From contig JAQBPX010000011.1 in assembly GCA_028287305.1 (NCBI GenBank), positions 62,001 to 126,000 of the forward strand: a DNA stretch of 64,000 bases, read 5' to 3'. Both the position numbers and the translations under genes were made by a program. Positions 1 through 64,000 of the stretch are shown piece by piece. Under the pieces are notes generated by a model, which saw only the letters and a program-made list of their open reading frames with translations, was not told where the DNA came from and ran no database searches. The stretch is from Gemmatimonadota bacterium (GTDB lineage: Bacteria > Gemmatimonadota > Gemmatimonadetes > Gemmatimonadales > Gemmatimonadaceae). The stretch's first letter is position 1. Every line of letters begins with the position of its first letter.

Positions 1-1581
1 GTAGTACTCGCCGAAGGAGGAGCCCGACGTCAGCTCGATGGTGAACGCGAGGGTGCCGAGACGACTGTACGCGAAGTCCGTGTACTCGCCATTGGTGGCG
101 TAGAGGTTCCACGCAGGACCCGCGTGGTAGGCGGTGCGGTCGGAACCCGGCAGGTGATCGAGTGCCGGTGGTCGTTCCTCATCGCCAGCCAGTGCGTGGA
201 AGATGCTGAGGTCCGCGGGCAGCAGCCCAACGCTGAACCCGAACGGATAGAGCACGAGGCCGGCGAAGGTATGCAGGCTCACGCTGACGACCGGCGGATA
301 CTTCGCGTGGAAGCGCTCGATCGCCTGCGTCTCGGGCTCCGAGGCGGGCGCCGTGCCGCGATAGATCTCGGATGCGGCCTGCGCCGAGGAGCCGAAGAGG
401 TCGTATCCCCAGCGCTCGGAATGATTGCGGTTCAGGTCCACGCCGTAGATGCGGCTGCCGTCCACGTCGGTGCCGAACGGGCGGCGATTCTTCCGCCAGA
501 GACGATCCGAGGTAAAGGTGTACTGATAGCCGTCCGGGTTCGCGACGGGAATCACCCAGATGTCGCGGTTGCGCACGAGTGAGTCGGCGTGCGGATCCTG
601 CGGATCGGCGAGGTCGCGGATCAGGCGGAGCGCCGTTTCAGTAGCGGCCCATTCTCGCGCATGGTAGGTGCCCATCACCAGCGCGTTCGGTCGCGAGGCG
701 GATTCGGATGCGTCACCGATCTTCACGGCGAGGATGGGCCGGCCTTCCACGCTGTTGCCGATGCTGTCCACGTGCACGCGCGGGTTGGCGCGCGCGAGCG
801 AATCGAGGAAGGCGCGAATGCCGCGCCGTGGGTCATCGAAGGAGCGGTAGATCGGCTGGGCGACCTGCGAGCGGAGTGGGGGCCGGAGCTCGGACGACTG
901 GATTCCCAGGCGCGCGAGGCGCGTGCGATCGCCGCTGTCCGCCACCACGTACGCGCGTCCGCCACGCTCGGCCACCACGTCGAATCCCAGCCTGCGCAAT
1001 GAGTCCGCACTGCCCGCGACCACGAGGGTGCGGTGCTGCGCAACCGCGGGATGCGGAAGGCACGCGACCAGCACCAGCGGGAGCAGCCGACGCCACCACG
1101 AGCGGCGGGGTGGCGGAGGCGGCGCGAAGGAAGCGAGTCGCTCCTCCACCTGGCACCAGCAGCGATCGGCCTCGCGATAGACCAGCAGCAGCGCGTCCGT
1201 CCACTCGGTCCAGAGCGCAGGAGGCGCGTCGGGCGCGCTGACCGCGGAGAGCGGCGCCTGAACCGAACGCAATCCGTCGAGCGCCCGCTCGACCGGCACC
1301 AGGCACTCGGCGAGCCTGGCTTCGAGCGCCCGTCTCGCCGGCGCACGCTGGGGATGTCGCTCGCTGGCGAGCGTGACCAGCACCTGCCGCATGGCGGCGC
1401 CCAGCTGGTCGGCGTCGAAGGCGCGCACGGTCTCGCGCCAGCCACGCGAGCGCGCAGCGGTGCGCCGAGCCTCGAGCAGCGGCGCGAACAGGCGCCCGTG
1501 CGCGTCGTTGTCGGCCCCGCGGCGCGCGGATCCCCACGAGCGCAGCGAGCGAGCGAGCTCCGGCAACGGTTCTTCAGGCAT
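1..1581 (-). CDS. M14 zinc carboxypeptidase with N-terminal extension (3' end off window)
   Basis: One frame is open from the ATG at 1581 to the left edge, giving 527 residues with no stop. Residues 1-145 form an Arg/Ala-rich soluble region I do not recognise. A hydrophobic stretch near 168-183 looks like a signal peptide or anchor. The rest is a peptidase M14 domain. The zinc motif HARE sits in TYHAREW, the substrate-binding residues in DLNRNH, a third zinc His in SLHTFAG, and the catalytic Glu in FTIELTSG just before the edge. The full catalytic set is therefore present, which predicts an exported metallocarboxypeptidase acting on peptides. The ATG overlaps the CYTH stop by 8 nt. An alternative start is the GTG at 1149, which would place a normal signal peptide at the N-terminus and make the extension a separate or untranslated segment. 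Family call is secure; the start is uncertain. Confidence 0.85.
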   Translation of the reverse strand, partial: MPEEPLPELARSLRSWGSARRGADNDAHGRLFAPLLEARRTAARSRGWRETVRAFDADQLGAAMRQVLVTLASERHPQRAPARRALEARLAECLVPVERALDGLRSVQAPLSAVSAPDAPPALWTEWTDALLLVYREADRCWCQVEERLASFAPPPPPRRSWWRRLLPLVLVACLPHPAVAQHRTLVVAGSADSLRRLGFDVVAERGGRAYVVADSGDRTRLARLGIQSSELRPPLRSQVAQPIYRSFDDPRRGIRAFLDSLARANPRVHVDSIGNSVEGRPILAVKIGDASESASRPNALVMGTYHAREWAATETALRLIRDLADPQDPHADSLVRNRDIWVIPVANPDGYQYTFTSDRLWRKNRRPFGTDVDGSRIYGVDLNRNHSERWGYDLFGSSAQAASEIYRGTAPASEPETQAIERFHAKYPPVVSVSLHTFAGLVLYPFGFSVGLLPADLSIFHALAGDEERPPALDHLPGSDRTAYHAGPAWNLYATNGEYTDFAYSRLGTLAFTIELTSGSSFGEYY

Positions 1582-2167
1582 TCTCGTGCGCGTACCGCGT
1601 GTCGCCCGTGAGCGCGAGATCCGAGAGTGCCGCGACCTGCCCGGTGCGTGCCTCGTAGCGCTGCACGAAGGCCGGAAGGCGCTCGCTGGTGAAGCCGGCG
1701 CGTGGCAATGCGAGCGCGACGATCGCGCGCTCGATCGCCCCCGGCTCGCCCTCCACTTCCACCAGGTCATCCATGCGTGGATAGTGCTCGAAGCGCACCA
1801 CCGCTCCGTGCAGCTCGTACTGCCGGATCTCCCGGTCGATGGCCATGGTGACCAGGTACCCCAGTCGCGACAGGATGTCCTCGAGCAGCGCGGGATCCGT
1901 GACGCCCGTTCCCAGCTCCTCGCGCGTCTTGTAGCCTCCCTCGTAGGAGTTGGGTCCCTTCCAGTCGAGCTCCGCCCGGACCTCGGCGCCGGCGCGATAG
2001 ACGCGCGTGCGAAGCACCTCCTCCCGCGCGGACAGCTCGCGCCCGACCGTGTCCCACCGCTTGTCCTCCAGGCGCCCGGCGAAGGTGAGCGTGCCGCCCG
2101 CGGCTTCCACCAGCGCGACGCTCGCGCTCACGTGGGGGACCACGCTCTTCACCTCGACTTCACGCAT
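1574..2167 (-). CDS. CYTH domain protein (class IV adenylate cyclase / thiamine-triphosphatase fold)
   Basis: This is a 197-residue soluble protein with the CYTH signature ExExK at its N-terminus (EVEVK, residues 3-7). Charged Arg/Lys/Glu residues follow at spacings expected for the triphosphate tunnel: RTR near residue 55, ELDWKG near 68 and VEVEGEP near 140. Known CYTH enzymes act on triphosphate substrates such as ATP, ThTP or PPPi in a metal-dependent way. Sequence alone does not say which applies here. It lies 12 nt downstream of a HAD phosphatase and overlaps the peptidase, so the three are probably co-transcribed. A role as a tripolyphosphatase or nucleotide hydrolase paired with the HAD protein is an inference only. 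Confidence 0.85.
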   Translation of the reverse strand: MREVEVKSVVPHVSASVALVEAAGGTLTFAGRLEDKRWDTVGRELSAREEVLRTRVYRAGAEVRAELDWKGPNSYEGGYKTREELGTGVTDPALLEDILSRLGYLVTMAIDREIRQYELHGAVVRFEHYPRMDDLVEVEGEPGAIERAIVALALPRAGFTSERLPAFVQRYEARTGQVAALSDLALTGDTRYAHENA

Positions 2168-2179
2168 GCGGAACCCGGT

Positions 2180-2881
2180 TCAGGGGCGGACGATCGCGCT
2201 CACCACGCGATCGGTGTCGGACAGGTCGGCGAACACCGCGGAGGGCTTCAACTCGAGTAGCTCGTGAACGCCGTAATTCCCCGTCGCCACCCCGATCGCC
2301 CGGGCGCCGATGGTGCGCCCGCAGGTGAGGTCGGCGGGCGTGTCCCCGATCACCACAACCTGCTCCCCGTGCACGGCGATGTCGAGCAGGTCGCGGGTGC
2401 GCGCCTGGGCGATGCCCGGAAGCTCCGAACGAATCTCATGATCCGAGCCGTACGCGCCGACCCGGAAGCGCGCGTGGTCGATGCCCACGGCCGAGAGCTT
2501 CGCACGCGCCCCCTCCACGAGGTTGCCGGTGAGGAGGCCGAGGATCACGTCGTCGCGCTGCTCGAGAGCATCGAGCAACTCGGGCACGCCGGGCATCAGC
2601 CGAGAGGCGTGATCGGGGTCGGCCAGCTCGCTAGTGAGGTACCTCACGTAGCGCTCGAGCAGCGCATCCATGCGCTCGTCGATCACCGGGTCCTCGTGAC
2701 CCGCGAGCCGCATCAGCTCGCGCACGATCTGCCGGTCGGTCTTCCCGTCGAAGCGGTGCTTCTCGGGCCCGGTGGAACCGAACACCTCGATGAGCGCGCG
2801 ATGGATGGCGCGACGGCCCGCGCCATCGGAGAGCAGGAGCGTGCCGTCGATGTCGAACAGCACGAGAGTGATCGACGGCAT
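2180..2881 (-). CDS. HAD-superfamily phosphatase (phosphoglycolate-phosphatase-like)
   Basis: This 233-residue protein starts at MPSITLVLFDIDGTLL. Motif I is intact (D10-x-D12-G-T), motif II is LLTGN, and the late acidic motif is VVVIGDTPAD, so it should be an active phosphoaspartate-forming phosphatase. A helical cap domain lies between motifs I and II. The open frame extends 27 codons further upstream, but that extension is Arg-rich and out of character, and the ATG at 2881 puts motif I at the usual position. It heads the short minus-strand group HAD, CYTH, M14 and is divergent from the DUF6941-like gene, with 44 nt between them for promoters. The substrate is not determinable; a small phosphoester such as phosphoglycolate is typical for this subfamily. 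Confidence 0.85.
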   Translation of the reverse strand: MPSITLVLFDIDGTLLLSDGAGRRAIHRALIEVFGSTGPEKHRFDGKTDRQIVRELMRLAGHEDPVIDERMDALLERYVRYLTSELADPDHASRLMPGVPELLDALEQRDDVILGLLTGNLVEGARAKLSAVGIDHARFRVGAYGSDHEIRSELPGIAQARTRDLLDIAVHGEQVVVIGDTPADLTCGRTIGARAIGVATGNYGVHELLELKPSAVFADLSDTDRVVSAIVRP

Positions 2882-2925
2882 GATGCAAAGTAGACGGGGG
2901 TCGCGCTGCCGTCTATTGTTGCAGC

Positions 2926-3348
2926 ATGGACGTTGCCTTCGCCCTCTTCGCCGACGCGGCAAACCTCTCGCAGGAAGGAAAGCTCAACGTGCTCGGCGTG
3001 TTCGACGCCCTGCAGGTAGCGGCCCTTCCGGCGGTTCACCCGCGCGCTCACCTCGTGGTGCACCTCAAGGGCACCGCCCTCGACACGGGCGTGCACTCCG
3101 TGTCCCTGCGCTGGCTCAACCCCCGGGACGAGGAGCTCTGGAGCAGCAACGGCGAGCTGAACGTGGGGTCGCCCCCGCCGGGCGTGCTCGACATGGACCT
3201 GCCGTTGATCGCGCAGCTCGACCTGCCGCTCGATCACCCCGGCCCGTATCGGATGCACGTGTCGATCGACGGGCAGGCCTCCACCACCCTCTCGGTGATG
3301 GTGCGAACGGGACAGGCCGCGCCGGGGCTCAAGGGGCTGGTTTCCTAG
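2926..3348 (+). CDS. DUF6941-like protein, function unknown
   Basis: This is a 140-residue soluble protein with no signal peptide or membrane segment. The opening region (MDVAFALFADAAN..., with GKLNVLGVFD) resembles the small uncharacterised DUF6941 family. The remainder is predicted as beta-rich, with alternating hydrophobic residues as in a sandwich fold (VVHLKGT, YRMHVSIDG, TTLSVMV). I see no catalytic signature. It stands alone, divergent from the HAD gene and convergent with the NlpC/P60 gene, whose stop lies 10 nt away. Family assignment is from memory of the N-terminal pattern and is moderate. Coding status is strong from composition and clean boundaries. Confidence 0.7.
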   Translation: MDVAFALFADAANLSQEGKLNVLGVFDALQVAALPAVHPRAHLVVHLKGTALDTGVHSVSLRWLNPRDEELWSSNGELNVGSPPPGVLDMDLPLIAQLDLPLDHPGPYRMHVSIDGQASTTLSVMVRTGQAAPGLKGLVS

Positions 3349-3357
3349 CCCTTCCGG

Positions 3358-4119
3358 CTAGACCACCCGCCGCGCGCCCACGTAGCGCTGCACCAGCTTC
3401 TGGACGTAGGCGTCCTTCTGCTCGTCCAGCCGCTCCACCGCGTAGCCGCCGCGCCCGAGCGCCAGGTGCACCAGTCGCTTTCCGCCGAGCGCGATGCCCA
3501 CGTGCGTGATGCGACGGTCCTCGCGATCCGAAAAGAACGCCAGGTCGCCCGCCTTCAGCGCCTCGATGCCATTCGCGACCTCGGTGCCCTCCGCAAACTG
3601 CTGCGACGCATCGCGCGACAGGGTGATGCCATGCAGGCGATACACTGACTGCACGAAGCCCGAGCAGTCCGCGCCCCAGGGAGTGATGCCGCCCCACTGG
3701 TAGCCGGTGTTCTCGAACAGCTCCTGCGCCGATCGCGTGATCGCCGTAGGGTCCGGGGGAAAGCGCGTGGGCAGCTCATCGATCCGCAGCGCCTCGCCAC
3801 TCTTCACCATCTCCTCCGGGGAGAGGTACGCGCCCAGCGGCAGCGCGCGACGTCCCCCCGTGGCGTCGCGCGTCACGCAACCGAGCGAGAGCCGGGCGAC
3901 CTGCGCGCTGCCGCGGGTGCCGGACGGCGGCACCAGCGTGAGGTAGCCGAGATGGATCCAGCCCTCGTAGCCGTCCTCGCTCCGCACCCGGCGCCAGTCG
4001 TCCTGCTCCTCGAGCACTTCCACCCGGTGTCCAGCGAGGCACTGAGACAGCTGACCGCTCGAGACGCGCGCCTCTGCGTGCATGGGCGCAATGGGCATGC
4101 GGACGATGGCTGCGGTCAT
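3358..4119 (-). CDS. NlpC/P60 cysteine peptidase with N-terminal SH3-like domain
   Basis: This 253-residue protein starts at the ATG at 4119, which shares an ATGA overlap with the preceding peptidase gene. Residues about 1-110 form bacterial SH3-like strands (HRVEVLEEQDDWRRV, GYEGWIHLGYL). The C-terminal NlpC/P60 domain has the catalytic Cys152 in GADCSGFVQ, His206 in THVGIAL and a downstream His218. Family members cleave gamma-D-Glu-diamino-acid links in peptidoglycan stem peptides. No signal peptide is visible, so it may act in the cytoplasm on recycled muropeptides, like the YkfC type, or be exported in another way. It is the last gene of the long minus-strand cluster. Confidence 0.9.
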   Translation of the reverse strand: MTAAIVRMPIAPMHAEARVSSGQLSQCLAGHRVEVLEEQDDWRRVRSEDGYEGWIHLGYLTLVPPSGTRGSAQVARLSLGCVTRDATGGRRALPLGAYLSPEEMVKSGEALRIDELPTRFPPDPTAITRSAQELFENTGYQWGGITPWGADCSGFVQSVYRLHGITLSRDASQQFAEGTEVANGIEALKAGDLAFFSDREDRRITHVGIALGGKRLVHLALGRGGYAVERLDEQKDAYVQKLVQRYVGARRVV

Positions 4120-5087
4120 GTGTCGCCTCCTGCGAGTCCGGGAATTCCGTCGCGACCGCGCGCGAAGCGCACGGCATTCTCGATCGCCTGCTCGAGCGCG
4201 GCCACGGCCAGGGCCTCCACGCGGCCGATGTCCGCCGGCTGGACGTCGCCGTGCGGGCACAGCGAGAAGATGACGTCGCCATCCACGCTCGTGCCAGCGG
4301 GGGTGATGCGACGAAAGAGGGCGGCGCCGCTCGCCTGCGCCAGCTGCGAGATGGCCACCCGATCCAGCGGCGCGTTGGTGGCGACAACCACGATCGTGGT
4401 GTTCTGCATCCCTGCCGGCGCGAGTGCTGGCGCGGTCGCCCCGTGCCTCAGTCGCTCCGCGGTGTCCAGCCAGCGACCATGCGCATCACGCGCGCCGGCG
4501 AGGATCTCGCCCGCGGCGTTCCTGATGTCGCCCATCGCGTTCACCACGGCCACGGCGCCGGCCCAGACTCCGCCCTCTCCGATCACGGCAGCGCCCACAC
4601 CGCCCTTCATCGCCGAGGCGCGGCCGCCGATCTTCCCCACGGTGGCGCCGGTGCCCGCGCCCACCGAGCCCTGCTCGCGGACGAGCGCGGAGGCGGACTC
4701 GCACGCTGCGTGGGCCATTTCGGCGGTGGGGCGCGCGTCGAAGCGGCCCAGGGGCTCGAGGTCGAACACCACCGCCGCGGGAACGATCGGCACGACGCCG
4801 GAGCCCACGGAAAATCCCCGGCCGCGCTCCTCCATCCATCGCATGACCCCGGCCGCCGCATCGAGCCCGTAGGCCGAGCCGCCGGTGAGCAGGATCGCGT
4901 CGGCGCGGTCCGCCAGGTGTCCGGGGGTGGCGGCGTGCAGCTCCCGGGTGCCGGTCGCACGGCCGAAGATGGCGCTCCCCACGCGGCTCGCGCCCTCGAC
5001 CCGGCGCACCACGGTGCAGCCGGTTCCCCCCGCGCGGTCAGTCGCGTGCCCCACCGCGAGCCCGAGCGGGGTGAAGTCCGCGTTCAC
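4116..5087 (-). CDS. P1-family (S58, DmpA/NylC-like) self-processing peptidase
   Basis: This 323-residue protein starts at a GTG that forms a GTGA overlap with the zinc-ribbon gene stop. The frame is open further upstream but would overlap that gene. The fold signature includes GLAVGHATD, LTGGSAYGLDAA and GAGTGATVGK. The segment QNTTIVVVATNA contains an Asn229-Thr230 pair where NylC-type enzymes self-cleave to expose an N-terminal Thr nucleophile, whereas DmpA-type members use Ser. So a Thr-type enzyme hydrolysing amide bonds (beta-aminopeptidase or amide oligomer hydrolase) is predicted. It is probably cytoplasmic, since no signal is seen. It lies between the zinc ribbon and an NlpC/P60 peptidase with overlaps on both sides, so the three should be translationally coupled. 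Confidence 0.85.
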   Translation of the reverse strand: MNADFTPLGLAVGHATDRAGGTGCTVVRRVEGASRVGSAIFGRATGTRELHAATPGHLADRADAILLTGGSAYGLDAAAGVMRWMEERGRGFSVGSGVVPIVPAAVVFDLEPLGRFDARPTAEMAHAACESASALVREQGSVGAGTGATVGKIGGRASAMKGGVGAAVIGEGGVWAGAVAVVNAMGDIRNAAGEILAGARDAHGRWLDTAERLRHGATAPALAPAGMQNTTIVVVATNAPLDRVAISQLAQASGAALFRRITPAGTSVDGDVIFSLCPHGDVQPADIGRVEALAVAALEQAIENAVRFARGRDGIPGLAGGDT

Positions 5088-5281
5088 GTCGCGCGTGGCG
5101 GGATCGCCGCGGCGGTGCCCTCGGCCTTCGCCTGGCAGGCGCGGCATCGCACCACGCCGCGCATGTTGCACATCACGCAGAGAAAGGTGCCGCAGTCGTG
5201 GCAGGGATATCCCTCCGACGCGCGCTCCTCGTTGCCGCAGAAGCGGCAGATCATCGCGTCGTGTTCCTGTAGCTGTGCCAT
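5084..5281 (-). CDS. 65-aa zinc-ribbon protein with four CxxC pairs
   Basis: This small protein has eight cysteines arranged as four CxxC knuckles (C12/C15, C27/C30, C35/C38, C46/C49) plus His28, enough for two structural zinc sites. It has no membrane segment. The starting Met is followed by QLQEHDAMICRFCG; an alternative start at Met10 would lose little. It lies 19 nt after the response regulator and overlaps the P1 peptidase gene by 4 nt, so it is part of the operon. Its role is unknown; a protein- or nucleic-acid-binding adaptor is the usual guess for such mini-ribbons. Confidence 0.7.
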   Translation of the reverse strand: MAQLQEHDAMICRFCGNEERASEGYPCHDCGTFLCVMCNMRGVVRCRACQAKAEGTAAAIPPRAT

Positions 5282-5300
5282 GTTCGTTCTCCCGTGTCGG

Positions 5301-6641
<1,341 letters not shown>

Positions 6642-6669
6642 TACGGGATGTTCGCCCCTCCGCAGCGCT

Positions 6670-8841
6670 TCAGCAAGGCACGTGGGGCAGCTCGATCACG
6701 AAGCGGGCCCCCTGCCCCGGCTGCGACGAAACGCGGATCGCGCCGTTGTGCTCGCGAATGATGCCGTCGGAGATGGAGAGCCCGAGCCCCGTTCCCTCAC
6801 CCACCGGCTTGGTGGTGAAGAACGGATTGAAGATGCGCGAGCGATTCTCGGTCGGGATGCCCGGCCCCGTGTCCGACACCTCGATGAAGAGCAGCTTCTT
6901 CCGGCGCGAGGTGCGCAGGAAGAGCCGCTTGGGACCGTTCCAGCTGGCGAGCGCCTGCTCGGCGTTCACCAGCAGGTTGAGGACGACCTGCTGCAGCTGG
7001 AAGGGATCCGCCCAGGTGAGCGGCAACTCCTGGTCGAGCTCCACCTCGACCTCCACCTGCTGCAGCCGAAGTCCGTAGAGGCGCAGCTCGAGCGTGTCGG
7101 TCACCACCCGGTTGAGGTCCGTGATGGTGCGTTCCGGCTGGTGCTGCCGCGCGAAGGTGAGGAGGTTGCCCACGATCCGCGCCGCGCGCTTGGCCTCCTG
7201 CTGGATGGTCTCGAGCGCCTGTCCCTGGTCCGGCGCGAGTGGCGAGTCGCCCGCGAGGAGCAGTTGCGTGAAGGCGAGGACGCTCGCGAGCGGGTTGTTC
7301 AGTTCGTGCGCCACTCCGCTCACCAGCTGGCCCACCGCCGCGAGCTTCTCCTGCTGCATGAGCTGCTCGGTGAGCCGGCGCTCCTCAGTGGTGTCGCGCA
7401 CGATGATGAGTGCGCCGGTCACCTGCCCGTCCTCGATGATCGGCGCCGTGGTCGCCGCGCCGTAGCGCGGCTCGCTCGACTGGCCCAGCCATCGCAGCTC
7501 GCCACGCGTGTTCTTGCCCGACATGGTCTGCCGGAAGAGGGATTCCGCCTTCGCATGATCCCGCGCATCCACCAGCTCGGCGAAGCCCATTCCCAGGAGC
7601 CGGGCGCGCGGAATCTCGAGGCCTTCCTCGAGCGAGCGGTTCACCGAGGAGAGTCGCCCCTGGGGGTCCAGCGTGAAGATGGCATCCGCCGCACTCTCCA
7701 CGAGGTTGCGGTAGCGCTCGGCCAGCGCCTGTTGCGCGCGCGTGGCGACCTGCAGCTCGTCGAAGAGCCGGGCGTTCACGAGCGTCACCGCCACCGAGTC
7801 CGCCAGTCGGAAGAGGACGCGCGCGTCGTCCTCGGTGAAGTCGCGATCGCGATTGAACACGCTGAGGACGCCCACTGGGCCGCGCGCGGTGAGGAGCGGG
7901 ACGCAGACGACGCGCTCCACCGCCGCCGTGATGCGCGTCTGGTGGAAGACGCCATTCGCGGACGGCGCGTCGTTGCAGATCATGAAGGTGGCCTCGCGCA
8001 TGGCGCGGCCACTCAGGCTTCCCTCCACCGGGAGGCGCGCGCCGAGGATGCGATCCCCGTCGCCATTGGTGGCGACGACCTCGAGCTCCCCCTCGCAGAG
8101 CGTGGAGATGGTGGCGCCGTCGGCGCGCATCAGCGCCCGCGCATGCGCGAGGATCAGTCGCATGACCTCGTCGAGGTCGAGCGACTCGCTCACGGCGCGC
8201 GTCACCTCGGCGAGCGCCTCGCTCTGGCGGCGCTCGGCGTCCTGCCCATCCTGCAGCCGGGCGCGCTCTATGATGGCGGCCACCTGCTGGCCGAACAGCT
8301 CGACGGTCTGCACCCGCGAGATGCTGGGGCGCTCGCCGTCCACCGGGTCGTCGAGCAGCAGCGTGGCCACGATGCGGTGGTTGCTCCCGCGGAGCGGGAC
8401 GAAGAGCGAATCGCGCGAGGCCCATCCATCCGGGCGCGGGGTGGCGTGGCTGGGAAGCGCGTCGTTGAACTCCCAGGCGATCCAGGCGTCGCGCGAGTCC
8501 AGGTAGTACGACTGGCTGATCTGGAAGCGGCCGAGCTCCTCGAGGCGGCGGCGCCAGACGTGGCCCGGGGTCGCCTCGGTTCGCAGCACGCGCTCCTCGT
8601 CGAGGGAGAGCCCGGTGGAGACCACGTGCGTGGTGTTCATGTCGTCGTCGCGCACGCTGATGATCACGCGGCCGAAGCCGATGCCGCGAATCGCGTGCAC
8701 CAGCACCCGCAGGCGCGCCTCGAGCGTGCTCGCCCGCTCCACCTCGATCAGGGCATGATGGAGCGCCACGAGCTGGTCGCGCTCCCGAACCGCATGCGAG
8801 GCGGAATACGACACGCTCAACGGAGTACGGGTGCCGCTCAT
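6670..8841 (-). CDS. GAF-GAF-PAS sensor histidine kinase
   Basis: This 723-residue kinase starts at MSGTRTPLSV, where the ATG overlaps the stop of the lipid-kinase gene (ATGA). The domain order is two GAF-like domains (about 20-195 and 200-370), PAS (about 385-495), HisKA with phosphoacceptor His512 in SGVAHELNNP, and HATPase with N-box Asn626 (LLVNAEQ), G1 DTGPGIP and G2 GTGLGL. No transmembrane helix is visible, so it should sense a cytoplasmic signal through GAF/PAS. HELNN-type kinases commonly pair with NtrC-like regulators, and the partner lies just downstream. Its position behind tamAB suggests the pair monitors envelope or lipid state; that part is inference. Confidence 0.92.
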   Translation of the reverse strand: MSGTRTPLSVSYSASHAVRERDQLVALHHALIEVERASTLEARLRVLVHAIRGIGFGRVIISVRDDDMNTTHVVSTGLSLDEERVLRTEATPGHVWRRRLEELGRFQISQSYYLDSRDAWIAWEFNDALPSHATPRPDGWASRDSLFVPLRGSNHRIVATLLLDDPVDGERPSISRVQTVELFGQQVAAIIERARLQDGQDAERRQSEALAEVTRAVSESLDLDEVMRLILAHARALMRADGATISTLCEGELEVVATNGDGDRILGARLPVEGSLSGRAMREATFMICNDAPSANGVFHQTRITAAVERVVCVPLLTARGPVGVLSVFNRDRDFTEDDARVLFRLADSVAVTLVNARLFDELQVATRAQQALAERYRNLVESAADAIFTLDPQGRLSSVNRSLEEGLEIPRARLLGMGFAELVDARDHAKAESLFRQTMSGKNTRGELRWLGQSSEPRYGAATTAPIIEDGQVTGALIIVRDTTEERRLTEQLMQQEKLAAVGQLVSGVAHELNNPLASVLAFTQLLLAGDSPLAPDQGQALETIQQEAKRAARIVGNLLTFARQHQPERTITDLNRVVTDTLELRLYGLRLQQVEVEVELDQELPLTWADPFQLQQVVLNLLVNAEQALASWNGPKRLFLRTSRRKKLLFIEVSDTGPGIPTENRSRIFNPFFTTKPVGEGTGLGLSISDGIIREHNGAIRVSSQPGQGARFVIELPHVPC

Positions 8842-9746
8842 CGCGCCGGCACCAGCAACGCGAGCGTGCGGGCCTCGACCACCACGTGGAGGGGACCCTC
8901 GCCCAGCAGCTCGCCGTCCGCCTGGGACATGCGCGCCGGCGTGGTCTCGACGTCGATCGCCGTTCCGCTCATGTACATGGTGATCTCGTCGGACGTGAAG
9001 TTCTTGCGAAGCAGGCGCCACATGATGCGAAAGGCGTCGAGGAGGGAGCGTGGCGAGTAGAGGCAGGCGTCGAGCAGGCCATCGTCGCACGAGATGCCGG
9101 GCCCGAAGGTCAGCCGCTCGTCGAGGATCGCCCCGAAGTTCGCGATCATCACCGCGGCCACCCGTCGCTCCACGGTCCGTCCATCCACGGTGACCCGCGC
9201 CAGGAACATGTCGCCGAGCAGCACCGCGCGAAGCGCGGCCCGGGTGGCGGTGAGCGCGTAGGCGAGCACCCCCAGACGACGCTTCAGCCAGCGAGGCGTT
9301 TCAGCCACCATGCTGGCATCGATGCCGAAGCCGGCCGCCACGGCAAAGCGGCGCCCATTGTCCAGGCGCCCCAGGTCGATCCACCGGATGTCGCCCCTCA
9401 CCAGCGCGCGAACGGCGCGGCGGATGTCGAGCGGGATGCCGATGGCGCGCGCCAGGAGGTTGCCGGTGCCTGCGGCGAGCACGCCGAGCGGCATGCTGCC
9501 GCCGGCCAGGGCGCCCGCCGCCTCCATGGCCGTGCCGTCACCACCGAGGGTGAAGAGCGCGTCGTATGCCCCGCCCGAGGCCCCGCCGGCGGCGAGCTCG
9601 TACGCGTGGCCGGTACGCTCGGTGAGGGTCACGTCGCAGGCGATGCCCAGCTCGGAGAAGGCCCGCACCGCGCGCTCGCGCAACTGGTCGCCCATCCGCG
9701 ATGCCGGATTGGCGACCAGCAACACCCGCCGGATCAGAAGCGCCAC
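8838..9746 (-). CDS. Diacylglycerol/lipid kinase family protein
   Basis: This protein is about 302 residues from a GTG at 9746, which overlaps the tamB end by 13 nt. An in-frame ATG at 9770 and longer starts are possible. It has the DAGK catalytic-domain signatures RVLLVANPASR, TLGGDGTAMEAA and GVLAAGTGNLLARA in order, followed by the beta-sandwich half with DGLLDACLYSP. Members phosphorylate diacylglycerol, sphingosine-like lipids or related alcohols at the cytoplasmic membrane face. It is the fourth gene of the tamAB cluster and couples directly into the kinase gene. A second paralogue lies at 31936-32799. The lipid substrate cannot be read from sequence. Confidence 0.9.
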   Translation of the reverse strand: MALLIRRVLLVANPASRMGDQLRERAVRAFSELGIACDVTLTERTGHAYELAAGGASGGAYDALFTLGGDGTAMEAAGALAGGSMPLGVLAAGTGNLLARAIGIPLDIRRAVRALVRGDIRWIDLGRLDNGRRFAVAAGFGIDASMVAETPRWLKRRLGVLAYALTATRAALRAVLLGDMFLARVTVDGRTVERRVAAVMIANFGAILDERLTFGPGISCDDGLLDACLYSPRSLLDAFRIMWRLLRKNFTSDEITMYMSGTAIDVETTPARMSQADGELLGEGPLHVVVEARTLALLVPAR

Positions 9747-12700
9747 GACCGCGCGAGCGAGATGCCCCATTGCTGCGGCGTGGGGACGAATCCGCGCAGC
9801 GCCCGGTTCCCGCAGACGAGGGCGCTCGAGGGCGGCTCGCGGGCGGCGGAGAGCGAGAGAAGCGGCGAGAAGCGCCACTCGATCTTGCCACCGAGCGCGT
9901 CGGCGAAGCCGCTGATGCCGCTCTGGTCCGCCTGCTGTTGCGTACGGTCCAGCGAGCAGAGGCCCGCGCTCACGCTGAGGAAGAGGTTCGTGCCCACCTG
10001 CTTCTCGCCATTGAGCCGGGCGCCGAAGAGGAAGTCGCGCGCGGTGCCGCGCAGCTTCGATCCCTGCAGTTCAGCGCTGGTGGCGCCGGCCTGGAACTGG
10101 AACTGGTCGACCCAGCCACCGATGGTGCTGCGCAGGCCATTTGCCACGATGGCGCTGGCGGTCGGCAGGAGCACGTTGGCCGCGGTCTTGGTGGCGTCGG
10201 CGGTGCCGGCGATCTGGAAGCTCGGCTCGCCCGTGACCAGGTAGCTCACCAGGTCGGATTGCGAGATGGCGAAGTTCTCGTTGCTCTCCAGCGTGACCAC
10301 CGGGCTCGGATACAGGAAGCCGGTGAGCCGCACGCGGACACCGATGTCCTGCCGACCGTACTGCTTCACCTGGTGCAGCGCCGTGATGTCGAGCTTCGGG
10401 TTCAGGTCGGGCGTCCCGAAGAAGTCCACGACTCCGCTCTGGACCACGAACTCGCGCTGCACCACGCCCAGGTCGAGGGTGTACGTGCCGCGCTCGGCCT
10501 TCAGCTCACCGGAGAGCGCGAGCTTGTACTGGGCGGTGGTGTCGCGGGTGGCCAGGCCGAAGCCGGGACCACCGCGGCGCTGCTCCTCGGAGCGCTGCAC
10601 GCTCAGCGTCCCCCCGAGCTTGATGTTCGCCTGCCGGGAGCGAAGCCACACTTCGTCGCCGAGTGCCACGCTCACGTTCTGGATGCGCAGGTTCTGCACG
10701 AGCTTCGACGGCGCATCCGGCACCAGCGCGCGTGCGCGCGCATCGGCGCTGTCCACCGTGAAGAATCCCTGGCTGCTGAGGTCCGCCACCTGCTTGCGAC
10801 TGAGCTCGGGGTCGGGGATGTAGATGGTGCCGCGATTGACCACCAGCCCACCGGTGAGCGAGGCGTCGGTCATGCGGCCGGTGAGCCGCATCCCCTCGGC
10901 GGTGGTGGAGACGTCCATGGTGGCGAGGCTGCGCTTGTCGATCGCGTGAAAGGTGCGCGCGTCGAGCCGCAGGTTGATCACGGGATCGTCCAGGTTCCGA
11001 TACACGATGAATCCGCTCACGCCCGCCGTGTCGCCCAGCACCCCGCTGCGCGCCGTGATCCGGCGGATGGCGAGGCTGTCCCCGTCGCCACTGAAGGCGA
11101 GGTCCGCCTGCACCTCACGCAGGCGGATGCCGAGTGACTGCAGCGAGACGTCGCCGTCCTGCACGACCAGGCGACCGCCGACGTGCGGCTTCTTCCAGGT
11201 GCCGCCGATGTCGAGGTTCGCCACGAGGCGCCCCTGCGCGTCGCGAAGCGCGGGCGAGATCGCCTCGATCACGGAGAGGTCGGCGCTGTCCGCGCGAATC
11301 GTGGCATGCAGCGAATCGTCGAGCAGGTGCGCCGAGAAGAGCGTGATGTCCATCGGCGCCGAGAGCGTGCCGGTGACCGCGGTGCGCCCACCGATGGTGA
11401 GCGCGAGTTGTGCGTCGCTGCGGCGATTGGCGTAGTCGGCGCGCCCGGTGACGCGCTCGAGCTTCATCGAGCCGTAGGCCACGTCGTGGAGTGACGACTG
11501 CACGCTGATCACCGGCTGCGCCTGCGTGCCAGTGGCGCGCGTGACGAGCGCGCCCCAGCCGCCGAGCTGCACCGGGAGCTGAAGCAGCGTGCCCATCGGC
11601 CCGAGTGCGACGCTGTCGGCGGTGAGCGTCACGTTGCTGGCGCCCACCCGTGGAACGGTGCCCACCACCATCGCGCGCCCGCCCTTGCCGTCGGCGAGGA
11701 GCACGGTGTCGATGGCAATGCCGAGCGAATCGCGACGCACCATGGCGGGGTGCAACAGGCGCCAACGCCGGTCGTCCACGTTCAGGGCCAGCGAATCGAG
11801 GCGCAGGGTGGTGCCGCCCGCGACCAGCCGCGCCTCGCCAGCCCCGTGCAGCGTGGGCCCGTTGTCGCTCAGCGCACCGAAGGAGAAGCTGGCCGACTCC
11901 CGGTCGCGCAGCGTGAGCGCGCCGCCCACGGTGTCCACGGAAATGCCGGCGATCACCAGCGTGTCGAGGCGCATCGCGACGCGGCCGCGCGGGTTGCGCA
12001 GCACGTCCGTGAGTGCGAACTCGCCGGCGAGCGACTTGCCGCGGTCCTTCTGCACGAAGATGCTGTTGCCGGTCACCGTGCCGCGCACGTCGAGCGAGTC
12101 CAGCGAACCACTGGCCACGCCACTCGCGGCGAGCGTGCCGCCCAGGGAGTCGGCTTCCTGCCCCGCCACGGCGGGGAAGTACCGACGCAACCCGCCGAGC
12201 GAGTCCACCAGCAGCGAGAATCGAAGCGAGTCGGTGGTGCCGCGCGTGATGCCGAGCGCGCCGTGCGCGCTCACGGTCGCGGCGATCGTCTCGATGCGAG
12301 AGGAGTCCACGTACACGCGGCCATCGGCGAACCGCACGCGAGCCTGTGACGGGAAGATGCGGAGGCCATCGTACTCCGAGCGGTCGAGCGACAGCGACGC
12401 GCGACCGGCGAGGTCCGCCAGCGCCGAGCCGGCGAGGTCCACGTCGAAGTGGCCGTTGAATGCCCCGGCGCGGAGCGCGGGCGTCGTGAGCAGTCGCGCG
12501 GGCTCGAATTCGGCAAAGGTGCCCGTGCCGCGCGCGCCGTAGCGAGTGGGGTACACGTCCACCACGCCGTCATAGCTGAGCGTACCGGCCGCTCCGCTGA
12601 GCAGCGTGGTGAGCTGCAGCGCCTCGGTGGTGCCCTTGATGCGCAGCGGCCCGGTGAGCATGCCCTGCAGCGGCATGCCGGGGTACGAGCGTGCGAGCGT

Positions 12701-14296
12701 GGTGAGCGAGAGCGGCTGCGCCTGCGCGGTGACGTCGTACGTCATGAACTGCTCGCCGTACGTGATGCGCCCGGTGCCGGTCACGTGCGTGGGCTCGGCT
12801 GGCCCATCATGATGGAAGACGTCCGCGTTGGAGAAGCGCACGTCCAGCCACGAGCTGTCGAGCGTCGCCACGCCGCTGATCGTGCCGCCGAGACGCGGGA
12901 AGTTCGGATAGAGGTGCTCGATCGTCCGCAGGTCGAGCGACGCGACGTCCGCCTTGAAGCCGCGGAACGCGGTGAGCGCGGGATAGAGGATGTCGAGTCC
13001 TCCGCGGCCGGAGAAGCGCGACACCGCGCCGCGCACGTGCGCGTCGGTGAAGGTCATGCGCGCGTCGTCCACCACGAAGCGATTCACGGGACCGCCGCGC
13101 GCCGCGAGCGTTCCGTTCAGCGTGCCCTGCCAGTCCACCGGGAAGGGCTTGCCGTTGAGCGCGCGCAGCAGGTCGAAGTCCACTGGCGCTGCCTGGAGGT
13201 TCAGGTCCTTCACCACCAGCACGGGCGCGCCCACGCCGAAGGTCATGCTGCCGATCAGGCGGGAGCCCGTGGTTCGCACGTCCATCCTGCTGAGCGCGTA
13301 GTCCATCACGTGGAGGTCGCGCTCGTTGTGGATGTCGAGCTCCATCCGGCCACCGCCGGTGGTGGGCAGCGTGGGATACACCCACGCGACGTCGCGCAGC
13401 GAGACCGAGTCGCCCCACACGTGCACGCTGTAGCGCACCGGAAGGTCGTTGCCCCAGAAGACCTTGCCGCTGGCGTGTCCCGTGGAGCCGGGCAGGTCGA
13501 AGTGCGGCGCCTGGATCCAGATGGAATCGCCAAGGTGCGTGATCACCGCGCGCACATTGCGGAAGTGGAAGGGCGGATCGAACTCGTCCACGCCGAGCGT
13601 GTCCACCACGAAGCGCCGGCCCACACTGTCCGGGTCGGCCAGGCGCACGCTCGACGCCACCACGTAGCCGTTCGTCCACCTCCACGTGCGGACGTAGCCC
13701 TCCTTCTCCTTGCGGATCACCTTGTCGGTGCGTGACACCGCGACCCGGAGCGCGCTGTCGCGTCGCGCACCGTGCAGCGTGTCGTCCGGATGCCAGGGCA
13801 TCGAGAGCAGGTAGGTGGCGCCGGAGACGCGAACGTTGCGCGCCACCACGTAGTCGCCGAACGAGAGCCCCGGCGCCTTGGGCCCCGAAGCGCCCTTCGA
13901 CGGGAAGATGCGCTTGTAGTTCCAGCTGCCGTCCTCGTACTGCCGGATGTGCACGTACGGGCGCAGCACGTCCACGTGGCTGAGCAGCACGCGGCGATCC
14001 ACCAGGTCGCGCGGGTCGTACGACACGGTGACCTTCGCGGCGCTCACGAACAGCTCCCCGCCCTCGTCGCGGATCGCCAGCGAGTCGATGGTGACGCCGG
14101 TGAGGAAGCCCCCGCTGATGTGGCCGAGGTAGACCGTGCCCTTCACGCCGCCCGCCAGCTGCCGCGCGATGAGGTCGCGCACGCGATTCTCGCCGTAGCT
14201 CGTGCGCGTGATGACGAGCAGCACGATCAGCGCCAGCACCCCGAGGGTGGCGAGCGAGAGCACGCTGATGAGCGCGACGAGGCGGCGGCGCTTCAT
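9734..14296 (-). CDS. tamB: TamB-like translocation and assembly module protein
   Basis: This giant protein of 1520 residues has an N-terminal signal anchor (about residues 8-30, hydrophobic after KRRR). A very long repetitive beta-rich midsection follows, with many DSL/VDSLAI-like strand repeats. The C-terminal TamB/DUF490 region covers about the last 330 residues, including DFFGTPDLNPKLD and VRLTGFLYPSPVVTL. TamB/AsmA-like proteins span the periplasm and work with an Omp85 partner in outer-membrane protein or phospholipid transport. Its ATG is 4 nt after the tamA-like stop, the classic tamAB arrangement. Length is somewhat above E. coli TamB (about 1260). The call is secure for family, and the transported substrate is unknown. 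Confidence 0.93.
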   Translation of the reverse strand: MKRRRLVALISVLSLATLGVLALIVLLVITRTSYGENRVRDLIARQLAGGVKGTVYLGHISGGFLTGVTIDSLAIRDEGGELFVSAAKVTVSYDPRDLVDRRVLLSHVDVLRPYVHIRQYEDGSWNYKRIFPSKGASGPKAPGLSFGDYVVARNVRVSGATYLLSMPWHPDDTLHGARRDSALRVAVSRTDKVIRKEKEGYVRTWRWTNGYVVASSVRLADPDSVGRRFVVDTLGVDEFDPPFHFRNVRAVITHLGDSIWIQAPHFDLPGSTGHASGKVFWGNDLPVRYSVHVWGDSVSLRDVAWVYPTLPTTGGGRMELDIHNERDLHVMDYALSRMDVRTTGSRLIGSMTFGVGAPVLVVKDLNLQAAPVDFDLLRALNGKPFPVDWQGTLNGTLAARGGPVNRFVVDDARMTFTDAHVRGAVSRFSGRGGLDILYPALTAFRGFKADVASLDLRTIEHLYPNFPRLGGTISGVATLDSSWLDVRFSNADVFHHDGPAEPTHVTGTGRITYGEQFMTYDVTAQAQPLSLTTLARSYPGMPLQGMLTGPLRIKGTTEALQLTTLLSGAAGTLSYDGVVDVYPTRYGARGTGTFAEFEPARLLTTPALRAGAFNGHFDVDLAGSALADLAGRASLSLDRSEYDGLRIFPSQARVRFADGRVYVDSSRIETIAATVSAHGALGITRGTTDSLRFSLLVDSLGGLRRYFPAVAGQEADSLGGTLAASGVASGSLDSLDVRGTVTGNSIFVQKDRGKSLAGEFALTDVLRNPRGRVAMRLDTLVIAGISVDTVGGALTLRDRESASFSFGALSDNGPTLHGAGEARLVAGGTTLRLDSLALNVDDRRWRLLHPAMVRRDSLGIAIDTVLLADGKGGRAMVVGTVPRVGASNVTLTADSVALGPMGTLLQLPVQLGGWGALVTRATGTQAQPVISVQSSLHDVAYGSMKLERVTGRADYANRRSDAQLALTIGGRTAVTGTLSAPMDITLFSAHLLDDSLHATIRADSADLSVIEAISPALRDAQGRLVANLDIGGTWKKPHVGGRLVVQDGDVSLQSLGIRLREVQADLAFSGDGDSLAIRRITARSGVLGDTAGVSGFIVYRNLDDPVINLRLDARTFHAIDKRSLATMDVSTTAEGMRLTGRMTDASLTGGLVVNRGTIYIPDPELSRKQVADLSSQGFFTVDSADARARALVPDAPSKLVQNLRIQNVSVALGDEVWLRSRQANIKLGGTLSVQRSEEQRRGGPGFGLATRDTTAQYKLALSGELKAERGTYTLDLGVVQREFVVQSGVVDFFGTPDLNPKLDITALHQVKQYGRQDIGVRVRLTGFLYPSPVVTLESNENFAISQSDLVSYLVTGEPSFQIAGTADATKTAANVLLPTASAIVANGLRSTIGGWVDQFQFQAGATSAELQGSKLRGTARDFLFGARLNGEKQVGTNLFLSVSAGLCSLDRTQQQADQSGISGFADALGGKIEWRFSPLLSLSAAREPPSSALVCGNRALRGFVPTPQQWGISLARSWRF

Positions 14297-14300
14297 CCCG

Positions 14301-16574
14301 CTAGAAGTCCGGCCCCACCGAGAAGGTGAAGGTCAGGCGGTTGAGGAAGGTGCGCGGTTGCGCGGGAGTGAAGGTCGCCGGGCACGCGCCGGACTGCTGT
14401 CCCACGGGCTGCAGCGCGCCGGACACCGGGGCGAACGTCACCTTGAGGTTGTTTCCCGGGCTCACGCAGAAGAGCGGCGCCTGCGCGGAGCTGCGGAAGG
14501 CGTCGTAGTAGATCGGCCCGTTGGGGCGCTGGTACGGGTTGTATGCGACGTTCAGCTGCACGGGACCCACGGGAGTGAAGACGCGAACGCCGACGCCCGG
14601 CGTGGACTTGAGCGCGTGAAATCCGAGCCCGCGAACCCGCGCCTCGCGCGTCCACACCTCGCCGATGTCATTGAAGAAGGTGTACTGCACGAGGTTCGGG
14701 AAGAACGCGTCACGAACGCGCAGCTCCAGGTTGCCGATCGCGAGCGAGTTTCCACCGACGGGGACCACGCGAAAGGGACGGGTGTTGTTGGCCACCACGA
14801 ATGTCGTGTCGCCGCTGGCGGAGACCGACGTGGTGTAGCCCTCCGCGATATACACCAGCTTGCCCAGCTCGTTCTGCTGGAAGCCGCGCACGCTCTGGGC
14901 GCCGCCGGCGTAGAGCCGCTCCTGCGGGGGCACGTAGGGCGTGCCGTCACTGAGGTGGCCCTCTCCGAACACGATGCCCCCGCGCAGCCGCAGCGCGAGC
15001 ACGGCGCTCCCCAGGGGGCGGTACCAGGAGGCGTCGAGCGTGCCCTTGTTGAAGCGCAGGCTGGGTGCGGAGCCGATGGCCGGCGACGCCGCGCGGAGCT
15101 CCGCACGCACCACATGGCCCCGATGCGGGTTGAGCGGCTGGTCCACGCGCGCCCGCGAGATCGAGGCGCTCGCGACGGCAAGCGCCTGCGCACGCTGCGA
15201 GACCTGCTCCTGGCTGGCAAGGTCGCACCGGTTGAACACCGCGCAGAGGAGCGCCGGCTGCGCCACCGTGCGCCCGTATTCGAGGTTGTAGGCGAGGCGG
15301 AATGGCGTGTTGAAGCCGATGTCCTTGGTCAGCGACGCCTCGCCGCCGAGCTCGGTGGAGCGGAGGTACGCCAGGTACTCACTGCGACGCTCGCGATAGA
15401 GCGAGAACGCCGGCACCGCGCGCGTGCCGAACAGCCCGGGCTGCCGAAGCGTGGCGCCGATGTAATAGTTGGTGGTGTCGCTGAAGTGGTCTCGCTTGAG
15501 GATGTCCTGGTAGCAGAGGTTGCGTGTCGCGCTGGTCGCCAGCGGATAGCCGTACCCGATCTTGGAGAGCTGCGCCGTGAGCTCCAGTCGTCGCGCGCTC
15601 TTGAGGAAGTTCTTGTCCACGAGTTGCGCGCGCGTGCGGAAGCAGTCGAGCGTGGCCCACCCGGTCTCGGTGTCCAGCTGCCGCATGTAATCCTCGAGGA
15701 GGTTCACGTGCAGCGCGACGAGCGCGCCGTCGCGCGGCTGCGCACTGGAGTCGGCGAGCCCCACTTCCACGTGGCGGTACGCACCGAGCTGGTACAGGCT
15801 GCGCTGTGCATCCACGAGCGCGCGATCGCTGTAGAGGTCTCCGGGGCGGATGCCGAGGATGCGGCGCACCACCTTGTCCGGGATCTGCTGTGGCTTGCCC
15901 TCGAGCGGCACGACGTCCACGATGATGGGGCCCACGTGCCGCAGCGCGCCGGGCACGGCCTGGATCTCCACGGCGGCCCGGCGCGCAGCGGTGTCCGCAT
16001 CGTAGGATGAGAGCACCTCCGCGAAGGGATAGCCCGCATCGCGAAGCCGCTGCGTGAGCGAATCCACGTCGCTGCGCAGCAGCGTTCGGTCGAAGGGATT
16101 ACCCGCCCTGAGCTCCATGGCCGCAACGAGCCTCGCGCGCCCTGGCAGCAAGTCCAGCCCGAGCACTTGGAGCGAGTCCAGGAGGACGGGCGCGCCCTCC
16201 CGGATCACGAACACAACGCGCACCTCCGTCTTCCCCATCTCCTGCACTAGCGTGTCAACCTGCGTCGCGTAGTAGCCCTTCGCGCGATAGAAGTAGCGTA
16301 GGCGCTGGATGTCCAGCGGGAAGTCCGTGCGATCCAGGCAGCGTCGCGTCCCCACGAATCGCAGGTGCCGGCGCGACCAGCTGCTCGCCGTCACGTTCAC
16401 CTGCACCACCAGCTGGTCGTCGCTGAACGCCTCGTTGCCGCGGAACTCGAGCGCGCGCACCTCCTTGTCGCCCGGGTCGCAGTGGAAGTCCTGCGCCCCG
16501 AGGGCGAGCGGAACCACGCTCGTGGCCAGCGCGAGCAGCAGCTGGCACAGCGCTCGCCGCCCCGACCGAACCAT
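14301..16574 (-). CDS. tamA: Omp85-family outer-membrane assembly protein (TamA-like)
   Basis: This 757-residue protein starts at MVRSGRRALCQLLLALA, a signal peptide ending near ALGAQ. The start codon overlaps the upstream gene stop (TGATG). Residues about 35-380 look like successive POTRA domains (VRALEFRGNEAFSDDQL, AKGYYATQVDTLV). The C-terminal half is a 16-strand-type barrel with the Omp85 lid motif in SVRGFQQNE and a terminal Phe (VGPDF). Because tamB follows by 4 nt, TamA function is more likely than BamA. Its role is inserting outer-membrane proteins or supporting lipid transport with TamB. The open frame extends about 130 codons upstream but is low-quality Arg-rich sequence overlapping the 79-aa gene. 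Confidence 0.92.
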   Translation of the reverse strand: MVRSGRRALCQLLLALATSVVPLALGAQDFHCDPGDKEVRALEFRGNEAFSDDQLVVQVNVTASSWSRRHLRFVGTRRCLDRTDFPLDIQRLRYFYRAKGYYATQVDTLVQEMGKTEVRVVFVIREGAPVLLDSLQVLGLDLLPGRARLVAAMELRAGNPFDRTLLRSDVDSLTQRLRDAGYPFAEVLSSYDADTAARRAAVEIQAVPGALRHVGPIIVDVVPLEGKPQQIPDKVVRRILGIRPGDLYSDRALVDAQRSLYQLGAYRHVEVGLADSSAQPRDGALVALHVNLLEDYMRQLDTETGWATLDCFRTRAQLVDKNFLKSARRLELTAQLSKIGYGYPLATSATRNLCYQDILKRDHFSDTTNYYIGATLRQPGLFGTRAVPAFSLYRERRSEYLAYLRSTELGGEASLTKDIGFNTPFRLAYNLEYGRTVAQPALLCAVFNRCDLASQEQVSQRAQALAVASASISRARVDQPLNPHRGHVVRAELRAASPAIGSAPSLRFNKGTLDASWYRPLGSAVLALRLRGGIVFGEGHLSDGTPYVPPQERLYAGGAQSVRGFQQNELGKLVYIAEGYTTSVSASGDTTFVVANNTRPFRVVPVGGNSLAIGNLELRVRDAFFPNLVQYTFFNDIGEVWTREARVRGLGFHALKSTPGVGVRVFTPVGPVQLNVAYNPYQRPNGPIYYDAFRSSAQAPLFCVSPGNNLKVTFAPVSGALQPVGQQSGACPATFTPAQPRTFLNRLTFTFSVGPDF

Positions 16575-16813
16575 CACGCCTCGGATGACCCCGGGCCCGT
16601 GCTCGGGACGCTCGAGGGAAGCCGCTCCGACTTCGGGCGCCGCTCCGGCGCGAGCGGCGTCCGCTGCAGCAGGATGCGCGCTACATAGAAGGCAGCCACG
16701 CCTGCGCCGACGGCGATGCCGATGGCCGGCAGCAGCTCGCGCATTCCCAGGTTGCGTCGATAGTAGTACTCGTCGGCCGCGGGATCGCGGCGCGGTGCGC
16801 GCGGAGCTGCCAT
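16574..16813 (-). CDS. 79-aa single-pass membrane protein heading the tamAB cluster
   Basis: This small protein has a charged N-terminus (PADEYYYRRN), one membrane segment at about residues 26-50 (LLPAIGIAVGAGVAAFYVAR) and a polar Pro/Ser-rich tail. The ATG at 16813 is preferred over the longer open frame because the extra residues are Arg/Pro-rich. Its TGA overlaps the tamA-like ATG by one base, so translation should be coupled. I recognise no family. Its position as first gene of the cluster suggests an accessory to the TamAB machinery or its regulation; this is inference. Confidence 0.65.
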   Translation of the reverse strand: MAAPRAPRRDPAADEYYYRRNLGMRELLPAIGIAVGAGVAAFYVARILLQRTPLAPERRPKSERLPSSVPSTGPGSSEA

Positions 16814-16910
16814 GAGGCTCGAAGCGTGAGGGCGCGAAGGTTGGGTGGCACGCCGCTCGCCCGGAACGTGACGCGCCCGCTCGGCGGGTGCCTCCGGCGG
16901 GCGCATATAT

Positions 16911-16940
16911 TTGACGCGTCACTACGGGCTTCGGTAAGTT
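16911..16940 (+). promoter_or_regulatory. Candidate sigma-70-like promoter for the peptide-binding lipoprotein gene
   Basis: TTGACG at 16911-16916 is followed by TAAGTT at 16935-16940 with an 18-nt spacer, about 45 nt before the ATG at 16985. It lies in the 171-nt divergent gap between the tamAB cluster and the oligopeptide-binding gene. The -10 is weak, but a similar TTGACA/TAAGTT pair precedes the small lipoprotein at 39783. Confidence 0.35.
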
Positions 16941-16984
16941 CTCGCGCGACACTCCAAGTGTCAACGCCTCAACCACATAGCGCC

Positions 16985-18544
16985 ATGCGACGGCTTCTGC
17001 TCATTCCCATGCTGGCGGCCGTTGCCTGCCGCGGCGGGGACACCAGCTCCGACCGGCGGACCCTCGTCGACTCGCGCGACAACTACGACCCGCGCTCGCT
17101 CGACCCGGCCCTCTCCACCGACGTGCCCACCGGGCGCGCCGTCGCCTACCTCTTCGACGGGCTGACGCAGTTCACGCCCGACGCCAGGGTGCAGCCCGCG
17201 CTCGCCGAGCAGTGGGAAGTGAGCCCGAATGGCCTGACCTACACCTTCCACCTCCGGCACGGCGTCACCTTCCACGACGGCTCGCCGTTCACCGCGAAGG
17301 ACGTGGTGCACAGCTTCACTCGCGCGCTGGACCCGGCCACCCATGGCGGGCGCGCCGAGCCGCTCCGCCCGATTCATGGCGCCGCCGAATTCGCCGCGGG
17401 CAAGGCGACGACCGTTGCCGGCCTGGCCATGATGGACGAGTACACCGTCGCGATCACGCTCGACGAGCCGCTCGCCACCTTCCCCAAGCTGCTCGCGATG
17501 CCGGTCGCGGCCATCGTGCCGGCCGCCACGCCGGCCAACTTCGGCGAGCGCCCGGTGGGAACGGGCCCGTGGAAGCTGGCCGAGTGGAAACACGACGACT
17601 ACCTGCTCTTCGCGCGCAACGACGCGTACTGGGGAGGCCATCCGACCGCCGACTCGCTGCGCGCGCGCATCATCGCGGAGCCCTCGACGGCCGTGGCCGA
17701 GTTCGAGAGCGGCAGCGTGGACGTGCTGCAGATCCCCGCCGGCGAGACCTCCACCTGGACCGAGGACGAGAATCGCACGCCGCTGCTGTCGTCCGTGCCC
17801 GCGCTGCAGCTGGTCTACATCGGCATCAACACCACGCGCGGCCCGTTGCAGGACGTGCGCGTGCGGCAGGCGATCAACTACGCGATCGACGCGAACGCCA
17901 TCCTCAAGACCCTGGTGAGTGGACGTGGCCGTCGCGCGGCTGGCGTGATCCCGCCGACCCTCGCCGGCGCCGACACCCTGCGGGCGCCGTACCCCTACGA
18001 CACCACCAGGGCGCGCGCCCTGCTTGCGGCCGCGGGTCACGCGAGCGGCATCGACGTGGAGCTCTGGACCACGTCCAACCCCGTATACGTGCGCATCGCC
18101 GAGACCGTGCAGGGGTACCTGGGCGCAGTCGGCATTCGCACGAAGATCATGCAGCGGGAGAGTGCGGCGAGCCGCGAAGCAGCGCGCAAGGGCCAGACGG
18201 ACATGATCATCAAGGACTGGTATGCCGACTATCCGGACGCCGAGAACTTCCTGTATCCGCTGCTGCACTCGGCGAACAAGGGAGTGGGCGGCAACGTCTC
18301 GTTCTTCCAGGACCCGGAGTTCGACCGCGTCGTGAGCGCCGCGCGGCGCGAGCAGGATGAGGTGAAGCGGAACGGGATGTACCGGGAGGCCGACTCGGTG
18401 GCGTTCACGCAGGCGCCGATGGTGTTCCTCTACTTCTACAACGACCTCTACGCCGTGCAGAAGTGGGTGAAGGGCTTCCAGCCACCGGTGATCTTCAACG
18501 GGCAGCGCTGGACGACGGTGGGCATCTCGCGCACGGCCCCCTGA
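16985..18544 (+). CDS. Oligopeptide/dipeptide ABC transporter substrate-binding lipoprotein (family 5)
   Basis: This 519-residue protein has a lipoprotein signal (MRRLLLIPMLAAVAC, lipid Cys15) and the family-5 solute-binding pattern: NYDPRSLDPALSTD, LAEQWEVSPNGLTYTF, LRHGVTFHDGSPFTAKDVVHS and VRQAINYAIDANAI. Such proteins capture oligopeptides, dipeptides or nickel chelates at the outer face of the inner membrane and deliver them to a Dpp/Opp permease. A permease gene follows after 3 nt, but the second permease and the two ATPases are not here. The ATG at 16985 is chosen because it begins the signal peptide. The ligand is unknown. Confidence 0.93.
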   Translation: MRRLLLIPMLAAVACRGGDTSSDRRTLVDSRDNYDPRSLDPALSTDVPTGRAVAYLFDGLTQFTPDARVQPALAEQWEVSPNGLTYTFHLRHGVTFHDGSPFTAKDVVHSFTRALDPATHGGRAEPLRPIHGAAEFAAGKATTVAGLAMMDEYTVAITLDEPLATFPKLLAMPVAAIVPAATPANFGERPVGTGPWKLAEWKHDDYLLFARNDAYWGGHPTADSLRARIIAEPSTAVAEFESGSVDVLQIPAGETSTWTEDENRTPLLSSVPALQLVYIGINTTRGPLQDVRVRQAINYAIDANAILKTLVSGRGRRAAGVIPPTLAGADTLRAPYPYDTTRARALLAAAGHASGIDVELWTTSNPVYVRIAETVQGYLGAVGIRTKIMQRESAASREAARKGQTDMIIKDWYADYPDAENFLYPLLHSANKGVGGNVSFFQDPEFDRVVSAARREQDEVKRNGMYREADSVAFTQAPMVFLYFYNDLYAVQKWVKGFQPPVIFNGQRWTTVGISRTAP

Positions 18545-18547
18545 CGC

Positions 18548-19468
18548 GTGCTCGCCTTCATCGCGCGACGGCTGCTGCTGGCAATCCCGACGCTGTTCGG
18601 GGTGCTGGTCGTCGCGTTCCTGCTGCTCTACATCGCGCCCGGCGATCCCGTGACGGCCATGATCGGCGAGCGCGCGGACGCCGAGACGATTGCGCGCCTG
18701 CGGAAGGAGCTGCGCCTCGATGACCCCGTGCCGCAGCGCTTCGCGCACTACGTGGGCGGGGTGGTGCGCGGCGACCTCGGTCGCTCGTACATCACGAACC
18801 GCCCGATCAGGAATGACATCGTGGAGCGGTTCCCGAAGACGCTCCAGCTTGCGGGCGCGGCGATGCTGCTCGCGTCCATCATCGGCATCTCCCTCGGCGT
18901 GCTCAGCGCGCGCAACCCGGGTGGATGGGCCGACCGGCTGGCGCTCGGCGTGGCGTACCTGGGGATCTCGTTTCCCGTGTACTGGGTGGGACTGCTGCTG
19001 ATCCTGCTCTTCGCGGTCACGCTGCACTGGCTGCCGCCCTCGGGATACGGCGGGCTGCGCTACCTGCTGCTGCCGGCGCTCGCGCTCGGCATGCGCTCGA
19101 TCGCATTCCTGGCGCGCATGACGCGCTCGGCGATGCTCGAGTCGCTCGCGGCCGACTACGTGCGCACCGCGCGCGCGAAGGGCGTGCGCGAGAGCGTGGT
19201 GACGATGCGGCATGCGCTGCGGAACGCGATGATCCCGATCATCACCGTGCTGGGCCTGGACTTCGGCGCGTACCTCACGGGGAGCATCCTGACCGAGACG
19301 ATCTTCTCGTGGCCGGGGCTGGGGCGCTACGTGGTGAACGCGATCGCGCGGCGCGACCTGCCGGCCATCCAGGGATCGGTGCTCTTCCTGAGCGCGATCT
19401 TCGTGCTGGTGAACCTGCTCACCGACCTGGCGTACGCGAAGACCGACCCGCGGGTGGCGTTCCGATGA
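18548..19468 (+). CDS. DppB/OppB-type ABC transporter permease
   Basis: The 306 residues begin with GTG (MLAFIARRLLLAIPTLFGVL, the standard first helix of DppB permeases). Six membrane helices and the cytoplasmic EAA-type loop are visible (YVRTARAKGVRESVVTMRHA, then LRNAMIPII). It forms the channel with a second permease subunit, normally encoded next to it but absent here. The gene is 3 nt after the binding-protein stop and overlaps the MazG ATG by 4 nt (ATGA), so the three are one transcript. The complete transporter must recruit DppC and ATPase subunits from elsewhere, or this is a reduced locus. Confidence 0.93.
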   Translation: MLAFIARRLLLAIPTLFGVLVVAFLLLYIAPGDPVTAMIGERADAETIARLRKELRLDDPVPQRFAHYVGGVVRGDLGRSYITNRPIRNDIVERFPKTLQLAGAAMLLASIIGISLGVLSARNPGGWADRLALGVAYLGISFPVYWVGLLLILLFAVTLHWLPPSGYGGLRYLLLPALALGMRSIAFLARMTRSAMLESLAADYVRTARAKGVRESVVTMRHALRNAMIPIITVLGLDFGAYLTGSILTETIFSWPGLGRYVVNAIARRDLPAIQGSVLFLSAIFVLVNLLTDLAYAKTDPRVAFR

Positions 19469-19779
19469 GCGACCTGACGCTCGACCAGTTTCAACAGGCG
19501 GCGTTGCGCACGCTCAACGCGAAGCTCGATGGGCGCGAGCGATTGCTCGACGCGGCGATGGGCTTGAGCGAGGAGGCCGGCGAGGTGCTGGGGCTGGTGC
19601 GGAAGCGTGCGCTGGCGGGGCGCGACGTGAGCGATGACCGGTTGCGCGAGGAGCTCGGTGATGCGCTCTGGTGCCTGGCGGTCACGGCGCACGCGCTCGG
19701 GATGTCGCTCTCGGATGTGGCGCGGGCGAACCAGGCGAAGCTCGATGCACGGCATCCGGGCGGGGGCGCGGGCGCTTAG
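19465..19779 (+). CDS. MazG-like nucleoside triphosphate pyrophosphohydrolase
   Basis: This 104-residue all-alpha protein has the MazG metal-binding motifs: ExxE in SEEAGEVLGLV and ExxD in REELGDALWCL. Single-domain MazG-like enzymes hydrolyse (d)NTPs to monophosphates plus pyrophosphate for pool sanitation. The ATG overlaps the permease stop. Its place behind a peptide transporter is unusual functionally and probably reflects operon packing. The C-terminal tail is a short Gly/Ala run. Beyond it the sequence is non-coding and repeat-rich. Confidence 0.85.
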   Translation: MSDLTLDQFQQAALRTLNAKLDGRERLLDAAMGLSEEAGEVLGLVRKRALAGRDVSDDRLREELGDALWCLAVTAHALGMSLSDVARANQAKLDARHPGGGAGA

Positions 19780-20089
19780 CGAACGAGTGGGCCGCTGGGC
19801 ATCGCTGAAGTGCCGGCACTGCAAACAGCCTTCGCCGCGGACTCGCCGTCGCCCGCACTCGTGCGTGGCGAGCGTTTCGAAGCTACAGGAATCCATTACA
19901 ACAACTTTGGCCGCGGACGAGCGCGGACGAGCGCGGACGAGCGCGGACGAGCGCGAAGAAAAAACCCGAATGCTGCTGCTGTTCTCCCGTAGTTCTCGGC
20001 GCTCGTCCGCGCTCGTCCGCGGCAAAGCAGTTCAGCAGTTCAGCAGTTGCAGTTCCCCACACCGCACACCGCAAACCGCAAACCGCAGT
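19780..20089. other. 310-nt intergenic region between convergent genes, repeat-rich
   Basis: There is no convincing gene here. It holds the long palindromic element at 19910-20023. After it come short low-complexity direct repeats: TTCAGCAG units around 20031-20046 and four ACCGCAC/ACCGCAA-type 7-mers around 20057-20090. The flanking genes (MazG, plus; ferredoxin-NADP reductase, minus) converge, so a bidirectional transcription stop is expected and the palindrome could provide it. Confidence 0.6.
19910..20023. repeat. Long palindromic intergenic element, class A copy 1
   Basis: The left arm at 19910-19934 and the right arm at 19999-20023 are exact 25-nt reverse complements, each beginning or ending in GCCGCGG/CCGCGGC and built on the 10-mer GAGCGCGGAC. 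The left arm carries two additional 10-mer copies (to about 19955), so the unit is tandem as well as inverted. The 40-odd nt between the arms include an A-rich stretch (GAAGAAAAAACC). A second copy with the same design lies at 42180-42313. As RNA it would form a very stable long hairpin. Confidence 0.85.
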
Positions 20090-21112
20090 TCAATCGTCCT
20101 TCTGCCCGAAGATCGCCATGTTCGACGAGTGCCCCGGCGCCACCTTCTTCTCCGGGTAGATCCAGTGCACCGCCTGGTTCACGGCGGTCGCAGCCTCCCC
20201 GAAGCCCTGCGCGATCAACTTCAGCTTTCCCGGATACGTGGTGACGTCGCCACACGCGTAGATCCCCTCGCGCCCCGTCTCCATCAGGCTGTTCACCGTG
20301 ATCTCGTCCTTCGCGATGTTCAGTCCCCATTCATTGATGGCACCCATGTCGCTCACGAAGCCGAGCATCGGGAGCACCACGTCGGCCTCGACCTCAGTGG
20401 AGGTCTTGGCCTTGACGTCCTTCAGCATGATGTGCGAGAAGCGATCGTCACTCGCCCGGCACATGATGTCCTGCAGTTCGTGGAAGACGAACAGGTCGGC
20501 GCGCCCATCCTCGACGGCGGCGCGAAACTGCTGCACCGTGGCGTCGTGGGCGCGAAACCGGTCGCTGCGATGCACGATCGAGACGCGCTCGGCGCGATCG
20601 AGGAGCTGGGTGCCCCAATCGAAGGCGGAGTCGCCCCCGCCGATGATCACCACGCGCCGGCCGCGATAGGCCTCGGGATCGGTGACGACGTCGTAGATCC
20701 CCCGGTTGTACCATGGGGTGGCGCACTGCTGGGGCAACCGCCGAGGTGAGAAGGCGCCGATGCCGGCCGCGATCACGATGGCCCGGCTGGCGAATCGCCC
20801 GTTTTCCGTGACGAGAACGAACTGGTCGCCGTCCTTCTCGAGGCCGGTCACGCGCTGGTTCAGGTGAACCGGCTGCCCGAACTGGGCGGCCTGCTCGGCC
20901 AGTGACTTCACGAGGTCCTTCGCCAGCACCCTGGGAAAGCCCGCGACGTCGAAGATGAACTTCTCGGGATAGAGCGCGGCGAGCTGTCCGCCGGGCTCGG
21001 GCAGGGCGTCCACCACCTGGGCGGAGGCGCCGCGCATGCCGGCGTAGAAGAGCGCGAACAGCCCCGCGGGGCCGCCGCCGATGATCGTGATGTCCTTGGG
21101 TTCGTAGTTCAT
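20090..21112 (-). CDS. Ferredoxin/flavodoxin-NADP(+) reductase, thioredoxin-reductase-like (YumC type)
   Basis: This 340-residue protein has an FAD-binding GGGPAG motif near residue 12 and an NADPH-binding GGGDSAFDW motif near 170. It lacks the redox-active CxxC of true thioredoxin reductase (the equivalent position reads DIMCRASDD). That combination, with an aromatic-containing C-terminal extension (SSNMAIFGQKDD), matches the YumC-type ferredoxin-NADP reductases. It would pass electrons between NADPH and ferredoxin or flavodoxin in the cytoplasm. It is divergent from the Ser/Thr kinase gene with only 36 nt between them, and convergent with MazG across the palindromic element. Confidence 0.92.
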   Translation of the reverse strand: MNYEPKDITIIGGGPAGLFALFYAGMRGASAQVVDALPEPGGQLAALYPEKFIFDVAGFPRVLAKDLVKSLAEQAAQFGQPVHLNQRVTGLEKDGDQFVLVTENGRFASRAIVIAAGIGAFSPRRLPQQCATPWYNRGIYDVVTDPEAYRGRRVVIIGGGDSAFDWGTQLLDRAERVSIVHRSDRFRAHDATVQQFRAAVEDGRADLFVFHELQDIMCRASDDRFSHIMLKDVKAKTSTEVEADVVLPMLGFVSDMGAINEWGLNIAKDEITVNSLMETGREGIYACGDVTTYPGKLKLIAQGFGEAATAVNQAVHWIYPEKKVAPGHSSNMAIFGQKDD

Positions 21113-21148
21113 CCAGAACGTTCGTAAGACAGCCGGGATTCTTCAAGC

Positions 21149-22189
21149 GTGGATAGAGAACCGCTCCTCCAGTACACGGGCAGCTTCCGGCTCCTCCGCA
21201 AGATCGCGGAGGGCGGCATGGCGGCGGTCTACGAGGCGGAACAGCTGGGTCCGGCGGGGTTCCAGAAGCGCATCGCGCTCAAGGTGATCCATCCGCACCT
21301 CGCGAAGCGCGAGGAATTCCTCCAGCTCTTCGTGGACGAGGCCAAGCTCTCCGGCAACCTGATGCACGGCAACATCGTGCAGATCTACCAGCTGGGCGAG
21401 GTCGCAGGGCTGTACTTCATCGCGATGGAGTACATCTCCGGCCCCACGCTGCGCAGCGTGATCGACCGGCACTACGAGATCGGGCGTCCCATTCCGCCCA
21501 CCCTCGCCGCATACATCGCGAGCCGCATGTGCCGCGCGCTCGACTTCGCCCACAACTTCATCGCCCCCGACGGCACGCGCCTCGACATCGTCCATCGCGA
21601 CGTGTCGCCCGGCAACGTGCTCCTCACCTGGGATGGCCACGTGAAGCTCGGCGACTTCGGCATCGCGAAGGCCGTCACCTCCGTGGATCCCGGCGAGCAG
21701 CGCGAAGTGCGCATGGGCAAGAAGCACTACATGAGTCCCGAGCAGGTGCTCGGCACCACCGTGGACGCGCGCAGCGACGTGTTCGCGGTGGGCGTGGTGT
21801 TGTACGAGTTGCTCGCGCTCTCGCCGCTCTTCCATGAAGAGGTCACGAGCCTGATGGTGCGGGAGGTCGCGCTCGACCCGCTGCCCAACCTGCGCGCGCA
21901 CGTCACGGACCTCGATCGCGAACTGGAGCAGATCCTCCAGAGCGCGCTGCATCGCACGCCGAGCCGCCGCACGAACGCCGCCGCGCTCGGCGCCGCGCTC
22001 GACGGCTGGATCGTGCGACAGCACGAGAGCGCGTCGCCCGACCGCCTGCAGGCGCACCTCGCGAACCTGTTCCCCACGCAGTACGCGCCGCCCACGCGCG
22101 AGGAGCGCACGAGCTTCAAGAACCTGAAGGGCGCCTTCGTCGAGCCGCCGCGCGGCAGCCGCAGCTTCCTGTCGCGCCTGTTCGGATAA
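21149..22189 (+). CDS. Soluble Hanks-type serine/threonine protein kinase
   Basis: This 346-residue protein starts at GTG. The kinase domain spans about residues 13-280: Gly-rich loop IAEGGMAAVY, Lys45 in ALKVIH, catalytic loop IVHRDVSPGNVLL (D151), DFG at 169-171 and activation-segment SPEQV. The catalytic loop reads HRDVSPGN instead of HRDLKPxN, as seen in many myxobacterial and related kinases. There is no membrane segment and no sensor domain, only a short C-terminal tail rich in basic residues. The substrate is unknown. It is followed 8 nt later by the adenosyltransferase gene, so it may be co-transcribed with cobalamin and shikimate genes. Confidence 0.93.
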   Translation: MDREPLLQYTGSFRLLRKIAEGGMAAVYEAEQLGPAGFQKRIALKVIHPHLAKREEFLQLFVDEAKLSGNLMHGNIVQIYQLGEVAGLYFIAMEYISGPTLRSVIDRHYEIGRPIPPTLAAYIASRMCRALDFAHNFIAPDGTRLDIVHRDVSPGNVLLTWDGHVKLGDFGIAKAVTSVDPGEQREVRMGKKHYMSPEQVLGTTVDARSDVFAVGVVLYELLALSPLFHEEVTSLMVREVALDPLPNLRAHVTDLDRELEQILQSALHRTPSRRTNAAALGAALDGWIVRQHESASPDRLQAHLANLFPTQYAPPTREERTSFKNLKGAFVEPPRGSRSFLSRLFG

Positions 22190-22197
22190 ATTGCGGG

Positions 22198-22743
22198 ATG
22201 AAGATCTACACCAGGACTGGCGACGCGGGCGACACAGGGCTCTTCGGCGGGGGGCGCGTGCCCAAGTTCCACCCGCGCGTGGAAGCCTACGGCGACGTGG
22301 ACGAGCTCAACGCGGCCCTCGGGCTCGCGCGCTCCATCGAGTCCATGCCGCGCGTGGATGAAGTGCTCGCGCCCATCCAGCGCGACCTCTTCGCCATCGG
22401 CGCGCTGCTCGCCACGCCGGACCTGGACAAGATGAAGCAGCACCTCGAGAAGGCGCGCGTCGACGAGGTGCGCATCGCGGAGCTCGAGCACGCCATCGAT
22501 CGCGGCGACACGGAGCTCGAGCCGCTCAAGGCGTTCATCATGCCCGGCGGCACGCCCAAGGCCGCCGCCCTGCACGTCGCCCGCACCGTCTGCCGCCGCG
22601 CCGAGCGGCGCGTGGTGCAGCTGCAGGGCGACACGGAAATTCCGCAGGTGGTGGTCGTGTACCTCAATCGCCTCTCCGACCTGCTCTTCACCCTCGCGCG
22701 CGTCGCGAACAGGCGCGCCGGCGCAGGGGAAGTCACGTGGTGA
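22198..22743 (+). CDS. pduO: Cob(I)alamin adenosyltransferase, PduO type
   Basis: The 181 residues open with the PduO ATP-binding signature KIYTRTGDAGDTGLFGGGR. Later comes the cobalamin-pocket helix VCRRAERRVV and a C-terminal YLNRLSDLLF, all diagnostic of the family. It transfers the adenosyl group of ATP to Co(I) corrinoid to make adenosylcobalamin. The window also encodes a B12-dependent methionine synthase, a Ni/Co-type transporter and the start of a CbiX-like chelatase, consistent with a cobalamin-using organism. It overlaps aroB by a few bases. Confidence 0.95.
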   Translation: MKIYTRTGDAGDTGLFGGGRVPKFHPRVEAYGDVDELNAALGLARSIESMPRVDEVLAPIQRDLFAIGALLATPDLDKMKQHLEKARVDEVRIAELEHAIDRGDTELEPLKAFIMPGGTPKAAALHVARTVCRRAERRVVQLQGDTEIPQVVVVYLNRLSDLLFTLARVANRRAGAGEVTW

Positions 22744-23837
22744 GCGAAGCGCGCGCGGTCAGCCTTCCCGGCTATCGCGTGCTCATCGGTGCCGGCCTCC
22801 TGGCGGAGGTGGGCGCGCTCGTGCGCGAGGCGGCGCCCGCGCATCGCTACGCCGTGATCTCGGATGACGTGGTCGCGCCGCTCTACGCGCGCCACGTGGG
22901 CCGCTCGCTCGGCGCCGAACGATCCCTGCTGGCCGCCATTCCCGCGGGCGAGGTGCACAAGTCGCGCGAGAGCTGGATGATGCTCACCGACAACCTCCTC
23001 GCCGCCGGATGCGGTCGCGACACCACGATCATCGCGCTCGGCGGCGGCGTGGTGGGCGACCTGGCCGGCTTCGTGGCGGCCACCTACATGCGCGGCGTGC
23101 CGGTGGTGCAGCTCCCCACCACGCTGCTCGCGATGGTGGATGCGTCCGTGGGGGGCAAGACGGGCGTCGACACGATGGCGGGCAAGAACCTGGTCGGCGC
23201 GTTCCATCCTCCGTCGCTGGTGATCGCCGACGTCAGCGTGCTCGCGAGCCTTCCCGTTCGGCAGCGCCGATCGGGCATCGCCGAGATGATCAAGCACGGC
23301 GTGACCTCCGACGCGCGACACTTCGAGCACGCGTGCGCCGCGGCGCCCGCGCTCGCGTCGGGCGAGATGCAGGCCGACGAGCTCTCGGAGATCATCGCCG
23401 CGAGCATCGCGATCAAGGCGGCGGTGGTCACCGCAGACGAGCGGGAACAGGGGCTGCGCAAGACGCTCAACTTCGGCCACACCCTCGGCCACGCCATCGA
23501 GGCGGAGAGCGGGTACGAGCTGCTGCACGGTGAGGCGATCGCGATCGGCATGGTGCTCGAGGCGATGCTCGCCGAGCGGATCGGCGTTGCCGAGCGTGGC
23601 CTGGCGCGCACGATCGCGGGCGCGGTCCGCGCCGCGCGGCTTCCGCATTCCCTGCCGGCGCAGATGGATGCGCACGCGGTGCTGGCGCGTACCCTGGGGG
23701 ACAAGAAGTCTCGCGAGGGACGCGTAGAGTACGCCCTGCCCAGCGCGATCGGCGCGATGGCCGGCGCCGACGGTGGCTATGGGATCGCGGCTGACGAGCG
23801 CGAGGTGCTCGCGGTGCTCTCCGGGCCGGAAGCATGA
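22737..23837 (+). CDS. aroB: 3-dehydroquinate synthase
   Basis: This protein is about 366 residues from GTG at 22737 or the adjacent GTG at 22740, both overlapping the pduO stop. AroB motifs are clear: ALGGGVVGDLAGFVAATYMRG (NAD and metal region), MVDASVGGKTGVD, IKHGVTSDA and the zinc-binding FGHTLGHAIE. It converts DAHP to 3-dehydroquinate, the second step of the shikimate pathway, using NAD+ and a divalent metal. Length is normal. It overlaps the 3D-domain gene by 4 nt at its 3' end. Confidence 0.95.
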   Translation: MVSEARAVSLPGYRVLIGAGLLAEVGALVREAAPAHRYAVISDDVVAPLYARHVGRSLGAERSLLAAIPAGEVHKSRESWMMLTDNLLAAGCGRDTTIIALGGGVVGDLAGFVAATYMRGVPVVQLPTTLLAMVDASVGGKTGVDTMAGKNLVGAFHPPSLVIADVSVLASLPVRQRRSGIAEMIKHGVTSDARHFEHACAAAPALASGEMQADELSEIIAASIAIKAAVVTADEREQGLRKTLNFGHTLGHAIEAESGYELLHGEAIAIGMVLEAMLAERIGVAERGLARTIAGAVRAARLPHSLPAQMDAHAVLARTLGDKKSREGRVEYALPSAIGAMAGADGGYGIAADEREVLAVLSGPEA

Positions 23838-24391
23838 GCGCGCGGCGACTGCGCACCCTCGCAGGCACCGGTGCGCTGGCGATCCTCGCGATGGCGGCGT
23901 CGGTTCGGCTGCTCGATCACGTGCGAACCAGCGCGATCGGGCCGCTGCAGCTCGCGCCGGCGCTGGTGACGGCCAGCCTGCGCCTGGAGGGCGTCGTGGT
24001 GCGAGGCGCCGAGCGAAGCTGGCACGTGGGCGCAGTGGGTCCGGTGCGGTACGGGGATCCCGTGCCCGTGGAGCTCACGGCGTACTGCCTGAGCGGCACC
24101 ACCCGGCGCGGGCGCTGGGTGCGCCCGGGAATCGTGGCGGCCGACCCGCACATGTTCCCGCTGGCGCGGTACCTGGAGCTGTACGTAGGCGGGCAGTATC
24201 TCGGCCGTTTCCTGGTGGACGACACCGGCGGCAAGATCCACGGGAACCGGCTGGACATCTGGACGCCCACCTGCAACGAGGCGCGCCGGTTCGGGCGGCG
24301 GCGCGGCACCGCCGTGCTCGTGCGCGTTGCGGACGCAGAGCCGAAGCCCGCGTCGAGATCAGCGGCACTTCCCGGGTCGGTGGCGCGCTGA
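23834..24391 (+). CDS. 3D-domain protein (MltA/YuiC-type fold), membrane-anchored
   Basis: The 185 residues carry an N-terminal hydrophobic segment (about 10-27, GALAILAMAASVRLL), then a double-psi barrel 3D domain with its Asp residues: TAYCLSGTTRRGRWV, GIVAADPHMFPL, FLVDDTGGKIHGNRLDIW. These domains occur in lytic transglycosylase-like proteins such as MltA and the Bacillus Sps/YuiC proteins that cleave glycan strands. It is probably periplasmic. The start overlaps aroB (ATGA). The C-terminal 25 residues are low-complexity. Which substrate it cuts is not determinable from sequence. Confidence 0.85.
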   Translation: MSARRLRTLAGTGALAILAMAASVRLLDHVRTSAIGPLQLAPALVTASLRLEGVVVRGAERSWHVGAVGPVRYGDPVPVELTAYCLSGTTRRGRWVRPGIVAADPHMFPLARYLELYVGGQYLGRFLVDDTGGKIHGNRLDIWTPTCNEARRFGRRRGTAVLVRVADAEPKPASRSAALPGSVAR

Positions 24392-24403
24392 AGTCCACGG
24401 CAT

Positions 24404-24446
24404 TGTCACATGCCGTGACATGGCGCACATGAGGCACCGAGTGACA
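24404..24446 (+). promoter_or_regulatory. Candidate operator: repeated GTGACA half-sites
   Basis: TGTCAC at 24404-24409 and GTGACA at 24415-24420 form an inverted pair with a 5-nt gap. A third GTGACA occurs at 24441-24446, followed at once by an AT-rich TATTTA. The cluster lies in the 152-nt gap before the beta-propeller lipoprotein gene. A dyad next to a possible -10 would fit a repressor or activator site; no binding protein can be named. Confidence 0.3.
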
Positions 24447-24543
24447 TATTTACTTCACCTTCCCGCCGCCTTCCCCAGGCGGCCGTTGTAGCCGTCTCCC
24501 TCGTCGTCATGCGTCGCCGCGTGATGGAGGGCACCTGAGCGTC

Positions 24544-25776
24544 ATGCAGCTGACCGCCTCGAACGGTTCCACGCCCAGTCGTCGCGCCCCGCGACGCCGC
24601 CTTGCCGCCGCCGCACGCGTGGCCGCCCTTCTCGCCGGTGTCCTGGCCGCGAGTTGCTCCGCCGATCGCCTGTCCGCTCCGGCCATCGCCGACGGTCCCG
24701 GCGCCTCGACGGTCGAGGCCTCGCTGCCGAGCCTCACCGTGGATCCGCTGCTCACGCCGGCCAGCGCGCCACTGCCGCTGCAGTTCTCGACGTACGAGGG
24801 ATCGGGCGAGGTCGTGCACCCCGACGTGGTCGTGTTCCCGGAGCGCTGGAACGCGCGCCGCTTCTGGATGGCGCTCACGCCCTATCCCAACAGCAGCACC
24901 GACACGGAGAATCCGTCGCTGTTCGCGGGCGCTGCCGCCGATGCCATGGATGTCCCGGAAGGACTGACCAACCCGCTCGCGCGCACGAAGGTCGGGTACC
25001 TGTCCGACCCCGACATGGTCTACAACGCATCCGTCAACGAGCTGTGGCTCTACTATCGCGAAGTCGAGAGCGCGAAGAAGACGCACAAGGCCGACCATGT
25101 GCGCCTGATGCGGAGCAGCGACGGGATTCACTGGAGCGCCTCCGCGCGCCTCTTCTCCATGAAGGGCAAGTACGTGGTGTCGCCGACCGTGTCGCGCCCG
25201 ACCGACGAAGACTGGCGCCTGTGGGAAGTGGACGCCGGCTCCAAGGGCTGCTCGGCCCCCGTGACGCGCATCATGCTGCGCCGCTCGACCGATGGCCTGG
25301 GCTGGAGCGAGCCGCGCGAGACGCGCTTTCGCCAGCCGGGCTACATGCCCTGGCACCTCGACGTGCAGTGGGTGCCGAGCCGGCACGCCTACTTCGCGCT
25401 CGTCGCTGCCTACCGGCTGGGGCGCGACTGCATGTCCACCGACCTGTTCCTGGCCACGAGCCTGGACGGGGTCACGTGGACCACCTACTCGTCGCCGATC
25501 CTCGAGCATGGGGCAGTGGCGCAGTTCGCGAGCTCGGTCTATCGCTCGACGTTCGCCTTCGACGAGGGCGGCGAGAACATGACGATCTGGTTCAGCGGCT
25601 CCGCGCCGGCGCCGGCCACGACGAAGGGCGGCCCGACGCGCCTTCGCTGGAGTGCGGCCGTCGCCACGCTGAACGTGGACGCCCTGATCGCTCGCGTGAG
25701 CACGCTGCGCGCGCCGGTGGTCAAGAATCCCGGGCCCGGCAACAAGTCGATCGTCGACCTGAACGGCGCACCCTGA
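24544..25776 (+). CDS. Lipoprotein with glycosidase-like beta-propeller repeats, function unknown
   Basis: This 410-residue protein has a lipoprotein signal ending LAASC (Cys38) after an Arg-rich N-region. The mature part contains repeated strand-turn patterns typical of five-bladed beta-propellers related to GH32/GH43/GH68-type folds: VRLMRSSDGIHW, IMLRRSTDGLGWSEP, LFLATSLDGVTWTTY. Each has the SxDGxxW turn. I see no certain catalytic acid triad. It is expected at the periplasmic or outer-membrane face. It directly precedes a GT4 glycosyltransferase by 16 nt, so involvement with a surface glycan is plausible. The start at 24544 is the first ATG of the frame. Confidence 0.75.
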   Translation: MQLTASNGSTPSRRAPRRRLAAAARVAALLAGVLAASCSADRLSAPAIADGPGASTVEASLPSLTVDPLLTPASAPLPLQFSTYEGSGEVVHPDVVVFPERWNARRFWMALTPYPNSSTDTENPSLFAGAAADAMDVPEGLTNPLARTKVGYLSDPDMVYNASVNELWLYYREVESAKKTHKADHVRLMRSSDGIHWSASARLFSMKGKYVVSPTVSRPTDEDWRLWEVDAGSKGCSAPVTRIMLRRSTDGLGWSEPRETRFRQPGYMPWHLDVQWVPSRHAYFALVAAYRLGRDCMSTDLFLATSLDGVTWTTYSSPILEHGAVAQFASSVYRSTFAFDEGGENMTIWFSGSAPAPATTKGGPTRLRWSAAVATLNVDALIARVSTLRAPVVKNPGPGNKSIVDLNGAP

Positions 25777-25792
25777 TCGCTCGCTGGCGGCG

Positions 25793-26878
25793 ATGAGAAC
25801 GCTGCTGTTCGTCGGCACCAATGCGGGACCCGGGGGCACGGAGAGCCACCTCGTGAGCCTCGTGCTGGCCATGGCGGACGCCGGGCATCGCGTGGGCGCG
25901 GTGGTTCGACCCGGCGACTACATCCACCGCGCGCTCGAGGCGGATGGCCGCGTGCAGCTGTTCCCCGCCTTCTTCAAGCGCGCCGCCGACCCGCGCGCCA
26001 CCCTGGCGGTGGCTCGCGCCGTTCGCGCCATGAAGCCCGACCACCTGGTGGGCACCTTCTCCCACGAATACTGGGGGCTGGTGACCGTCTCGGCGGCCCT
26101 GGGGGTCCCGCTCGTGGTGTTTCGCCACGTGCGGCGCCTGAGCCGCACTGCGGCCCGCGTGCTGCCGCTCATGGTGGAGCGCGTGCTCCTGCCGAGCAAC
26201 TGGCTCCGCGACTGGATGGTGAATCGGGGCATGCCGCGCGACCGGACCGCGGTGCTCTACAACCCGGTGGACGTCAGCCGCTTTCGTCCCGATGCCGCAC
26301 TCCGCGCGGCGAGCCGGCGCCAGTTCGGCTTCCGCGACGATGACGTGGTCGTCGGTTACCTGGGACGTTTCGACGAGCAGAAGGGCGTGCGGATGCTCCC
26401 CGAGGTGCTCGAGCGGGCCATGAAGCAGGACGCGAACATCCGTGCGCTTTGGGTGGGACACGGCGAGGAGGGGGCCGACATCGAGGAGCGTATACGAACA
26501 TCATCGCATCATGATCGTCATGTCATCGCGCCATGGAGCGCCGAAATCATCTCTGCGTATGCTGCGATGGACGTGGTCGCGTTTCCCTCGATGAGGCACG
26601 AGGCGTTCGGGCGAGTCTCCATCGAGGCGCAGTCGTTCGAGATCCCCGTGCTCGCCAGCAACGTGGGCGGGGTGCCCGAGAGCATGCGCGATGGGGAGAC
26701 CGGCGTGCTCCTGCCGGCGGGCGACGTGGAAGCCTGGACGAGCGCGCTGGTGGCGCTGGCGGGTGACCCTGAGCGTCGACGCCGGATGGGGCGTGCGGGG
26801 CGCGAGCTGGTTACGTCGCTCTTCGCTGCCCCGCGCATCGCCGAGTCGTTCGACGCGCTCCTGGGGCCGCGACGGTAA
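25793..26878 (+). CDS. GT4-family glycosyltransferase
   Basis: The 361 residues show a GT-B fold: N-terminal LFVGTNAGPGGTESHLVSLV (donor-side Gly loop) and the C-terminal nucleotide-sugar site HEAFGRVSIEAQSFEIPVLA with the E-x7-E pattern, then GGVPESMRDGETGVLLP. Such enzymes transfer sugars from activated donors during exopolysaccharide or glycolipid synthesis on the cytoplasmic face. A stretch near 26490-26570 is less GC-rich than its surroundings but stays in frame. It is 16 nt after the beta-propeller lipoprotein. Donor and acceptor are unknown. Confidence 0.92.
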   Translation: MRTLLFVGTNAGPGGTESHLVSLVLAMADAGHRVGAVVRPGDYIHRALEADGRVQLFPAFFKRAADPRATLAVARAVRAMKPDHLVGTFSHEYWGLVTVSAALGVPLVVFRHVRRLSRTAARVLPLMVERVLLPSNWLRDWMVNRGMPRDRTAVLYNPVDVSRFRPDAALRAASRRQFGFRDDDVVVGYLGRFDEQKGVRMLPEVLERAMKQDANIRALWVGHGEEGADIEERIRTSSHHDRHVIAPWSAEIISAYAAMDVVAFPSMRHEAFGRVSIEAQSFEIPVLASNVGGVPESMRDGETGVLLPAGDVEAWTSALVALAGDPERRRRMGRAGRELVTSLFAAPRIAESFDALLGPRR

Positions 26879-26933
26879 TTGCTGGCCCTGCTATTGCGAG
26901 GCTGTACCAGCGTCCTTCACCCGGCGTCAAACC

Positions 26934-27113
26934 ATGTCATCGTTCTCGACGTACCTGATCGGCTTCGTCATCCTGATCATCGGACTGGCGATCGCCGCGT
27001 TCATGCTGAACGTTCCCACGATGTGGATCGTGGTGGGAGTGATCGTCGCGATCGGTATCGGGGTGTTGATGGCAACGTCCCGGACGAAGCCGAGGGATCC
27101 GCCTTCCGCCTGA
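26934..27113 (+). CDS. 59-aa protein with two membrane helices
   Basis: This small protein starts MSSFSTYLIGFVILIIGLAI. Two hydrophobic helices (about 6-25 and 30-47) are separated by the short turn NVPTM, and a basic tail (RTKPRDPP) follows. It resembles the short two-helix inner-membrane proteins common near stress or housekeeping genes, but I do not recognise a specific family. It is followed by a palindromic repeat and a terminator-like hairpin, so it ends the transcript that began at the kinase or glycosyltransferase genes. Confidence 0.7.
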   Translation: MSSFSTYLIGFVILIIGLAIAAFMLNVPTMWIVVGVIVAIGIGVLMATSRTKPRDPPSA

Positions 27114-27126
27114 CGGCGGGGGCTTT

Positions 27127-27256
27127 GGACTTTGGGCTTTGGGTGTTGGGGGATTCGGAGGGCCGGCAGCTTCGCTGCCGGCTCGTTTTGCGTTCAGGGG
27201 CGACCGGATTCCAGCCGCCGCCAATGCCAAAGTCCAGAGCCCAAAGCCCAAAGTCC
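27127..27256. repeat. Class B inverted repeat with TTTGGGC units
   Basis: The left arm 27127-27143 and the right arm 27240-27256 are exact 17-nt reverse complements made of repeated CTTTGGG/CCCAAAG units (GGACTTTGGGCTTTGGG on the left). The right side carries one more imperfect unit just upstream (CCAAAGTCC at 27227-27235). About 96 nt lie between the arms, including a separate hairpin. The architecture resembles the class A element although the sequence differs. Confidence 0.8.
27162..27182 (+). terminator. Strong hairpin downstream of the 59-aa gene
   Basis: A perfect 9-bp GC-rich stem, GCCGGCAGC and GCTGCCGGC, closes a TTC loop and is followed by TCGTTTTG. The short T-run and position 48 nt after the stop at 27113 suit an intrinsic terminator. 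It sits between the arms of the class B repeat. Confidence 0.55.
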
Positions 27257-27387
27257 GCTCTTTCGGTCATCCTGCCCGGAAAAACGAACGTTCATGCGAA
27301 TAATCCTTAGTAACCGCCAAAACTCTGTCACTCCAGCAGTTACGTATGTAAACGCCTCAATCGCCGCCAACTTGACGTATCCCACTG

Positions 27388-27416
27388 TTGACGCCCCAAA
27401 AACCCGACATTACACT
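27388..27416 (+). promoter_or_regulatory. Probable sigma-70-type promoter of the sigma-factor gene
   Basis: TTGACG at 27388-27393 and TACACT at 27411-27416 are separated by exactly 17 nt, a good match to the general bacterial consensus. Transcription would start near 27423, leaving a leader of about 80 nt before the ATG at 27505. Bacteroidetes-type TTTG/TAnnTTTG elements are not apparent here. Confidence 0.5.
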
Positions 27417-27504
27417 GGCCGTCCCTGCAGTCCGATCGTTCGTGCGGGCGTGCGCCTCCGGCGCGGTCCGCTTCCAGTTGGTGCCGATCTCCAAAGGGGC
27501 GTGT

Positions 27505-28398
27505 ATGGAGCAAGCGACCGAATCCAGGTCCTCCAAGGGTTACTTCCGCTCGTCTCCCTCCACCGCATTCGACCAGTACCTGCAGGACATCCAGAAGCTC
27601 CCCCTGATCGATGATCCGGAAGAGGAGCGACGCCTCGCACGGCGCGCCCAGAAGGGCGACGAAAAGGCCGCCGAGCGGCTGGTGACGGCCAACCTCCGGT
27701 TCGTCATCTCCTACGTCAAGAAGTATCAGGGCCACGGCCTCGACCTCTCCGAGCTCGTCGCCATCGGCAACGAGGGCCTCCTCAAGGCCGTTCGCAAGTT
27801 CGACCCTGACCAAGGGGTCAAGTTCATCTCGTACGCCGTCTGGTGGGTCCGCCAGGCCGTCCTGAAGGCCCTGGCCGAGCAGACGCGCTCCGTGCGCATC
27901 CCGCTCAACCAGAACTCGCAGCTCATCCGCCTCGCGCGCGCCGAGACCATCCTGGCGCAGGTGCTCAAGCGGGATCCCACCGAGGGCGAGATCGCACGCC
28001 TCCTCGAGGAGACGCCGGAGGTCATCCGCGCCTCCAAGCAGATGGCGGCCACCGAGGTCTCCCTCGATGCCCCCATCGACCGCTCCGATCGCGAAGCCTC
28101 CACCCTCGGCGAGCGCTTCGCCGGCGTGGATGGCAGCGAGATCGAGGAAGTCACCGACTACAAGCTGATGCGCGAGTTCATCGAGCGCGTCTTCCGTCGC
28201 TACCTCACCCCCCGCGAGCGGAAGATCCTCTTCCTCTACTACGGGCTGGATGAAGGCGCCGAGGCCATGACGCTCGAGAAGATCGGCGCGCTCATGGGCG
28301 TCACGCGCGAGCGGATCCGCCAGATCCGCGAGCGGGCCTTCGAGAAGCTGCGCGAGAGCCCCGACGGTCGCGCCCTCTCCGCCTACTGGGCGACCTGA
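27505..28398 (+). CDS. rpoD: Housekeeping-type sigma-70 factor, short form without region 1.1
   Basis: The 297 residues start at MEQATESRSSKG behind an AAAGGGG ribosome-binding site. Region 1.2 (AFDQYLQDIQKLPLI), regions 2.1-2.4 (ANLRFVISYVKKYQ, GNEGLLKAVRKFD, FISYAVWWVRQAV), region 3, and region 4.2 helix-turn-helix (TLEKIGALMGVTRERIRQIRE) are all intact. Region 1.1 and the non-conserved insert of proteobacterial RpoD are absent, as in the primary sigma factors of Bacteroidetes. It could be the primary factor or a group-2 paralogue. It has its own promoter upstream and a strong terminator directly downstream. Confidence 0.92.
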   Translation: MEQATESRSSKGYFRSSPSTAFDQYLQDIQKLPLIDDPEEERRLARRAQKGDEKAAERLVTANLRFVISYVKKYQGHGLDLSELVAIGNEGLLKAVRKFDPDQGVKFISYAVWWVRQAVLKALAEQTRSVRIPLNQNSQLIRLARAETILAQVLKRDPTEGEIARLLEETPEVIRASKQMAATEVSLDAPIDRSDREASTLGERFAGVDGSEIEEVTDYKLMREFIERVFRRYLTPRERKILFLYYGLDEGAEAMTLEKIGALMGVTRERIRQIRERAFEKLRESPDGRALSAYWAT

Positions 28399-28421
28399 AC
28401 GCGGTTCACAAAGGTGTAATC

Positions 28422-28449
28422 GGGGGCCACGGGTTTTCCCGTGGCCCCC
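28422..28449 (+). terminator. Intrinsic terminator after the sigma-factor gene
   Basis: A perfect 12-bp stem (28422-28433 with 28438-28449, GGGGGCCACGGG on the left) closes a TTTT loop 23 nt after the stop codon. The downstream tract is GTCGCATCTTTA, so the T-run is poor, but stem strength and position argue for a terminator. It insulates rpoD from the polysaccharide gene at 28470. Confidence 0.75.
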
Positions 28450-28469
28450 GTCGCATCTTTACAGGCTGA

Positions 28470-31400
28470 ATGGCCGAACGCCCCTCAATCTTCATCGACG
28501 AATCCGGCAGGCGCTGGCGACGCATCCGTCGCGTGGCGATCGCGCTGGGTGTCCTCACCTCGCTGATCGCGCTCGTGATCGTGGCGAGCCTGGTGTTTCC
28601 GCCCATCCCGCCCGAGGTGCGCCTCAGCGCGCCCGCCTCGGCCGCCGGCCTGCGCCCCGAGCGCAACCCGCGCGTGCCGCTCACCGAGCTGCAGCGCGAG
28701 CGCGTGTCGCTGCAGCGAAAGCTGCGCGCGGCGGTGGCCCGGTACGGCACCACGCCGGCGCGGCGCGCGGCGTCCATTCCGGCGAGCACCATCACGCAGC
28801 GCACCACGCGCGGTGGCCGCGCCGGAAAGCCCATCGTCGCCGGCTTCTACGTGAACTGGGACGACAACGCCTTCGCGTCGCTCACGCTCAACCTGCAGAA
28901 GCTGGACTGGGTGGTGGGCGAGTGGGGCTTCCTCGCCGCGAACGGCGACTCGCTCCGCATCTCGGTGGACCGCCGCGTGCTCGAGCTGGTGGCGCGCGAG
29001 GACGAGGCGCACCGCCCGCAGCTGTTCATGTCCATCACCAACTTCGACTCCGTGCAGAAGCGCTGGAGCCCGGAGAACCTGCGCGCGCTGCTCACGCGTC
29101 CCGCCGTTCGCGCCCGCGCGCTGCGGCAGGTGCACGCCACGGTCGAGACATACGGGCTGGCCGGCGTCACCATCGACTTCGAGGAAGTGCCCCCCGACCT
29201 GGCGGACACGGTGCTCGCCTTCACGCGCGACGTGCATGCCGAGCTCGCGCGCGCCGGACGCCTGACCACCGCGGCGATCCACGCCGGCATCTCCGACGAG
29301 GAGCTGAAGCGCTGGGCCGGCGCGACCGATCGGCTCTTCCCGATGCTCTTCGACGAGCACTATGGAAAGGGAGACCCCGGCCCCATCGCCACGCAACGCT
29401 GGTACGAGGAGCGCGCGCGGCACATGGTGACGATAGTGCCGGCCAGCAAGCTGGTGCTGATGATCGGCGCCTACGGCTACGACTGGAACGACGCGGACTA
29501 TGCGGTGCGCAATGGGGCCGACGCGATCACCTTCCAGGAGGTGATGGCCGCCGCGCGCGCGAGCGGCGCGCGCCCCACCTTCGATCGCGCCTCGCTCAAC
29601 TCGCTGCTCACCTACCAGGCGGCGGACTCGGTCGACCACGTCATCTGGTTCCTCGACGCGGTGACCGCATGGAACGAGATCAGGCTCGCGCGCACGCTTG
29701 GCGTCGCGGGAAGCGCCATCTGGCGGCTGGGCGGCGAGGATCGCGCGATCTGGAATGCGATCGGCGAGGACGGCACCCTCTTCGCGGCCGACAGCCTGCG
29801 CCGCATCCCCAGCGGCTACTACCCCGAGATCGTGGGGAGCGGCGAGATCCTGCAGATCACCGCCTTTCCCACCGACGGCTCGCGCGTGGTGCGCGTGGAC
29901 CCCGTGTCGGGTGAGGTCACGGGGCAGAACGTGGAGCGCACGCCGGTGTCGTACGTGGTCAGCCGCTTCGGTGGGCAGTACCAGCACCGCGTCGCGCTCA
30001 CCTTCGACGACGGGCCGGACTCGCGCTGGACGCCGCACATTCTCGACACGCTCGCCAGCCGCGGGGTGCACGGCACCTTCTTCGTGATCGGGCGCAACGT
30101 GGACGCGCACATCCCGCTCATCCGCCGGATGTACCGCGAGGGGAACGAGATCGGGAACCACACCTTCAACCACCCCAACCTCGCACTCACGCGCGACGTG
30201 GTGACGCGGCTCGAGATCGACGCGACCGAGCGCGTGATCGAGGCGGTGGTGGATCGCGGGACCACCTTCTTTCGCCCGCCGTACTTCGGCGACGCCGAGC
30301 CGACCACGGCGGAGGAGCTGGTGCCGGTGGGGATCGCGTCGCGGCGGCGCTACTGGACGATCGGCCTGCACGTGGACTCGGAGGACTGGCAGGAGAGCGA
30401 CCCGGATTCGATCGTCGCGACCGTGCTGCGCGAGCGGCCCAAGGGCAACATCATCCTGCTGCACGACTCGGGCGGTGACCGCTCCGGCACCGTCGCGGCC
30501 CTCGGCATCATCATCGACTCGCTGCGCGCGCGCGGCGACACGCTGGTGCTCGTGTCGGACCTGGCCGGCATCACGCGCGACCAGGCCATGCCGCCGCTGG
30601 CAACGCTCGGCCGCATCCGCCGACTGGCGCAGCTGGCGGGCTTCGGGCTGCTCGGCGGCACCGAGATCCTGCTTTACTGGTTCTTCACCATCGCGGTGGT
30701 GCTGGGGATCGCGCGCCTCATGATCATCGGCGCGCTCGCCATCGTGCAACGGCTGCTCGAGCACCAGCGGCTCGAGACGCCAACGCCCTTCGCACCGCCG
30801 GTGAGCGTGCTCGTTCCGGCGTACAATGAAGAGAAGGTCATCGCGCGAACGATCGAGAGCGTGCTCACGCAGCGCTACGCCGGCGACATCGAGGTCATCG
30901 TGGTGGACGATGGCTCGCGCGACGGCACCGCCGACGCGGCGCAGCGCATTGCCGATGGCGACGCGCGCATCACGGTGATCCGCAAGGCGAACGGCGGCAA
31001 GGCGAGCGCGCTCAACGTGGGGCTGACGCGCGCCAGCCACCTGATCGTGGTGGCGCTCGACGCCGACACGATCTTCTCGCCCGACACCGTCCGCGAGCTG
31101 GTGCAGCCGCTGAGCAAGGCCCGCGTAGGCGCCGTGGCCGGCAACGCAAAGGTGGGCAACCGCGTGAACATCGTCACGCGCTGGCAGGCGCTCGAGTACG
31201 TGACCAGCCAGAACCTGGACCGGCGCGCCTTCAGCCTCTTGAATTGCATCACGGTGGTGCCCGGCGCAGTGGGAGCGTGGCGTCGCGACCTCATTCGGCA
31301 GCTCGGTGGATTTCGCGACGATACCCTGGCCGAGGATCAGGACCTCACGCTCGAGGTGCGGCGCGCCGGCTACCAGGTGGCATACGCCGACGCGGCCGTG

Positions 31401-31919
31401 GCCTATACCGAGGCGCCCGACACGCTGAGGGGGCTCGCGAGGCAGCGCTTTCGCTGGTCGTTCGGCACCCTGCAGTGTGCGTGGAAGCATCGCGACGCGC
31501 TGTTCCGGCCGCGGTACGGCGCACTTGGGTCGATCGGGCTGCCCAACGTCTGGCTCTTTCAGCTCCTGCTGCCGGCCATCTCGCCGCTTGCGGACCTGCT
31601 CTTCGTCTGGAGCCTGGTGTCCGTCTGGTCCACGTGGGAACAGCATGGCTCGACGTATGCCCTGACCAACCTCTCGCAGGTGATGACCTACTACGTGGTC
31701 TTCCTGGTGGTGGACTGGGGCGCGAGCATGCTCGCGTTCCTCATGGAGCCAGGCGAGGACAAGTCGCTCACCTGGCTCATCGTGCTGCAGCGCTTCGCGT
31801 ACCGGCAGGTCATGTACTGGGTGGTGGTGAAGTCGTTCATCGCAGCGGTGCGTGGGCGCGTGGTCGGATGGGGCAACCTGGAGCGGAAGGCGACCGTCTC
31901 GCTCGCCGCAGAAACGTGA
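28470..31919 (+). CDS. Trifunctional exopolysaccharide enzyme: GH18-like hydrolase, NodB deacetylase, GT2 synthase
   Basis: The 1149 residues are arranged as an N-terminal membrane helix (about 14-40), a GH18-like domain (about 100-420, catalytic Glu238 in GVTIDFEEV), a NodB polysaccharide deacetylase (about 505-690, D513/D514 in TFDDGPD, His564/His568 in HTFNHP), two membrane helices (about 725-765), a GT2 synthase (about 775-1000, VVDDGSRDG, EDQDLT, QRFRWSFG) and C-terminal helices. The hydrolase and deacetylase would face the periplasm and the synthase the cytoplasm. In E. coli PgaB and PgaC split these roles for poly-N-acetylglucosamine, so one polypeptide may make, deacetylate and trim a hexosamine polymer. 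Substrate is inferred. Confidence 0.93.
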   Translation: MAERPSIFIDESGRRWRRIRRVAIALGVLTSLIALVIVASLVFPPIPPEVRLSAPASAAGLRPERNPRVPLTELQRERVSLQRKLRAAVARYGTTPARRAASIPASTITQRTTRGGRAGKPIVAGFYVNWDDNAFASLTLNLQKLDWVVGEWGFLAANGDSLRISVDRRVLELVAREDEAHRPQLFMSITNFDSVQKRWSPENLRALLTRPAVRARALRQVHATVETYGLAGVTIDFEEVPPDLADTVLAFTRDVHAELARAGRLTTAAIHAGISDEELKRWAGATDRLFPMLFDEHYGKGDPGPIATQRWYEERARHMVTIVPASKLVLMIGAYGYDWNDADYAVRNGADAITFQEVMAAARASGARPTFDRASLNSLLTYQAADSVDHVIWFLDAVTAWNEIRLARTLGVAGSAIWRLGGEDRAIWNAIGEDGTLFAADSLRRIPSGYYPEIVGSGEILQITAFPTDGSRVVRVDPVSGEVTGQNVERTPVSYVVSRFGGQYQHRVALTFDDGPDSRWTPHILDTLASRGVHGTFFVIGRNVDAHIPLIRRMYREGNEIGNHTFNHPNLALTRDVVTRLEIDATERVIEAVVDRGTTFFRPPYFGDAEPTTAEELVPVGIASRRRYWTIGLHVDSEDWQESDPDSIVATVLRERPKGNIILLHDSGGDRSGTVAALGIIIDSLRARGDTLVLVSDLAGITRDQAMPPLATLGRIRRLAQLAGFGLLGGTEILLYWFFTIAVVLGIARLMIIGALAIVQRLLEHQRLETPTPFAPPVSVLVPAYNEEKVIARTIESVLTQRYAGDIEVIVVDDGSRDGTADAAQRIADGDARITVIRKANGGKASALNVGLTRASHLIVVALDADTIFSPDTVRELVQPLSKARVGAVAGNAKVGNRVNIVTRWQALEYVTSQNLDRRAFSLLNCITVVPGAVGAWRRDLIRQLGGFRDDTLAEDQDLTLEVRRAGYQVAYADAAVAYTEAPDTLRGLARQRFRWSFGTLQCAWKHRDALFRPRYGALGSIGLPNVWLFQLLLPAISPLADLLFVWSLVSVWSTWEQHGSTYALTNLSQVMTYYVVFLVVDWGASMLAFLMEPGEDKSLTWLIVLQRFAYRQVMYWVVVKSFIAAVRGRVVGWGNLERKATVSLAAET

Positions 31920-31935
31920 CCCGAACCGGCATCGC

Positions 31936-32799
31936 ATGGCCGAGCCCGTGATCGCCTTCGTGAACGGCAAGTCCGAGCGCCTGGAAGAGGTGCAGGCCGC
32001 CGTGCGCGACGTGGGTGGGATCGACCTGCGCGTTGTGGAACCGGCGCAGCTCGCCGCGGAGATGCTCAAGGCGATAGATGCCGGCGCGCGTCGCATCATT
32101 GTCGCCGGCGGGGACGGCACCATTGGCAGCGCCGCCAACGTGGCGGTGCAGCACGGCATCGAGCTCGGCATCGTCCCGGCCGGCACGCTCAACCACTTCG
32201 CGAAGTTCGTGAAGCTTCCCGAGTCACTCGCGGACGCGGTGCGCGTGGCGCGCGACGCCCCCGCCCGCCCGATGGACGTGGCCGAGTGCAACGGACGAAT
32301 CTTCCTGAACACCAGCTCGGTGGGCGCCTACGCGAACTTCGTCAGGCGGCGCGAGAAATACGAGGGGAAGCTCGGCTACCATTTCGCCACGCTCGTTGCG
32401 GCGGTCGTCACCTTCGCGCGCCTGCAGCCGTTCGTGCTCCAGCTGGAGGTGAATGGCGTCGCCAGCAGGTACGTCACGCCCCTGGTGTTCATCGGCGTGG
32501 GCGAGCGCGAGATGAAGATCCCGGCGGTGGGCGACAGGGTGGAGGGCGGGCGGCAGGGCCTGCACGTGATGGTCATCCGCGGTCGCGCGCGGCTCGGCTA
32601 CCTGGCCGTGGCCTTTGCCGCAGCGTCGCGCGGCATCTGGGCGGCCGCGCGCACCCCGGAGCTCGACAGCTTCATCGTGTCCCGCTGCACCATCGAGCAG
32701 CGGCACGACACGCTGGCGCTCGATGGCGAGATCGTGCGCATGCCCTCGCCACTCGAGTACGCGCTTCGCTCGGCTGCGCTGCTGGTGGCCGGGGCGTAG
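31936..32799 (+). CDS. Diacylglycerol/lipid kinase family protein (second paralogue)
   Basis: This 287-residue protein starts at MAEPVIAFVNGKSERLEE. Catalytic-domain motifs are IIVAGGDGTIGSAAN and LGIVPAGTLNHFAK, followed by a C-terminal beta sandwich (VSRCTIEQRHDTLALDGE). The usual GTGNxxA of DAGKs reads AGTLNHFAK, the variant typical of YegS/BmrU-like members. It lies 16 nt after the polysaccharide enzyme and 8 nt before glcD. Phosphorylation of an undecaprenyl-, diacyl- or other lipid alcohol is expected; the link to polysaccharide synthesis is inference. Confidence 0.88.
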   Translation: MAEPVIAFVNGKSERLEEVQAAVRDVGGIDLRVVEPAQLAAEMLKAIDAGARRIIVAGGDGTIGSAANVAVQHGIELGIVPAGTLNHFAKFVKLPESLADAVRVARDAPARPMDVAECNGRIFLNTSSVGAYANFVRRREKYEGKLGYHFATLVAAVVTFARLQPFVLQLEVNGVASRYVTPLVFIGVGEREMKIPAVGDRVEGGRQGLHVMVIRGRARLGYLAVAFAAASRGIWAAARTPELDSFIVSRCTIEQRHDTLALDGEIVRMPSPLEYALRSAALLVAGA

Positions 32800-32807
32800 C
32801 TTTCGGC

Positions 32808-34217
32808 ATGGAGCTGATCGAGCGCCTGGAGCAGGTGGTGGGAGCGAGGCGCGTGCTGCGCCGCCGCAGCGAGCTCGTGACGTATGCCGCCGATGGCCTG
32901 CCGTCGTACAACAAGCTGCCGTCACTCGGCGTGTTTCCCGGCACCCGCGAGGAACTGCTGTCGGTGGTTCGCGTGCTCGCCGAGGCGAACGTCGCGTTCG
33001 TGGCGCGCGGTGCGGGCACCGGGCTGTCGGGCGGGGCGCTCGCCGACGGCGTGGTGCTGCTCGGCCTCAATCGCCTGTCGCGCATCATCTCGATCGACGC
33101 GGAGAACGGGCTCGCGGTGGTGGAGCCCGGGGTGGTGAATGCTGCGCTGACCCGCGCCGCATCGGTGCATGGACTTCACTACGCGCCCGATCCGTCCAGC
33201 CAGGCCGCATGCACCATCGGCGGCAACGTGGCGGAGAATGCGGGCGGTCCGCACTGCCTCAAGTACGGCGTGACGCTCAATCACGTGGTGGCATGCACCG
33301 TGGCCCTGCCCTCCGGCGAGATCGCGACGCTCGGCTGCGCGAGTGGCGAGGCGGATGGGCTCGACCTGCTCGGCGCGTTCGTGGGGAGCGAGGGCTGCTT
33401 CGGTGTGGCGCTCGACGTCACCGTGAAGCTGTCGCGCGACCCCCAGTCGGTGCGCACCATGCTCGCGGACTTCATGTCCATGGACGATGCCGCGCAGAGC
33501 GTGTCCTCGGTGATTGCCACGGGCATCATCCCGGCAGCGCTCGAGATGATGGACAACCCGACCATTCGCGCGGTCGAGGCGTCGATCTATGCGGCGGGCT
33601 ACCCGACGGACGCCGCGGCCGTGCTGTTGATCGAGCTCGATGGCGCCGAGGCGGGGCTGGCGGAGGAGGCGGCGCTCATCGCGTCCATCTGCATGGCGCA
33701 CGGCGCGCGCGAGGTGCGCGTCGCCAGCGATCCCGCCGAGCGTGCGCGGCTCTGGCAGGGGAGGAAGAAGGCGTTCGGCGCGATGGGGCGCATCTCGCCG
33801 CACCTGGTGGTGCAGGATGCGGTGGTGCCGCGCACGAAGCTCCCGGCGATCCTGGAACGCATTGCGGAGATCGGCGCGCGACACCGGGTGAAGGTGTGCA
33901 ACGTGTTCCACGCCGGCGACGGCAACCTGCACCCGAACATTCCGTATGATGCGGGTGATGCCGACGAAACGGCGCGCGTGCACCTGGCGATGGGCGAGAT
34001 CATGCGTGCCTGCGTGGCGGCGGGCGGCACGATCACGGGGGAGCACGGGATCGGGATCGACAAGCTGGACTACATGGAAGACCTCTTCAGCGCAGACACG
34101 CTGTCCGCCATGTGTGCGCTGCGCGACGTCTTCGATCCCGATCGCCGCTCGAACCCGGGCAAGGTGGTGCCCCTGCATTCGTGCAGGGAATGGCGCATGG
34201 CGAAGTCCGCGCAGTGA
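32808..34217 (+). CDS. glcD: Glycolate oxidase FAD subunit GlcD
   Basis: The 469 residues contain a PCMH-type FAD-binding domain (FVARGAGTGLSGGALAD, then CTIGGNVAENAGGPHCLKYG) and an FAD-oxidase C-terminal domain with the substrate/metal motifs FHAGDGNLHPN and GEHGIGIDKLDYM. It oxidises glycolate (or D-lactate) to glyoxylate and passes electrons through GlcF to the respiratory chain. The ATG at 32808 gives the normal family length; upstream open sequence belongs to the lipid-kinase gene in another frame. It ends in a GTGA overlap with glcE, so the three subunits are translationally coupled. Confidence 0.95.
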   Translation: MELIERLEQVVGARRVLRRRSELVTYAADGLPSYNKLPSLGVFPGTREELLSVVRVLAEANVAFVARGAGTGLSGGALADGVVLLGLNRLSRIISIDAENGLAVVEPGVVNAALTRAASVHGLHYAPDPSSQAACTIGGNVAENAGGPHCLKYGVTLNHVVACTVALPSGEIATLGCASGEADGLDLLGAFVGSEGCFGVALDVTVKLSRDPQSVRTMLADFMSMDDAAQSVSSVIATGIIPAALEMMDNPTIRAVEASIYAAGYPTDAAAVLLIELDGAEAGLAEEAALIASICMAHGAREVRVASDPAERARLWQGRKKAFGAMGRISPHLVVQDAVVPRTKLPAILERIAEIGARHRVKVCNVFHAGDGNLHPNIPYDAGDADETARVHLAMGEIMRACVAAGGTITGEHGIGIDKLDYMEDLFSADTLSAMCALRDVFDPDRRSNPGKVVPLHSCREWRMAKSAQ

Positions 34218-35350
34218 ACACCGCGCGGGTGGCGGAAGCGCTTGCGGATGCGCGATCGAGCGGTGATGCGCTCCGCCTCGTGTCCGGTGGCGCGTGGCTG
34301 GATGCCAACCGTCCGGTGCGCGCGAGCTCGCGCCTGGAGCTGGCGGAGAACCGCGGGATCACCGCGTACGAGCCGGGCGACCTGACCATCACGGCGCGCG
34401 CGGGCACCACCCTCCGGGAAGTCGCCGACACGGTGGGCGCGGCGCGGCAATGGCTGCCGCTCGACCCATACGGCACCGACCACGCGACAGTGGGGGCAAT
34501 CGTCGCAACCGGCTCGAGTGGCCCGCTCGCCACGGGCTATGGAACGCCGCGCGACATGACGCTGGGCTGTGAATTCGTGTCGGGCTCCGGGCTCGTGGTG
34601 CAGGCGGGCGGGCGCGTGGTGAAGAACGTGGCGGGCTTCGACCTCGTGCGCCTGGTGACCGGCTCGTGGGGATCGCTCGGCGCAATCACGGAGGTCACGC
34701 TGCGCCTGAGGGCACTGCCGCAGCGCGACGTCACCATCGCGCTCCCGCTCGACGCCGGCGCTGGCGCGGCAGGCATTCGCAGCCTTGCCCCGTTGCCGGC
34801 CGCAGCGGAGCTGCTCTCGCCGCGCCTGTCGGAGCGGCTCGGCTTCGGTGGAGTGGAGGTGCTGCTGGTGCGACTGACCGGGAGCGAGCTTGCGGTGAAC
34901 GCGCAGCGCTCTGCACTCGCGGCGCTGGGTGGCGCGGCGCGAGATGAGGAAGTGGATCGCTGGGCTGCGTTGCGCGCAGCGGACGATCACGCCGCGGCAA
35001 TCGTCCGGATATCGACGCTGCCCTCGGAGCTTCCGCGCACGTGGAAGCTGGCGTGCGCGCTCACGGCGTCGTTCACCGGCGCGTGGTGCAGCGCGCAGCC
35101 CGTGCGGGGCGTGGTGCGGCTCGTGTTCCCGAAGCCCGGCGAGGGGGACCTGCAGTGGGAGCGCGACCTGGCCGCGCGCCTCGCTGCGCTCACGAGCGAG
35201 CGGATGCGCGCGATATTCGAGCGGCTGCCCGCCGCACTGTGGACCACGCTGGCGCCTTCGGCGCTGGGCGATGGCCTCTCGCGCGGCATCAAGGAGCGCT
35301 TCGACCCCGGAAGCATCCTCAACCCCGGCATCTGGGGAGAACCCGCATGA
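34214..35350 (+). CDS. glcE: Glycolate oxidase subunit GlcE
   Basis: The 378 residues start from a GTG overlapping the glcD stop. It is a second FAD-binding PCMH-like chain with ARAGTTLREVADTVGA, ATVGAIVATGSSGPLATGYG and GRVVKNVAGFDLVRL, the last being a typical GlcE segment. Its C-terminal end FDPGSILNPG matches the family. It forms part of the GlcDEF complex at the inner membrane. It overlaps glcF by ATGA. Upstream in-frame ATGs exist inside glcD but would create a long overlap, so they are disfavoured. Confidence 0.93.
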   Translation: MNTARVAEALADARSSGDALRLVSGGAWLDANRPVRASSRLELAENRGITAYEPGDLTITARAGTTLREVADTVGAARQWLPLDPYGTDHATVGAIVATGSSGPLATGYGTPRDMTLGCEFVSGSGLVVQAGGRVVKNVAGFDLVRLVTGSWGSLGAITEVTLRLRALPQRDVTIALPLDAGAGAAGIRSLAPLPAAAELLSPRLSERLGFGGVEVLLVRLTGSELAVNAQRSALAALGGAARDEEVDRWAALRAADDHAAAIVRISTLPSELPRTWKLACALTASFTGAWCSAQPVRGVVRLVFPKPGEGDLQWERDLAARLAALTSERMRAIFERLPAALWTTLAPSALGDGLSRGIKERFDPGSILNPGIWGEPA

Positions 35351-36648
35351 GCGACGCGACCACCACGCGCGACCTCGACTCGATGTGCGCCATCCCCGGC
35401 ACGCCGCTCGCCGATGCGCGCGCGGGGATCGACGCCTGCGTCCATTGTGGTTTCTGCCTGCAGTCGTGCCCCACGTACCTCGCGCTGGAAGACGAGAACG
35501 ACAGCCCGCGGGGGCGCATCGTGCTGATGCGCGGGCTGGTGGAGGGCTCGCTTGGCCTCGACGACAGCGACGTGCGCACGCACCTCGACCGCTGCCTGGG
35601 CTGTCGCGCGTGTGAAACGGCGTGTCCCTCGGGCGTGCCCTACGGCCACCTGCTCGAGGCGGCGCGTGCCACGCTGCTCGAGCGCCGGCCGCTTGCGCTC
35701 GTGGCACGGCTGATCCTCGGCGTGTTCGCGAATCGAGTGCTGCTCGCGCTGGCGATGAGCGCCGGTCGGATGATGCGTGCGACGCGCCTGCCGCGAGTGC
35801 TCGGCCGGCTGCCGGGCCGGGCAGGATTCAGCATGGCGATGCTCGCGTCCACCGAGCCGGCGGTGGGCGAGCGCGATTATCCGATAGCGCAGGGCGGCCG
35901 GGAGCGCGTGGCGATCCTGGAGGGATGCGTGATGCAGGGCCTGTACGCGCACGTGAATCGCGCGACCGATCGCACCCTGCGCATGAACGGCTACCGTGTG
36001 GAGCCCGCGGCGGGTCAGCGCTGCTGCGGCGCCCTGCACGCGCATGCCGGCGAGGCCGACACGGCGCGCAGGCTGGCGCGCGAGAACATCGCGGCATTCG
36101 AGCAGTCCGGCGTCGACTTCATCGCCGTGAACGCGGCCGGCTGTGGCGCGATGATGAAGGAGTACGGCCAGCTGCTGGCGGGCGACCCGCAATGGGCCGA
36201 GCGCGCACGGGTGATGTCGGCGCGCGTGCGTGACGTGAGCGAGCTACTCGCGGTGGCCGGGCCGGCGGAAGGCGCGCCGATCTCCCAGCGGGTGACGTAC
36301 GACGCGCCGTGCCACCTGCTGCATGCGCAGCGCGTGGCGCTGCCGCCCATGCAGCTGCTGCGCGCGATCCCCGGGCTCGACCCAGTGCCGCTGGTGGACA
36401 GCGACCAGTGTTGCGGCAGCGCCGGGATCTACAACCTGGTGGAGCCGGGTACGTCGGACGCGGTGCTCGCGCCCAAGCTGCGGCACATCTCGGATACGAG
36501 CGCCGACCTGGTGGCGACCGGCAACCCCGGGTGCCTGATGCAGATCGGCGCCGGGATGCGGCAGGCGGGGATGAAGCAGCGGGGGGTGCATCCCGTGGAA
36601 CTCCTCGATCTCTCGTACGCCCTGAAGAGTGATGCGGTGGTGCAGTGA
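35347..36648 (+). CDS. glcF: Glycolate oxidase iron-sulfur subunit GlcF
   Basis: The 433 residues carry two ferredoxin-type [4Fe-4S] motifs (C31/C34/C37/C41 and C83/C86/C89/C93). Two CCG cysteine-rich domains follow (GQRCCGALH and SDQCCGSAG), the arrangement of GlcF and heterodisulfide-reductase-D-like proteins. It carries electrons from GlcD/GlcE to quinone. It completes the glcDEF operon. A 57-nt gap separates it from the HAD gene downstream, with no obvious terminator. Confidence 0.95.
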   Translation: MSDATTTRDLDSMCAIPGTPLADARAGIDACVHCGFCLQSCPTYLALEDENDSPRGRIVLMRGLVEGSLGLDDSDVRTHLDRCLGCRACETACPSGVPYGHLLEAARATLLERRPLALVARLILGVFANRVLLALAMSAGRMMRATRLPRVLGRLPGRAGFSMAMLASTEPAVGERDYPIAQGGRERVAILEGCVMQGLYAHVNRATDRTLRMNGYRVEPAAGQRCCGALHAHAGEADTARRLARENIAAFEQSGVDFIAVNAAGCGAMMKEYGQLLAGDPQWAERARVMSARVRDVSELLAVAGPAEGAPISQRVTYDAPCHLLHAQRVALPPMQLLRAIPGLDPVPLVDSDQCCGSAGIYNLVEPGTSDAVLAPKLRHISDTSADLVATGNPGCLMQIGAGMRQAGMKQRGVHPVELLDLSYALKSDAVVQ

Positions 36649-36705
36649 TGCAGTGGTGCTGCTGCGCCACTTCTTTCCCGCCCCCGAACCCATTAGTTAC
36701 CACCC

Positions 36706-37395
36706 ATGGTCTCGGCGCTGCTGCTTGAGCTCGAGGGAGTGCTGGTCGACACGCGGGCTGCACGGTTTCATGCGCTGCGGACGGTGCTGGCGGAAGACGG
36801 GCACACGCTCGACGAGGGGACGTTCACCGACGTTGCAGACGGGCTCGCGCCCTTCGAGGCCGCCGGCGCGATCGCCGCGCGCCTGCCCGGTGAGCACGAC
36901 GCCACCGCCATCGAGCTGCTGGCGCTCCGTGCGGATCGCGCGTTCAGCGAGCGCGCCGCGCGCGGGGTGACGCTGGTTCCCGGCGCGCGGGCGCTGCTCG
37001 AGGAAGCGGCGGCGCGCGTCCCGATCGCGCTCGTCACGCGGGCGCGGCGCCCATTCGTCGAGATGGTGCTCGACCTGGCCGACGCCACCGCCTTCTTCAC
37101 CACCATCGTGAGCGCCGAGGATGTGCGCGACGCCAAGCCCGCGCCCGAGGGGCATCTGCGGGCGCTCGCGAGGCTGAGCGCCAGGCGACCGCTCGCAGCG
37201 GCGGACGTGGTTGCGCTCGAGGACGCGCTGAGCGGCATTCGTGCCGCGCGGAGCGCCGGCATCCGCTGCGTGGCGGTGGGATCGATCCCCGCGCATCGCG
37301 CGATGGAAGCCAATGCGCTCCTCCCGAGCCTCGAGGGGTGCACGCTGGCCGACGTCGAGAGCGTGCTGTCGCCGATCTCGGAGGAGCAGCAGTGA
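36706..37395 (+). CDS. HAD-fold protein with Glu-x-Glu in place of the catalytic Asp-x-Asp
   Basis: The 229 residues follow the beta-phosphoglucomutase/phosphoglycolate-phosphatase layout: motif I region LLLELEGVLVDT, motif II IALVTRARR, Lys-containing DAKPAPEGHL and late acidic motif VVALEDALSGIRAA. Motif I should read DxDG; here it is E8-L-E10-G, from unambiguous GAG codons. Asp8 is the phosphoryl nucleophile in active members, so catalysis is probably lost or altered. Its location after glcDEF recalls phosphoglycolate phosphatase genes placed with glycolate oxidation, but as written it may be a binding or regulatory relic. It overlaps ygfZ by GTGA. Confidence 0.88.
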   Translation: MVSALLLELEGVLVDTRAARFHALRTVLAEDGHTLDEGTFTDVADGLAPFEAAGAIAARLPGEHDATAIELLALRADRAFSERAARGVTLVPGARALLEEAAARVPIALVTRARRPFVEMVLDLADATAFFTTIVSAEDVRDAKPAPEGHLRALARLSARRPLAAADVVALEDALSGIRAARSAGIRCVAVGSIPAHRAMEANALLPSLEGCTLADVESVLSPISEEQQ

Positions 37396-38477
37396 GCGCC
37401 GGCGGCGCGCTCGTGCGGCACGACCCCGCCGCGGCGGTGCTCGATCGCGTGCCGCTCTCGTACGGAGACCCCGGCGCCGAGTACGACGCGTATCGCCGTC
37501 ATGCGATCGTGGTGGACCGCAGCCATCGCGGTCGCATGGTGCTCTCGGGTCCCGCGGCGGCGGGAATGCTCAACGGCCTGGTGACGAATGACGTGTCGTC
37601 ACTGGCACCGGGGCATGGCTGCTACGCCGTGGCGCTCACCGCCAAGGGGCGGATCGTGGCGGACCTGCGCGTGTTCAACACGAGCGACGGACTGCTGGTG
37701 GATGCGCCGGCGCGCGCGTTCGACGGATGGATGGCGGTGGTGAAGAAGTACATCAATCCCCGGATGGCGCCCTACCGCGACGTGTCCGCCACCACGCGCT
37801 CGATCGGAGTGTTCGGCGCGCAGGCGCGGCACGTGGTGGAGCAGATGACCGGCGTGAGCGGCAGCGCACTGGCGCTCCTTCCGGCGTACGGTTTTGCGGA
37901 GTCCATCGTGGATGGCGAGGTGGTTCGCATCGCGCACGTGCCGGAGCTCGGCAACGAGGGCTTCGACCTGTTCGGCAGCGAGTCGTCCATTGCCCTGATG
38001 CGCGAGCGCTCGATCGCGGCCCGCGCCACGCCGGCGGGAATGATCGCGTGGGAGGTGGCTCGCGTGGAGGCCGGCCGGCCCGAGTTCGGGATCGACATGG
38101 ACGACACGACGCTCCCGCAGGAAGCGAACATGGACGAGCTCCAGGCCATCTCGTACACCAAGGGCTGCTACACCGGGCAGGAAGTCGTGGCGCGCGTGCA
38201 CTTTCGCGGGCACGTGAACCGTCACCTGCGCGGGCTGCGCGTGGCAGGCATGGAAGCGCCGCCACCCGGCGCCACGCTGGTGGACGATGAGGGCAAGGCC
38301 GTGGGAGACGTGCGAAGCGCGGTGAGCTCGCCCACGCTGGGTGGGATCGGGCTCGGCATGGTGCGCCGGGAGGTCGAGCCGGGCACCTCCCTCCACGCGC
38401 GATGGGAGGGTGGGGAGGAGCGCGACATGCGCGTCGACGTGGTGCCGGTGCCCTTCGCGGTGGACGGGGAGGGTTAG
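37392..38477 (+). CDS. ygfZ: YgfZ/GcvT-type folate-binding protein
   Basis: This 361-residue protein starts at a GTG overlapping the HAD stop. It has the GcvT-like fold and the diagnostic YgfZ motif KGCYTGQEV at about residues 256-264, including the conserved Cys. YgfZ proteins bind tetrahydrofolate and support assembly or repair of [4Fe-4S] proteins. That fits its place behind an operon encoding the two-cluster GlcF. A long open frame upstream is antisense-like and was not used. It is followed 2 nt later by the epimerase gene. Confidence 0.92.
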   Translation: MSAGGALVRHDPAAAVLDRVPLSYGDPGAEYDAYRRHAIVVDRSHRGRMVLSGPAAAGMLNGLVTNDVSSLAPGHGCYAVALTAKGRIVADLRVFNTSDGLLVDAPARAFDGWMAVVKKYINPRMAPYRDVSATTRSIGVFGAQARHVVEQMTGVSGSALALLPAYGFAESIVDGEVVRIAHVPELGNEGFDLFGSESSIALMRERSIAARATPAGMIAWEVARVEAGRPEFGIDMDDTTLPQEANMDELQAISYTKGCYTGQEVVARVHFRGHVNRHLRGLRVAGMEAPPPGATLVDDEGKAVGDVRSAVSSPTLGGIGLGMVRREVEPGTSLHARWEGGEERDMRVDVVPVPFAVDGEG

Positions 38478-38479
38478 CC

Positions 38480-39499
38480 GTGCCGACTGCGCTCATCACC
38501 GGTGCGACCGGGCTGCTCGGCTCGCACGTGGCGGAGCGCATGCTGGCCGATGGCTGGCAGGTTCGCGCGATGGTGCGCGACGTGGGCAGCGCGGACGCGA
38601 GGTGGCTCTCCGATCGCGGCGTGGAGCTGGTGCGCGGCGACGTGCTGGACGCCGAATCGTTCGCTCGCGCGGCGCGCGGCCAGGAGGTGATGGTGCACGC
38701 CGCGGCGGCGGTCCTCGCGAAGGGCGGCTGGGAGGAGTTTCGCACGACCAACATCGAGGGCACGCGCATCGCGATCGACGCGGCCGCGGACGCGGGAGCG
38801 CGCATGGTGATGGTGAGCAGCGTCGCGGTGTATGGGCCGGATGCGCGCTACTCGGGCACTGGCCCGACCGACGAGGAGACGCCGCTCACCCCGCTGCCGG
38901 AGCGCGGGCTGTACGCGCGCTCGAAGCGTGACAGCGAGGCGCTCGTGCTCGCGGCGCATGCACAGGGACGGCTCTGGGCGACCGCGGTGCGCCCCGACGT
39001 GATCTATGGCCCGCGCGACCGCGCGTTCGTGCCGAAGATCGGGGGACTCGTGAGCAAGGGCGTTGCGCCGCTGCTGGGCGGCGGGCGCTCGGTGATGCCG
39101 ATCGTGCATGCAGCGAACGTGGCTGACGGCATCGTGCGGGCGGCGGTCACCAGCCAGGCGGGCGGCAAGGCGTACAACCTGGCGAACGACTTCGACACCA
39201 CCGCTCGCGAGTTCTTCGAGCTGGCGGCCCAGGGCATGGGGAAGCGGCTGCGCTTCATTCCGCTGCCGGTGTCGCTGGTGCGCGCGGGAATGGGTGCGCT
39301 GTCAGTGGTGAGCGACCTGCTGCTCGGCGGAAGGTTCAGCGCCGTGGGCGCGCAGACGGTGGACTTCCTGTCGCGCGACAACCCGTTCTCGAGCGAGCGT
39401 GCGCGGCGCGAGCTGGGATGGGATCCGCCGGTGCGTCCATGCGAGGCGATACCGGAGGCGTTTCGGTGGTGGGCCAACGAAAGAAGGGCGCGACATTGA
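38480..39499 (+). CDS. NAD-dependent epimerase/dehydratase (extended SDR)
   Basis: This 339-residue protein starts at GTG (VPTALITGATGLLGSHVAE). It has the Rossmann TGATGLLG motif, DVLDAES, the MVSSVAVYG strand with catalytic Ser, the YxxxK pair in YARSKRDSE, and the family end ARRELGWDPPV. Members act on nucleotide sugars or, in a 3-beta-HSD-like branch, on hydrophobic alcohols. Membrane-associated hydrophobic residues near VSLVRAGMGALSVVSDLLLGG favour the latter. It is the last gene of this long plus-strand run; its stop lies within the loop of a terminator hairpin. Confidence 0.9.
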   Translation: MPTALITGATGLLGSHVAERMLADGWQVRAMVRDVGSADARWLSDRGVELVRGDVLDAESFARAARGQEVMVHAAAAVLAKGGWEEFRTTNIEGTRIAIDAAADAGARMVMVSSVAVYGPDARYSGTGPTDEETPLTPLPERGLYARSKRDSEALVLAAHAQGRLWATAVRPDVIYGPRDRAFVPKIGGLVSKGVAPLLGGGRSVMPIVHAANVADGIVRAAVTSQAGGKAYNLANDFDTTAREFFELAAQGMGKRLRFIPLPVSLVRAGMGALSVVSDLLLGGRFSAVGAQTVDFLSRDNPFSSERARRELGWDPPVRPCEAIPEAFRWWANERRARH

Positions 39500-39511
39500 G
39501 TCGCGCCCTTC
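39483..39511. terminator. Bidirectional intrinsic terminator
   Basis: A perfect 12-bp stem, GAAGGGCGCGAC (39483-39494) with 39500-39511, closes the loop ATTGA, which contains the epimerase TGA stop. CTTTC follows on the plus strand and TTTCG on the minus strand. It separates the epimerase gene from the convergent lipoprotein gene ending at 39538. Confidence 0.75.
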
Positions 39512-39537
39512 CTTTCATGAAGCGGAGAAAAAGCGTG

Positions 39538-39783
39538 TTACGGCTTCTTCGTGGCGGGCGGAACCATCTTCTTGGTGGAATCCATCATCTTCTTGGTGGA
39601 GTCCATCATCTTGTGGGTCGAATCCAGCATCTTGGAGGAATCGGCCATCTTCATGCCGGTGTCCATCGCGGCGGGCGCGGGGGCCGGTGCCATCGCGGGG
39701 GTGGCGGTGTCCTTGTTTTCGGTCTTCTCGGCAGAGCAGGCGGCGACCGCGAGCACGGCGGCAACGAGGGCCAGGCGCTTCAT
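39538..39783 (-). CDS. 81-aa lipoprotein with MMDSTKK repeats
   Basis: The start MKRLALVAAVLAVAAC gives a lipoprotein signal with lipid Cys16, behind a good AGGAGAA ribosome-binding site. The mature part has an Ala/Pro linker (TPAMAPAPAPAAMD), then tandem Lys/Met-rich 7-residue units (KMLDSTH, KMMDSTK, KMMDSTK) and a basic tail. A short amphipathic helix or coiled coil anchored to a membrane is likely, reminiscent in design of small Braun-like lipoproteins, though no homology is claimed. The repeats also show in DNA as GGAATCCATCATCTTCTTGGT-like units. It has its own promoter-like pair upstream. Confidence 0.8.
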   Translation of the reverse strand: MKRLALVAAVLAVAACSAEKTENKDTATPAMAPAPAPAAMDTGMKMADSSKMLDSTHKMMDSTKKMMDSTKKMVPPATKKP

Positions 39784-39863
39784 GAAATTCTCCTGAGTGG
39801 GGTTCAGTCGGTGACAAACGCGTAGGTTCCGCGCACACTTCCGAGTGCTCGGATCAGCGTTAC

Positions 39864-39891
39864 AACTTACGGCGAAAGGGCGCGCTGTCAA
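39864..39891 (-). promoter_or_regulatory. Candidate promoter of the small lipoprotein gene
   Basis: Read on the minus strand, TTGACA (39891-39886) and TAAGTT (39869-39864) are 16 nt apart, about 80 nt before the ATG at 39783. The TAAGTT hexamer is shared with the candidate promoter at 16911-16940. Confidence 0.4.
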
Positions 39892-40083
39892 GAGCGTGGG
39901 GAGCGGCCCAAGTCTCACGGCCGCAACGTTTTCCTTCGCTTCGGTTCACGCCGCTTGTGCCATGTTGGGCCAAGGCCGGTCCAAATTGGCCTAAACAGTT
40001 CGCTCACAAGCACTTGCATAGCGGGCGCGGCTGACTGGCAGCCTCGTCCGCACGTCGTCCGAAAAAATGTCTACCTTCCGGTC

Positions 40084-42168
40084 ATGACCGCGTCCCTCTT
40101 CACCGGCGTCGTGCGCGGCGCCTGCCCACACGACTGCCCCGATACCTGCGCGATGCTCGTGACCGTGGAGAACGGTCGCGCCGTGAAGGTGGCGGGAGAC
40201 CCCGAGCACCCGTTCACCAATGGCTTTCTCTGCGCCAAGGTGAACCGCTACATCGAGCGCACGTACCATCGCGACCGGCTGCTGCAGCCCATGCGTCGCA
40301 GTGGCCCCAAGGGCAGCGGACGCTTCGAGCCGATCAGCTGGAGCGCGGCGATCGAGGAGGTCGCGCAACGACTGGGCGACATCGCGAGATCACCCGATGG
40401 GCCGCAGGCGATCCTGCCGTACTCGTACGCGGGCACCATGGGCATGGTGCAGGGCTCGTCCATGGACAGGCGCTTCTTCCACAAGCTGGGCGCGTCGAAG
40501 CTCGATCGCACCATCTGCTCCATGGCCGGCACCGTGGGAATGCGCATGACCGTGGGCGCGAACATCGGCGCCGATGCGGAGGGCATCCCCGAGAGCGACC
40601 TGGTGATCCTCTGGGGGACGAACACGCTCACGTCGAACCCGCACATGTGGCCCTTCGTGCTGCAGGCGCGGGCGCGCGGGGCGCGCATCATCGCCATCGA
40701 CCCGATCCGCACGCGCACCGCCGAGCAGTGCGACGAGTGGATCGGCATCAAGCCATCCACCGACGCTGCCCTCGCGCTCGGAATCATGCACGTGCTCTTC
40801 GAGCGGGGACTGGTCGACGAGGAGTACGTCGCACTCTACACGCTGGGCGCGGCCGAGCTGCGCGAGCGCGCCCGCGAGTACACGCCGGCGCGCGTGGCGG
40901 AGATCACCGGCGTGGATGCGGACACCATCGTGCGGCTGGGCGAGGAGTACGGGCGCGCGAAGGCTGCGTTCCTGCGCGTGAACTACGGGCTGCAGCGTCA
41001 TGCGGGTGGCGGCATGGCGGTGCGCACCATCGCGTGCCTGCCCGCGCTCACGGGGCATTGGCGGCGCGCGGGCGGCGGCGTCCAGCTCTCCACCAGCGCG
41101 AACTTCCAGTTCGACAAGGCCGCGCTCGAGCGTCCGGACCTGTCCCCGCCGGTGCGCACCGTGAACATGATCCGCCTGGGCGACGCGCTCACGCTGCCGG
41201 ACGCGGGCGTGGGTGGTCCACCGGTGCGCGCGATGGTCGTGTACAACTCCAATCCTGCCGCGGTGGCGCCCGATCGCGGCGCGGTGCGGCGCGGCATGGA
41301 GCGCGAGGACCTGTTCACGGTGGTGCTCGAGCACTTCATGACGGACACCGCCGACTACGCCGACATCGTGCTCCCCGCCACTACGCAGCTCGAGCACTGG
41401 GACCTGCACCTCGCATACGGGCACCACTACGTGTCGCTGAACCGCCCGTCCATCGAGCCGATCGGCGAGTCGCTGCCGAACAGCGAGATCTTCCGTCGCC
41501 TGGCCGCGGCGATGGGGATGACCGATTCCTGCTTCGCCGACGATGACCTGGCGATGATCGGGCAGGCGCTCTCGGGAAATGCGAAGAAGATCCAGGGAGT
41601 GACGCTCGACGCCCTGCTCGAGCGCGGGTGGATGCGGCTGAACGTGCCCACGCCCTACCTGCCCTACGCCGAGGGCGGCTTCTCCACGCCGAGTGGCAAG
41701 TGCGAGTTCGTGTCGGAACGCATGGCGAAGATGGGGCTCGATCCCCTGCCCTCATTCACGGCGCCGTACGAGTCGCTGGAGAGCTCGCCCGAACTGGCGC
41801 GCCGATTCCCGCTGACACTGATTTCGAGCCCGGCGCACCAGTTCCTGAACACGACGTTCGTGAACGTGGACTCGCTGCGGCGCGGCGCGCGCGAACCGGA
41901 GTGCCTGCTGCACCCGCGCGACGCGGAGGCGCGCGGCATCGCGCCGGGGATGATGGTGACGGTGCACAACGACCGCGGCGCGTTCAACGCGAAGGCGCGG
42001 GTGGAGGAGAAGATCCGCGAGGGGGTGGTGTGGGCACCGAGCATCTGGTGGTCGAAGCTGTCGCCCGACGGGCACAACGCGAACGACACCACGTCGCAGC
42101 GAACGACCGACATGGGTGAGGGGCCGGTGTTCTATGACAACCTGGTGGAGGTATCTGCGGCTGTCTGA
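40084..42168 (+). CDS. Cytoplasmic molybdopterin-dependent oxidoreductase with N-terminal [4Fe-4S]
   Basis: The 694 residues have the N-terminal cluster ligands C14, C18, C22 and C50 (CPHDCPDTC and GFLCAKV). Next come the molybdopterin domain (SMAGTVGMRMTVGANIG, VILWGTNTLTSNPH, ARIIAIDP) and the C-terminal dinucleotide-binding domain (LISSPAHQFLNTTFVNV, ARGIAPGMMVTVHNDRG). It belongs to the formate dehydrogenase/DMSO reductase superfamily (COG0243-like). No Tat signal is present, so it is cytoplasmic. No in-frame TGA selenocysteine is seen. The ATG at 40084 immediately precedes the cluster motif. No electron-transfer or membrane partner lies next to it, so substrate and acceptor are unknown. 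Confidence 0.92.
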   Translation: MTASLFTGVVRGACPHDCPDTCAMLVTVENGRAVKVAGDPEHPFTNGFLCAKVNRYIERTYHRDRLLQPMRRSGPKGSGRFEPISWSAAIEEVAQRLGDIARSPDGPQAILPYSYAGTMGMVQGSSMDRRFFHKLGASKLDRTICSMAGTVGMRMTVGANIGADAEGIPESDLVILWGTNTLTSNPHMWPFVLQARARGARIIAIDPIRTRTAEQCDEWIGIKPSTDAALALGIMHVLFERGLVDEEYVALYTLGAAELRERAREYTPARVAEITGVDADTIVRLGEEYGRAKAAFLRVNYGLQRHAGGGMAVRTIACLPALTGHWRRAGGGVQLSTSANFQFDKAALERPDLSPPVRTVNMIRLGDALTLPDAGVGGPPVRAMVVYNSNPAAVAPDRGAVRRGMEREDLFTVVLEHFMTDTADYADIVLPATTQLEHWDLHLAYGHHYVSLNRPSIEPIGESLPNSEIFRRLAAAMGMTDSCFADDDLAMIGQALSGNAKKIQGVTLDALLERGWMRLNVPTPYLPYAEGGFSTPSGKCEFVSERMAKMGLDPLPSFTAPYESLESSPELARRFPLTLISSPAHQFLNTTFVNVDSLRRGAREPECLLHPRDAEARGIAPGMMVTVHNDRGAFNAKARVEEKIREGVVWAPSIWWSKLSPDGHNANDTTSQRTTDMGEGPVFYDNLVEVSAAV

Positions 42169-42179
42169 GCGGTTATCAC

Positions 42180-42313
42180 GCAAAAGCAACTGCAACAGAT
42201 CTTGCCGCGGACGAGCGCGGACGAGCGCCGAGAACTGCCGAGAGCTGAAAAAGAAACCTCTTTTCCTCCTCGCTCGTTCGCGCTCGTCCGCGGCTAAAGG
42301 CAGTTGCTTTTGC
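42180..42313. repeat. Long palindromic intergenic element, class A copy 2
   Basis: The outer arms GCAAAAGCAACTGC (42180-42193) and GCAGTTGCTTTTGC (42300-42313) are exact inverted 14-mers. Inside them lie GCCGCGGACGAGCGCGGACG (from 42203) and its partial complement CGCTCGTCCGCGGC (42281-42294). The centre is A/T-richer (GAAAAAGAAACCTCTTTTCC), itself a small dyad. The design and core arms match copy 1 at 19910-20023, including the AAAG.CAGTT sequence after the right core arm. It separates the oxidoreductase gene from the MoxR gene. Confidence 0.85.
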
Positions 42314-42390
42314 CTGCGGAAGGAAGCCGTGCGAACTTACGAAACCGCGGACCCGTTCGTACTATGAACCCATAGCCCAACGGAGCCGAC

Positions 42391-43860
42391 GTGTCGTCTG
42401 CATTTCCAGTCACGCTGGGGGCGCTCAAGCGCTCCCCGCACGGGGTACCCGAGCTCGCCCTGCGCTCGGTGAAGGACGAGATGCGGCAGAACCTGCTGCG
42501 GCGGCTCTGCATGAGCGGGCCCCTCTTCGCCGGCGTGATCGGCTACGAGGACACCGTCATGCCGCAAATCGTCAACGCGGTCCTCTCCCGGCACAACTTC
42601 ATCCTCCTCGGCCTTCGCGGGCAGGCGAAGTCGCGCATCCTGCGCGCGCTCGTCACGCTGCTCGACGACGCAATGCCCATCGTCGCCGGGAGCGAGGTGA
42701 ACGACAATCCGTTCGCGCCCATCTCGCGCTACTCGAAGCTGCTCATCGAGGAGATGGGCGACGAGACGCCGATTGCCTGGGTGGAGCGGGACAGCCGCTA
42801 CGTGGAGAAGCTCGCGACCCCTGACGTCACCATCGCCGACCTGATCGGCGACCTCGACCCGATCAAGGCGGCGCGCGGCGGGCACATGCTCTCCGACGAG
42901 CTCACCATTCACTATGGCATGCTGCCGCGCGCCAATCGCGGCATCTTCGCGCTCAACGAGCTGCCCGACCTCGCCGGCAAGGTGCAGGTGGGACTGTTCA
43001 ACGTGATGCAGGAGGGCGACGTCCAGATCAAGGGCTATCCGGTGCGACTGCCGCTCGACGTCCAGCTCTGCTTCACCGCGAACCCCGAGGATTACACGGC
43101 GCGCGGCAAGATCATCACGCCGCTCAAGGACCGCATCGGCTCCGAGATCGTGACGCACTATCCCGAGACGGTGGAGCTCGGGATGGCGATCACCGCGCAG
43201 GAGTCGTGGATCACGCGCGGGCATCGCCCGGTGCGCGTGCCGGCCATCGTCTCCGAGGTCGTCGAGCGTGTCGCCTTCGAGGCGCGCGCCGACCGGCGCG
43301 TGGACAAGCGCTCGGGCGTGTCGCAGCGCATGCCGATCACGCTGCTCGAGAACGTCGTGTCCAACGCCGAGCGACGGGCCGTGACGAACAACGAGGAGGA
43401 AGTCGTCCCGCGGCTGTCGGACCTCTACGCCGCGCTCACCGCCATCACCGGCAAGATCGAGCTCGAGTACGAGGGAGAGCTGGTGGGCGGCGGCGTGATC
43501 GCGCGCGAGCTGATCCGTCGCGCGGCCGACCGCACCTTCGAGGAGCGGGCCGGCGGGATCGACACCGACGAGATCGTGATGTGGTTCGACGAGGGCGGTG
43601 CGCTGCAGGTGACCGACGACTCCACTGCCCGCGCGATGGAGGAGGCGTTCAACATCGTGCCCGACCTCATCCGGATCGTGCGCCTCACCGCGCTGGCGGA
43701 GGAGGGCGACGCCGGCGAGACGGTGGCGGCGTGCGAGCTCGTGCTCGAGGCGCTCGTCGCCCGCAAGCGGCTCGCGCGCTCCGACGGCGGGCAGTACGGC
43801 CGCGCCCTGCCGGAAAAGCGGCGGCGCAACAACGAGGACTTCTTCGGCAACAACGCGTGA
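42391..43860 (+). CDS. MoxR/magnesium-chelatase-like AAA+ ATPase
   Basis: This 489-residue protein starts at GTG. The Walker A variant GLRGQAKS (74-81), Walker B region GIFALNELPDL, sensor-1 CFTANPEDY and the arginine-bearing PLKDRIGSEI are all present. A long C-terminal helical lid region extends beyond the usual 330-residue MoxR size. MoxR ATPases act as chaperones with VWA-domain partners to insert cofactors or mature enzyme complexes. A VWA protein lies at 47312-48589 in the same orientation, 3.4 kb downstream. It overlaps the GNAT gene by GTGA. The client complex is unknown; the preceding molybdo-enzyme is a candidate by position only. Confidence 0.9.
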   Translation: MSSAFPVTLGALKRSPHGVPELALRSVKDEMRQNLLRRLCMSGPLFAGVIGYEDTVMPQIVNAVLSRHNFILLGLRGQAKSRILRALVTLLDDAMPIVAGSEVNDNPFAPISRYSKLLIEEMGDETPIAWVERDSRYVEKLATPDVTIADLIGDLDPIKAARGGHMLSDELTIHYGMLPRANRGIFALNELPDLAGKVQVGLFNVMQEGDVQIKGYPVRLPLDVQLCFTANPEDYTARGKIITPLKDRIGSEIVTHYPETVELGMAITAQESWITRGHRPVRVPAIVSEVVERVAFEARADRRVDKRSGVSQRMPITLLENVVSNAERRAVTNNEEEVVPRLSDLYAALTAITGKIELEYEGELVGGGVIARELIRRAADRTFEERAGGIDTDEIVMWFDEGGALQVTDDSTARAMEEAFNIVPDLIRIVRLTALAEEGDAGETVAACELVLEALVARKRLARSDGGQYGRALPEKRRRNNEDFFGNNA

Positions 43861-44321
43861 TCCGGCAGGCCACCCTTCGCGACCTGGACGCCGTCGTCGC
43901 GTTGCGGCTGGCCTTGCTGCGTGAGCATCCGGAGCATCCGCTCTACGGGCGGCTGCGCCCGGATGCGGAGGAGCGGGCGCGCGACCTCTACGCACAGCAG
44001 CTCCAGTCCACCAACGAGGCGGTGTTCGTCTTCTGCGAGCGCGACGACATCATCGGGATCCTCCGCTGCGTGGAATCGCTGAACTCTCCCCTGCTCGACC
44101 CGCCGAAGTACTGCTACGTGTCGTCGGTGTACGTGATCCCGCGGGCCAGGCGGCGCGGGATCCTGCGCGCGCTCTTCGCCCGCGCCGTGGACTGGGCGAA
44201 GCATCGCGGCCTGGACGAGATGCGCCTCCACAACGTCTCCACCAACCCGCTCGCCAGCCGCGCGTGGGACGCGCTCGGCTTCGGCATCGTTGAGCACGTG
44301 CGCGTGCGGACGCTGGCCTGA
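43857..44321 (+). CDS. GNAT-family N-acetyltransferase
   Basis: The 154 residues start from a GTG overlapping the MoxR stop (VIRQATLRDLDAVVALR). It shows the GNAT core: beta strands EAVFVFCERDDIIGILRCV, motif A with the acetyl-CoA loop VYVIPRARRRGILRALF (a variant of RxxGxG/A) and the C-terminal NPLASRAWDALGF. It would acetylate an amine on a small molecule, peptide or protein. The ATG of the next gene overlaps its stop by one base. Its position between an AAA+ ATPase and a kinase-like gene suggests one transcript; the acceptor is unknown. Confidence 0.85.
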   Translation: MIRQATLRDLDAVVALRLALLREHPEHPLYGRLRPDAEERARDLYAQQLQSTNEAVFVFCERDDIIGILRCVESLNSPLLDPPKYCYVSSVYVIPRARRRGILRALFARAVDWAKHRGLDEMRLHNVSTNPLASRAWDALGFGIVEHVRVRTLA

Positions 44322-44959
44322 TGGCAATCGTGACGGTGAGCCGGATGTCCGGGGCCGGCGGAGAGGAAGTTGCCCTGCGGGTCGCCGAGGCACTGGGCTG
44401 GCCCCTGCTCGACAACGCGGTGGTGGATGAGGTGGCGGCGCGACTGTCGGTCACGCGCGAGCAGGTGACCGCGCGCGACGAACGCGTGACGTCGCTGGCG
44501 GAGCGCCTGGCCAACGCGATGCTCCTCGGCGCACCGGAGTCATTCTCGCCGATGGCGCGGGACGCGCAGCCATCACCCAGCGAGCAGCAGGTGCTCGCGA
44601 TGACGCGGCGCGTGGTGACGGAGGCGGTGCAGCGCGGGCCCGCCGTTCTGGTGGGGCGCGGCACGCAGTGCGTGCTGGCCGACCGGGCGGACGCGCTGCA
44701 CGTGTTCTGCTTCGCGTCGCCCGAAGCGCTCGCGGCGCGGCTATCCGAGTCTCGCGGCGTGAGCCTGGCCGAGGCGGCGCGCATGGCAGATGAGGAGAAC
44801 CGCAATCGCCAGCAGTACGTGAAGCGGCACTGGGGGCGTGACTGGCGCGCGATCGAGAACTATCACCTCTGCCTGGACAGCGGGCGACTGGGCGTCGAGG
44901 AAGTGGCGCGCATCGTCACCGGCGCGGCGCGGGTGAAGTTCGGGATCTCCGGAGTCTAG
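44321..44959 (+). CDS. Cytidylate-kinase-like family protein
   Basis: The 212 residues have an N-terminal P-loop-like strand (AIVTVSRMSGAGGEEVALR), a helical lid (ARMADEENRNRQQYVKRHWG) and the C-terminal NYHLCLDSGRLGVEEVARI. This pattern belongs to the cytidylate-kinase-like family, related to but distinct from true Cmk. The P-loop reads SRMSGAGGEE, without the Lys of a classical GxGKS/T, so nucleotide phosphorylation is uncertain. It ends with a TAG that shares the palindrome CTAG with the stop of the convergent gene on the other strand. Confidence 0.85.
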   Translation: MAIVTVSRMSGAGGEEVALRVAEALGWPLLDNAVVDEVAARLSVTREQVTARDERVTSLAERLANAMLLGAPESFSPMARDAQPSPSEQQVLAMTRRVVTEAVQRGPAVLVGRGTQCVLADRADALHVFCFASPEALAARLSESRGVSLAEAARMADEENRNRQQYVKRHWGRDWRAIENYHLCLDSGRLGVEEVARIVTGAARVKFGISGV

Positions 44960-46005
44960 CGCGCGAACATCTTCCGGATCTTGTCCGGGAGCAGCAGGTC
45001 ATCGGAGATCGCGGCGATTTCCTCTGCCTCCTTCCAGGCGGCTTCCAGCACCGACAGTTCGCCTTCGAGCGCACGACGCTCGCTCTCCTCGTTCGACGCC
45101 ATCTCGAGGGCGAGGCGCAGCTCGATCGGCAGTGACATGACATTCGGCGCGCCCACTGGCCAGTCGCCTCCGGGGCGCGCTACCCGCGCGAACACCGCGC
45201 GTGGATCCGGCGCCGATTCGAGCACGCCCACCGCGGACTGCACGTCGCGGGCCTTGCCTCCCTTGCTGTTGACGACCGGCAGGAGCTTGGCCGCCATGCG
45301 GATTGCTTCGTCACCCGTGAGCTCGACGATGGGGCTCTTCGCGTCGATGAAGCGGAAGGTATCCCGGTGCGACATCAGCGAGTACTTGTCATCGGATTCG
45401 TACGCCACGCGCATCTTGAAGTCGTCGGTGCCCACCGGCTCCAGTCGGAGCTGGCTGAGCTGAGCGCTGCGAATCACGCGCGGCTTCTCGCCGAGATCCG
45501 GGATGGTGATCCGGGCGCGCACCCGCTTTCTGTGATACAGGCTGTGGGCCTGGCCGACCGCGTTGAACAACCCAAAGCCACCCGTGGCGATGTACCCCAT
45601 GACGGGCCCTGCAATCAGGTATCCCGCAGCTCCCGCGCCCACCAGTCCGAGCGTAATGAGGTGCCGGCGACGCCTGCCCCCGAACTGGTCGCCGTAACGC
45701 CATGCGGCCATCTCGGGGCGCTGCGGATTGCCGACGCGCACGAGCTCGAGCCCCTCCTTCAGCCGCGCGAGCCCGATGTGGTCGGTGGAGACGCGAAGCC
45801 GTGTGTCGCGAAAGGCCTTCTCACACTCCTCGATCGCCTCCCATCGCTCGTCCAGGGGCGACAGGTTCCAGCGCGCGCAGGCACCACAGATCACCCAGAG
45901 ACGCCCCTTGTCGGCGTCGAAGGCCAGTCGTCGCCCCACGGGAAAGTGCTCGATCGCCTCGTTCGCGCCGAGCGAGGAGTGACAGAACATGCAAGTGGAA
46001 TACAC
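44956..46005 (-). CDS. Zinc-ribbon protein with central membrane helices, function unknown
   Basis: The 349 residues start at GTG (MYSTCMFCHSSLG). Cys pairs C5/C8 and C40/C43 suggest an N-terminal zinc ribbon. Two Gly-rich hydrophobic stretches follow at about residues 115-145 (LITLGLVGAGAAGYLIAG and VMGYIATGGFGLFNAV). The C-terminal half is soluble and charged, ending with a helical Glu-rich segment. I recognise no family. Only one base separates it from the MFS exporter stop upstream, so the two are co-transcribed. Its stop is interlocked with that of the cytidylate-kinase-like gene. Confidence 0.75.
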   Translation of the reverse strand: MYSTCMFCHSSLGANEAIEHFPVGRRLAFDADKGRLWVICGACARWNLSPLDERWEAIEECEKAFRDTRLRVSTDHIGLARLKEGLELVRVGNPQRPEMAAWRYGDQFGGRRRRHLITLGLVGAGAAGYLIAGPVMGYIATGGFGLFNAVGQAHSLYHRKRVRARITIPDLGEKPRVIRSAQLSQLRLEPVGTDDFKMRVAYESDDKYSLMSHRDTFRFIDAKSPIVELTGDEAIRMAAKLLPVVNSKGGKARDVQSAVGVLESAPDPRAVFARVARPGGDWPVGAPNVMSLPIELRLALEMASNEESERRALEGELSVLEAAWKEAEEIAAISDDLLLPDKIRKMFAR

Positions 46006-46006
46006 G

Positions 46007-47248
46007 TCAGCCCTCGCTCATGATGCGTCCCACGTCCTTCAACTCGGGGCGGACCGACAGCGCGTACCAGGCGTAGGCGAGCATGACGGCGGCCGAGATG
46101 CCGATGGACCACTGCACACCGAGCAGTCGCGCCACCGCCCCGGCGATGAACGCGCCCACGGTCTGCGACAGGCCGACGACGACCAGCGAGTACGCGGACA
46201 TCAGCCGGCCCCGCAGCGCGTCCGGCGTGATCGACTGCAGGAGCGAGTTGCAGACCGCGCTGTTGACGATCATCGCGAAGCCGACGGCCAGCAGCAGCGG
46301 ATACGCGAACGCCGCCACGCGCACGAGCGAAAAGAGCAGCAGGAACGCGGCGAAGGCATAGGAGCCGAGCGCGAGCGTGTCCTGCCGGATGCGGTCGCCG
46401 AGGGACGCGAGGAACAGTGCGCCGGCCAGGCCGCCGATTCCCACGCAGGCCAGCAGCACGCCATATCCGGCGGCGTCGAGCCCCAGCCGGTCGCGGGCGA
46501 CCACCGGCATCAGCGTGAGGAATGGGACGCCGAGCACCGAGAACACGGTCACCATCTTCATGAGCGCGGCCACGGTGGGCGTGTCTCGCATGAAGCGCAC
46601 CCCCTCCATCAACCCATCTATGGGTCGCACCACGCTCGGCGCCGAGACCCAGTCGGGCAGCTTGATGAGGAAGAGTCCGATGAGCACCGCCAGGTAGCTG
46701 AGCGCATTGAGCCCGAAGCACCAGGCGATCCCAAGTCGCGCGATGACGATCGCGGCGATCGTGGGACCCACGATGCGCGCGAGGTTGAAGCCACCGGAGT
46801 TGAGGGCGATCGCGTCGCGCAGGTCTTCGCGCCCGCCCACGAGCTCGACGAACAGTGACTGTCGCGCGGGAATCTCCACCGAGCTGATCGTGCCCGCGGT
46901 GATGGCGAAGAACAGCAGCCAGCCGATGGTGAGGTGCCCCGTCCAGGTGAAGAGCCAGAGCGCGGCGGCTTCGACGAGGAAGAGTGACTGCGCGACCTTC
47001 ACGATGCGCAGCTTGTCGCGCCGGTCCACGAATACCCCGGCGGGCAGGGAGAACAGCACGATCGGGAGGGAGCCGGCCGAGGCCACGAGGCCGACCAGGA
47101 AGGCGCTGTTCGAGAGCTCGAGCGCGAGCCACCCCTGCGCCATGGTCTGCATCCACGTCCCGACGAGCGACGCCGTCTGGCCGATCCAGAAGATCCGGAA
47201 GTTCCGGTGGCGGCTGAGGACGCGGAAGGGGTTTTGCGCGGAGGGCAC
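46007..47248 (-). CDS. MFS transporter (enterobactin-exporter-like, MFS_3 family)
   Basis: This protein is about 413 residues from a GTG at 47248. The frame is open much further upstream, but that part overlaps the divergent VWA gene and is not protein-like. Twelve hydrophobic helices are visible, starting RVLSRHRNFRIFWIGQTASLVGTWMQTMAQ, split by a central loop PSVVRPIDGLMEGVRFMRDT. The loop motif GVFVDRRDKLRIV between helices 2 and 3 matches the MFS antiporter signature. It probably exports a small molecule with proton exchange. It is divergent from the VWA gene (63 nt) and followed directly by the zinc-ribbon membrane protein. Confidence 0.9.
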   Translation of the reverse strand: MPSAQNPFRVLSRHRNFRIFWIGQTASLVGTWMQTMAQGWLALELSNSAFLVGLVASAGSLPIVLFSLPAGVFVDRRDKLRIVKVAQSLFLVEAAALWLFTWTGHLTIGWLLFFAITAGTISSVEIPARQSLFVELVGGREDLRDAIALNSGGFNLARIVGPTIAAIVIARLGIAWCFGLNALSYLAVLIGLFLIKLPDWVSAPSVVRPIDGLMEGVRFMRDTPTVAALMKMVTVFSVLGVPFLTLMPVVARDRLGLDAAGYGVLLACVGIGGLAGALFLASLGDRIRQDTLALGSYAFAAFLLLFSLVRVAAFAYPLLLAVGFAMIVNSAVCNSLLQSITPDALRGRLMSAYSLVVVGLSQTVGAFIAGAVARLLGVQWSIGISAAVMLAYAWYALSVRPELKDVGRIMSEG

Positions 47249-47311
47249 ACCTGAAACTACAGTGATGGCACCTTTCTGCGCCGTGAGGTATTCTCCTGTG
47301 AGGGGGACCCA

Positions 47312-48589
47312 ATGCGCTTCCACACCTACAGCAAGTTCAGCCCGGAGCTGGCCGACGCCGTCGACCTGCAGGCGCTGCTCGACAAGCTGTCCGACTTCCT
47401 GCTCCAGTCCGGCTTCGCCGGCGGCGGGTCGAACTTCCACGGCATGGAGTTCGGCGACGAGGGCGACCGCTCGCTCGACGCGCTCAAGCAGGCGATCCTC
47501 GAAGCGCTCATGGAGAGCGGCCAGTTCACTCCCGAGATGCTGGAGGCGCTCCGTGGCGACGGGGATGCGGAAGCCGAGGCCAAGCTCGCGAAGCTGCTCG
47601 ATGAGCTCGTGCAGCGGCTGATCGCCGAGGGCTACCTCAACCTCGACGCGCCGCCGCAGATGCCCGCGGGCAACCAGCCCATGGAAGGGAAGGGTTCCAT
47701 CGCGCATGCCGCCTCGAAGGACGTGTCCGTCAACCTCACCGAGAAGGGGATCGACTTCCTCGGCTACAAGACGCTGCGCGGCCTGATCGGCTCACTGGGC
47801 AAGTCGAACTTCGGCAGCCACGACACGCCCTACCTGGCGACGGGCATCGAGAGCGACGGCTGGAGCAAGCCGTACGAGTTCGGTGACGTGCTGAACATCG
47901 ACGTGAACGAGACGCTCAAGAACTCGATGGCGCGCACGGGGTCCATCGGCATTCCGCTCGACCTCGAGTACTCGGACCTGATGGTGCGGCAGGCGGAGTA
48001 CCGCTCGAGCTGCGCCACCGTGCTGATGCTCGACTGCTCGCACTCGATGATCCTCTACGGCGAGGATCGCTTCACGCCGGCCAAGAAGGTGGCGCTCGCG
48101 CTCACGCACCTGATCCGCACGCAGTTCCCGGGCGACACGCTCAAGGTCGTGCTGTTTCACGACTCCGCCGAGGAGATCCCGCTCGCGACGCTCGCGACCG
48201 CGCAGGTGGGGCCGTACCACACGAACACGGCCGAAGGGCTGAAGCTCGCGCGGCGGCTGCTGGCTGGGCAGAAGAAGGACATGAAGCAGATCATCATGAT
48301 CACCGACGGCAAGCCGAGCGCGCTGACGATGCCCGACGGGCGCATCTACAAGAACTCGTTCGGCCTGGACCTCACGGTGATCACGGAGACGCTGAAGGAA
48401 GTCGCGATGTGCCGCCGCAGCGGGATCATGATCAACACCTTCATGCTCGCGCGCGACCGCGCGCTGGTGGAATTCGTGAAGCGCGTGAGCGAGATCAGCC
48501 GCGGCAAGGCCTACTTCACGAACACCATGACGCTCGGGCAGTTCATCCTGATGGACTTCCTCAAGCGGAAGACGCGCAAGGTCAGCTAG
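47312..48589 (+). CDS. VWA-domain protein (CoxE/YehP-like), likely MoxR partner
   Basis: This 425-residue protein is preceded by a GAGGGGGA ribosome-binding site. The N-terminal 190 residues are helical and acidic. The C-terminal half is a von Willebrand A domain with an intact MIDAS motif DxSxS (LDCSHSM, about residue 241), a conserved Thr/Asp later ([10 protein letters not shown]) and no membrane segment. VWA proteins of this type act with MoxR-family ATPases in metal-cofactor insertion or complex assembly. The MoxR-like gene is at 42391-43860. The partnership is inferred from family habits and proximity. Confidence 0.9.
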
Positions 48590-48603
48590 CGGACGCGCTC
48601 GGG

Positions 48604-49581
48604 TCAGAGCTGCCCGTCGAGGATGCGGCGCAGCACCGCCGTGTCCATGTTGGCACCGCAGAAGATGATCGCGACCGTCCTGCCCTCGAGTTGCGGGGCG
48701 AGCTTCGCCATGGCGGCCAGCCCCATGGCGCCCGCGCCCTCGACCAGGGTATGCGTGCTGCGAAGGATCGTGCGAACGGCCTCGGCGGTCTCGGCCTCGC
48801 TCACCGTGACGAACCCGGCGAGGCCGTCGCGCAGCGCCTCGTGCGTGAGGTCATAGGTCTGGCGGGTCGCGACTCCTTCCGCGAAGGTCACCGCACGCTC
48901 GGTGGTGCGTCGCGCCCTCGCGTGGAAGCTGTCGAACTGCGCTGGTGCGCCAGCGGCCTGTACGCCATGCACCTCGACGTTCGGCGCCAGCTTCCGCGCC
49001 ACCGTGATCGCGCCGACCGCCTGCGAGCCGCCGCCCACGGCGATGACGATCGCGTCCACCTTCGGCGCCTGCTCGAGGATCTCGAGCGTCATCGTGCCCG
49101 CGCCGGCGAGGACCATCGGGTCGTTGGTGGAGTGCGCGATCGTCGCGCCCCGCTCCTCGGCCACCCGCAGCATGTTGTCCACCGCTTCATCGTAGTCCCT
49201 GCCCTGCTCGAGCACCTCGGCGCCGAGCGCGCGCATGGCGTCGTTCTTCTCCGGGTTGTTGCCCGCGGGGACGCAGATCGTGGCGCGGGCGCCGAGCTGC
49301 TGCGCGGCGAAGGAGATGCCGAGGCCGTGGTTGCCGGTAGATGCGGCGACTACCCCACGCGAGCGCGCTGCTTCATCGAGTGCGGTGACGAGGGCGAGCC
49401 CGTTCCGCACCTTGAACGAGCCGGTGGGCTGGAAGTTCTCGTGCTTGGCCAGCAGCGAGATGCCGTGGCCCACGTGCTGGTCGAGCAGCGCGTAGCTGCG
49501 GAGTGGGGTGGCCGAAAGCCAGGGCGAGATGCGCTCGCGCGCCGCGACGACCTGCTCGAACGTGATGGGCCAGGAGGACAT
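48604..49581 (-). CDS. Threonine/serine dehydratase-like PLP enzyme
   Basis: The 325 residues start at MSSWPITFEQVVAARERI. The PLP Lys57 sits in the fold-type II motif TGSFKVRNG. The cofactor phosphate loop reads VGGGSQAVG, and Asn84-type residues lie in ASTGNHGLG. It belongs to the threonine dehydratase/serine racemase/hydroxyaspartate ammonia-lyase family. It has only the catalytic domain with no ACT regulatory domain, so it is probably a catabolic or promiscuous deaminase. It is convergent with the VWA gene (14 nt) and divergent from the Ni/Co transporter gene. Confidence 0.9.
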   Translation of the reverse strand: MSSWPITFEQVVAARERISPWLSATPLRSYALLDQHVGHGISLLAKHENFQPTGSFKVRNGLALVTALDEAARSRGVVAASTGNHGLGISFAAQQLGARATICVPAGNNPEKNDAMRALGAEVLEQGRDYDEAVDNMLRVAEERGATIAHSTNDPMVLAGAGTMTLEILEQAPKVDAIVIAVGGGSQAVGAITVARKLAPNVEVHGVQAAGAPAQFDSFHARARRTTERAVTFAEGVATRQTYDLTHEALRDGLAGFVTVSEAETAEAVRTILRSTHTLVEGAGAMGLAAMAKLAPQLEGRTVAIIFCGANMDTAVLRRILDGQL

Positions 49582-49636
49582 GATCCAAGGTACGCGCGGG
49601 CCCGGCGCGCCGTGAGCCGACGTTAGATTTGGGCGA

Positions 49637-50281
49637 ATGTTCTCCCTCGCCGGCGCGCTGTCCCTGGGATTCATCCTGGGAATGCGCCACGCCACCGATC
49701 CCGATCACGTCGTGGCAGTCACGACGATCGTGAGCCAGTCGCAGTCGCTGCGACGCGCCGGCTGGATCGGCGCCCTCTGGGGTCTCGGTCACAGCGCCAC
49801 GATCCTGCTGCTCGGCGGTGCGATCGTGCTGTTCCGCGTGGTGATCCCGCCGCGCGTGGGACTGGCGATGGAGTTCGCCGTCGCGGTGATGCTGGTGGTG
49901 CTGGGCGTGCTTGCGGTGACCGGGCGCGGCGCGGCGAAGGCCGCGGCGGTGTCCACGGCGCGACCGCTGGTCGTGGGGTTCGTGCACGGGCTCGCAGGTT
50001 CGGCGTTCGTGGCGATGCTGGTGCTCGCCGCGATCCCCTCGCCCGTGGCGGGCATGCTTTACCTGGCACTCTTCTGCGCGGGCACGATCGTGGGGATGAC
50101 GGTGATCACCGCGGCCATGGCGGTGCCCGCGGCGTACGGAGCCGCGCGAGTCGCCGGGGCGCGGCGACACATCCAGCTGGCAGCGGGCGTGGCCAGCGTG
50201 GTGTTCGGGCTCTTCCTGGCGCACGAGGTGGGAGTGACGCAGGGCCTGTTCGGCACGACACCGCACTGGACGCCGAAGTGA
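49637..50281 (+). CDS. Nickel/cobalt transporter-like membrane protein (UreH/HupE-type)
   Basis: The 214 residues contain about six membrane helices and the NiCoT signature HX4DH in the first helix (GMRHATDPDHVVAV), plus a second His-rich site GLGHSATI. Such short proteins, related to UreH and the NiCoT family, move Ni2+ or Co2+ across the inner membrane. A cobalt role would fit the B12-related genes in this window, but metal choice cannot be read. It overlaps mutY by GTGA. Confidence 0.88.
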   Translation: MFSLAGALSLGFILGMRHATDPDHVVAVTTIVSQSQSLRRAGWIGALWGLGHSATILLLGGAIVLFRVVIPPRVGLAMEFAVAVMLVVLGVLAVTGRGAAKAAAVSTARPLVVGFVHGLAGSAFVAMLVLAAIPSPVAGMLYLALFCAGTIVGMTVITAAMAVPAAYGAARVAGARRHIQLAAGVASVVFGLFLAHEVGVTQGLFGTTPHWTPK

Positions 50282-50997
50282 GGCTGCCGCCGCGCGAGGT
50301 CTCCAGCGACTTCTCGCGGCGGCTGCGTGCCTGGTTTCGCCGCCGTTCGCGCGACCTGCCCTGGCGACGCACGCGCGACCCGTATCACGTGCTCGTGTCC
50401 GAGCTGATGCTGCAGCAGACGCAGGTGTCGCGAGTGGTGGACTACTATGCGCGCTTCCTCGAGCGATTCCCCACGCTCTCCCACGTGGCCAGGGCGCGCG
50501 TAGGCCGAGTGGAGGAAGCGTGGGAGGGGCTCGGCTACTACGCCCGCGCGCGCAACCTGCACAAGCTGGCGCGGCGGGTCACGGATCGAGGTCGCGACAC
50601 GACTGCGACGCTTCCGTCGTCACCGGCCGAGTTGCGAGCCCTGCCCGGTATCGGTGCGTACACGGCGGGCGCAGTGGCGAGCTTCGCGTACGAGAAGCGC
50701 GCGCCACTGGTGGACACGAACGTCTCGCGCGTGCTGCTGCGAATGTTCGCGCCCTCGCTGTCGCCCAAGTCCGGCGCTGGCCAGCGGGCGGCGTGGAAGT
50801 TGGCCGAGTCGGTGTTGCCGCGCACGGGCGGCGCGACGTGGACGCACAACCAGGCCCTGATGGAGCTCGGTGCGCTGGTCTGCACGGCGCGGGTGGCGCG
50901 GTGTTCCGAGTGTCCGGTGACGATGCATTGCGCTTCGTCGGGCGTGAAAGGGACGAAACAGCAACAGCCTGAGCCACGAATTTCACGAGCGCGCTAA
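50278..50997 (+). CDS. mutY: Adenine DNA glycosylase MutY, short form without C-terminal domain
   Basis: The 239 residues start at GTG. Catalytic Glu42 lies in SELMLQQTQV, the HhH motif in LPGIGAYTAGAV and catalytic Asp146 in LVDTNVSRV. The [4Fe-4S] loop C202-x6-C209-x2-C212-x5-C218 is complete. It should excise adenine opposite 8-oxoguanine. Typical MutY is about 350 residues with a NUDIX-like C-terminal domain that recognises 8-oxoG; here that domain is absent and the protein stops 21 residues after the last cluster Cys. The family assignment over EndoIII rests on the LMLQQTQV motif. Confidence 0.88.
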   Translation: MRLPPREVSSDFSRRLRAWFRRRSRDLPWRRTRDPYHVLVSELMLQQTQVSRVVDYYARFLERFPTLSHVARARVGRVEEAWEGLGYYARARNLHKLARRVTDRGRDTTATLPSSPAELRALPGIGAYTAGAVASFAYEKRAPLVDTNVSRVLLRMFAPSLSPKSGAGQRAAWKLAESVLPRTGGATWTHNQALMELGALVCTARVARCSECPVTMHCASSGVKGTKQQQPEPRISRAR

Positions 50998-51033
50998 CGC
51001 GCGCGGCACGAATCGCTCCCTGGACAAATCAAG

Positions 51034-51060
51034 GCTCCCCTCGGCTGGGCCGAGAGGAGC
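51034..51060. terminator. Hairpin terminator between convergent mutY and gltA
   Basis: GCTCCCCTCGGC (51034-51045) pairs with 51049-51060 around the loop TGG with a single mismatch. It sits 36 nt after the mutY stop and 101 nt from the gltA stop on the other strand. The T-run is poor on either side, so efficiency is uncertain. Confidence 0.5.
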
Positions 51061-51161
51061 TCTGATGTTACATGGAACGAGTCCGGCAGTTGTCCGCCCT
51101 CGTCCGCAGTTGTCCGAGGCAGCCCCGCGCAGCGGCAGCCCCGGCGAACCAATCCCAGGAC

Positions 51162-52532
51162 CTACGTCGACCTCACGTGCGGGATGGCATTCCCGCGCGC
51201 GTTGCCGAGCTGCGAGGCGAAGCTGCGCTCGGGGTGGCCCGTGTAGATCTGGCGCGGGCGGGCGATCTTCTGCTCCTTGTCGAGCAGCATCTCCTCCCAC
51301 TGCGCCAGCCAGCCCGCGGTGCGCGCCACGGCGAACAGCACCGTGAAGAACTCCGTGGGGAACGCCATCGAGCGGTAGATGAGGCCCGTGTAGAAGTCCA
51401 CGTTCGGGTAGAGCTTGCGGCTCACGAAGTAGTCGTCGTTGAGCGCGGCCTCTTCCAGCTTGAGCGCGATCTCCAGGTCCTTGTCGATCCCGGTCTCCTT
51501 GAAGATCTCGTCCGCGAGCTTCTTCACGATCTTCGCGCGCGGGTCGTAGCTCTTGTAGACGCGGTGGCCGAAGCCCATCAGGCGGCTGCCCTTGCCGCCC
51601 TTCACTTCCTCGATGAACGCCGGGACGTTCTTCGGGTCGCCGATCTCCTTGATCATGCGCAGCACCGCCTCGTTGGCGCCGCCATGCAGCGGGCCATAGA
51701 GCGCCGCGATGCCGGCTGCGACGGCCGAGAAGGGATCCACGTGCGAGGAGCCCACGGCGCGAACCGCGTTCGTCGAGCAGTTCTGCTCGTGGTCGGCGTG
51801 GAGGATGAAGAGCACCTCGAGCGCCTTCACGAAGGTCGGGTTCGCCTCGTACTTCGGCTCCGACATGCGCGCCACCATCGAGAGGAAGTTCTCGACGTAG
51901 GAGAGGTCGTTGTCGGGGTAGATGAAGGGCAGGCCCTTCGTGTGGCGATAGCAGAAGGCCGCGAGCGTCGGGACCTTGGCGAGCAGGCGGATGATGCTGA
52001 TGTTCCGCTCTTCGGGGTCCTGGATGTTCTTCGCGTCCGGGTAGAACGACGACAGCGCGGCGACCGTCGAGCAGAGCATCGACATCGGGTGCGCGTCGTA
52101 GCGGAATCCCTGGAGGAATCCCTTCACGTTCTCGTGGACGTACGTGTGGAAGGTGATGTCGTGCACCCAGCTGTCGTACTCCTGCTGGTTGGGCAGCTCG
52201 CCCTTGCGCAGCAGCCACGCCGTCTCGAGGAAGGTCGCCTTCTCGGCGAGCTGCTCGATGGGGTAGCCGCGATAGCGCAGGATCCCCTTGTCGCCGTCGA
52301 TGAACGTGATCGCGCTCTTGCACGACGCGGTGTTCATGAACGCGGGGTCGTACGTCATCAGCCCGAACTCGTCGTCGGACTGCTTGATCTGGCGCAGGTC
52401 CATCGCGCGGGCGGTCGTGTCGCCCTCGGTGCCCGCCTCGAGGATCGGGACCGTGTACATCTTGCCGGTGCGCGTATCCTTGATCTCCAGCGCGCCCGTG
52501 TCGGTCGCCCCGGTGCTCTCGCTCTTGCTCAT
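51162..52532 (-). CDS. gltA: Citrate synthase (type II)
   Basis: The 456 residues start behind a GGAGAA ribosome-binding site. The N-terminal domain is that of type II citrate synthases (GILRYRGYPIEQLAEKATF). The active-site His residues lie in NCSTNAVRAVGSS/GPLHGGANEAV and GFGHRVYKSYDPRA, with catalytic Asp in the NVDFYTGLIY segment. It condenses oxaloacetate and acetyl-CoA in the TCA cycle. Length is slightly above the E. coli enzyme (427). It stands as a single gene with its own promoter region divergent from the TSUP gene. Confidence 0.96.
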   Translation of the reverse strand: MSKSESTGATDTGALEIKDTRTGKMYTVPILEAGTEGDTTARAMDLRQIKQSDDEFGLMTYDPAFMNTASCKSAITFIDGDKGILRYRGYPIEQLAEKATFLETAWLLRKGELPNQQEYDSWVHDITFHTYVHENVKGFLQGFRYDAHPMSMLCSTVAALSSFYPDAKNIQDPEERNISIIRLLAKVPTLAAFCYRHTKGLPFIYPDNDLSYVENFLSMVARMSEPKYEANPTFVKALEVLFILHADHEQNCSTNAVRAVGSSHVDPFSAVAAGIAALYGPLHGGANEAVLRMIKEIGDPKNVPAFIEEVKGGKGSRLMGFGHRVYKSYDPRAKIVKKLADEIFKETGIDKDLEIALKLEEAALNDDYFVSRKLYPNVDFYTGLIYRSMAFPTEFFTVLFAVARTAGWLAQWEEMLLDKEQKIARPRQIYTGHPERSFASQLGNARGNAIPHVRST

Positions 52533-52640
52533 GCCACGTTCTCCATGGGAACGTCATTGTCGCGCGGCGCTTCGCCGTTTGCCGCGTAACCGGAAATCTA
52601 TCGGAGAGTCCCCCTGAACGCGCACTCCCTCGCTCCCGCC

Positions 52641-53423
52641 GTGCGCCTGCTCCTGGTCGTGCTGGTGGCGGCCGTGAGCGGCGGGATGAATTCCATCGCC
52701 GGCGGCGGCACCCTGCTCACCTTTCCCGCCCTGATCGCCCTGGGCATCCCGCCGATCGTGGCGAACGCGACCTCCACCGTCGCGCTCTGGCCGGGGGCGG
52801 TTGGCAGCATGTGGGGCTACCGTCGCGAGCTGGAAGGTGCGCGCCTCTGGGCCACCGGGTTCGCGCTCCCCAGCCTCGCGGGCGGCCTGGTGGGAGCGCT
52901 GCTCCTCCTCCGAACCCCGCCCGAACGGTTCGCCCAGATCGTTCCCTGGCTGGTGCTCGGCGCCACGGGGCTCTTCCTGCTGCAGGCGCCGGTGATGGCC
53001 CATGTCCGGCGGCGGCGCGGCACGTCGGGAGCCCTCCCGGCGGATGACGCGACCCTCACCGCGCGACGGCCGCCTGCGTCGATCCTGGTGTACCAGGGGC
53101 TCGTCGCGATCTATGGCGGCTACTTCGGCGCCGGCGTCGGAATCCTGATGCTCGCCGCGCTCGGCTTCATGGGGCTGACGAACATCCACCGGATGAACGG
53201 CCTCAAGAACTGGGGCGGCATGTGCATGAACCTGGTGGCCGCGATCACCTTCGCCGTGAGCGGCCTGGTGGACTGGCCAGTGGGGCTGGCGATGGCACTC
53301 GGCGCCGCGGCCGGTGGTTACCTGGGGTCGAGGGCCGCCCAGCGGGTGCCGCAGCAGGTGGTGCGCTCGCTGATCGGAGTCATCGGGCTGGGGAGCGGGC
53401 TGTGGATGCTGCTGCGACGATGA
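52641..53423 (+). CDS. TSUP-family (TauE/SafE) membrane exporter
   Basis: The 260 residues start at GTG (MRLLLVVLVAAVSGGMNSIAGGG). Seven to eight hydrophobic helices appear as two repeats, each with the family's Gly-rich turn: NSIAGGGTLLTFPAL in the first half and IYGGYFGAGVGILMLA in the second. TSUP proteins export sulfite, sulfoacetate or related anions by proton coupling. No sulfur genes adjoin it, so the substrate is open. Its 3' end overlaps the convergent EVE gene by 44 nt. Confidence 0.9.
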   Translation: MRLLLVVLVAAVSGGMNSIAGGGTLLTFPALIALGIPPIVANATSTVALWPGAVGSMWGYRRELEGARLWATGFALPSLAGGLVGALLLLRTPPERFAQIVPWLVLGATGLFLLQAPVMAHVRRRRGTSGALPADDATLTARRPPASILVYQGLVAIYGGYFGAGVGILMLAALGFMGLTNIHRMNGLKNWGGMCMNLVAAITFAVSGLVDWPVGLAMALGAAAGGYLGSRAAQRVPQQVVRSLIGVIGLGSGLWMLLRR

Positions 53424-53871
53424 CGTCGAACTCGGCCGGCGTCACGGGCTGCACGGAAAGCCGCGAGCCCTTCTGGAGGAGCACCATCTTCTCGAGCCCC
53501 TTCGTTCCTTTCAGTTCCGCGAGGGTGAGCGGGTGCTTGAGCTTCTTCACCGCCTTGATGTCCACCATCATCCAGGTGGGCGCGTCCTTCTTCGACTTCG
53601 GGTCGTGGTACTCGCTCTTCGGGTCGAACTGCTCGGGGTCCGGATAGGCCTCGCGCGCGACCTCGGCGACGCCCACGATCGCCGTGGGGTCGGCGTTGGA
53701 GTGATAGAAGAGGACCTTGTCGCCCTTCTTCATCAGGTCCCGCATGTAGTTGCGCGCGAGGTAGTTCCGCACGCCGTTCCAGCTGGTGGTCTTCTTCGGC
53801 GCGGCCAGGAGGTCGTCGAACGAGAACGCCCCGGGCTCGGACTTCACGAGCCAGCATCGAGTGGCGGACAT
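53380..53871 (-). CDS. EVE-domain protein (PUA-like fold)
   Basis: The 163 residues show the typical EVE start and core: CWLVKSEPGAFSFDDLL, TSWNGVRNYLARNYMRDL, KGDKVLFYHSN, VGVAEVAREAYPDP and the C-terminal VQPVTPAEFDVIV. EVE domains, related to YTH and PUA folds, bind modified bases in nucleic acids; standalone bacterial versions are thymocyte-nuclear-protein-1 homologues of uncertain role. Its end overlaps the TSUP gene on the other strand by 44 nt, and it is divergent from the aldehyde dehydrogenase gene with 26 nt between starts. Confidence 0.92.
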   Translation of the reverse strand: MSATRCWLVKSEPGAFSFDDLLAAPKKTTSWNGVRNYLARNYMRDLMKKGDKVLFYHSNADPTAIVGVAEVAREAYPDPEQFDPKSEYHDPKSKKDAPTWMMVDIKAVKKLKHPLTLAELKGTKGLEKMVLLQKGSRLSVQPVTPAEFDVIVAAASTARSPAR

Positions 53872-53897
53872 GACCCGAATCTAGCAGCTTCGAACTC

Positions 53898-55448
53898 ATG
53901 AGCGCCCCGCAAGCACGCCTGGTAGAATCGCGCGACCCCTCCACCGGCGAGGTCTGGCGGCGCTTCGACGCATGCGACGCTGCCGCCGTTGCGCGAGCGC
54001 TGCAGCAGGCGCGCGACGCGCAGCCCGCGTGGGCGGGCGCACCGATCGCCGATCGCGCCCGCGTGCTCGAGCGATTCCGGAAGCTGCTCTTCGCGCGGCG
54101 CCACGAAGCGGCGGAGCTCGTGTCGCGAGAGAACGGCAAGCCGCCGATCGAGGCGATGGGCGAAGTGATGCTCGTGATGGACTTCGCGCGGTTCTATTCG
54201 AGTGGCAAGGCGCTGCGCGCGCTCCGCCCCCAGCGGTTCACCCCGCAGAGCATGGCAATGTGGCGCAAGCGGATCGAGATCCTGCACGAGCCGCTCGGCG
54301 TCGTCGGCGTGATCGCGCCCTGGAACTATCCGCTCATGCTTCCCGCGGGAATCGTGATTCCCGCGCTGGTGGCGGGAAACGCCGTGCTGCTCAAGCCGAG
54401 CGAGTTCACGCCGAGCTCCGCGCTGCTGCTGGGTGAGCTGCTTGGCGAGGCGGGCGTGCCGCCTGGTGTGCTCGCGGTGCTTCCAGGCGCGGGCGAGACG
54501 GGCCGGGCGATCACGACCTGTGGAGTGGACAAGCTGTTCTTCACCGGGAGCGAGGCCACGGGCCGCGCGGTGGCCATCGCGTGCGCCGAGCAGCTGGTCC
54601 CGTGCAGCCTGGAACTGGGGGGCAGCGACCCGGCCATCGTCCTCGCGAGCGCGGACGTGAACATCGCTGCCGATGGCATCCTCTGGGGGCGCTGCTTCAA
54701 CGCGGGCCAGACCTGCGTCGCCGCGAAGCGCGTGTTCGTCGAGGCGCCGGCGTACGACGCCTTCCTGCTCGCGATCGCGACGCGCGTGAAGGAGCTGAGC
54801 GTCTCGCTGGATCGTGGGAGCGCTGAAGTGGGGACGCTGATCCGCCCCCAGCAGCGCGAGATGCTGCAGGCCCAGCTCGATGACGCACTGGCGCACGGTG
54901 CGCGGGTGGTGGCGAGTGCGAGCGGGCCTGCAGGCGTGTTCGCGCCGACCATCCTCGCAGACCTGAGTGACGAGATGCGCGTGATGCGCGAGGAGACCTT
55001 CGGCCCGCTGCTGCCGGTGATTCGCGTGAGGGACGCGAACGAGGCGGTGCGACTCGCGAACGCGAGCACCTACGGGCTGAGCGCGAGCGTGTGGGGTGAC
55101 GAGCCACAGGCGAGCCGCGTTGCGCGCCGGCTCGACGCAGGCACGGTGGTCATCAACGACGCGCTGGTGGCGGCGGGACTGGCCGAGGTCCCGCACGGGG
55201 GCGTGAAGCGCAGTGGCAGCGGGCGCTCGCATGGAATCGCCGGCCTGCTCGAGTGCGTGAAGACGCGAACACTGGTGCACGAAACGCTACCCGGGAAGCC
55301 GCAGGTGTGGTGGTTTCCCTACGGCGGGGCACTGGCCGCGGGGATGGACGCCTTCCTCTCCATGGCGCACGGGTCCGGCGGCGCGCGACTACGCGGCCTG
55401 CTCGGCGCGCGCGCGCTGGTGTCGCGGCTCAAGTCGCGGCGCCGCTGA
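53898..55448 (+). CDS. NAD(P)+-dependent aldehyde dehydrogenase
   Basis: This 516-residue ALDH has the standard motifs: GVVGVIAPWNYPLMLP, the NAD loop FTGSEATGRAVA, general base Glu in LELGGSDPAIV and the catalytic Cys in NAGQTCVAAKR, plus ETFGPLLPVIRV. It oxidises aldehydes to acids. The C-terminal 45 residues extend beyond the core (FPYGGALAAGMDAF...), a tail seen in long-chain or succinate-semialdehyde-like ALDHs that may associate with membranes. The substrate is not determinable. The yggT gene follows by 20 nt. Confidence 0.94.
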   Translation: MSAPQARLVESRDPSTGEVWRRFDACDAAAVARALQQARDAQPAWAGAPIADRARVLERFRKLLFARRHEAAELVSRENGKPPIEAMGEVMLVMDFARFYSSGKALRALRPQRFTPQSMAMWRKRIEILHEPLGVVGVIAPWNYPLMLPAGIVIPALVAGNAVLLKPSEFTPSSALLLGELLGEAGVPPGVLAVLPGAGETGRAITTCGVDKLFFTGSEATGRAVAIACAEQLVPCSLELGGSDPAIVLASADVNIAADGILWGRCFNAGQTCVAAKRVFVEAPAYDAFLLAIATRVKELSVSLDRGSAEVGTLIRPQQREMLQAQLDDALAHGARVVASASGPAGVFAPTILADLSDEMRVMREETFGPLLPVIRVRDANEAVRLANASTYGLSASVWGDEPQASRVARRLDAGTVVINDALVAAGLAEVPHGGVKRSGSGRSHGIAGLLECVKTRTLVHETLPGKPQVWWFPYGGALAAGMDAFLSMAHGSGGARLRGLLGARALVSRLKSRRR

Positions 55449-55468
55449 CGCGGCGCTAGCTTGCGATC

Positions 55469-56062
55469 ATGAGCTCGTTCATGGTCGCGTACGTGATGGT
55501 GCTGCGAGGCGTTCGCGTCGCGCTGTTCTGGATCGCCGTCGTGGTCGCGGTGGTGGCACTCCTCGACTGGCTGGTGCGCACGCGCCGGATCTCGCCGTTC
55601 AGCGCCATCGCGCGGTTCATGCGCTCCGCCGTGGACCCGCTGATCGCACCGGTGGAACGGACGATCGTGCGTGCCGGCGGAATGCCCGCGTCGGCTCCCT
55701 GGTGGGCGCTCGTATTCGTGGTGGTGGGCGGGCTGTGCCTGATCGGCATCCTGGACTTCACTGGCGGGCTGGTGGCGCAGCTGGCGTACGGCACGAGCTC
55801 TGGTGGCGCCATGCTGCGGGTGCTGCTGTCGTGGGCGTTCGGGCTGGTGCGCCTCGCGCTCATGGTGCGGGTGCTCTCGAGCTGGGTGAACGTTTCGCAG
55901 TACTCCCGGTGGATTCGCTGGACCTTTCCGCTCACCGAGTGGATCCTTGGTCCGCTGAGGCAGTTCGTCCCGTTGATGGGAATGATCGACATTACGCCGC
56001 TGATCGCCTTTTTCCTGATCGGTTTGCTCCAGGGAGTGATCATCAGGATGATTCCGGCGTAG
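55469..56062 (+). CDS. YggT-family membrane protein, duplicated form
   Basis: The 197 residues have four hydrophobic helices in two YggT halves. Each half has the family pattern R.SSW followed by a membrane-adjacent P-L-IAPV/LGPLRQFVP segment (DPLIAPVERTI and TEWILGPLRQFVP). YggT proteins sit in the inner membrane and are linked to osmotic tolerance or cell-division-associated gene clusters, without a defined activity. Single-repeat YggT is about 95 residues; this is a tandem duplication as in E. coli. It follows the aldehyde dehydrogenase by 20 nt. Confidence 0.88.
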   Translation: MSSFMVAYVMVLRGVRVALFWIAVVVAVVALLDWLVRTRRISPFSAIARFMRSAVDPLIAPVERTIVRAGGMPASAPWWALVFVVVGGLCLIGILDFTGGLVAQLAYGTSSGGAMLRVLLSWAFGLVRLALMVRVLSSWVNVSQYSRWIRWTFPLTEWILGPLRQFVPLMGMIDITPLIAFFLIGLLQGVIIRMIPA

Positions 56063-56131
56063 AGTGGGCTCATTCGTGCCATGTGGCATGGCAGGGACAG
56101 CGAAGACTGATTGGCTTTCAAGGGAAGGATG

Positions 56132-56578
56132 ATGGAGACGTCGCGTGAAGTCGTGCCGGTCCTGCTCATTGGACGGGATGAGGCACTGCTGGAGGGATTG
56201 GCGCAATCGCTGGCGAGTGCCGGATTCTCGCCCCGCGTTGCGGGCAGCCTGGCCGAGGCTCGCCAGGCAGCTGGCGTGTTGAATCCCCTGCTCGCCGTGA
56301 TCGATCGCGACCTGGTGCAGGGTGCGGAGGGCGAGGTGTCGTCGCTGCCGCTGGCGCCTGGCGGATCGCTGCTCCTCTATCGCACGGTGGGCAGCCTGGC
56401 AGTGACGCTCTCCGCGTCGCTGCTGCGCGGCGTGATGGCCGACCTCACGCTGCCTCTCGAGCGGCAGCGCCTGCTGGCGCTCGCGAATTCGGTGCGCGAA
56501 CGAAGCTCGCGCACCGGACGAGGGCGGATCACGCCCGAGAAAGGCACTCCCTCGCCGGAGCGGCACACGCCGCGGTAG
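56132..56578 (+). CDS. Degenerate response-regulator receiver-like protein
   Basis: The 148 residues start from the ATG at 56132 (56129 is adjacent; a TTG at 56111 is possible but has no ribosome-binding site, whereas AGGGAAGG precedes the ATGs). The first 115 residues follow a CheY-like alternation: VPVLLIGRDEALLEGLAQSL, then AVIDRDLV with a possible phospho-Asp. The acidic pair is reduced to D-E, and the conserved Lys near LPL is missing (TLPLERQRL). A pseudo-receiver is likely. The C-terminal 35 residues are basic and disordered. It lies just before the riboswitch-controlled met operon but probably belongs with yggT. Confidence 0.65.
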   Translation: METSREVVPVLLIGRDEALLEGLAQSLASAGFSPRVAGSLAEARQAAGVLNPLLAVIDRDLVQGAEGEVSSLPLAPGGSLLLYRTVGSLAVTLSASLLRGVMADLTLPLERQRLLALANSVRERSSRTGRGRITPEKGTPSPERHTPR

Positions 56579-56633
56579 GCGAACTGCTTGCCCTTGGGCG
56601 GGCAACCCAGTACGATGAAGGACAACTGATTTT

Positions 56634-56689
56634 CCGTGGCGATTTATCGGCAACTTGCGACCACGTTAAAAACTTCGCTAAAGCGCCGG
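56634..56689 (+). promoter_or_regulatory. SAM-II-type riboswitch upstream of metH
   Basis: The order CGTGG (56635-56639), GATTTA (56641-56646), CGGC, CTTGC, CCACG (56661-56665), TTAAA (56666-56670) and GCTAAAG (56677-56683) reproduces the SAM-II (metA) aptamer. CGTGG/CCACG form stem P1. CGGC at 56648-56651 can pair with GCCG at 56685-56688 to close the pseudoknot. The conserved GAUUU, UUAAA and GCUAAA loop bases are all kept. It lies 52 nt before metH, a SAM-cycle gene, with a terminator hairpin between. SAM binding should reduce expression. Identification is by eye from the known consensus. Confidence 0.85.
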
Positions 56690-56694
56690 CCCGA

Positions 56695-56727
56695 GGGCCC
56701 ACGCGCTTCATGCGCATGGGCCCTTTT
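56695..56727 (+). terminator. Terminator hairpin between the SAM-II aptamer and metH
   Basis: GGGCCCACGCGC (56695-56706) pairs with 56712-56723 around loop TTCAT with one mismatch, followed by TTTT at 56724-56727. It directly follows the aptamer and ends 8 nt before the metH ATG, so it could act as the expression platform by transcription attenuation. GGCCC at 56688-56692 can compete for the left arm, giving an alternative fold. Confidence 0.7.
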
Positions 56728-56735
56728 CGTACGTC

Positions 56736-59700
56736 ATGTCCAACCCCAAGGCAGCACCCGATCGTTCCCGCTCCGCCTATCTCGAAGCCCTCACCAGGGG
56801 CGTCCTGATCTATGACGGCGCGATGGGCACCAACATCCAGCTCCATCATCCCACGCCGGAGGACTTCGGCGGCAAGGCGCTGGAAGGGTGCAACGACAAC
56901 CTGGTGCTCACGCGCCCGGACATCATCCAGTCCATCCACGAGTCGTTCCTCGCGGTAGGCTGCGACGTGGTGGAGACGTGCACCTTCCAGAGCACGCCGC
57001 ACCGCCTGCGCGAGTGGGGGATCGAGGAGAAGGCGCGCGAGCTGAACGTGCAGGCCGCGCGCATCGCCCGCGCCGCCTGCGACAAGTACGCGACGCCGGA
57101 GCATCCGCGCTTCGTGGCCGGCTCCATCGGGCCCACCGGCATGCTCCCGAGCTCCAGCGACCCGGTGCTCTCGAACACCACCTTCGAGGAGCTGGCCGCG
57201 AACTACTACACGCAGGCGAAGTACCTCGTGGAGGGTGGCGTCGACGTGCTGCTCGTCGAGACCGCGCAGGACATCCTCGAGGTGAAGGCCGCCATCGCCG
57301 GCTTCGACCGGCTGTTCACGGAGCTCGGCTACCGCATCCCGGTGCAAGCGCAGATCACGCTCGACACGAGCGGGCGCATGCTGCTGGGCACCGACATCGC
57401 GAGCGCGAGCACCACGCTCGAGGCGCTCCCCGTGGACATCATCGGGCTCAACTGCTCCACGGGCCCGGAGCACATGCGCGAGCCCGTGCGGTGGCTCGCC
57501 GACCACGCCGCGCGGCCGATTTCGGTGATCCCGAATGCAGGGTTGCCGCTGAACACCGGCACCGGCGACGCGATCTATCCGCTCGAGCCGGTGCCCATGG
57601 GCCAGGCGCTCGCCGAGTTCGTGCGCGACTACGGCGTGCGCATCGTGGGTGGGTGCTGCGGCACGAGCCCCGGGCACCTGGCGGAGATCGTGAAGCAGGT
57701 GCGCGCGGTGGAGTCGAAGGCGCCGCGAGCGCACGGGCTGCACGACACCGCCGGCACCGTGCGCGGCTCCCGCGTGCCGCGCGCCAGCTCGGCCATGCGC
57801 GCGACCGACTTCGACCAGGATCCCCGGCCGCTGATCGTGGGCGAGCGCGTGAACTCGCAGGGCTCGCGCAAGGTGAAGCAGCTGCTCCTGGCCGACGACT
57901 ACGAGGGCATCGCATCCGTGGCCCGCGCGCAGGTCGAGAGTGGCGCGCACATCCTCGACGTCTGCGTGGCGCTCACCGAGCGCGGCGACGAGGCGGCGCA
58001 GATGTCGGAGGTCGTCAAGCTGCTCTCGATGACCGTGGATGCGCCGATCATGATCGACTCCACGGAGGCGAGCACGATCGAGGCGGCCCTCGAGCACATC
58101 CCCGGCCGCGCGATCATCAACTCCATCAACATGGAGAATGGCCGCGAGCGCATCGACCGCGTGGTGCCGCTGGCGAAGAAGCACGGCGCGGCGCTGGTCG
58201 CGCTCACCATCGACGAAGTGGGGATGGCGAAGACGCGCGAGCGAAAGCTGGAGATCGCGCGCAAGATCCACGACATCGTGGTGGGCGAGTACGGACTCGC
58301 ACCCGGCGACCTGATCTTCGACGACCTCACCTTCACCCTCGCCACCGGCGACGTGGAATGGATCGACTCGGCGAAGGAGACGATCGAGGGCATCCGCCTG
58401 ATCAAGCGCGAGCTGCCGGGGACGTACACGTCGCTCGGCGTGTCGAACGTCTCGTTCGGGCTCTCGCCGAGCGCGCGCGCGGTGCTCAACTCGGTGTTCC
58501 TGCACCACTGCGTGGAAGCTGGACTCGACATGGCGATCGTGAATCCCGCGCACGTGATGCCGTACGCCGAGATCCCGGAGGGCGAGCGCGAGCTGGCGAA
58601 CGCCCTGGTGTTCAACAAGAGCCCCGAGGCGCTGCAGCACTTCATCGAGTTCTACTCGAATGCGGGTCCATCTGCCGCGAGCACGGGCGCGGCGGCCGTC
58701 GATCCGATGGCCGACCTCGACGCCGCGCAGCGCGTGCACTTCATGGTGGTGCATCGCAAGAAGGAGGGGATCGAGGACGCGCTCGACGCGGCCGGCGTGC
58801 GCGCCGAGCCGGTGCGCGTGCTCAACGAGGTCCTGCTCCCCGCCATGAAGGAAGTCGGCGACAAGTTCGGCGCCGGTGAGCTGATCCTGCCCTTCGTGCT
58901 GCAGAGCGCGGAAGTGATGAAGAAGGCCGTGAAGCACCTCGAGAGCTTCCTCGAGCGGGCCGAGGGCTACACGAAGGGCAAGGTGGTGCTGGCCACCGTG
59001 TATGGCGACGTGCACGACATCGGCAAGTCGCTCGTGAACACGATCCTCAGCAACAATGGGTATACAGTGTTCGACCTCGGCAAGCAGGTGCCGGTCAACA
59101 CGATCATCGAGAAGGCGCAGGAAGTCGGCGCAGATGCCATCGGGCTGTCCGCACTGCTGGTGAGCACCAGCAAGCAGATGCCGCTCTGCGTGCAGGAGCT
59201 CGACCGGCGCGGCATCCACATCCCGGTACTGATCGGGGGCGCGGCCATCAATCGCCGCTTCGGGCGGCGCGCCATGTTCGTGGACGGGGAGCGGGCGTAC
59301 GACTCCGGCGTGTTCTACTGCAAGGATGCGTTCGAGGGGCTGGAGACGATGGACGCGCTGCAGGACTCGACGCGTCGCGTCGCCGCGATCGACAAGCTCA
59401 TCGCCGACGCGCGGAGCGACATGTTCCTGCGGGCGAACGTCGGCAAGGACATCGCGAGCGGAGATGCCGGCGGCGAGAGGAGCGACGTCACGAGCGATCA
59501 CGCCGTGCCAGTCGCACCCTTTTTCGGCACGCGAACGCTCACCGACATTCCACTCGATGACGTGTTCGCCCTGCTCGACCGCGATGAGCTCTTCCGGCTG
59601 CAGTGGGGCGGTCGCGGTTCCGGCGAGGCGTATGACAAGGCGGTGCGCGAGGAGTTCGAGCCTGCGCTCGCGAGGCTTTCCGCACAGGCAAAGGCGGAGG

Positions 59701-60290
59701 CATGGCTCACGCCGCGGGTGATCTATGGCTACTTCCCTTCGCAGTCCGTGGGAAATGACGTGGTGATCTACGAGCCGGCCGCGTACTCGGCAGACGGATC
59801 GCTGAAGGAGATCGCGCGCTTCCACTTCCCACGCCAGGAAGGGCGCGAGCGGCTCTGCATCGCCGACTACTTCCGCTCGGCTTCCTCCGGCGACGTGGAC
59901 GTCACCGCCTTCCAGATAGTGACCGTCGGCGATGCCGCCACGGAGAAGTTCCAGCACCTGCAGGACGCCGGCGAGTATTCGGAGGCCTACTACGTCCACG
60001 GCCTCGCAGTGGAGGCGGCCGAGGCATTGGCGGAGTGGACGCACCGGCACATGCGTCACGAGCTGGGCCTGCCCCCGGGACGGGGCAAGCGCTACTCGTG
60101 GGGCTACGGCGCATGCCCGGACCTCGAGGATCACGAGACGCTCTTTCGCATCCTCCCCGCAGAGCGGGAGCTGGGAATGACGCTCACGAGTGCGCACCAG
60201 CTGATTCCCGAGCAGAGCACCGCCGCGATCATCGTGCATCACCCGCAGGCGAAGTACTACGTGGTGCGCGCCGAGGGCGCGGGCGCATGA
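56736..60290 (+). CDS. metH: Cobalamin-dependent methionine synthase
   Basis: This is the full-length four-module enzyme of 1184 residues. The homocysteine domain has zinc Cys residues in GLNCSTGP (about 240) and VGGCCGTSPG (about 308). The methyl-THF (pterin) domain includes VGERVNSQGSRKVKQLL and the DSTEAS segment. The B12 domain has cobalt-ligand His760 in GDVHDIGKS, and the C-terminal SAM-dependent activation domain has RYSWGYGACPDL. It transfers methyl from 5-methyl-THF to homocysteine. The gene is preceded by a SAM-II-like aptamer and overlaps the next gene by ATGA, so both are under that control. Confidence 0.97.
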   Translation: MSNPKAAPDRSRSAYLEALTRGVLIYDGAMGTNIQLHHPTPEDFGGKALEGCNDNLVLTRPDIIQSIHESFLAVGCDVVETCTFQSTPHRLREWGIEEKARELNVQAARIARAACDKYATPEHPRFVAGSIGPTGMLPSSSDPVLSNTTFEELAANYYTQAKYLVEGGVDVLLVETAQDILEVKAAIAGFDRLFTELGYRIPVQAQITLDTSGRMLLGTDIASASTTLEALPVDIIGLNCSTGPEHMREPVRWLADHAARPISVIPNAGLPLNTGTGDAIYPLEPVPMGQALAEFVRDYGVRIVGGCCGTSPGHLAEIVKQVRAVESKAPRAHGLHDTAGTVRGSRVPRASSAMRATDFDQDPRPLIVGERVNSQGSRKVKQLLLADDYEGIASVARAQVESGAHILDVCVALTERGDEAAQMSEVVKLLSMTVDAPIMIDSTEASTIEAALEHIPGRAIINSINMENGRERIDRVVPLAKKHGAALVALTIDEVGMAKTRERKLEIARKIHDIVVGEYGLAPGDLIFDDLTFTLATGDVEWIDSAKETIEGIRLIKRELPGTYTSLGVSNVSFGLSPSARAVLNSVFLHHCVEAGLDMAIVNPAHVMPYAEIPEGERELANALVFNKSPEALQHFIEFYSNAGPSAASTGAAAVDPMADLDAAQRVHFMVVHRKKEGIEDALDAAGVRAEPVRVLNEVLLPAMKEVGDKFGAGELILPFVLQSAEVMKKAVKHLESFLERAEGYTKGKVVLATVYGDVHDIGKSLVNTILSNNGYTVFDLGKQVPVNTIIEKAQEVGADAIGLSALLVSTSKQMPLCVQELDRRGIHIPVLIGGAAINRRFGRRAMFVDGERAYDSGVFYCKDAFEGLETMDALQDSTRRVAAIDKLIADARSDMFLRANVGKDIASGDAGGERSDVTSDHAVPVAPFFGTRTLTDIPLDDVFALLDRDELFRLQWGGRGSGEAYDKAVREEFEPALARLSAQAKAEAWLTPRVIYGYFPSQSVGNDVVIYEPAAYSADGSLKEIARFHFPRQEGRERLCIADYFRSASSGDVDVTAFQIVTVGDAATEKFQHLQDAGEYSEAYYVHGLAVEAAEALAEWTHRHMRHELGLPPGRGKRYSWGYGACPDLEDHETLFRILPAERELGMTLTSAHQLIPEQSTAAIIVHHPQAKYYVVRAEGAGA

Positions 60291-62170
60291 GTGACGCGAT
60301 CGCGCGGCTGCTCGATCCCAGTGCCATCGTGCTGTTCGACGGCGCAATGGGCACGATGCTGTACTCGCGCGGCGTGTTCATCAACCAGTGCTACGACGAG
60401 TTGAACGCGCGCGCGCCAGAGCTCGTGCGCGACGTGCACCGCGCGTACGTGAGCGCGGGCGCCGAGGTGCTCGAGACGAACAGCTTCGGCGCGAACCGCA
60501 TCAAGCTCGAATCGTATGGCCTCTCGCACCAGGTCGCCGAGCTCAATCGCAGCGCAGCGAAGCTGGCGCGTGACGCGGCACGCGAGGCGCGCGGCCGAGA
60601 GGTGCTGGTGGCCGGTGCGGTGGGGCCGCTCGGCCTGCGGCTCGAGCCCTACGGGCCGACGAGCGTGGACGAGGCACGCGCGGCGTTTCGCGAGCAGATG
60701 CAGGCGCTGCGCGAGGGTGGCGCGGACCTCTTCATCCTCGAGACCTTCGGCGACCTGCACGAGATCGACCAGGCGATTCGGGCAGCGCGCGAGGTGGATG
60801 CGAGCGTGCCGGTGATCGCGCAGATGACGATCGGGGTGGACTGCCACACGCCCTTCGGCGCGAGTCCGGAGGACGTGGCGCGCGCCCTCGACCACTGGGG
60901 CGCCGACATCGTCGGGCTGAACTGCTCGGTGGGTCCGCAGACGATCCTCGACGCCATCGAGAAGATGTCGGCCGTCACGCAGCGCAAGTTGAGCGCGCAG
61001 CCGAACGCCGGCATGCCGCGCGACGTCGGCGGCCGCTCCATGTACATGGCCAGCCCCGAATACATGGGCACCTATGCGCGGCATCTCGCACAGGCCGGTG
61101 CGAAGGTCGTGGGCGGATGCTGCGGCACCACGCCGGAGCACGTGAAGGCGATGGCGGAGGGCGTGCGCCCCCTGCGGCCACGCGCCGCGCTGGCTGGGGC
61201 CGATGCAGCGACACAGGGCGCGAGCGTTCGCGTGAACGCATCACCCGAGGTACAGGTGCAGCCCGTGCCGATGGCCGCGCGCTCGCGGTGGGGCGCGAAG
61301 GTGGCTGCGGGCCAGTTCGTGACGAGCGTGGAGATCGTGCCGCCCAGGGGAGTCGATGCCACGCGCATGCTCGCCGACACGCGCACCCTCAAGGCGGCCG
61401 GCGTGGACGCCGTGAACGTCCCCGACGGGCCGCGCGCGCAGAGCCGCATGGGCGCGCTGCTCACGAGCGTGCTGATCGAGCAGCAGTCAGGGATCGAGAC
61501 GGTGATCCACTACGCCTGCCGCGATCGCAACCTGCTCGGCATGCTCAGCGACCTGCTGGGCGCGAGCGCGGTGGGGCTGCGCAACCTGCTGCTGATCACC
61601 GGCGACCCGCCGAAGATGGGACCGTATCCCGATGCGACCGCCGTGTTCGACATCGACTCCATTGGGCTCACGAACCTGGTGCGCAACCTGAACCACGGCC
61701 GCGATCCCGGTGGCAATGCGATCGGGCAGCCCACGCAGTTCACGATCGGAGTGGGAGTGAACCCCGCGGCGATCGACCTGGAGCACGAGGTCCGACGTTT
61801 CGAGTGGAAGGTGGAAGCGGGCGCCGAGTACGCCATCACCCAGCCGGTGTTCGATCCCGCGCAGCTCGAGCGCTTCCTCGACCGGATCGCGCACGTGCGC
61901 ATACCGGTGGTGGCGGGGATCTGGCCGCTGGTCTCGATGCGCAACGCCGAGTTCATGGCCAACGAAGTGCCGGGCGTCTCGGTGCCCGAGGGGATCCTGG
62001 CGCGGATGCGGAAGGCGAGCGAGCAGTCGAAGGAGCATGCGCTTGCCGAGGGCATTGCCGTTGCGCGCGAGATGCTGGAGCGCGTGCGGCCCGTGGTGCA
62101 GGGCGTGCAGGTCTCGGCGCCCTTCGGCCGCGTGGAACTGGCGCTGGAGGTCTTCGCGGGTTCATTGTGA
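60287..62170 (+). CDS. Homocysteine S-methyltransferase / methylene-THF reductase fusion (YitJ-like)
   Basis: This 627-residue protein has two parts. Residues 1-300 form a homocysteine methyltransferase barrel with zinc Cys in GLNCSVGP and VGGCCGTTPEH. Residues about 325-620 form a MetF-like flavin barrel (VTSVEIVPPRGVD, LLLITGDPPKMG, YAITQPVFD). Such fusions (Bacillus YitJ type) reduce methylene-THF to methyl-THF and may pass methyl groups to homocysteine. It supplies the methyl donor for MetH, encoded directly upstream with an ATGA overlap. Both genes carry a homocysteine-binding domain, which is redundant and notable. Confidence 0.93.
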   Translation: MSDAIARLLDPSAIVLFDGAMGTMLYSRGVFINQCYDELNARAPELVRDVHRAYVSAGAEVLETNSFGANRIKLESYGLSHQVAELNRSAAKLARDAAREARGREVLVAGAVGPLGLRLEPYGPTSVDEARAAFREQMQALREGGADLFILETFGDLHEIDQAIRAAREVDASVPVIAQMTIGVDCHTPFGASPEDVARALDHWGADIVGLNCSVGPQTILDAIEKMSAVTQRKLSAQPNAGMPRDVGGRSMYMASPEYMGTYARHLAQAGAKVVGGCCGTTPEHVKAMAEGVRPLRPRAALAGADAATQGASVRVNASPEVQVQPVPMAARSRWGAKVAAGQFVTSVEIVPPRGVDATRMLADTRTLKAAGVDAVNVPDGPRAQSRMGALLTSVLIEQQSGIETVIHYACRDRNLLGMLSDLLGASAVGLRNLLLITGDPPKMGPYPDATAVFDIDSIGLTNLVRNLNHGRDPGGNAIGQPTQFTIGVGVNPAAIDLEHEVRRFEWKVEAGAEYAITQPVFDPAQLERFLDRIAHVRIPVVAGIWPLVSMRNAEFMANEVPGVSVPEGILARMRKASEQSKEHALAEGIAVAREMLERVRPVVQGVQVSAPFGRVELALEVFAGSL

Positions 62171-62174
62171 GCCC

Positions 62175-63065
62175 GTGAACATCGATCCGGCAGTCATCGA
62201 CATGGCGCCCGTGCTCGATTACGGCGCCTGCGACCGCCTGCGTCGCCTCACCTTCCTGGTCACCGTCGCGCGCCTCAAGGGGCTGCGAAGCGTGCAGTTG
62301 AACGAGGTGATCACCGACAGCTGCCCCTTCGCGCTGATGGAGTTCATCTCGCTGGCCGGCATGGATGTCCGCCCGTGGAAGGGCGACGCGAACCCGCCGC
62401 AGTTGCAGCTCGATGACCAGTGCCCGTACCCGGACCTCGGCACCGTCGAGCGCAACCTGCCCGGCGAGCTCGGTGTGGCGCCGCCCGAGTTCCTGGAGGA
62501 ATGGCTGGCGACGTATGCCAGCATTCGCCCTTCGGCGGAAGTGCAGCGCGCCGTGACTGCCGCCGGCGTGACGCGCGAGACGCTCGGCGTCCATGTGCGA
62601 CGCACCGACAAGGTGCGCGCGATGCCCGGCCGTCACGAGCGCACCGTTCAGGAGCAGCGGCGCGAGGAGGCGCAGATGGAGCGCATGACGCGCGAGCGCC
62701 TGGCGCGCGGTGGGATCCGGAATGCGTACGTGGCCAGCGACAGCGCCGCGGGCAAGGAGGACTGGACGGGCCGGCTGGCCGCGCTGGGACTGCCGGTCAT
62801 CGCGCACGGCTCGCAGTACACCGAGGGTCGGCGCCGGCATACGGGCGGCCTGGACTTCTTCGTGGACCTGTTCGCGCTCTCGCAGTGCGGCGCCATGGTG
62901 GTGACGCGCATGAGCGGGGTGGGGCTCGCCGCGCGCTACATCGGCGGCGTGAACGACGTGTCGCGTGCCAGGCGTCCGCGGGAGCCGGAGGCCGTGCGTC
63001 AGCTGCGGCTGCGGGTGCTTGCGCTGGCGCGGAGGCTGCGAGTCCATACATTCGGGGGGCGATGA
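62175..63065 (+). CDS. Fucosyltransferase-like (GT23/NodZ or O-FucT superfamily) protein
   Basis: The 296 residues start at GTG 4 nt after the previous stop. A donor-binding motif HVRRTDK (about residue 140) corresponds to the HxRRTDK signature of alpha-1,6-fucosyltransferases and NodZ. Later come VASDSAAGKEDW and the C-terminal FFVDLFALSQCGAMVV plus SGVGLAARYIGG, matching the nucleotide-sugar-binding region of that fold. No signal or membrane segment is seen. It may glycosylate a cytoplasmic acceptor or lipid-linked sugar. Its place in a methionine/folate operon is unexpected. It overlaps the next gene by ATGA. Confidence 0.75.
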   Translation: MNIDPAVIDMAPVLDYGACDRLRRLTFLVTVARLKGLRSVQLNEVITDSCPFALMEFISLAGMDVRPWKGDANPPQLQLDDQCPYPDLGTVERNLPGELGVAPPEFLEEWLATYASIRPSAEVQRAVTAAGVTRETLGVHVRRTDKVRAMPGRHERTVQEQRREEAQMERMTRERLARGGIRNAYVASDSAAGKEDWTGRLAALGLPVIAHGSQYTEGRRRHTGGLDFFVDLFALSQCGAMVVTRMSGVGLAARYIGGVNDVSRARRPREPEAVRQLRLRVLALARRLRVHTFGGR

Positions 63066-63568
63066 CCCGCGATCACCCCCACCCCGATCGCGCCGCGGCG
63101 CCCTCCCTCGCGGCCTCCTTCACGCCCGGCCACACGGCCCGGGGCGCGATTGGAGTTCCGCTGGGCACCGCGAGCGCGGACATCAGCGTCGGCGGGGATG
63201 GAGTCGACGTGCTCCTCCGGGGCAGCGTGAACTTCTCGGCCCACTTCCCCGGCGAGGACGTCGCGGAATGGTGCCGGAACGCCTCCGCCCTGCTCTCGGC
63301 GGACCTCGAGGCCGCGCCCGCCGACAGCTATGAGCTGCGGACGCCGATACTCCCTGCTGCGGGGCGCGGCAGCATCGCGCTCTGTCGCCTGGCGACGTCG
63401 TCAGGCAGCTCGTTCGTACTCCTCCTGGGCGAAGCACCCGACTCGATCTCGCACCGTCGCAGCGACTGCCGCCTGGTCGCTGCGACGCCCGACGCGATCC
63501 GCGGGTTCCTCACCGTGCTGGGAGGCGCGGCCGCCGCGACGATGACGTCGCGCGACGACGTTGGCTAG
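63062..63568 (+). CDS. Unknown 168-aa protein
   Basis: This soluble protein with an ATG overlapping the previous stop (ATGA) has His/Pro-rich residues at the start, then beta-strand-like segments (GVDVLLRGSVNFSAHF, SIALCRLATSSGSSFVLLLGEAPDS) and an Ala/Gly-rich C-terminus. I recognise no family and see no catalytic pattern. Translational coupling with the fucosyltransferase-like gene is the only contextual hint. Confidence 0.6.
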   Translation: MTRDHPHPDRAAAPSLAASFTPGHTARGAIGVPLGTASADISVGGDGVDVLLRGSVNFSAHFPGEDVAEWCRNASALLSADLEAAPADSYELRTPILPAAGRGSIALCRLATSSGSSFVLLLGEAPDSISHRRSDCRLVAATPDAIRGFLTVLGGAAAATMTSRDDVG

Positions 63569-63591
63569 GTCTCGCCCCGTGGGCATCCCCA

Positions 63592-63837
63592 CTGACGTCG
63601 AGCAACTACCGACTCCTGATCGACGCCGCCGGCGTCGAGTGGGAGGTCTACGATGAGAGCCGCGAGAGCGTGGGGATGGCCCTCGATTGGGATCATTTGC
63701 CCCAGGCCACGCCCGGTCTGATCTTCAACTCGAGGATCGACCGCCGCCGCCTGTTCCCCGCTCCCGACGGCTGGCTCGAGCTGGGGGATGAGGACCTGAT
63801 GAAGCTGTGTATCTCGGCGAGGTCGATGCTGTACTGA
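63592..63837 (+). CDS. Small protein of about 81 aa with unclear start
   Basis: In-frame sequence SSNYRLLIDAAGVEWEVYDE, continuing to RRLFPAPDGWLELGDEDLM and ending TGA at 63837, looks like a genuine small domain with aromatic and acidic residues. No ATG, GTG or TTG occurs upstream in frame near the expected beginning. A CTG at 63592 is the best candidate start, and a later GTG would lose the first third. A frameshift joining it to the preceding gene (stop at 63568) is possible. Function unknown. Confidence 0.4.
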   Translation: MTSSNYRLLIDAAGVEWEVYDESRESVGMALDWDHLPQATPGLIFNSRIDRRRLFPAPDGWLELGDEDLMKLCISARSMLY

Positions 63838-63849
63838 GTACAGGAAGTC

Positions 63850-63914
63850 GGGGGCTGAGGAAGTGGGGAATGAGGGAACGAATGCTCACACCCTCCCGTT
63901 CTTCCCCAGCCCCC
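63850..63914. repeat. Class C imperfect inverted repeat
   Basis: GGGGGCTGAGGAAG (63850-63863) and its near-complement at 63901-63914 (13 of 14 match) flank about 37 nt of purine-rich then pyrimidine-rich sequence. A run of CCCCCGTG units follows to about 63931. It lies between the small unknown gene and the CbiX-like gene and may act as a terminator or belong to the same class of low-complexity palindromes as elements A and B. Confidence 0.6.
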
Positions 63915-63946
63915 GTGCCCCCGTGCCCCCGCACTATCTTTCCCGA

Positions 63947-64000
63947 ATGAAGTCCATCCTCCTCATCGATCACGGTTCGCGCCGAACCGAGGCCAACGAG
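63947..64000 (+). CDS. CbiX/SirB-type sirohydrochlorin chelatase, start only
   Basis: The last 18 codons of the window read MKSILLIDHGSRRTEANE. LLxDHGSRRxEAN is the N-terminal metal-binding signature of short CbiX/SirB-type chelatases, in which the His helps bind Co2+ or Fe2+. Family members insert metal into sirohydrochlorin for cobalamin or siroheme. This fits the B12-dependent genes nearby. The gene is cut by the right edge, so length and domains are unknown. Confidence 0.7.
   Translation, partial: MKSILLIDHGSRRTEANE

Follow-up and report, generated by a model that had tools for sequence, protein, structure and literature searches.

The window, the whole 64,000-nucleotide (64-kb) stretch of DNA analysed, carries on its forward strand a complete metH gene whose end overlaps, by ATGA and as in an operon, a gene for a bifunctional homocysteine S-methyltransferase/MTHFR. 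The closest named matches of metH come from Gemmatimonadaceae/Gemmatimonadetes MAGs, with up to 77-78% identity. The leader directly before metH contains a genuine member of the SAM-II riboswitch family, and the features considered below are as follows.

56588-56616 (+): probable promoter, with -35 TTGCCC (56588-56593), a 17-nt spacer and -10 TACGAT (56611-56616); from sequence and related leaders
56622-56634 (+): ACAACTGA stretch just before P1, probable transcript start; recurs in most related leaders
56626-56701 (+): SAM-II aptamer, full-length RF00521 match
56635-56639 (+): 5' strand of P1, CGTGG; from sequence and the RF00521 match
56641-56645 (+): conserved GATTT (GATTTA at 56641-56646); from sequence, RF00521 and related leaders
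56647-56651 (+): 5' strand of the P2 pseudoknot, (U)CGGC, with CGGC at 56648-56651; from sequence
56661-56665 (+): 3' strand of P1, CCACG; from sequence and the RF00521 match
56666-56670 (+): conserved TTAAA; from sequence, RF00521 and related leaders
56677-56683 (+): conserved GCTAAAG; from sequence, RF00521 and related leaders
56681-56708 (+): proposed antiterminator, AAGCGC (56681-56686) with GCGCTT (56703-56708) and GGCC (56688-56691) with GGCC (56696-56699); from fold and family co-variation
56685-56689 (+): 3' strand of the P2 pseudoknot, GCCG(G), with GCCG at 56685-56688; from sequence
56695-56727 (+): intrinsic terminator, GGGCCCACGCGC-TTCAT-GCGCATGGGCCC followed by TTTT; from sequence, fold and shuffle test
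56736-60290 (+): metH, cobalamin-dependent methionine synthase, 1184 aa (NCBIfam TIGR02082, 1099.8 bits; Pfam domains)
60287-62170 (+): bifunctional homocysteine S-methyltransferase/MTHFR (NCBIfam NF006396, 743.5 bits; Pfam PF02574 and PF02219)

A preliminary description of this DNA had assigned the leader to the SAM-II type from the P1 arms, GATTTA, TTAAA, GCTAAAG and a CGGC/GCCG pseudoknot. All of these elements lie where it placed them, and the class is supported by an Rfam covariance search, in which RF00521 (SAM_alpha/SAM-II) matched 56626-56701 (+) with 43.0 bits against a gathering threshold of 36 (E = 2.4e-6 across the 64-kb window; 2.3e-8 for 601 bases). RF00521 is the sole Rfam family above threshold within the window; the SAM-II long loop family (RF01726) reached 18.3 bits, against a gathering threshold of 44. 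P1 encloses a loop and P2 joins this loop to the 3' tail, the CGGC/GCCG pairing being extendable through U47-G89 to UCGGC/GCCGG, and the match stands upstream of genes of methionine/SAM metabolism (metH and the BHMT/MTHFR fusion). By its family membership the aptamer is predicted to bind SAM. The leaders of related genomes conserve GATTT, TTAAA and GCTAAA together with both helices, as the SAM-II assignment had called for. In 72 of 74 leaders placed in a single register P1 does not vary, and one compensatory change (CGAGG/CCTCG) is seen; an apparent co-variation of P1 was an artefact of two mixed registers and, since the helix is nearly invariant once the register is fixed, it is not taken as evidence. 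The outer pair of P2 does co-vary, being paired in 87/113 related leaders against a mean of 58 and a maximum of 70 in shuffled controls, and the middle and inner pairs are almost invariant.

The preliminary description had further regarded a copy in this DNA as extending the known range of SAM-II. No isolated copy is involved: RF00521 matches were found in 202 of the 298 genomes drawn from Gemmatimonadota and in 38 of 40 close relatives, and the genome of the window holds two. Across the phylum the matches sit before metH, metF, metY/metX, hom, thrC and panB; the genes downstream belong to methionine and aspartate-family metabolism, and each is named only where Pfam/NCBIfam or an unambiguous sequence confirmed it, as longest-ORF calls in these GC-rich genomes include wrong-frame ORFs. 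SAM-I (RF00162) was detected in 56 of 296 Gemmatimonadota genomes, most of these belonging to two other families of the class, and gave no match in the genome of the window. At nine tested metH loci from Chloroflexota and other non-Gemmatimonadota bacteria SAM-II was absent from all, SAM-I occupying the same place before metH in two (Chloroflexota L049 and L078), and a landmark scan of the remaining non-Gemmatimonadota metH loci revealed no SAM-II. Since SAM-II is widespread in Gemmatimonadota and was found at none of the outside metH loci examined, it is here a trait of the phylum. In a literature search, which says nothing on databases, SAM-II and Gemmatimonadota were not found together in one paper.

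Several further observations concern the distribution. Both SAM-I (1-4 copies) and SAM-II are present in G063, G066, G073, G075, G079, G091, G162, G175, G211, G219, G267 and G299 (one genus); Barrick and Breaker (2007; PMC2258182) had not encountered the two classes in a single species. An unexpected target is panB, whose product ketopantoate hydroxymethyltransferase uses methylene-THF in the synthesis of pantothenate; the gene lies 3' of SAM-II in L003, L030, L113, L121, L125, L179, L191 and L192. A PLP-dependent threonine-synthase-like gene takes this position in L159, L178, L194 and L195 (Pfam only for L159), and homoserine dehydrogenase genes do so in L184, L154 and L190 (Pfam for L154 and L190), both targets being branch points of the aspartate family. 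In L170 the gene is that of a TonB-dependent receptor, possibly serving uptake of a sulfur compound or cobalamin. SAM-II elements without a terminator stand directly before a homocysteine-methyltransferase gene in L112, L114, L115, L117 and L130, and also in L007 and L120; in the five named first, a few nucleotides separate P2 from the start codon, a layout that is likely a translational platform (same order).

The metH transcript probably starts a few nucleotides before P1, as in its relatives, where TTGMC, about 17 nt and TANNNT are followed by a ACAACTGA-like stretch a few nucleotides 5' of P1; a strict consensus promoter scan did not list the TTGCCC-17-TACGAT pair of the window. Downstream of the aptamer, the adjoining hairpin with TTTT that had been noted from the sequence was borne out: the GC-rich hairpin at 56695-56723 has a predicted energy of -26.0 kcal/mol, equalled by 0 of 2000 shuffles, and the TTTT at 56724-56727 ends 8 nt upstream of the start codon of metH (ATG at 56736). 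Its weak points are a short T-run (UUUUCGU) and one A-C mismatch in the stem, because of which it was missed by a strict mechanical scan. A terminator hairpin follows P2 in 106 of the 113 distinct related leaders that were parsed, and judging from the family transcription would be expected to terminate at 56695-56727. The premise that SAM-II usually lacks an obvious terminator platform is contradicted by the literature. Putative terminators were reported in many SAM-II representatives by Corbino (2005; PMC1273637), in alpha/beta-Proteobacteria SAM-II is, according to Barrick and Breaker (2007; PMC2258182), more often linked to terminators than any other class, and a terminator-linked SAM-II before metZ was studied by Scheuer (2022; PMC9373788).

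As drawn, the proposed antiterminator would be incompatible with both P2 and the terminator. For the window leader it is what the nascent platform folds into at minimum energy (-16.6 kcal/mol), and when the GCUAAA/P2 strand is blocked in the fold, as bound SAM would do, the antiterminator is lost (-5.0) and the terminator still forms (-26.6). Taken alone, the window leader has a pairing no better than chance, its own antiterminator reaching -14.6 against a mean of -14.3 with other terminators and being matched by 297/2000 and 111/2000 shuffles; support for the antiterminator thus rests on the family and not on this leader by itself. Among terminator-bearing leaders two pairing modes, each competing with both P2 and the terminator, are predicted. 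In mode A the partner of the terminator's 5' arm (for instance GGCGGC) is the P2 5' strand lying within the P1 loop (for instance GCCGCC). In mode B the 5' arm and loop of the terminator (for instance GCGUUUUGGCG) are taken up by GCUAAA with the P2 3' strand (for instance CGCUAAAACGC); the window leader is of type B. When terminators were swapped among 51 dissimilar leaders, the best own pairing reached -13.1 kcal/mol, against -11.1 for swapped ones (0/20000 permutations). Only mode A, through the P2 5' strand, co-varies in the L1 class GCC*/GAGGC* (0/20000), and only mode B, through GCUAAA and the P2 3' strand, in the other L1 class (0/20000), where the classes were set after looking at the sequences and relatedness among leaders is only partly removed. 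By the thresholds used, an antiterminator pairing is present in 106 of 106 terminator-bearing leaders.

Taken together, these data suggest that the SAM-II element at the 5' end of the metH-MTHFR operon transcript is very probably a transcriptional OFF switch acting by attenuation, and the control of metH and the MTHFR fusion that had been predicted is supported. In the absence of SAM, GCUAAA and the 3' strand of the pseudoknot would hold the terminator's 5' half in an antiterminator, and RNA polymerase would read on into metH. With SAM, P2 would lock the GCUAAA and P2 3' strands inside the aptamer, freeing the 5' half of the terminator, which would then form and stop transcription before metH. 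We infer this direction, OFF with SAM and ON without it, because the blocked GCUAAA/P2 strand loses the antiterminator yet keeps the terminator in the fold; as the terminator, once complete, exceeds the antiterminator in stability, switching must be kinetic.

Other readings of the leader have to be weighed. That SAM-II acts on translation, with the hairpin at 56695-56723 near the start codon, or P2, blocking ribosome access, fits the end of the hairpin about 12 nt 5' of the metH ATG, the lack of a clear Shine-Dalgarno sequence, and the 7 of 113 leaders (same order) without a terminator, most of which have the start codon immediately behind P2 (e.g. GCC-AGG-ATG). Across the family, however, the majority of metH leaders carry the termination signature of a hairpin followed by 4-6 T, at a distance from the ATG that varies widely, and we regard translational control as quite unlikely here. 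It is also unlikely, if a little less so, that the aptamer is accompanied by a constitutive terminator unswitched by SAM and yielding mainly a short RNA. A precedent has been proposed for S. meliloti metA (PMC9373788), and the chance-level antiterminator of the window leader would agree with it; against it stand the family-level co-variation of the antiterminator pairings with the aptamer strands and the occurrence of such pairing, by the thresholds used, in all 106 terminator-bearing leaders. A chance resemblance without riboswitch function might be entertained for a motif of only about 60 nt, but it is already contradicted by the E-value over the window, by the matches in close relatives and across the phylum, and by their placement before methionine genes, and is extremely improbable.

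In addition to the attenuation proposed for metH, at least 12 of 161 distinct leaders scanned contain a Met- or Cys-rich short ORF between the riboswitch terminator and the gene (L122, L131, L144, L146, L147, L154, L157, L172, L186, L188, L190 and L222; less surely L207). Where checked, the order in these hybrid leaders is SAM-II with its terminator, the Met/Cys-rich leader peptide and a second terminator, and the target genes are metY/metX-like, hom, lysC-like, aminotransferase, cysH-like and ATP-grasp genes. The peptides include the following.

L154, before homoserine dehydrogenase: MMVHAPTMMMMMMRMT
L188, before a metX-like gene: MRTIMSMTMRMMRMMRMTMRMTM
L122, before a Cys/Met-metabolism PLP enzyme: MTNQTAISMMCMTMRM
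L157: ...SMCMCMGMC
L147, Cys: ...CARTCACTCACACT
L001, Cys/Met, in the genome of the window: MIARTLNCMCMCHHWS

A count of short ORFs having four or more Met within 10 residues gave 7 in 133 entries (6 distinct, one locus having been entered twice); shuffled sequences gave 0.0 and the reverse strand 1. A Met/Cys-rich ORF in L198 was dropped because it seems to be metH read out of frame, and so was a Cys-rich frame in L186 with no nearby stop; the Met-rich frame of L186 (MRMRVRMRVRMR...) does stop. A second strong terminator follows most hybrid peptides, its 5' arm pairing with the end of the peptide ORF; in L001, by eye, GAGGGCCGGGGGC pairs with GCCCCCGGCCCCCTC. This leader belongs to the second SAM-II copy of the window's genome (G000 C24:150062 onward, leaders L001/L212), where the riboswitch terminator is followed by the MIARTLNCMCMCHHWS... 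peptide, the second terminator, an ATP-grasp (RimK-like) gene and a SfnG/SsuD-like sulfone or sulfonate monooxygenase gene, and the copy is probably one of the hybrid leaders. These arrangements resemble SAM-II placed in series with a classical attenuator of the ribosome-mediated type, and would sense SAM and then charged Met/Cys tRNA. We consider it likely, with less assurance than for the metH switch, that the phylum has a SAM-II regulon with two interchangeable antiterminator layouts, part of which, the second copy probably included, adds a Met/Cys peptide and a second terminator to form a hybrid of riboswitch and ribosome-mediated attenuation. In our literature search neither an attenuator with a Met leader peptide nor a SAM-II/leader-peptide tandem turned up, and the term "leader peptide" is absent from a review of tandem riboswitches (PMC9481103).

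The window riboswitch itself is ordinary, a known SAM-II class with well-documented terminator linkage, and the hybrid leaders are more novel; if true, they would offer a testable case of SAM and aminoacyl-tRNA sensors in series on one transcript. The wider survey documents an entire phylum outside Proteobacteria in which SAM-II is a main element of methionine control. Coupling of the SAM-II pseudoknot to termination was not established experimentally according to Barrick and Breaker (2007; PMC2258182), and the large leader set lets it be read from co-variation.

Compared with SAM-II as first described (RF00521, the metA motif; Corbino 2005), the window leader has the same P1, P2 pseudoknot and GATTT/TTGC/TTAAA/GCTAAA segments, a promoter just upstream, a terminator downstream, methionine genes and a score above gathering, and differs in its host phylum, Gemmatimonadota, and in a short P2 of 4-5 bp. 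SAM-I (RF00162) shares the ligand and has a different fold. The S. meliloti metZ SAM-II (Scheuer 2022) likewise carries behind its aptamer a terminator that is predicted to fold once SAM is bound, whereas the gene here is metH and the phylum another. Like the tandem systems reviewed in PMC9481103 (SAM-II/SAM-V and double SAM-II), the hybrid leaders of the relatives have SAM-II and a terminator as their first element; unlike them, they have as the second a putative Met/Cys leader peptide attenuator and not a riboswitch.
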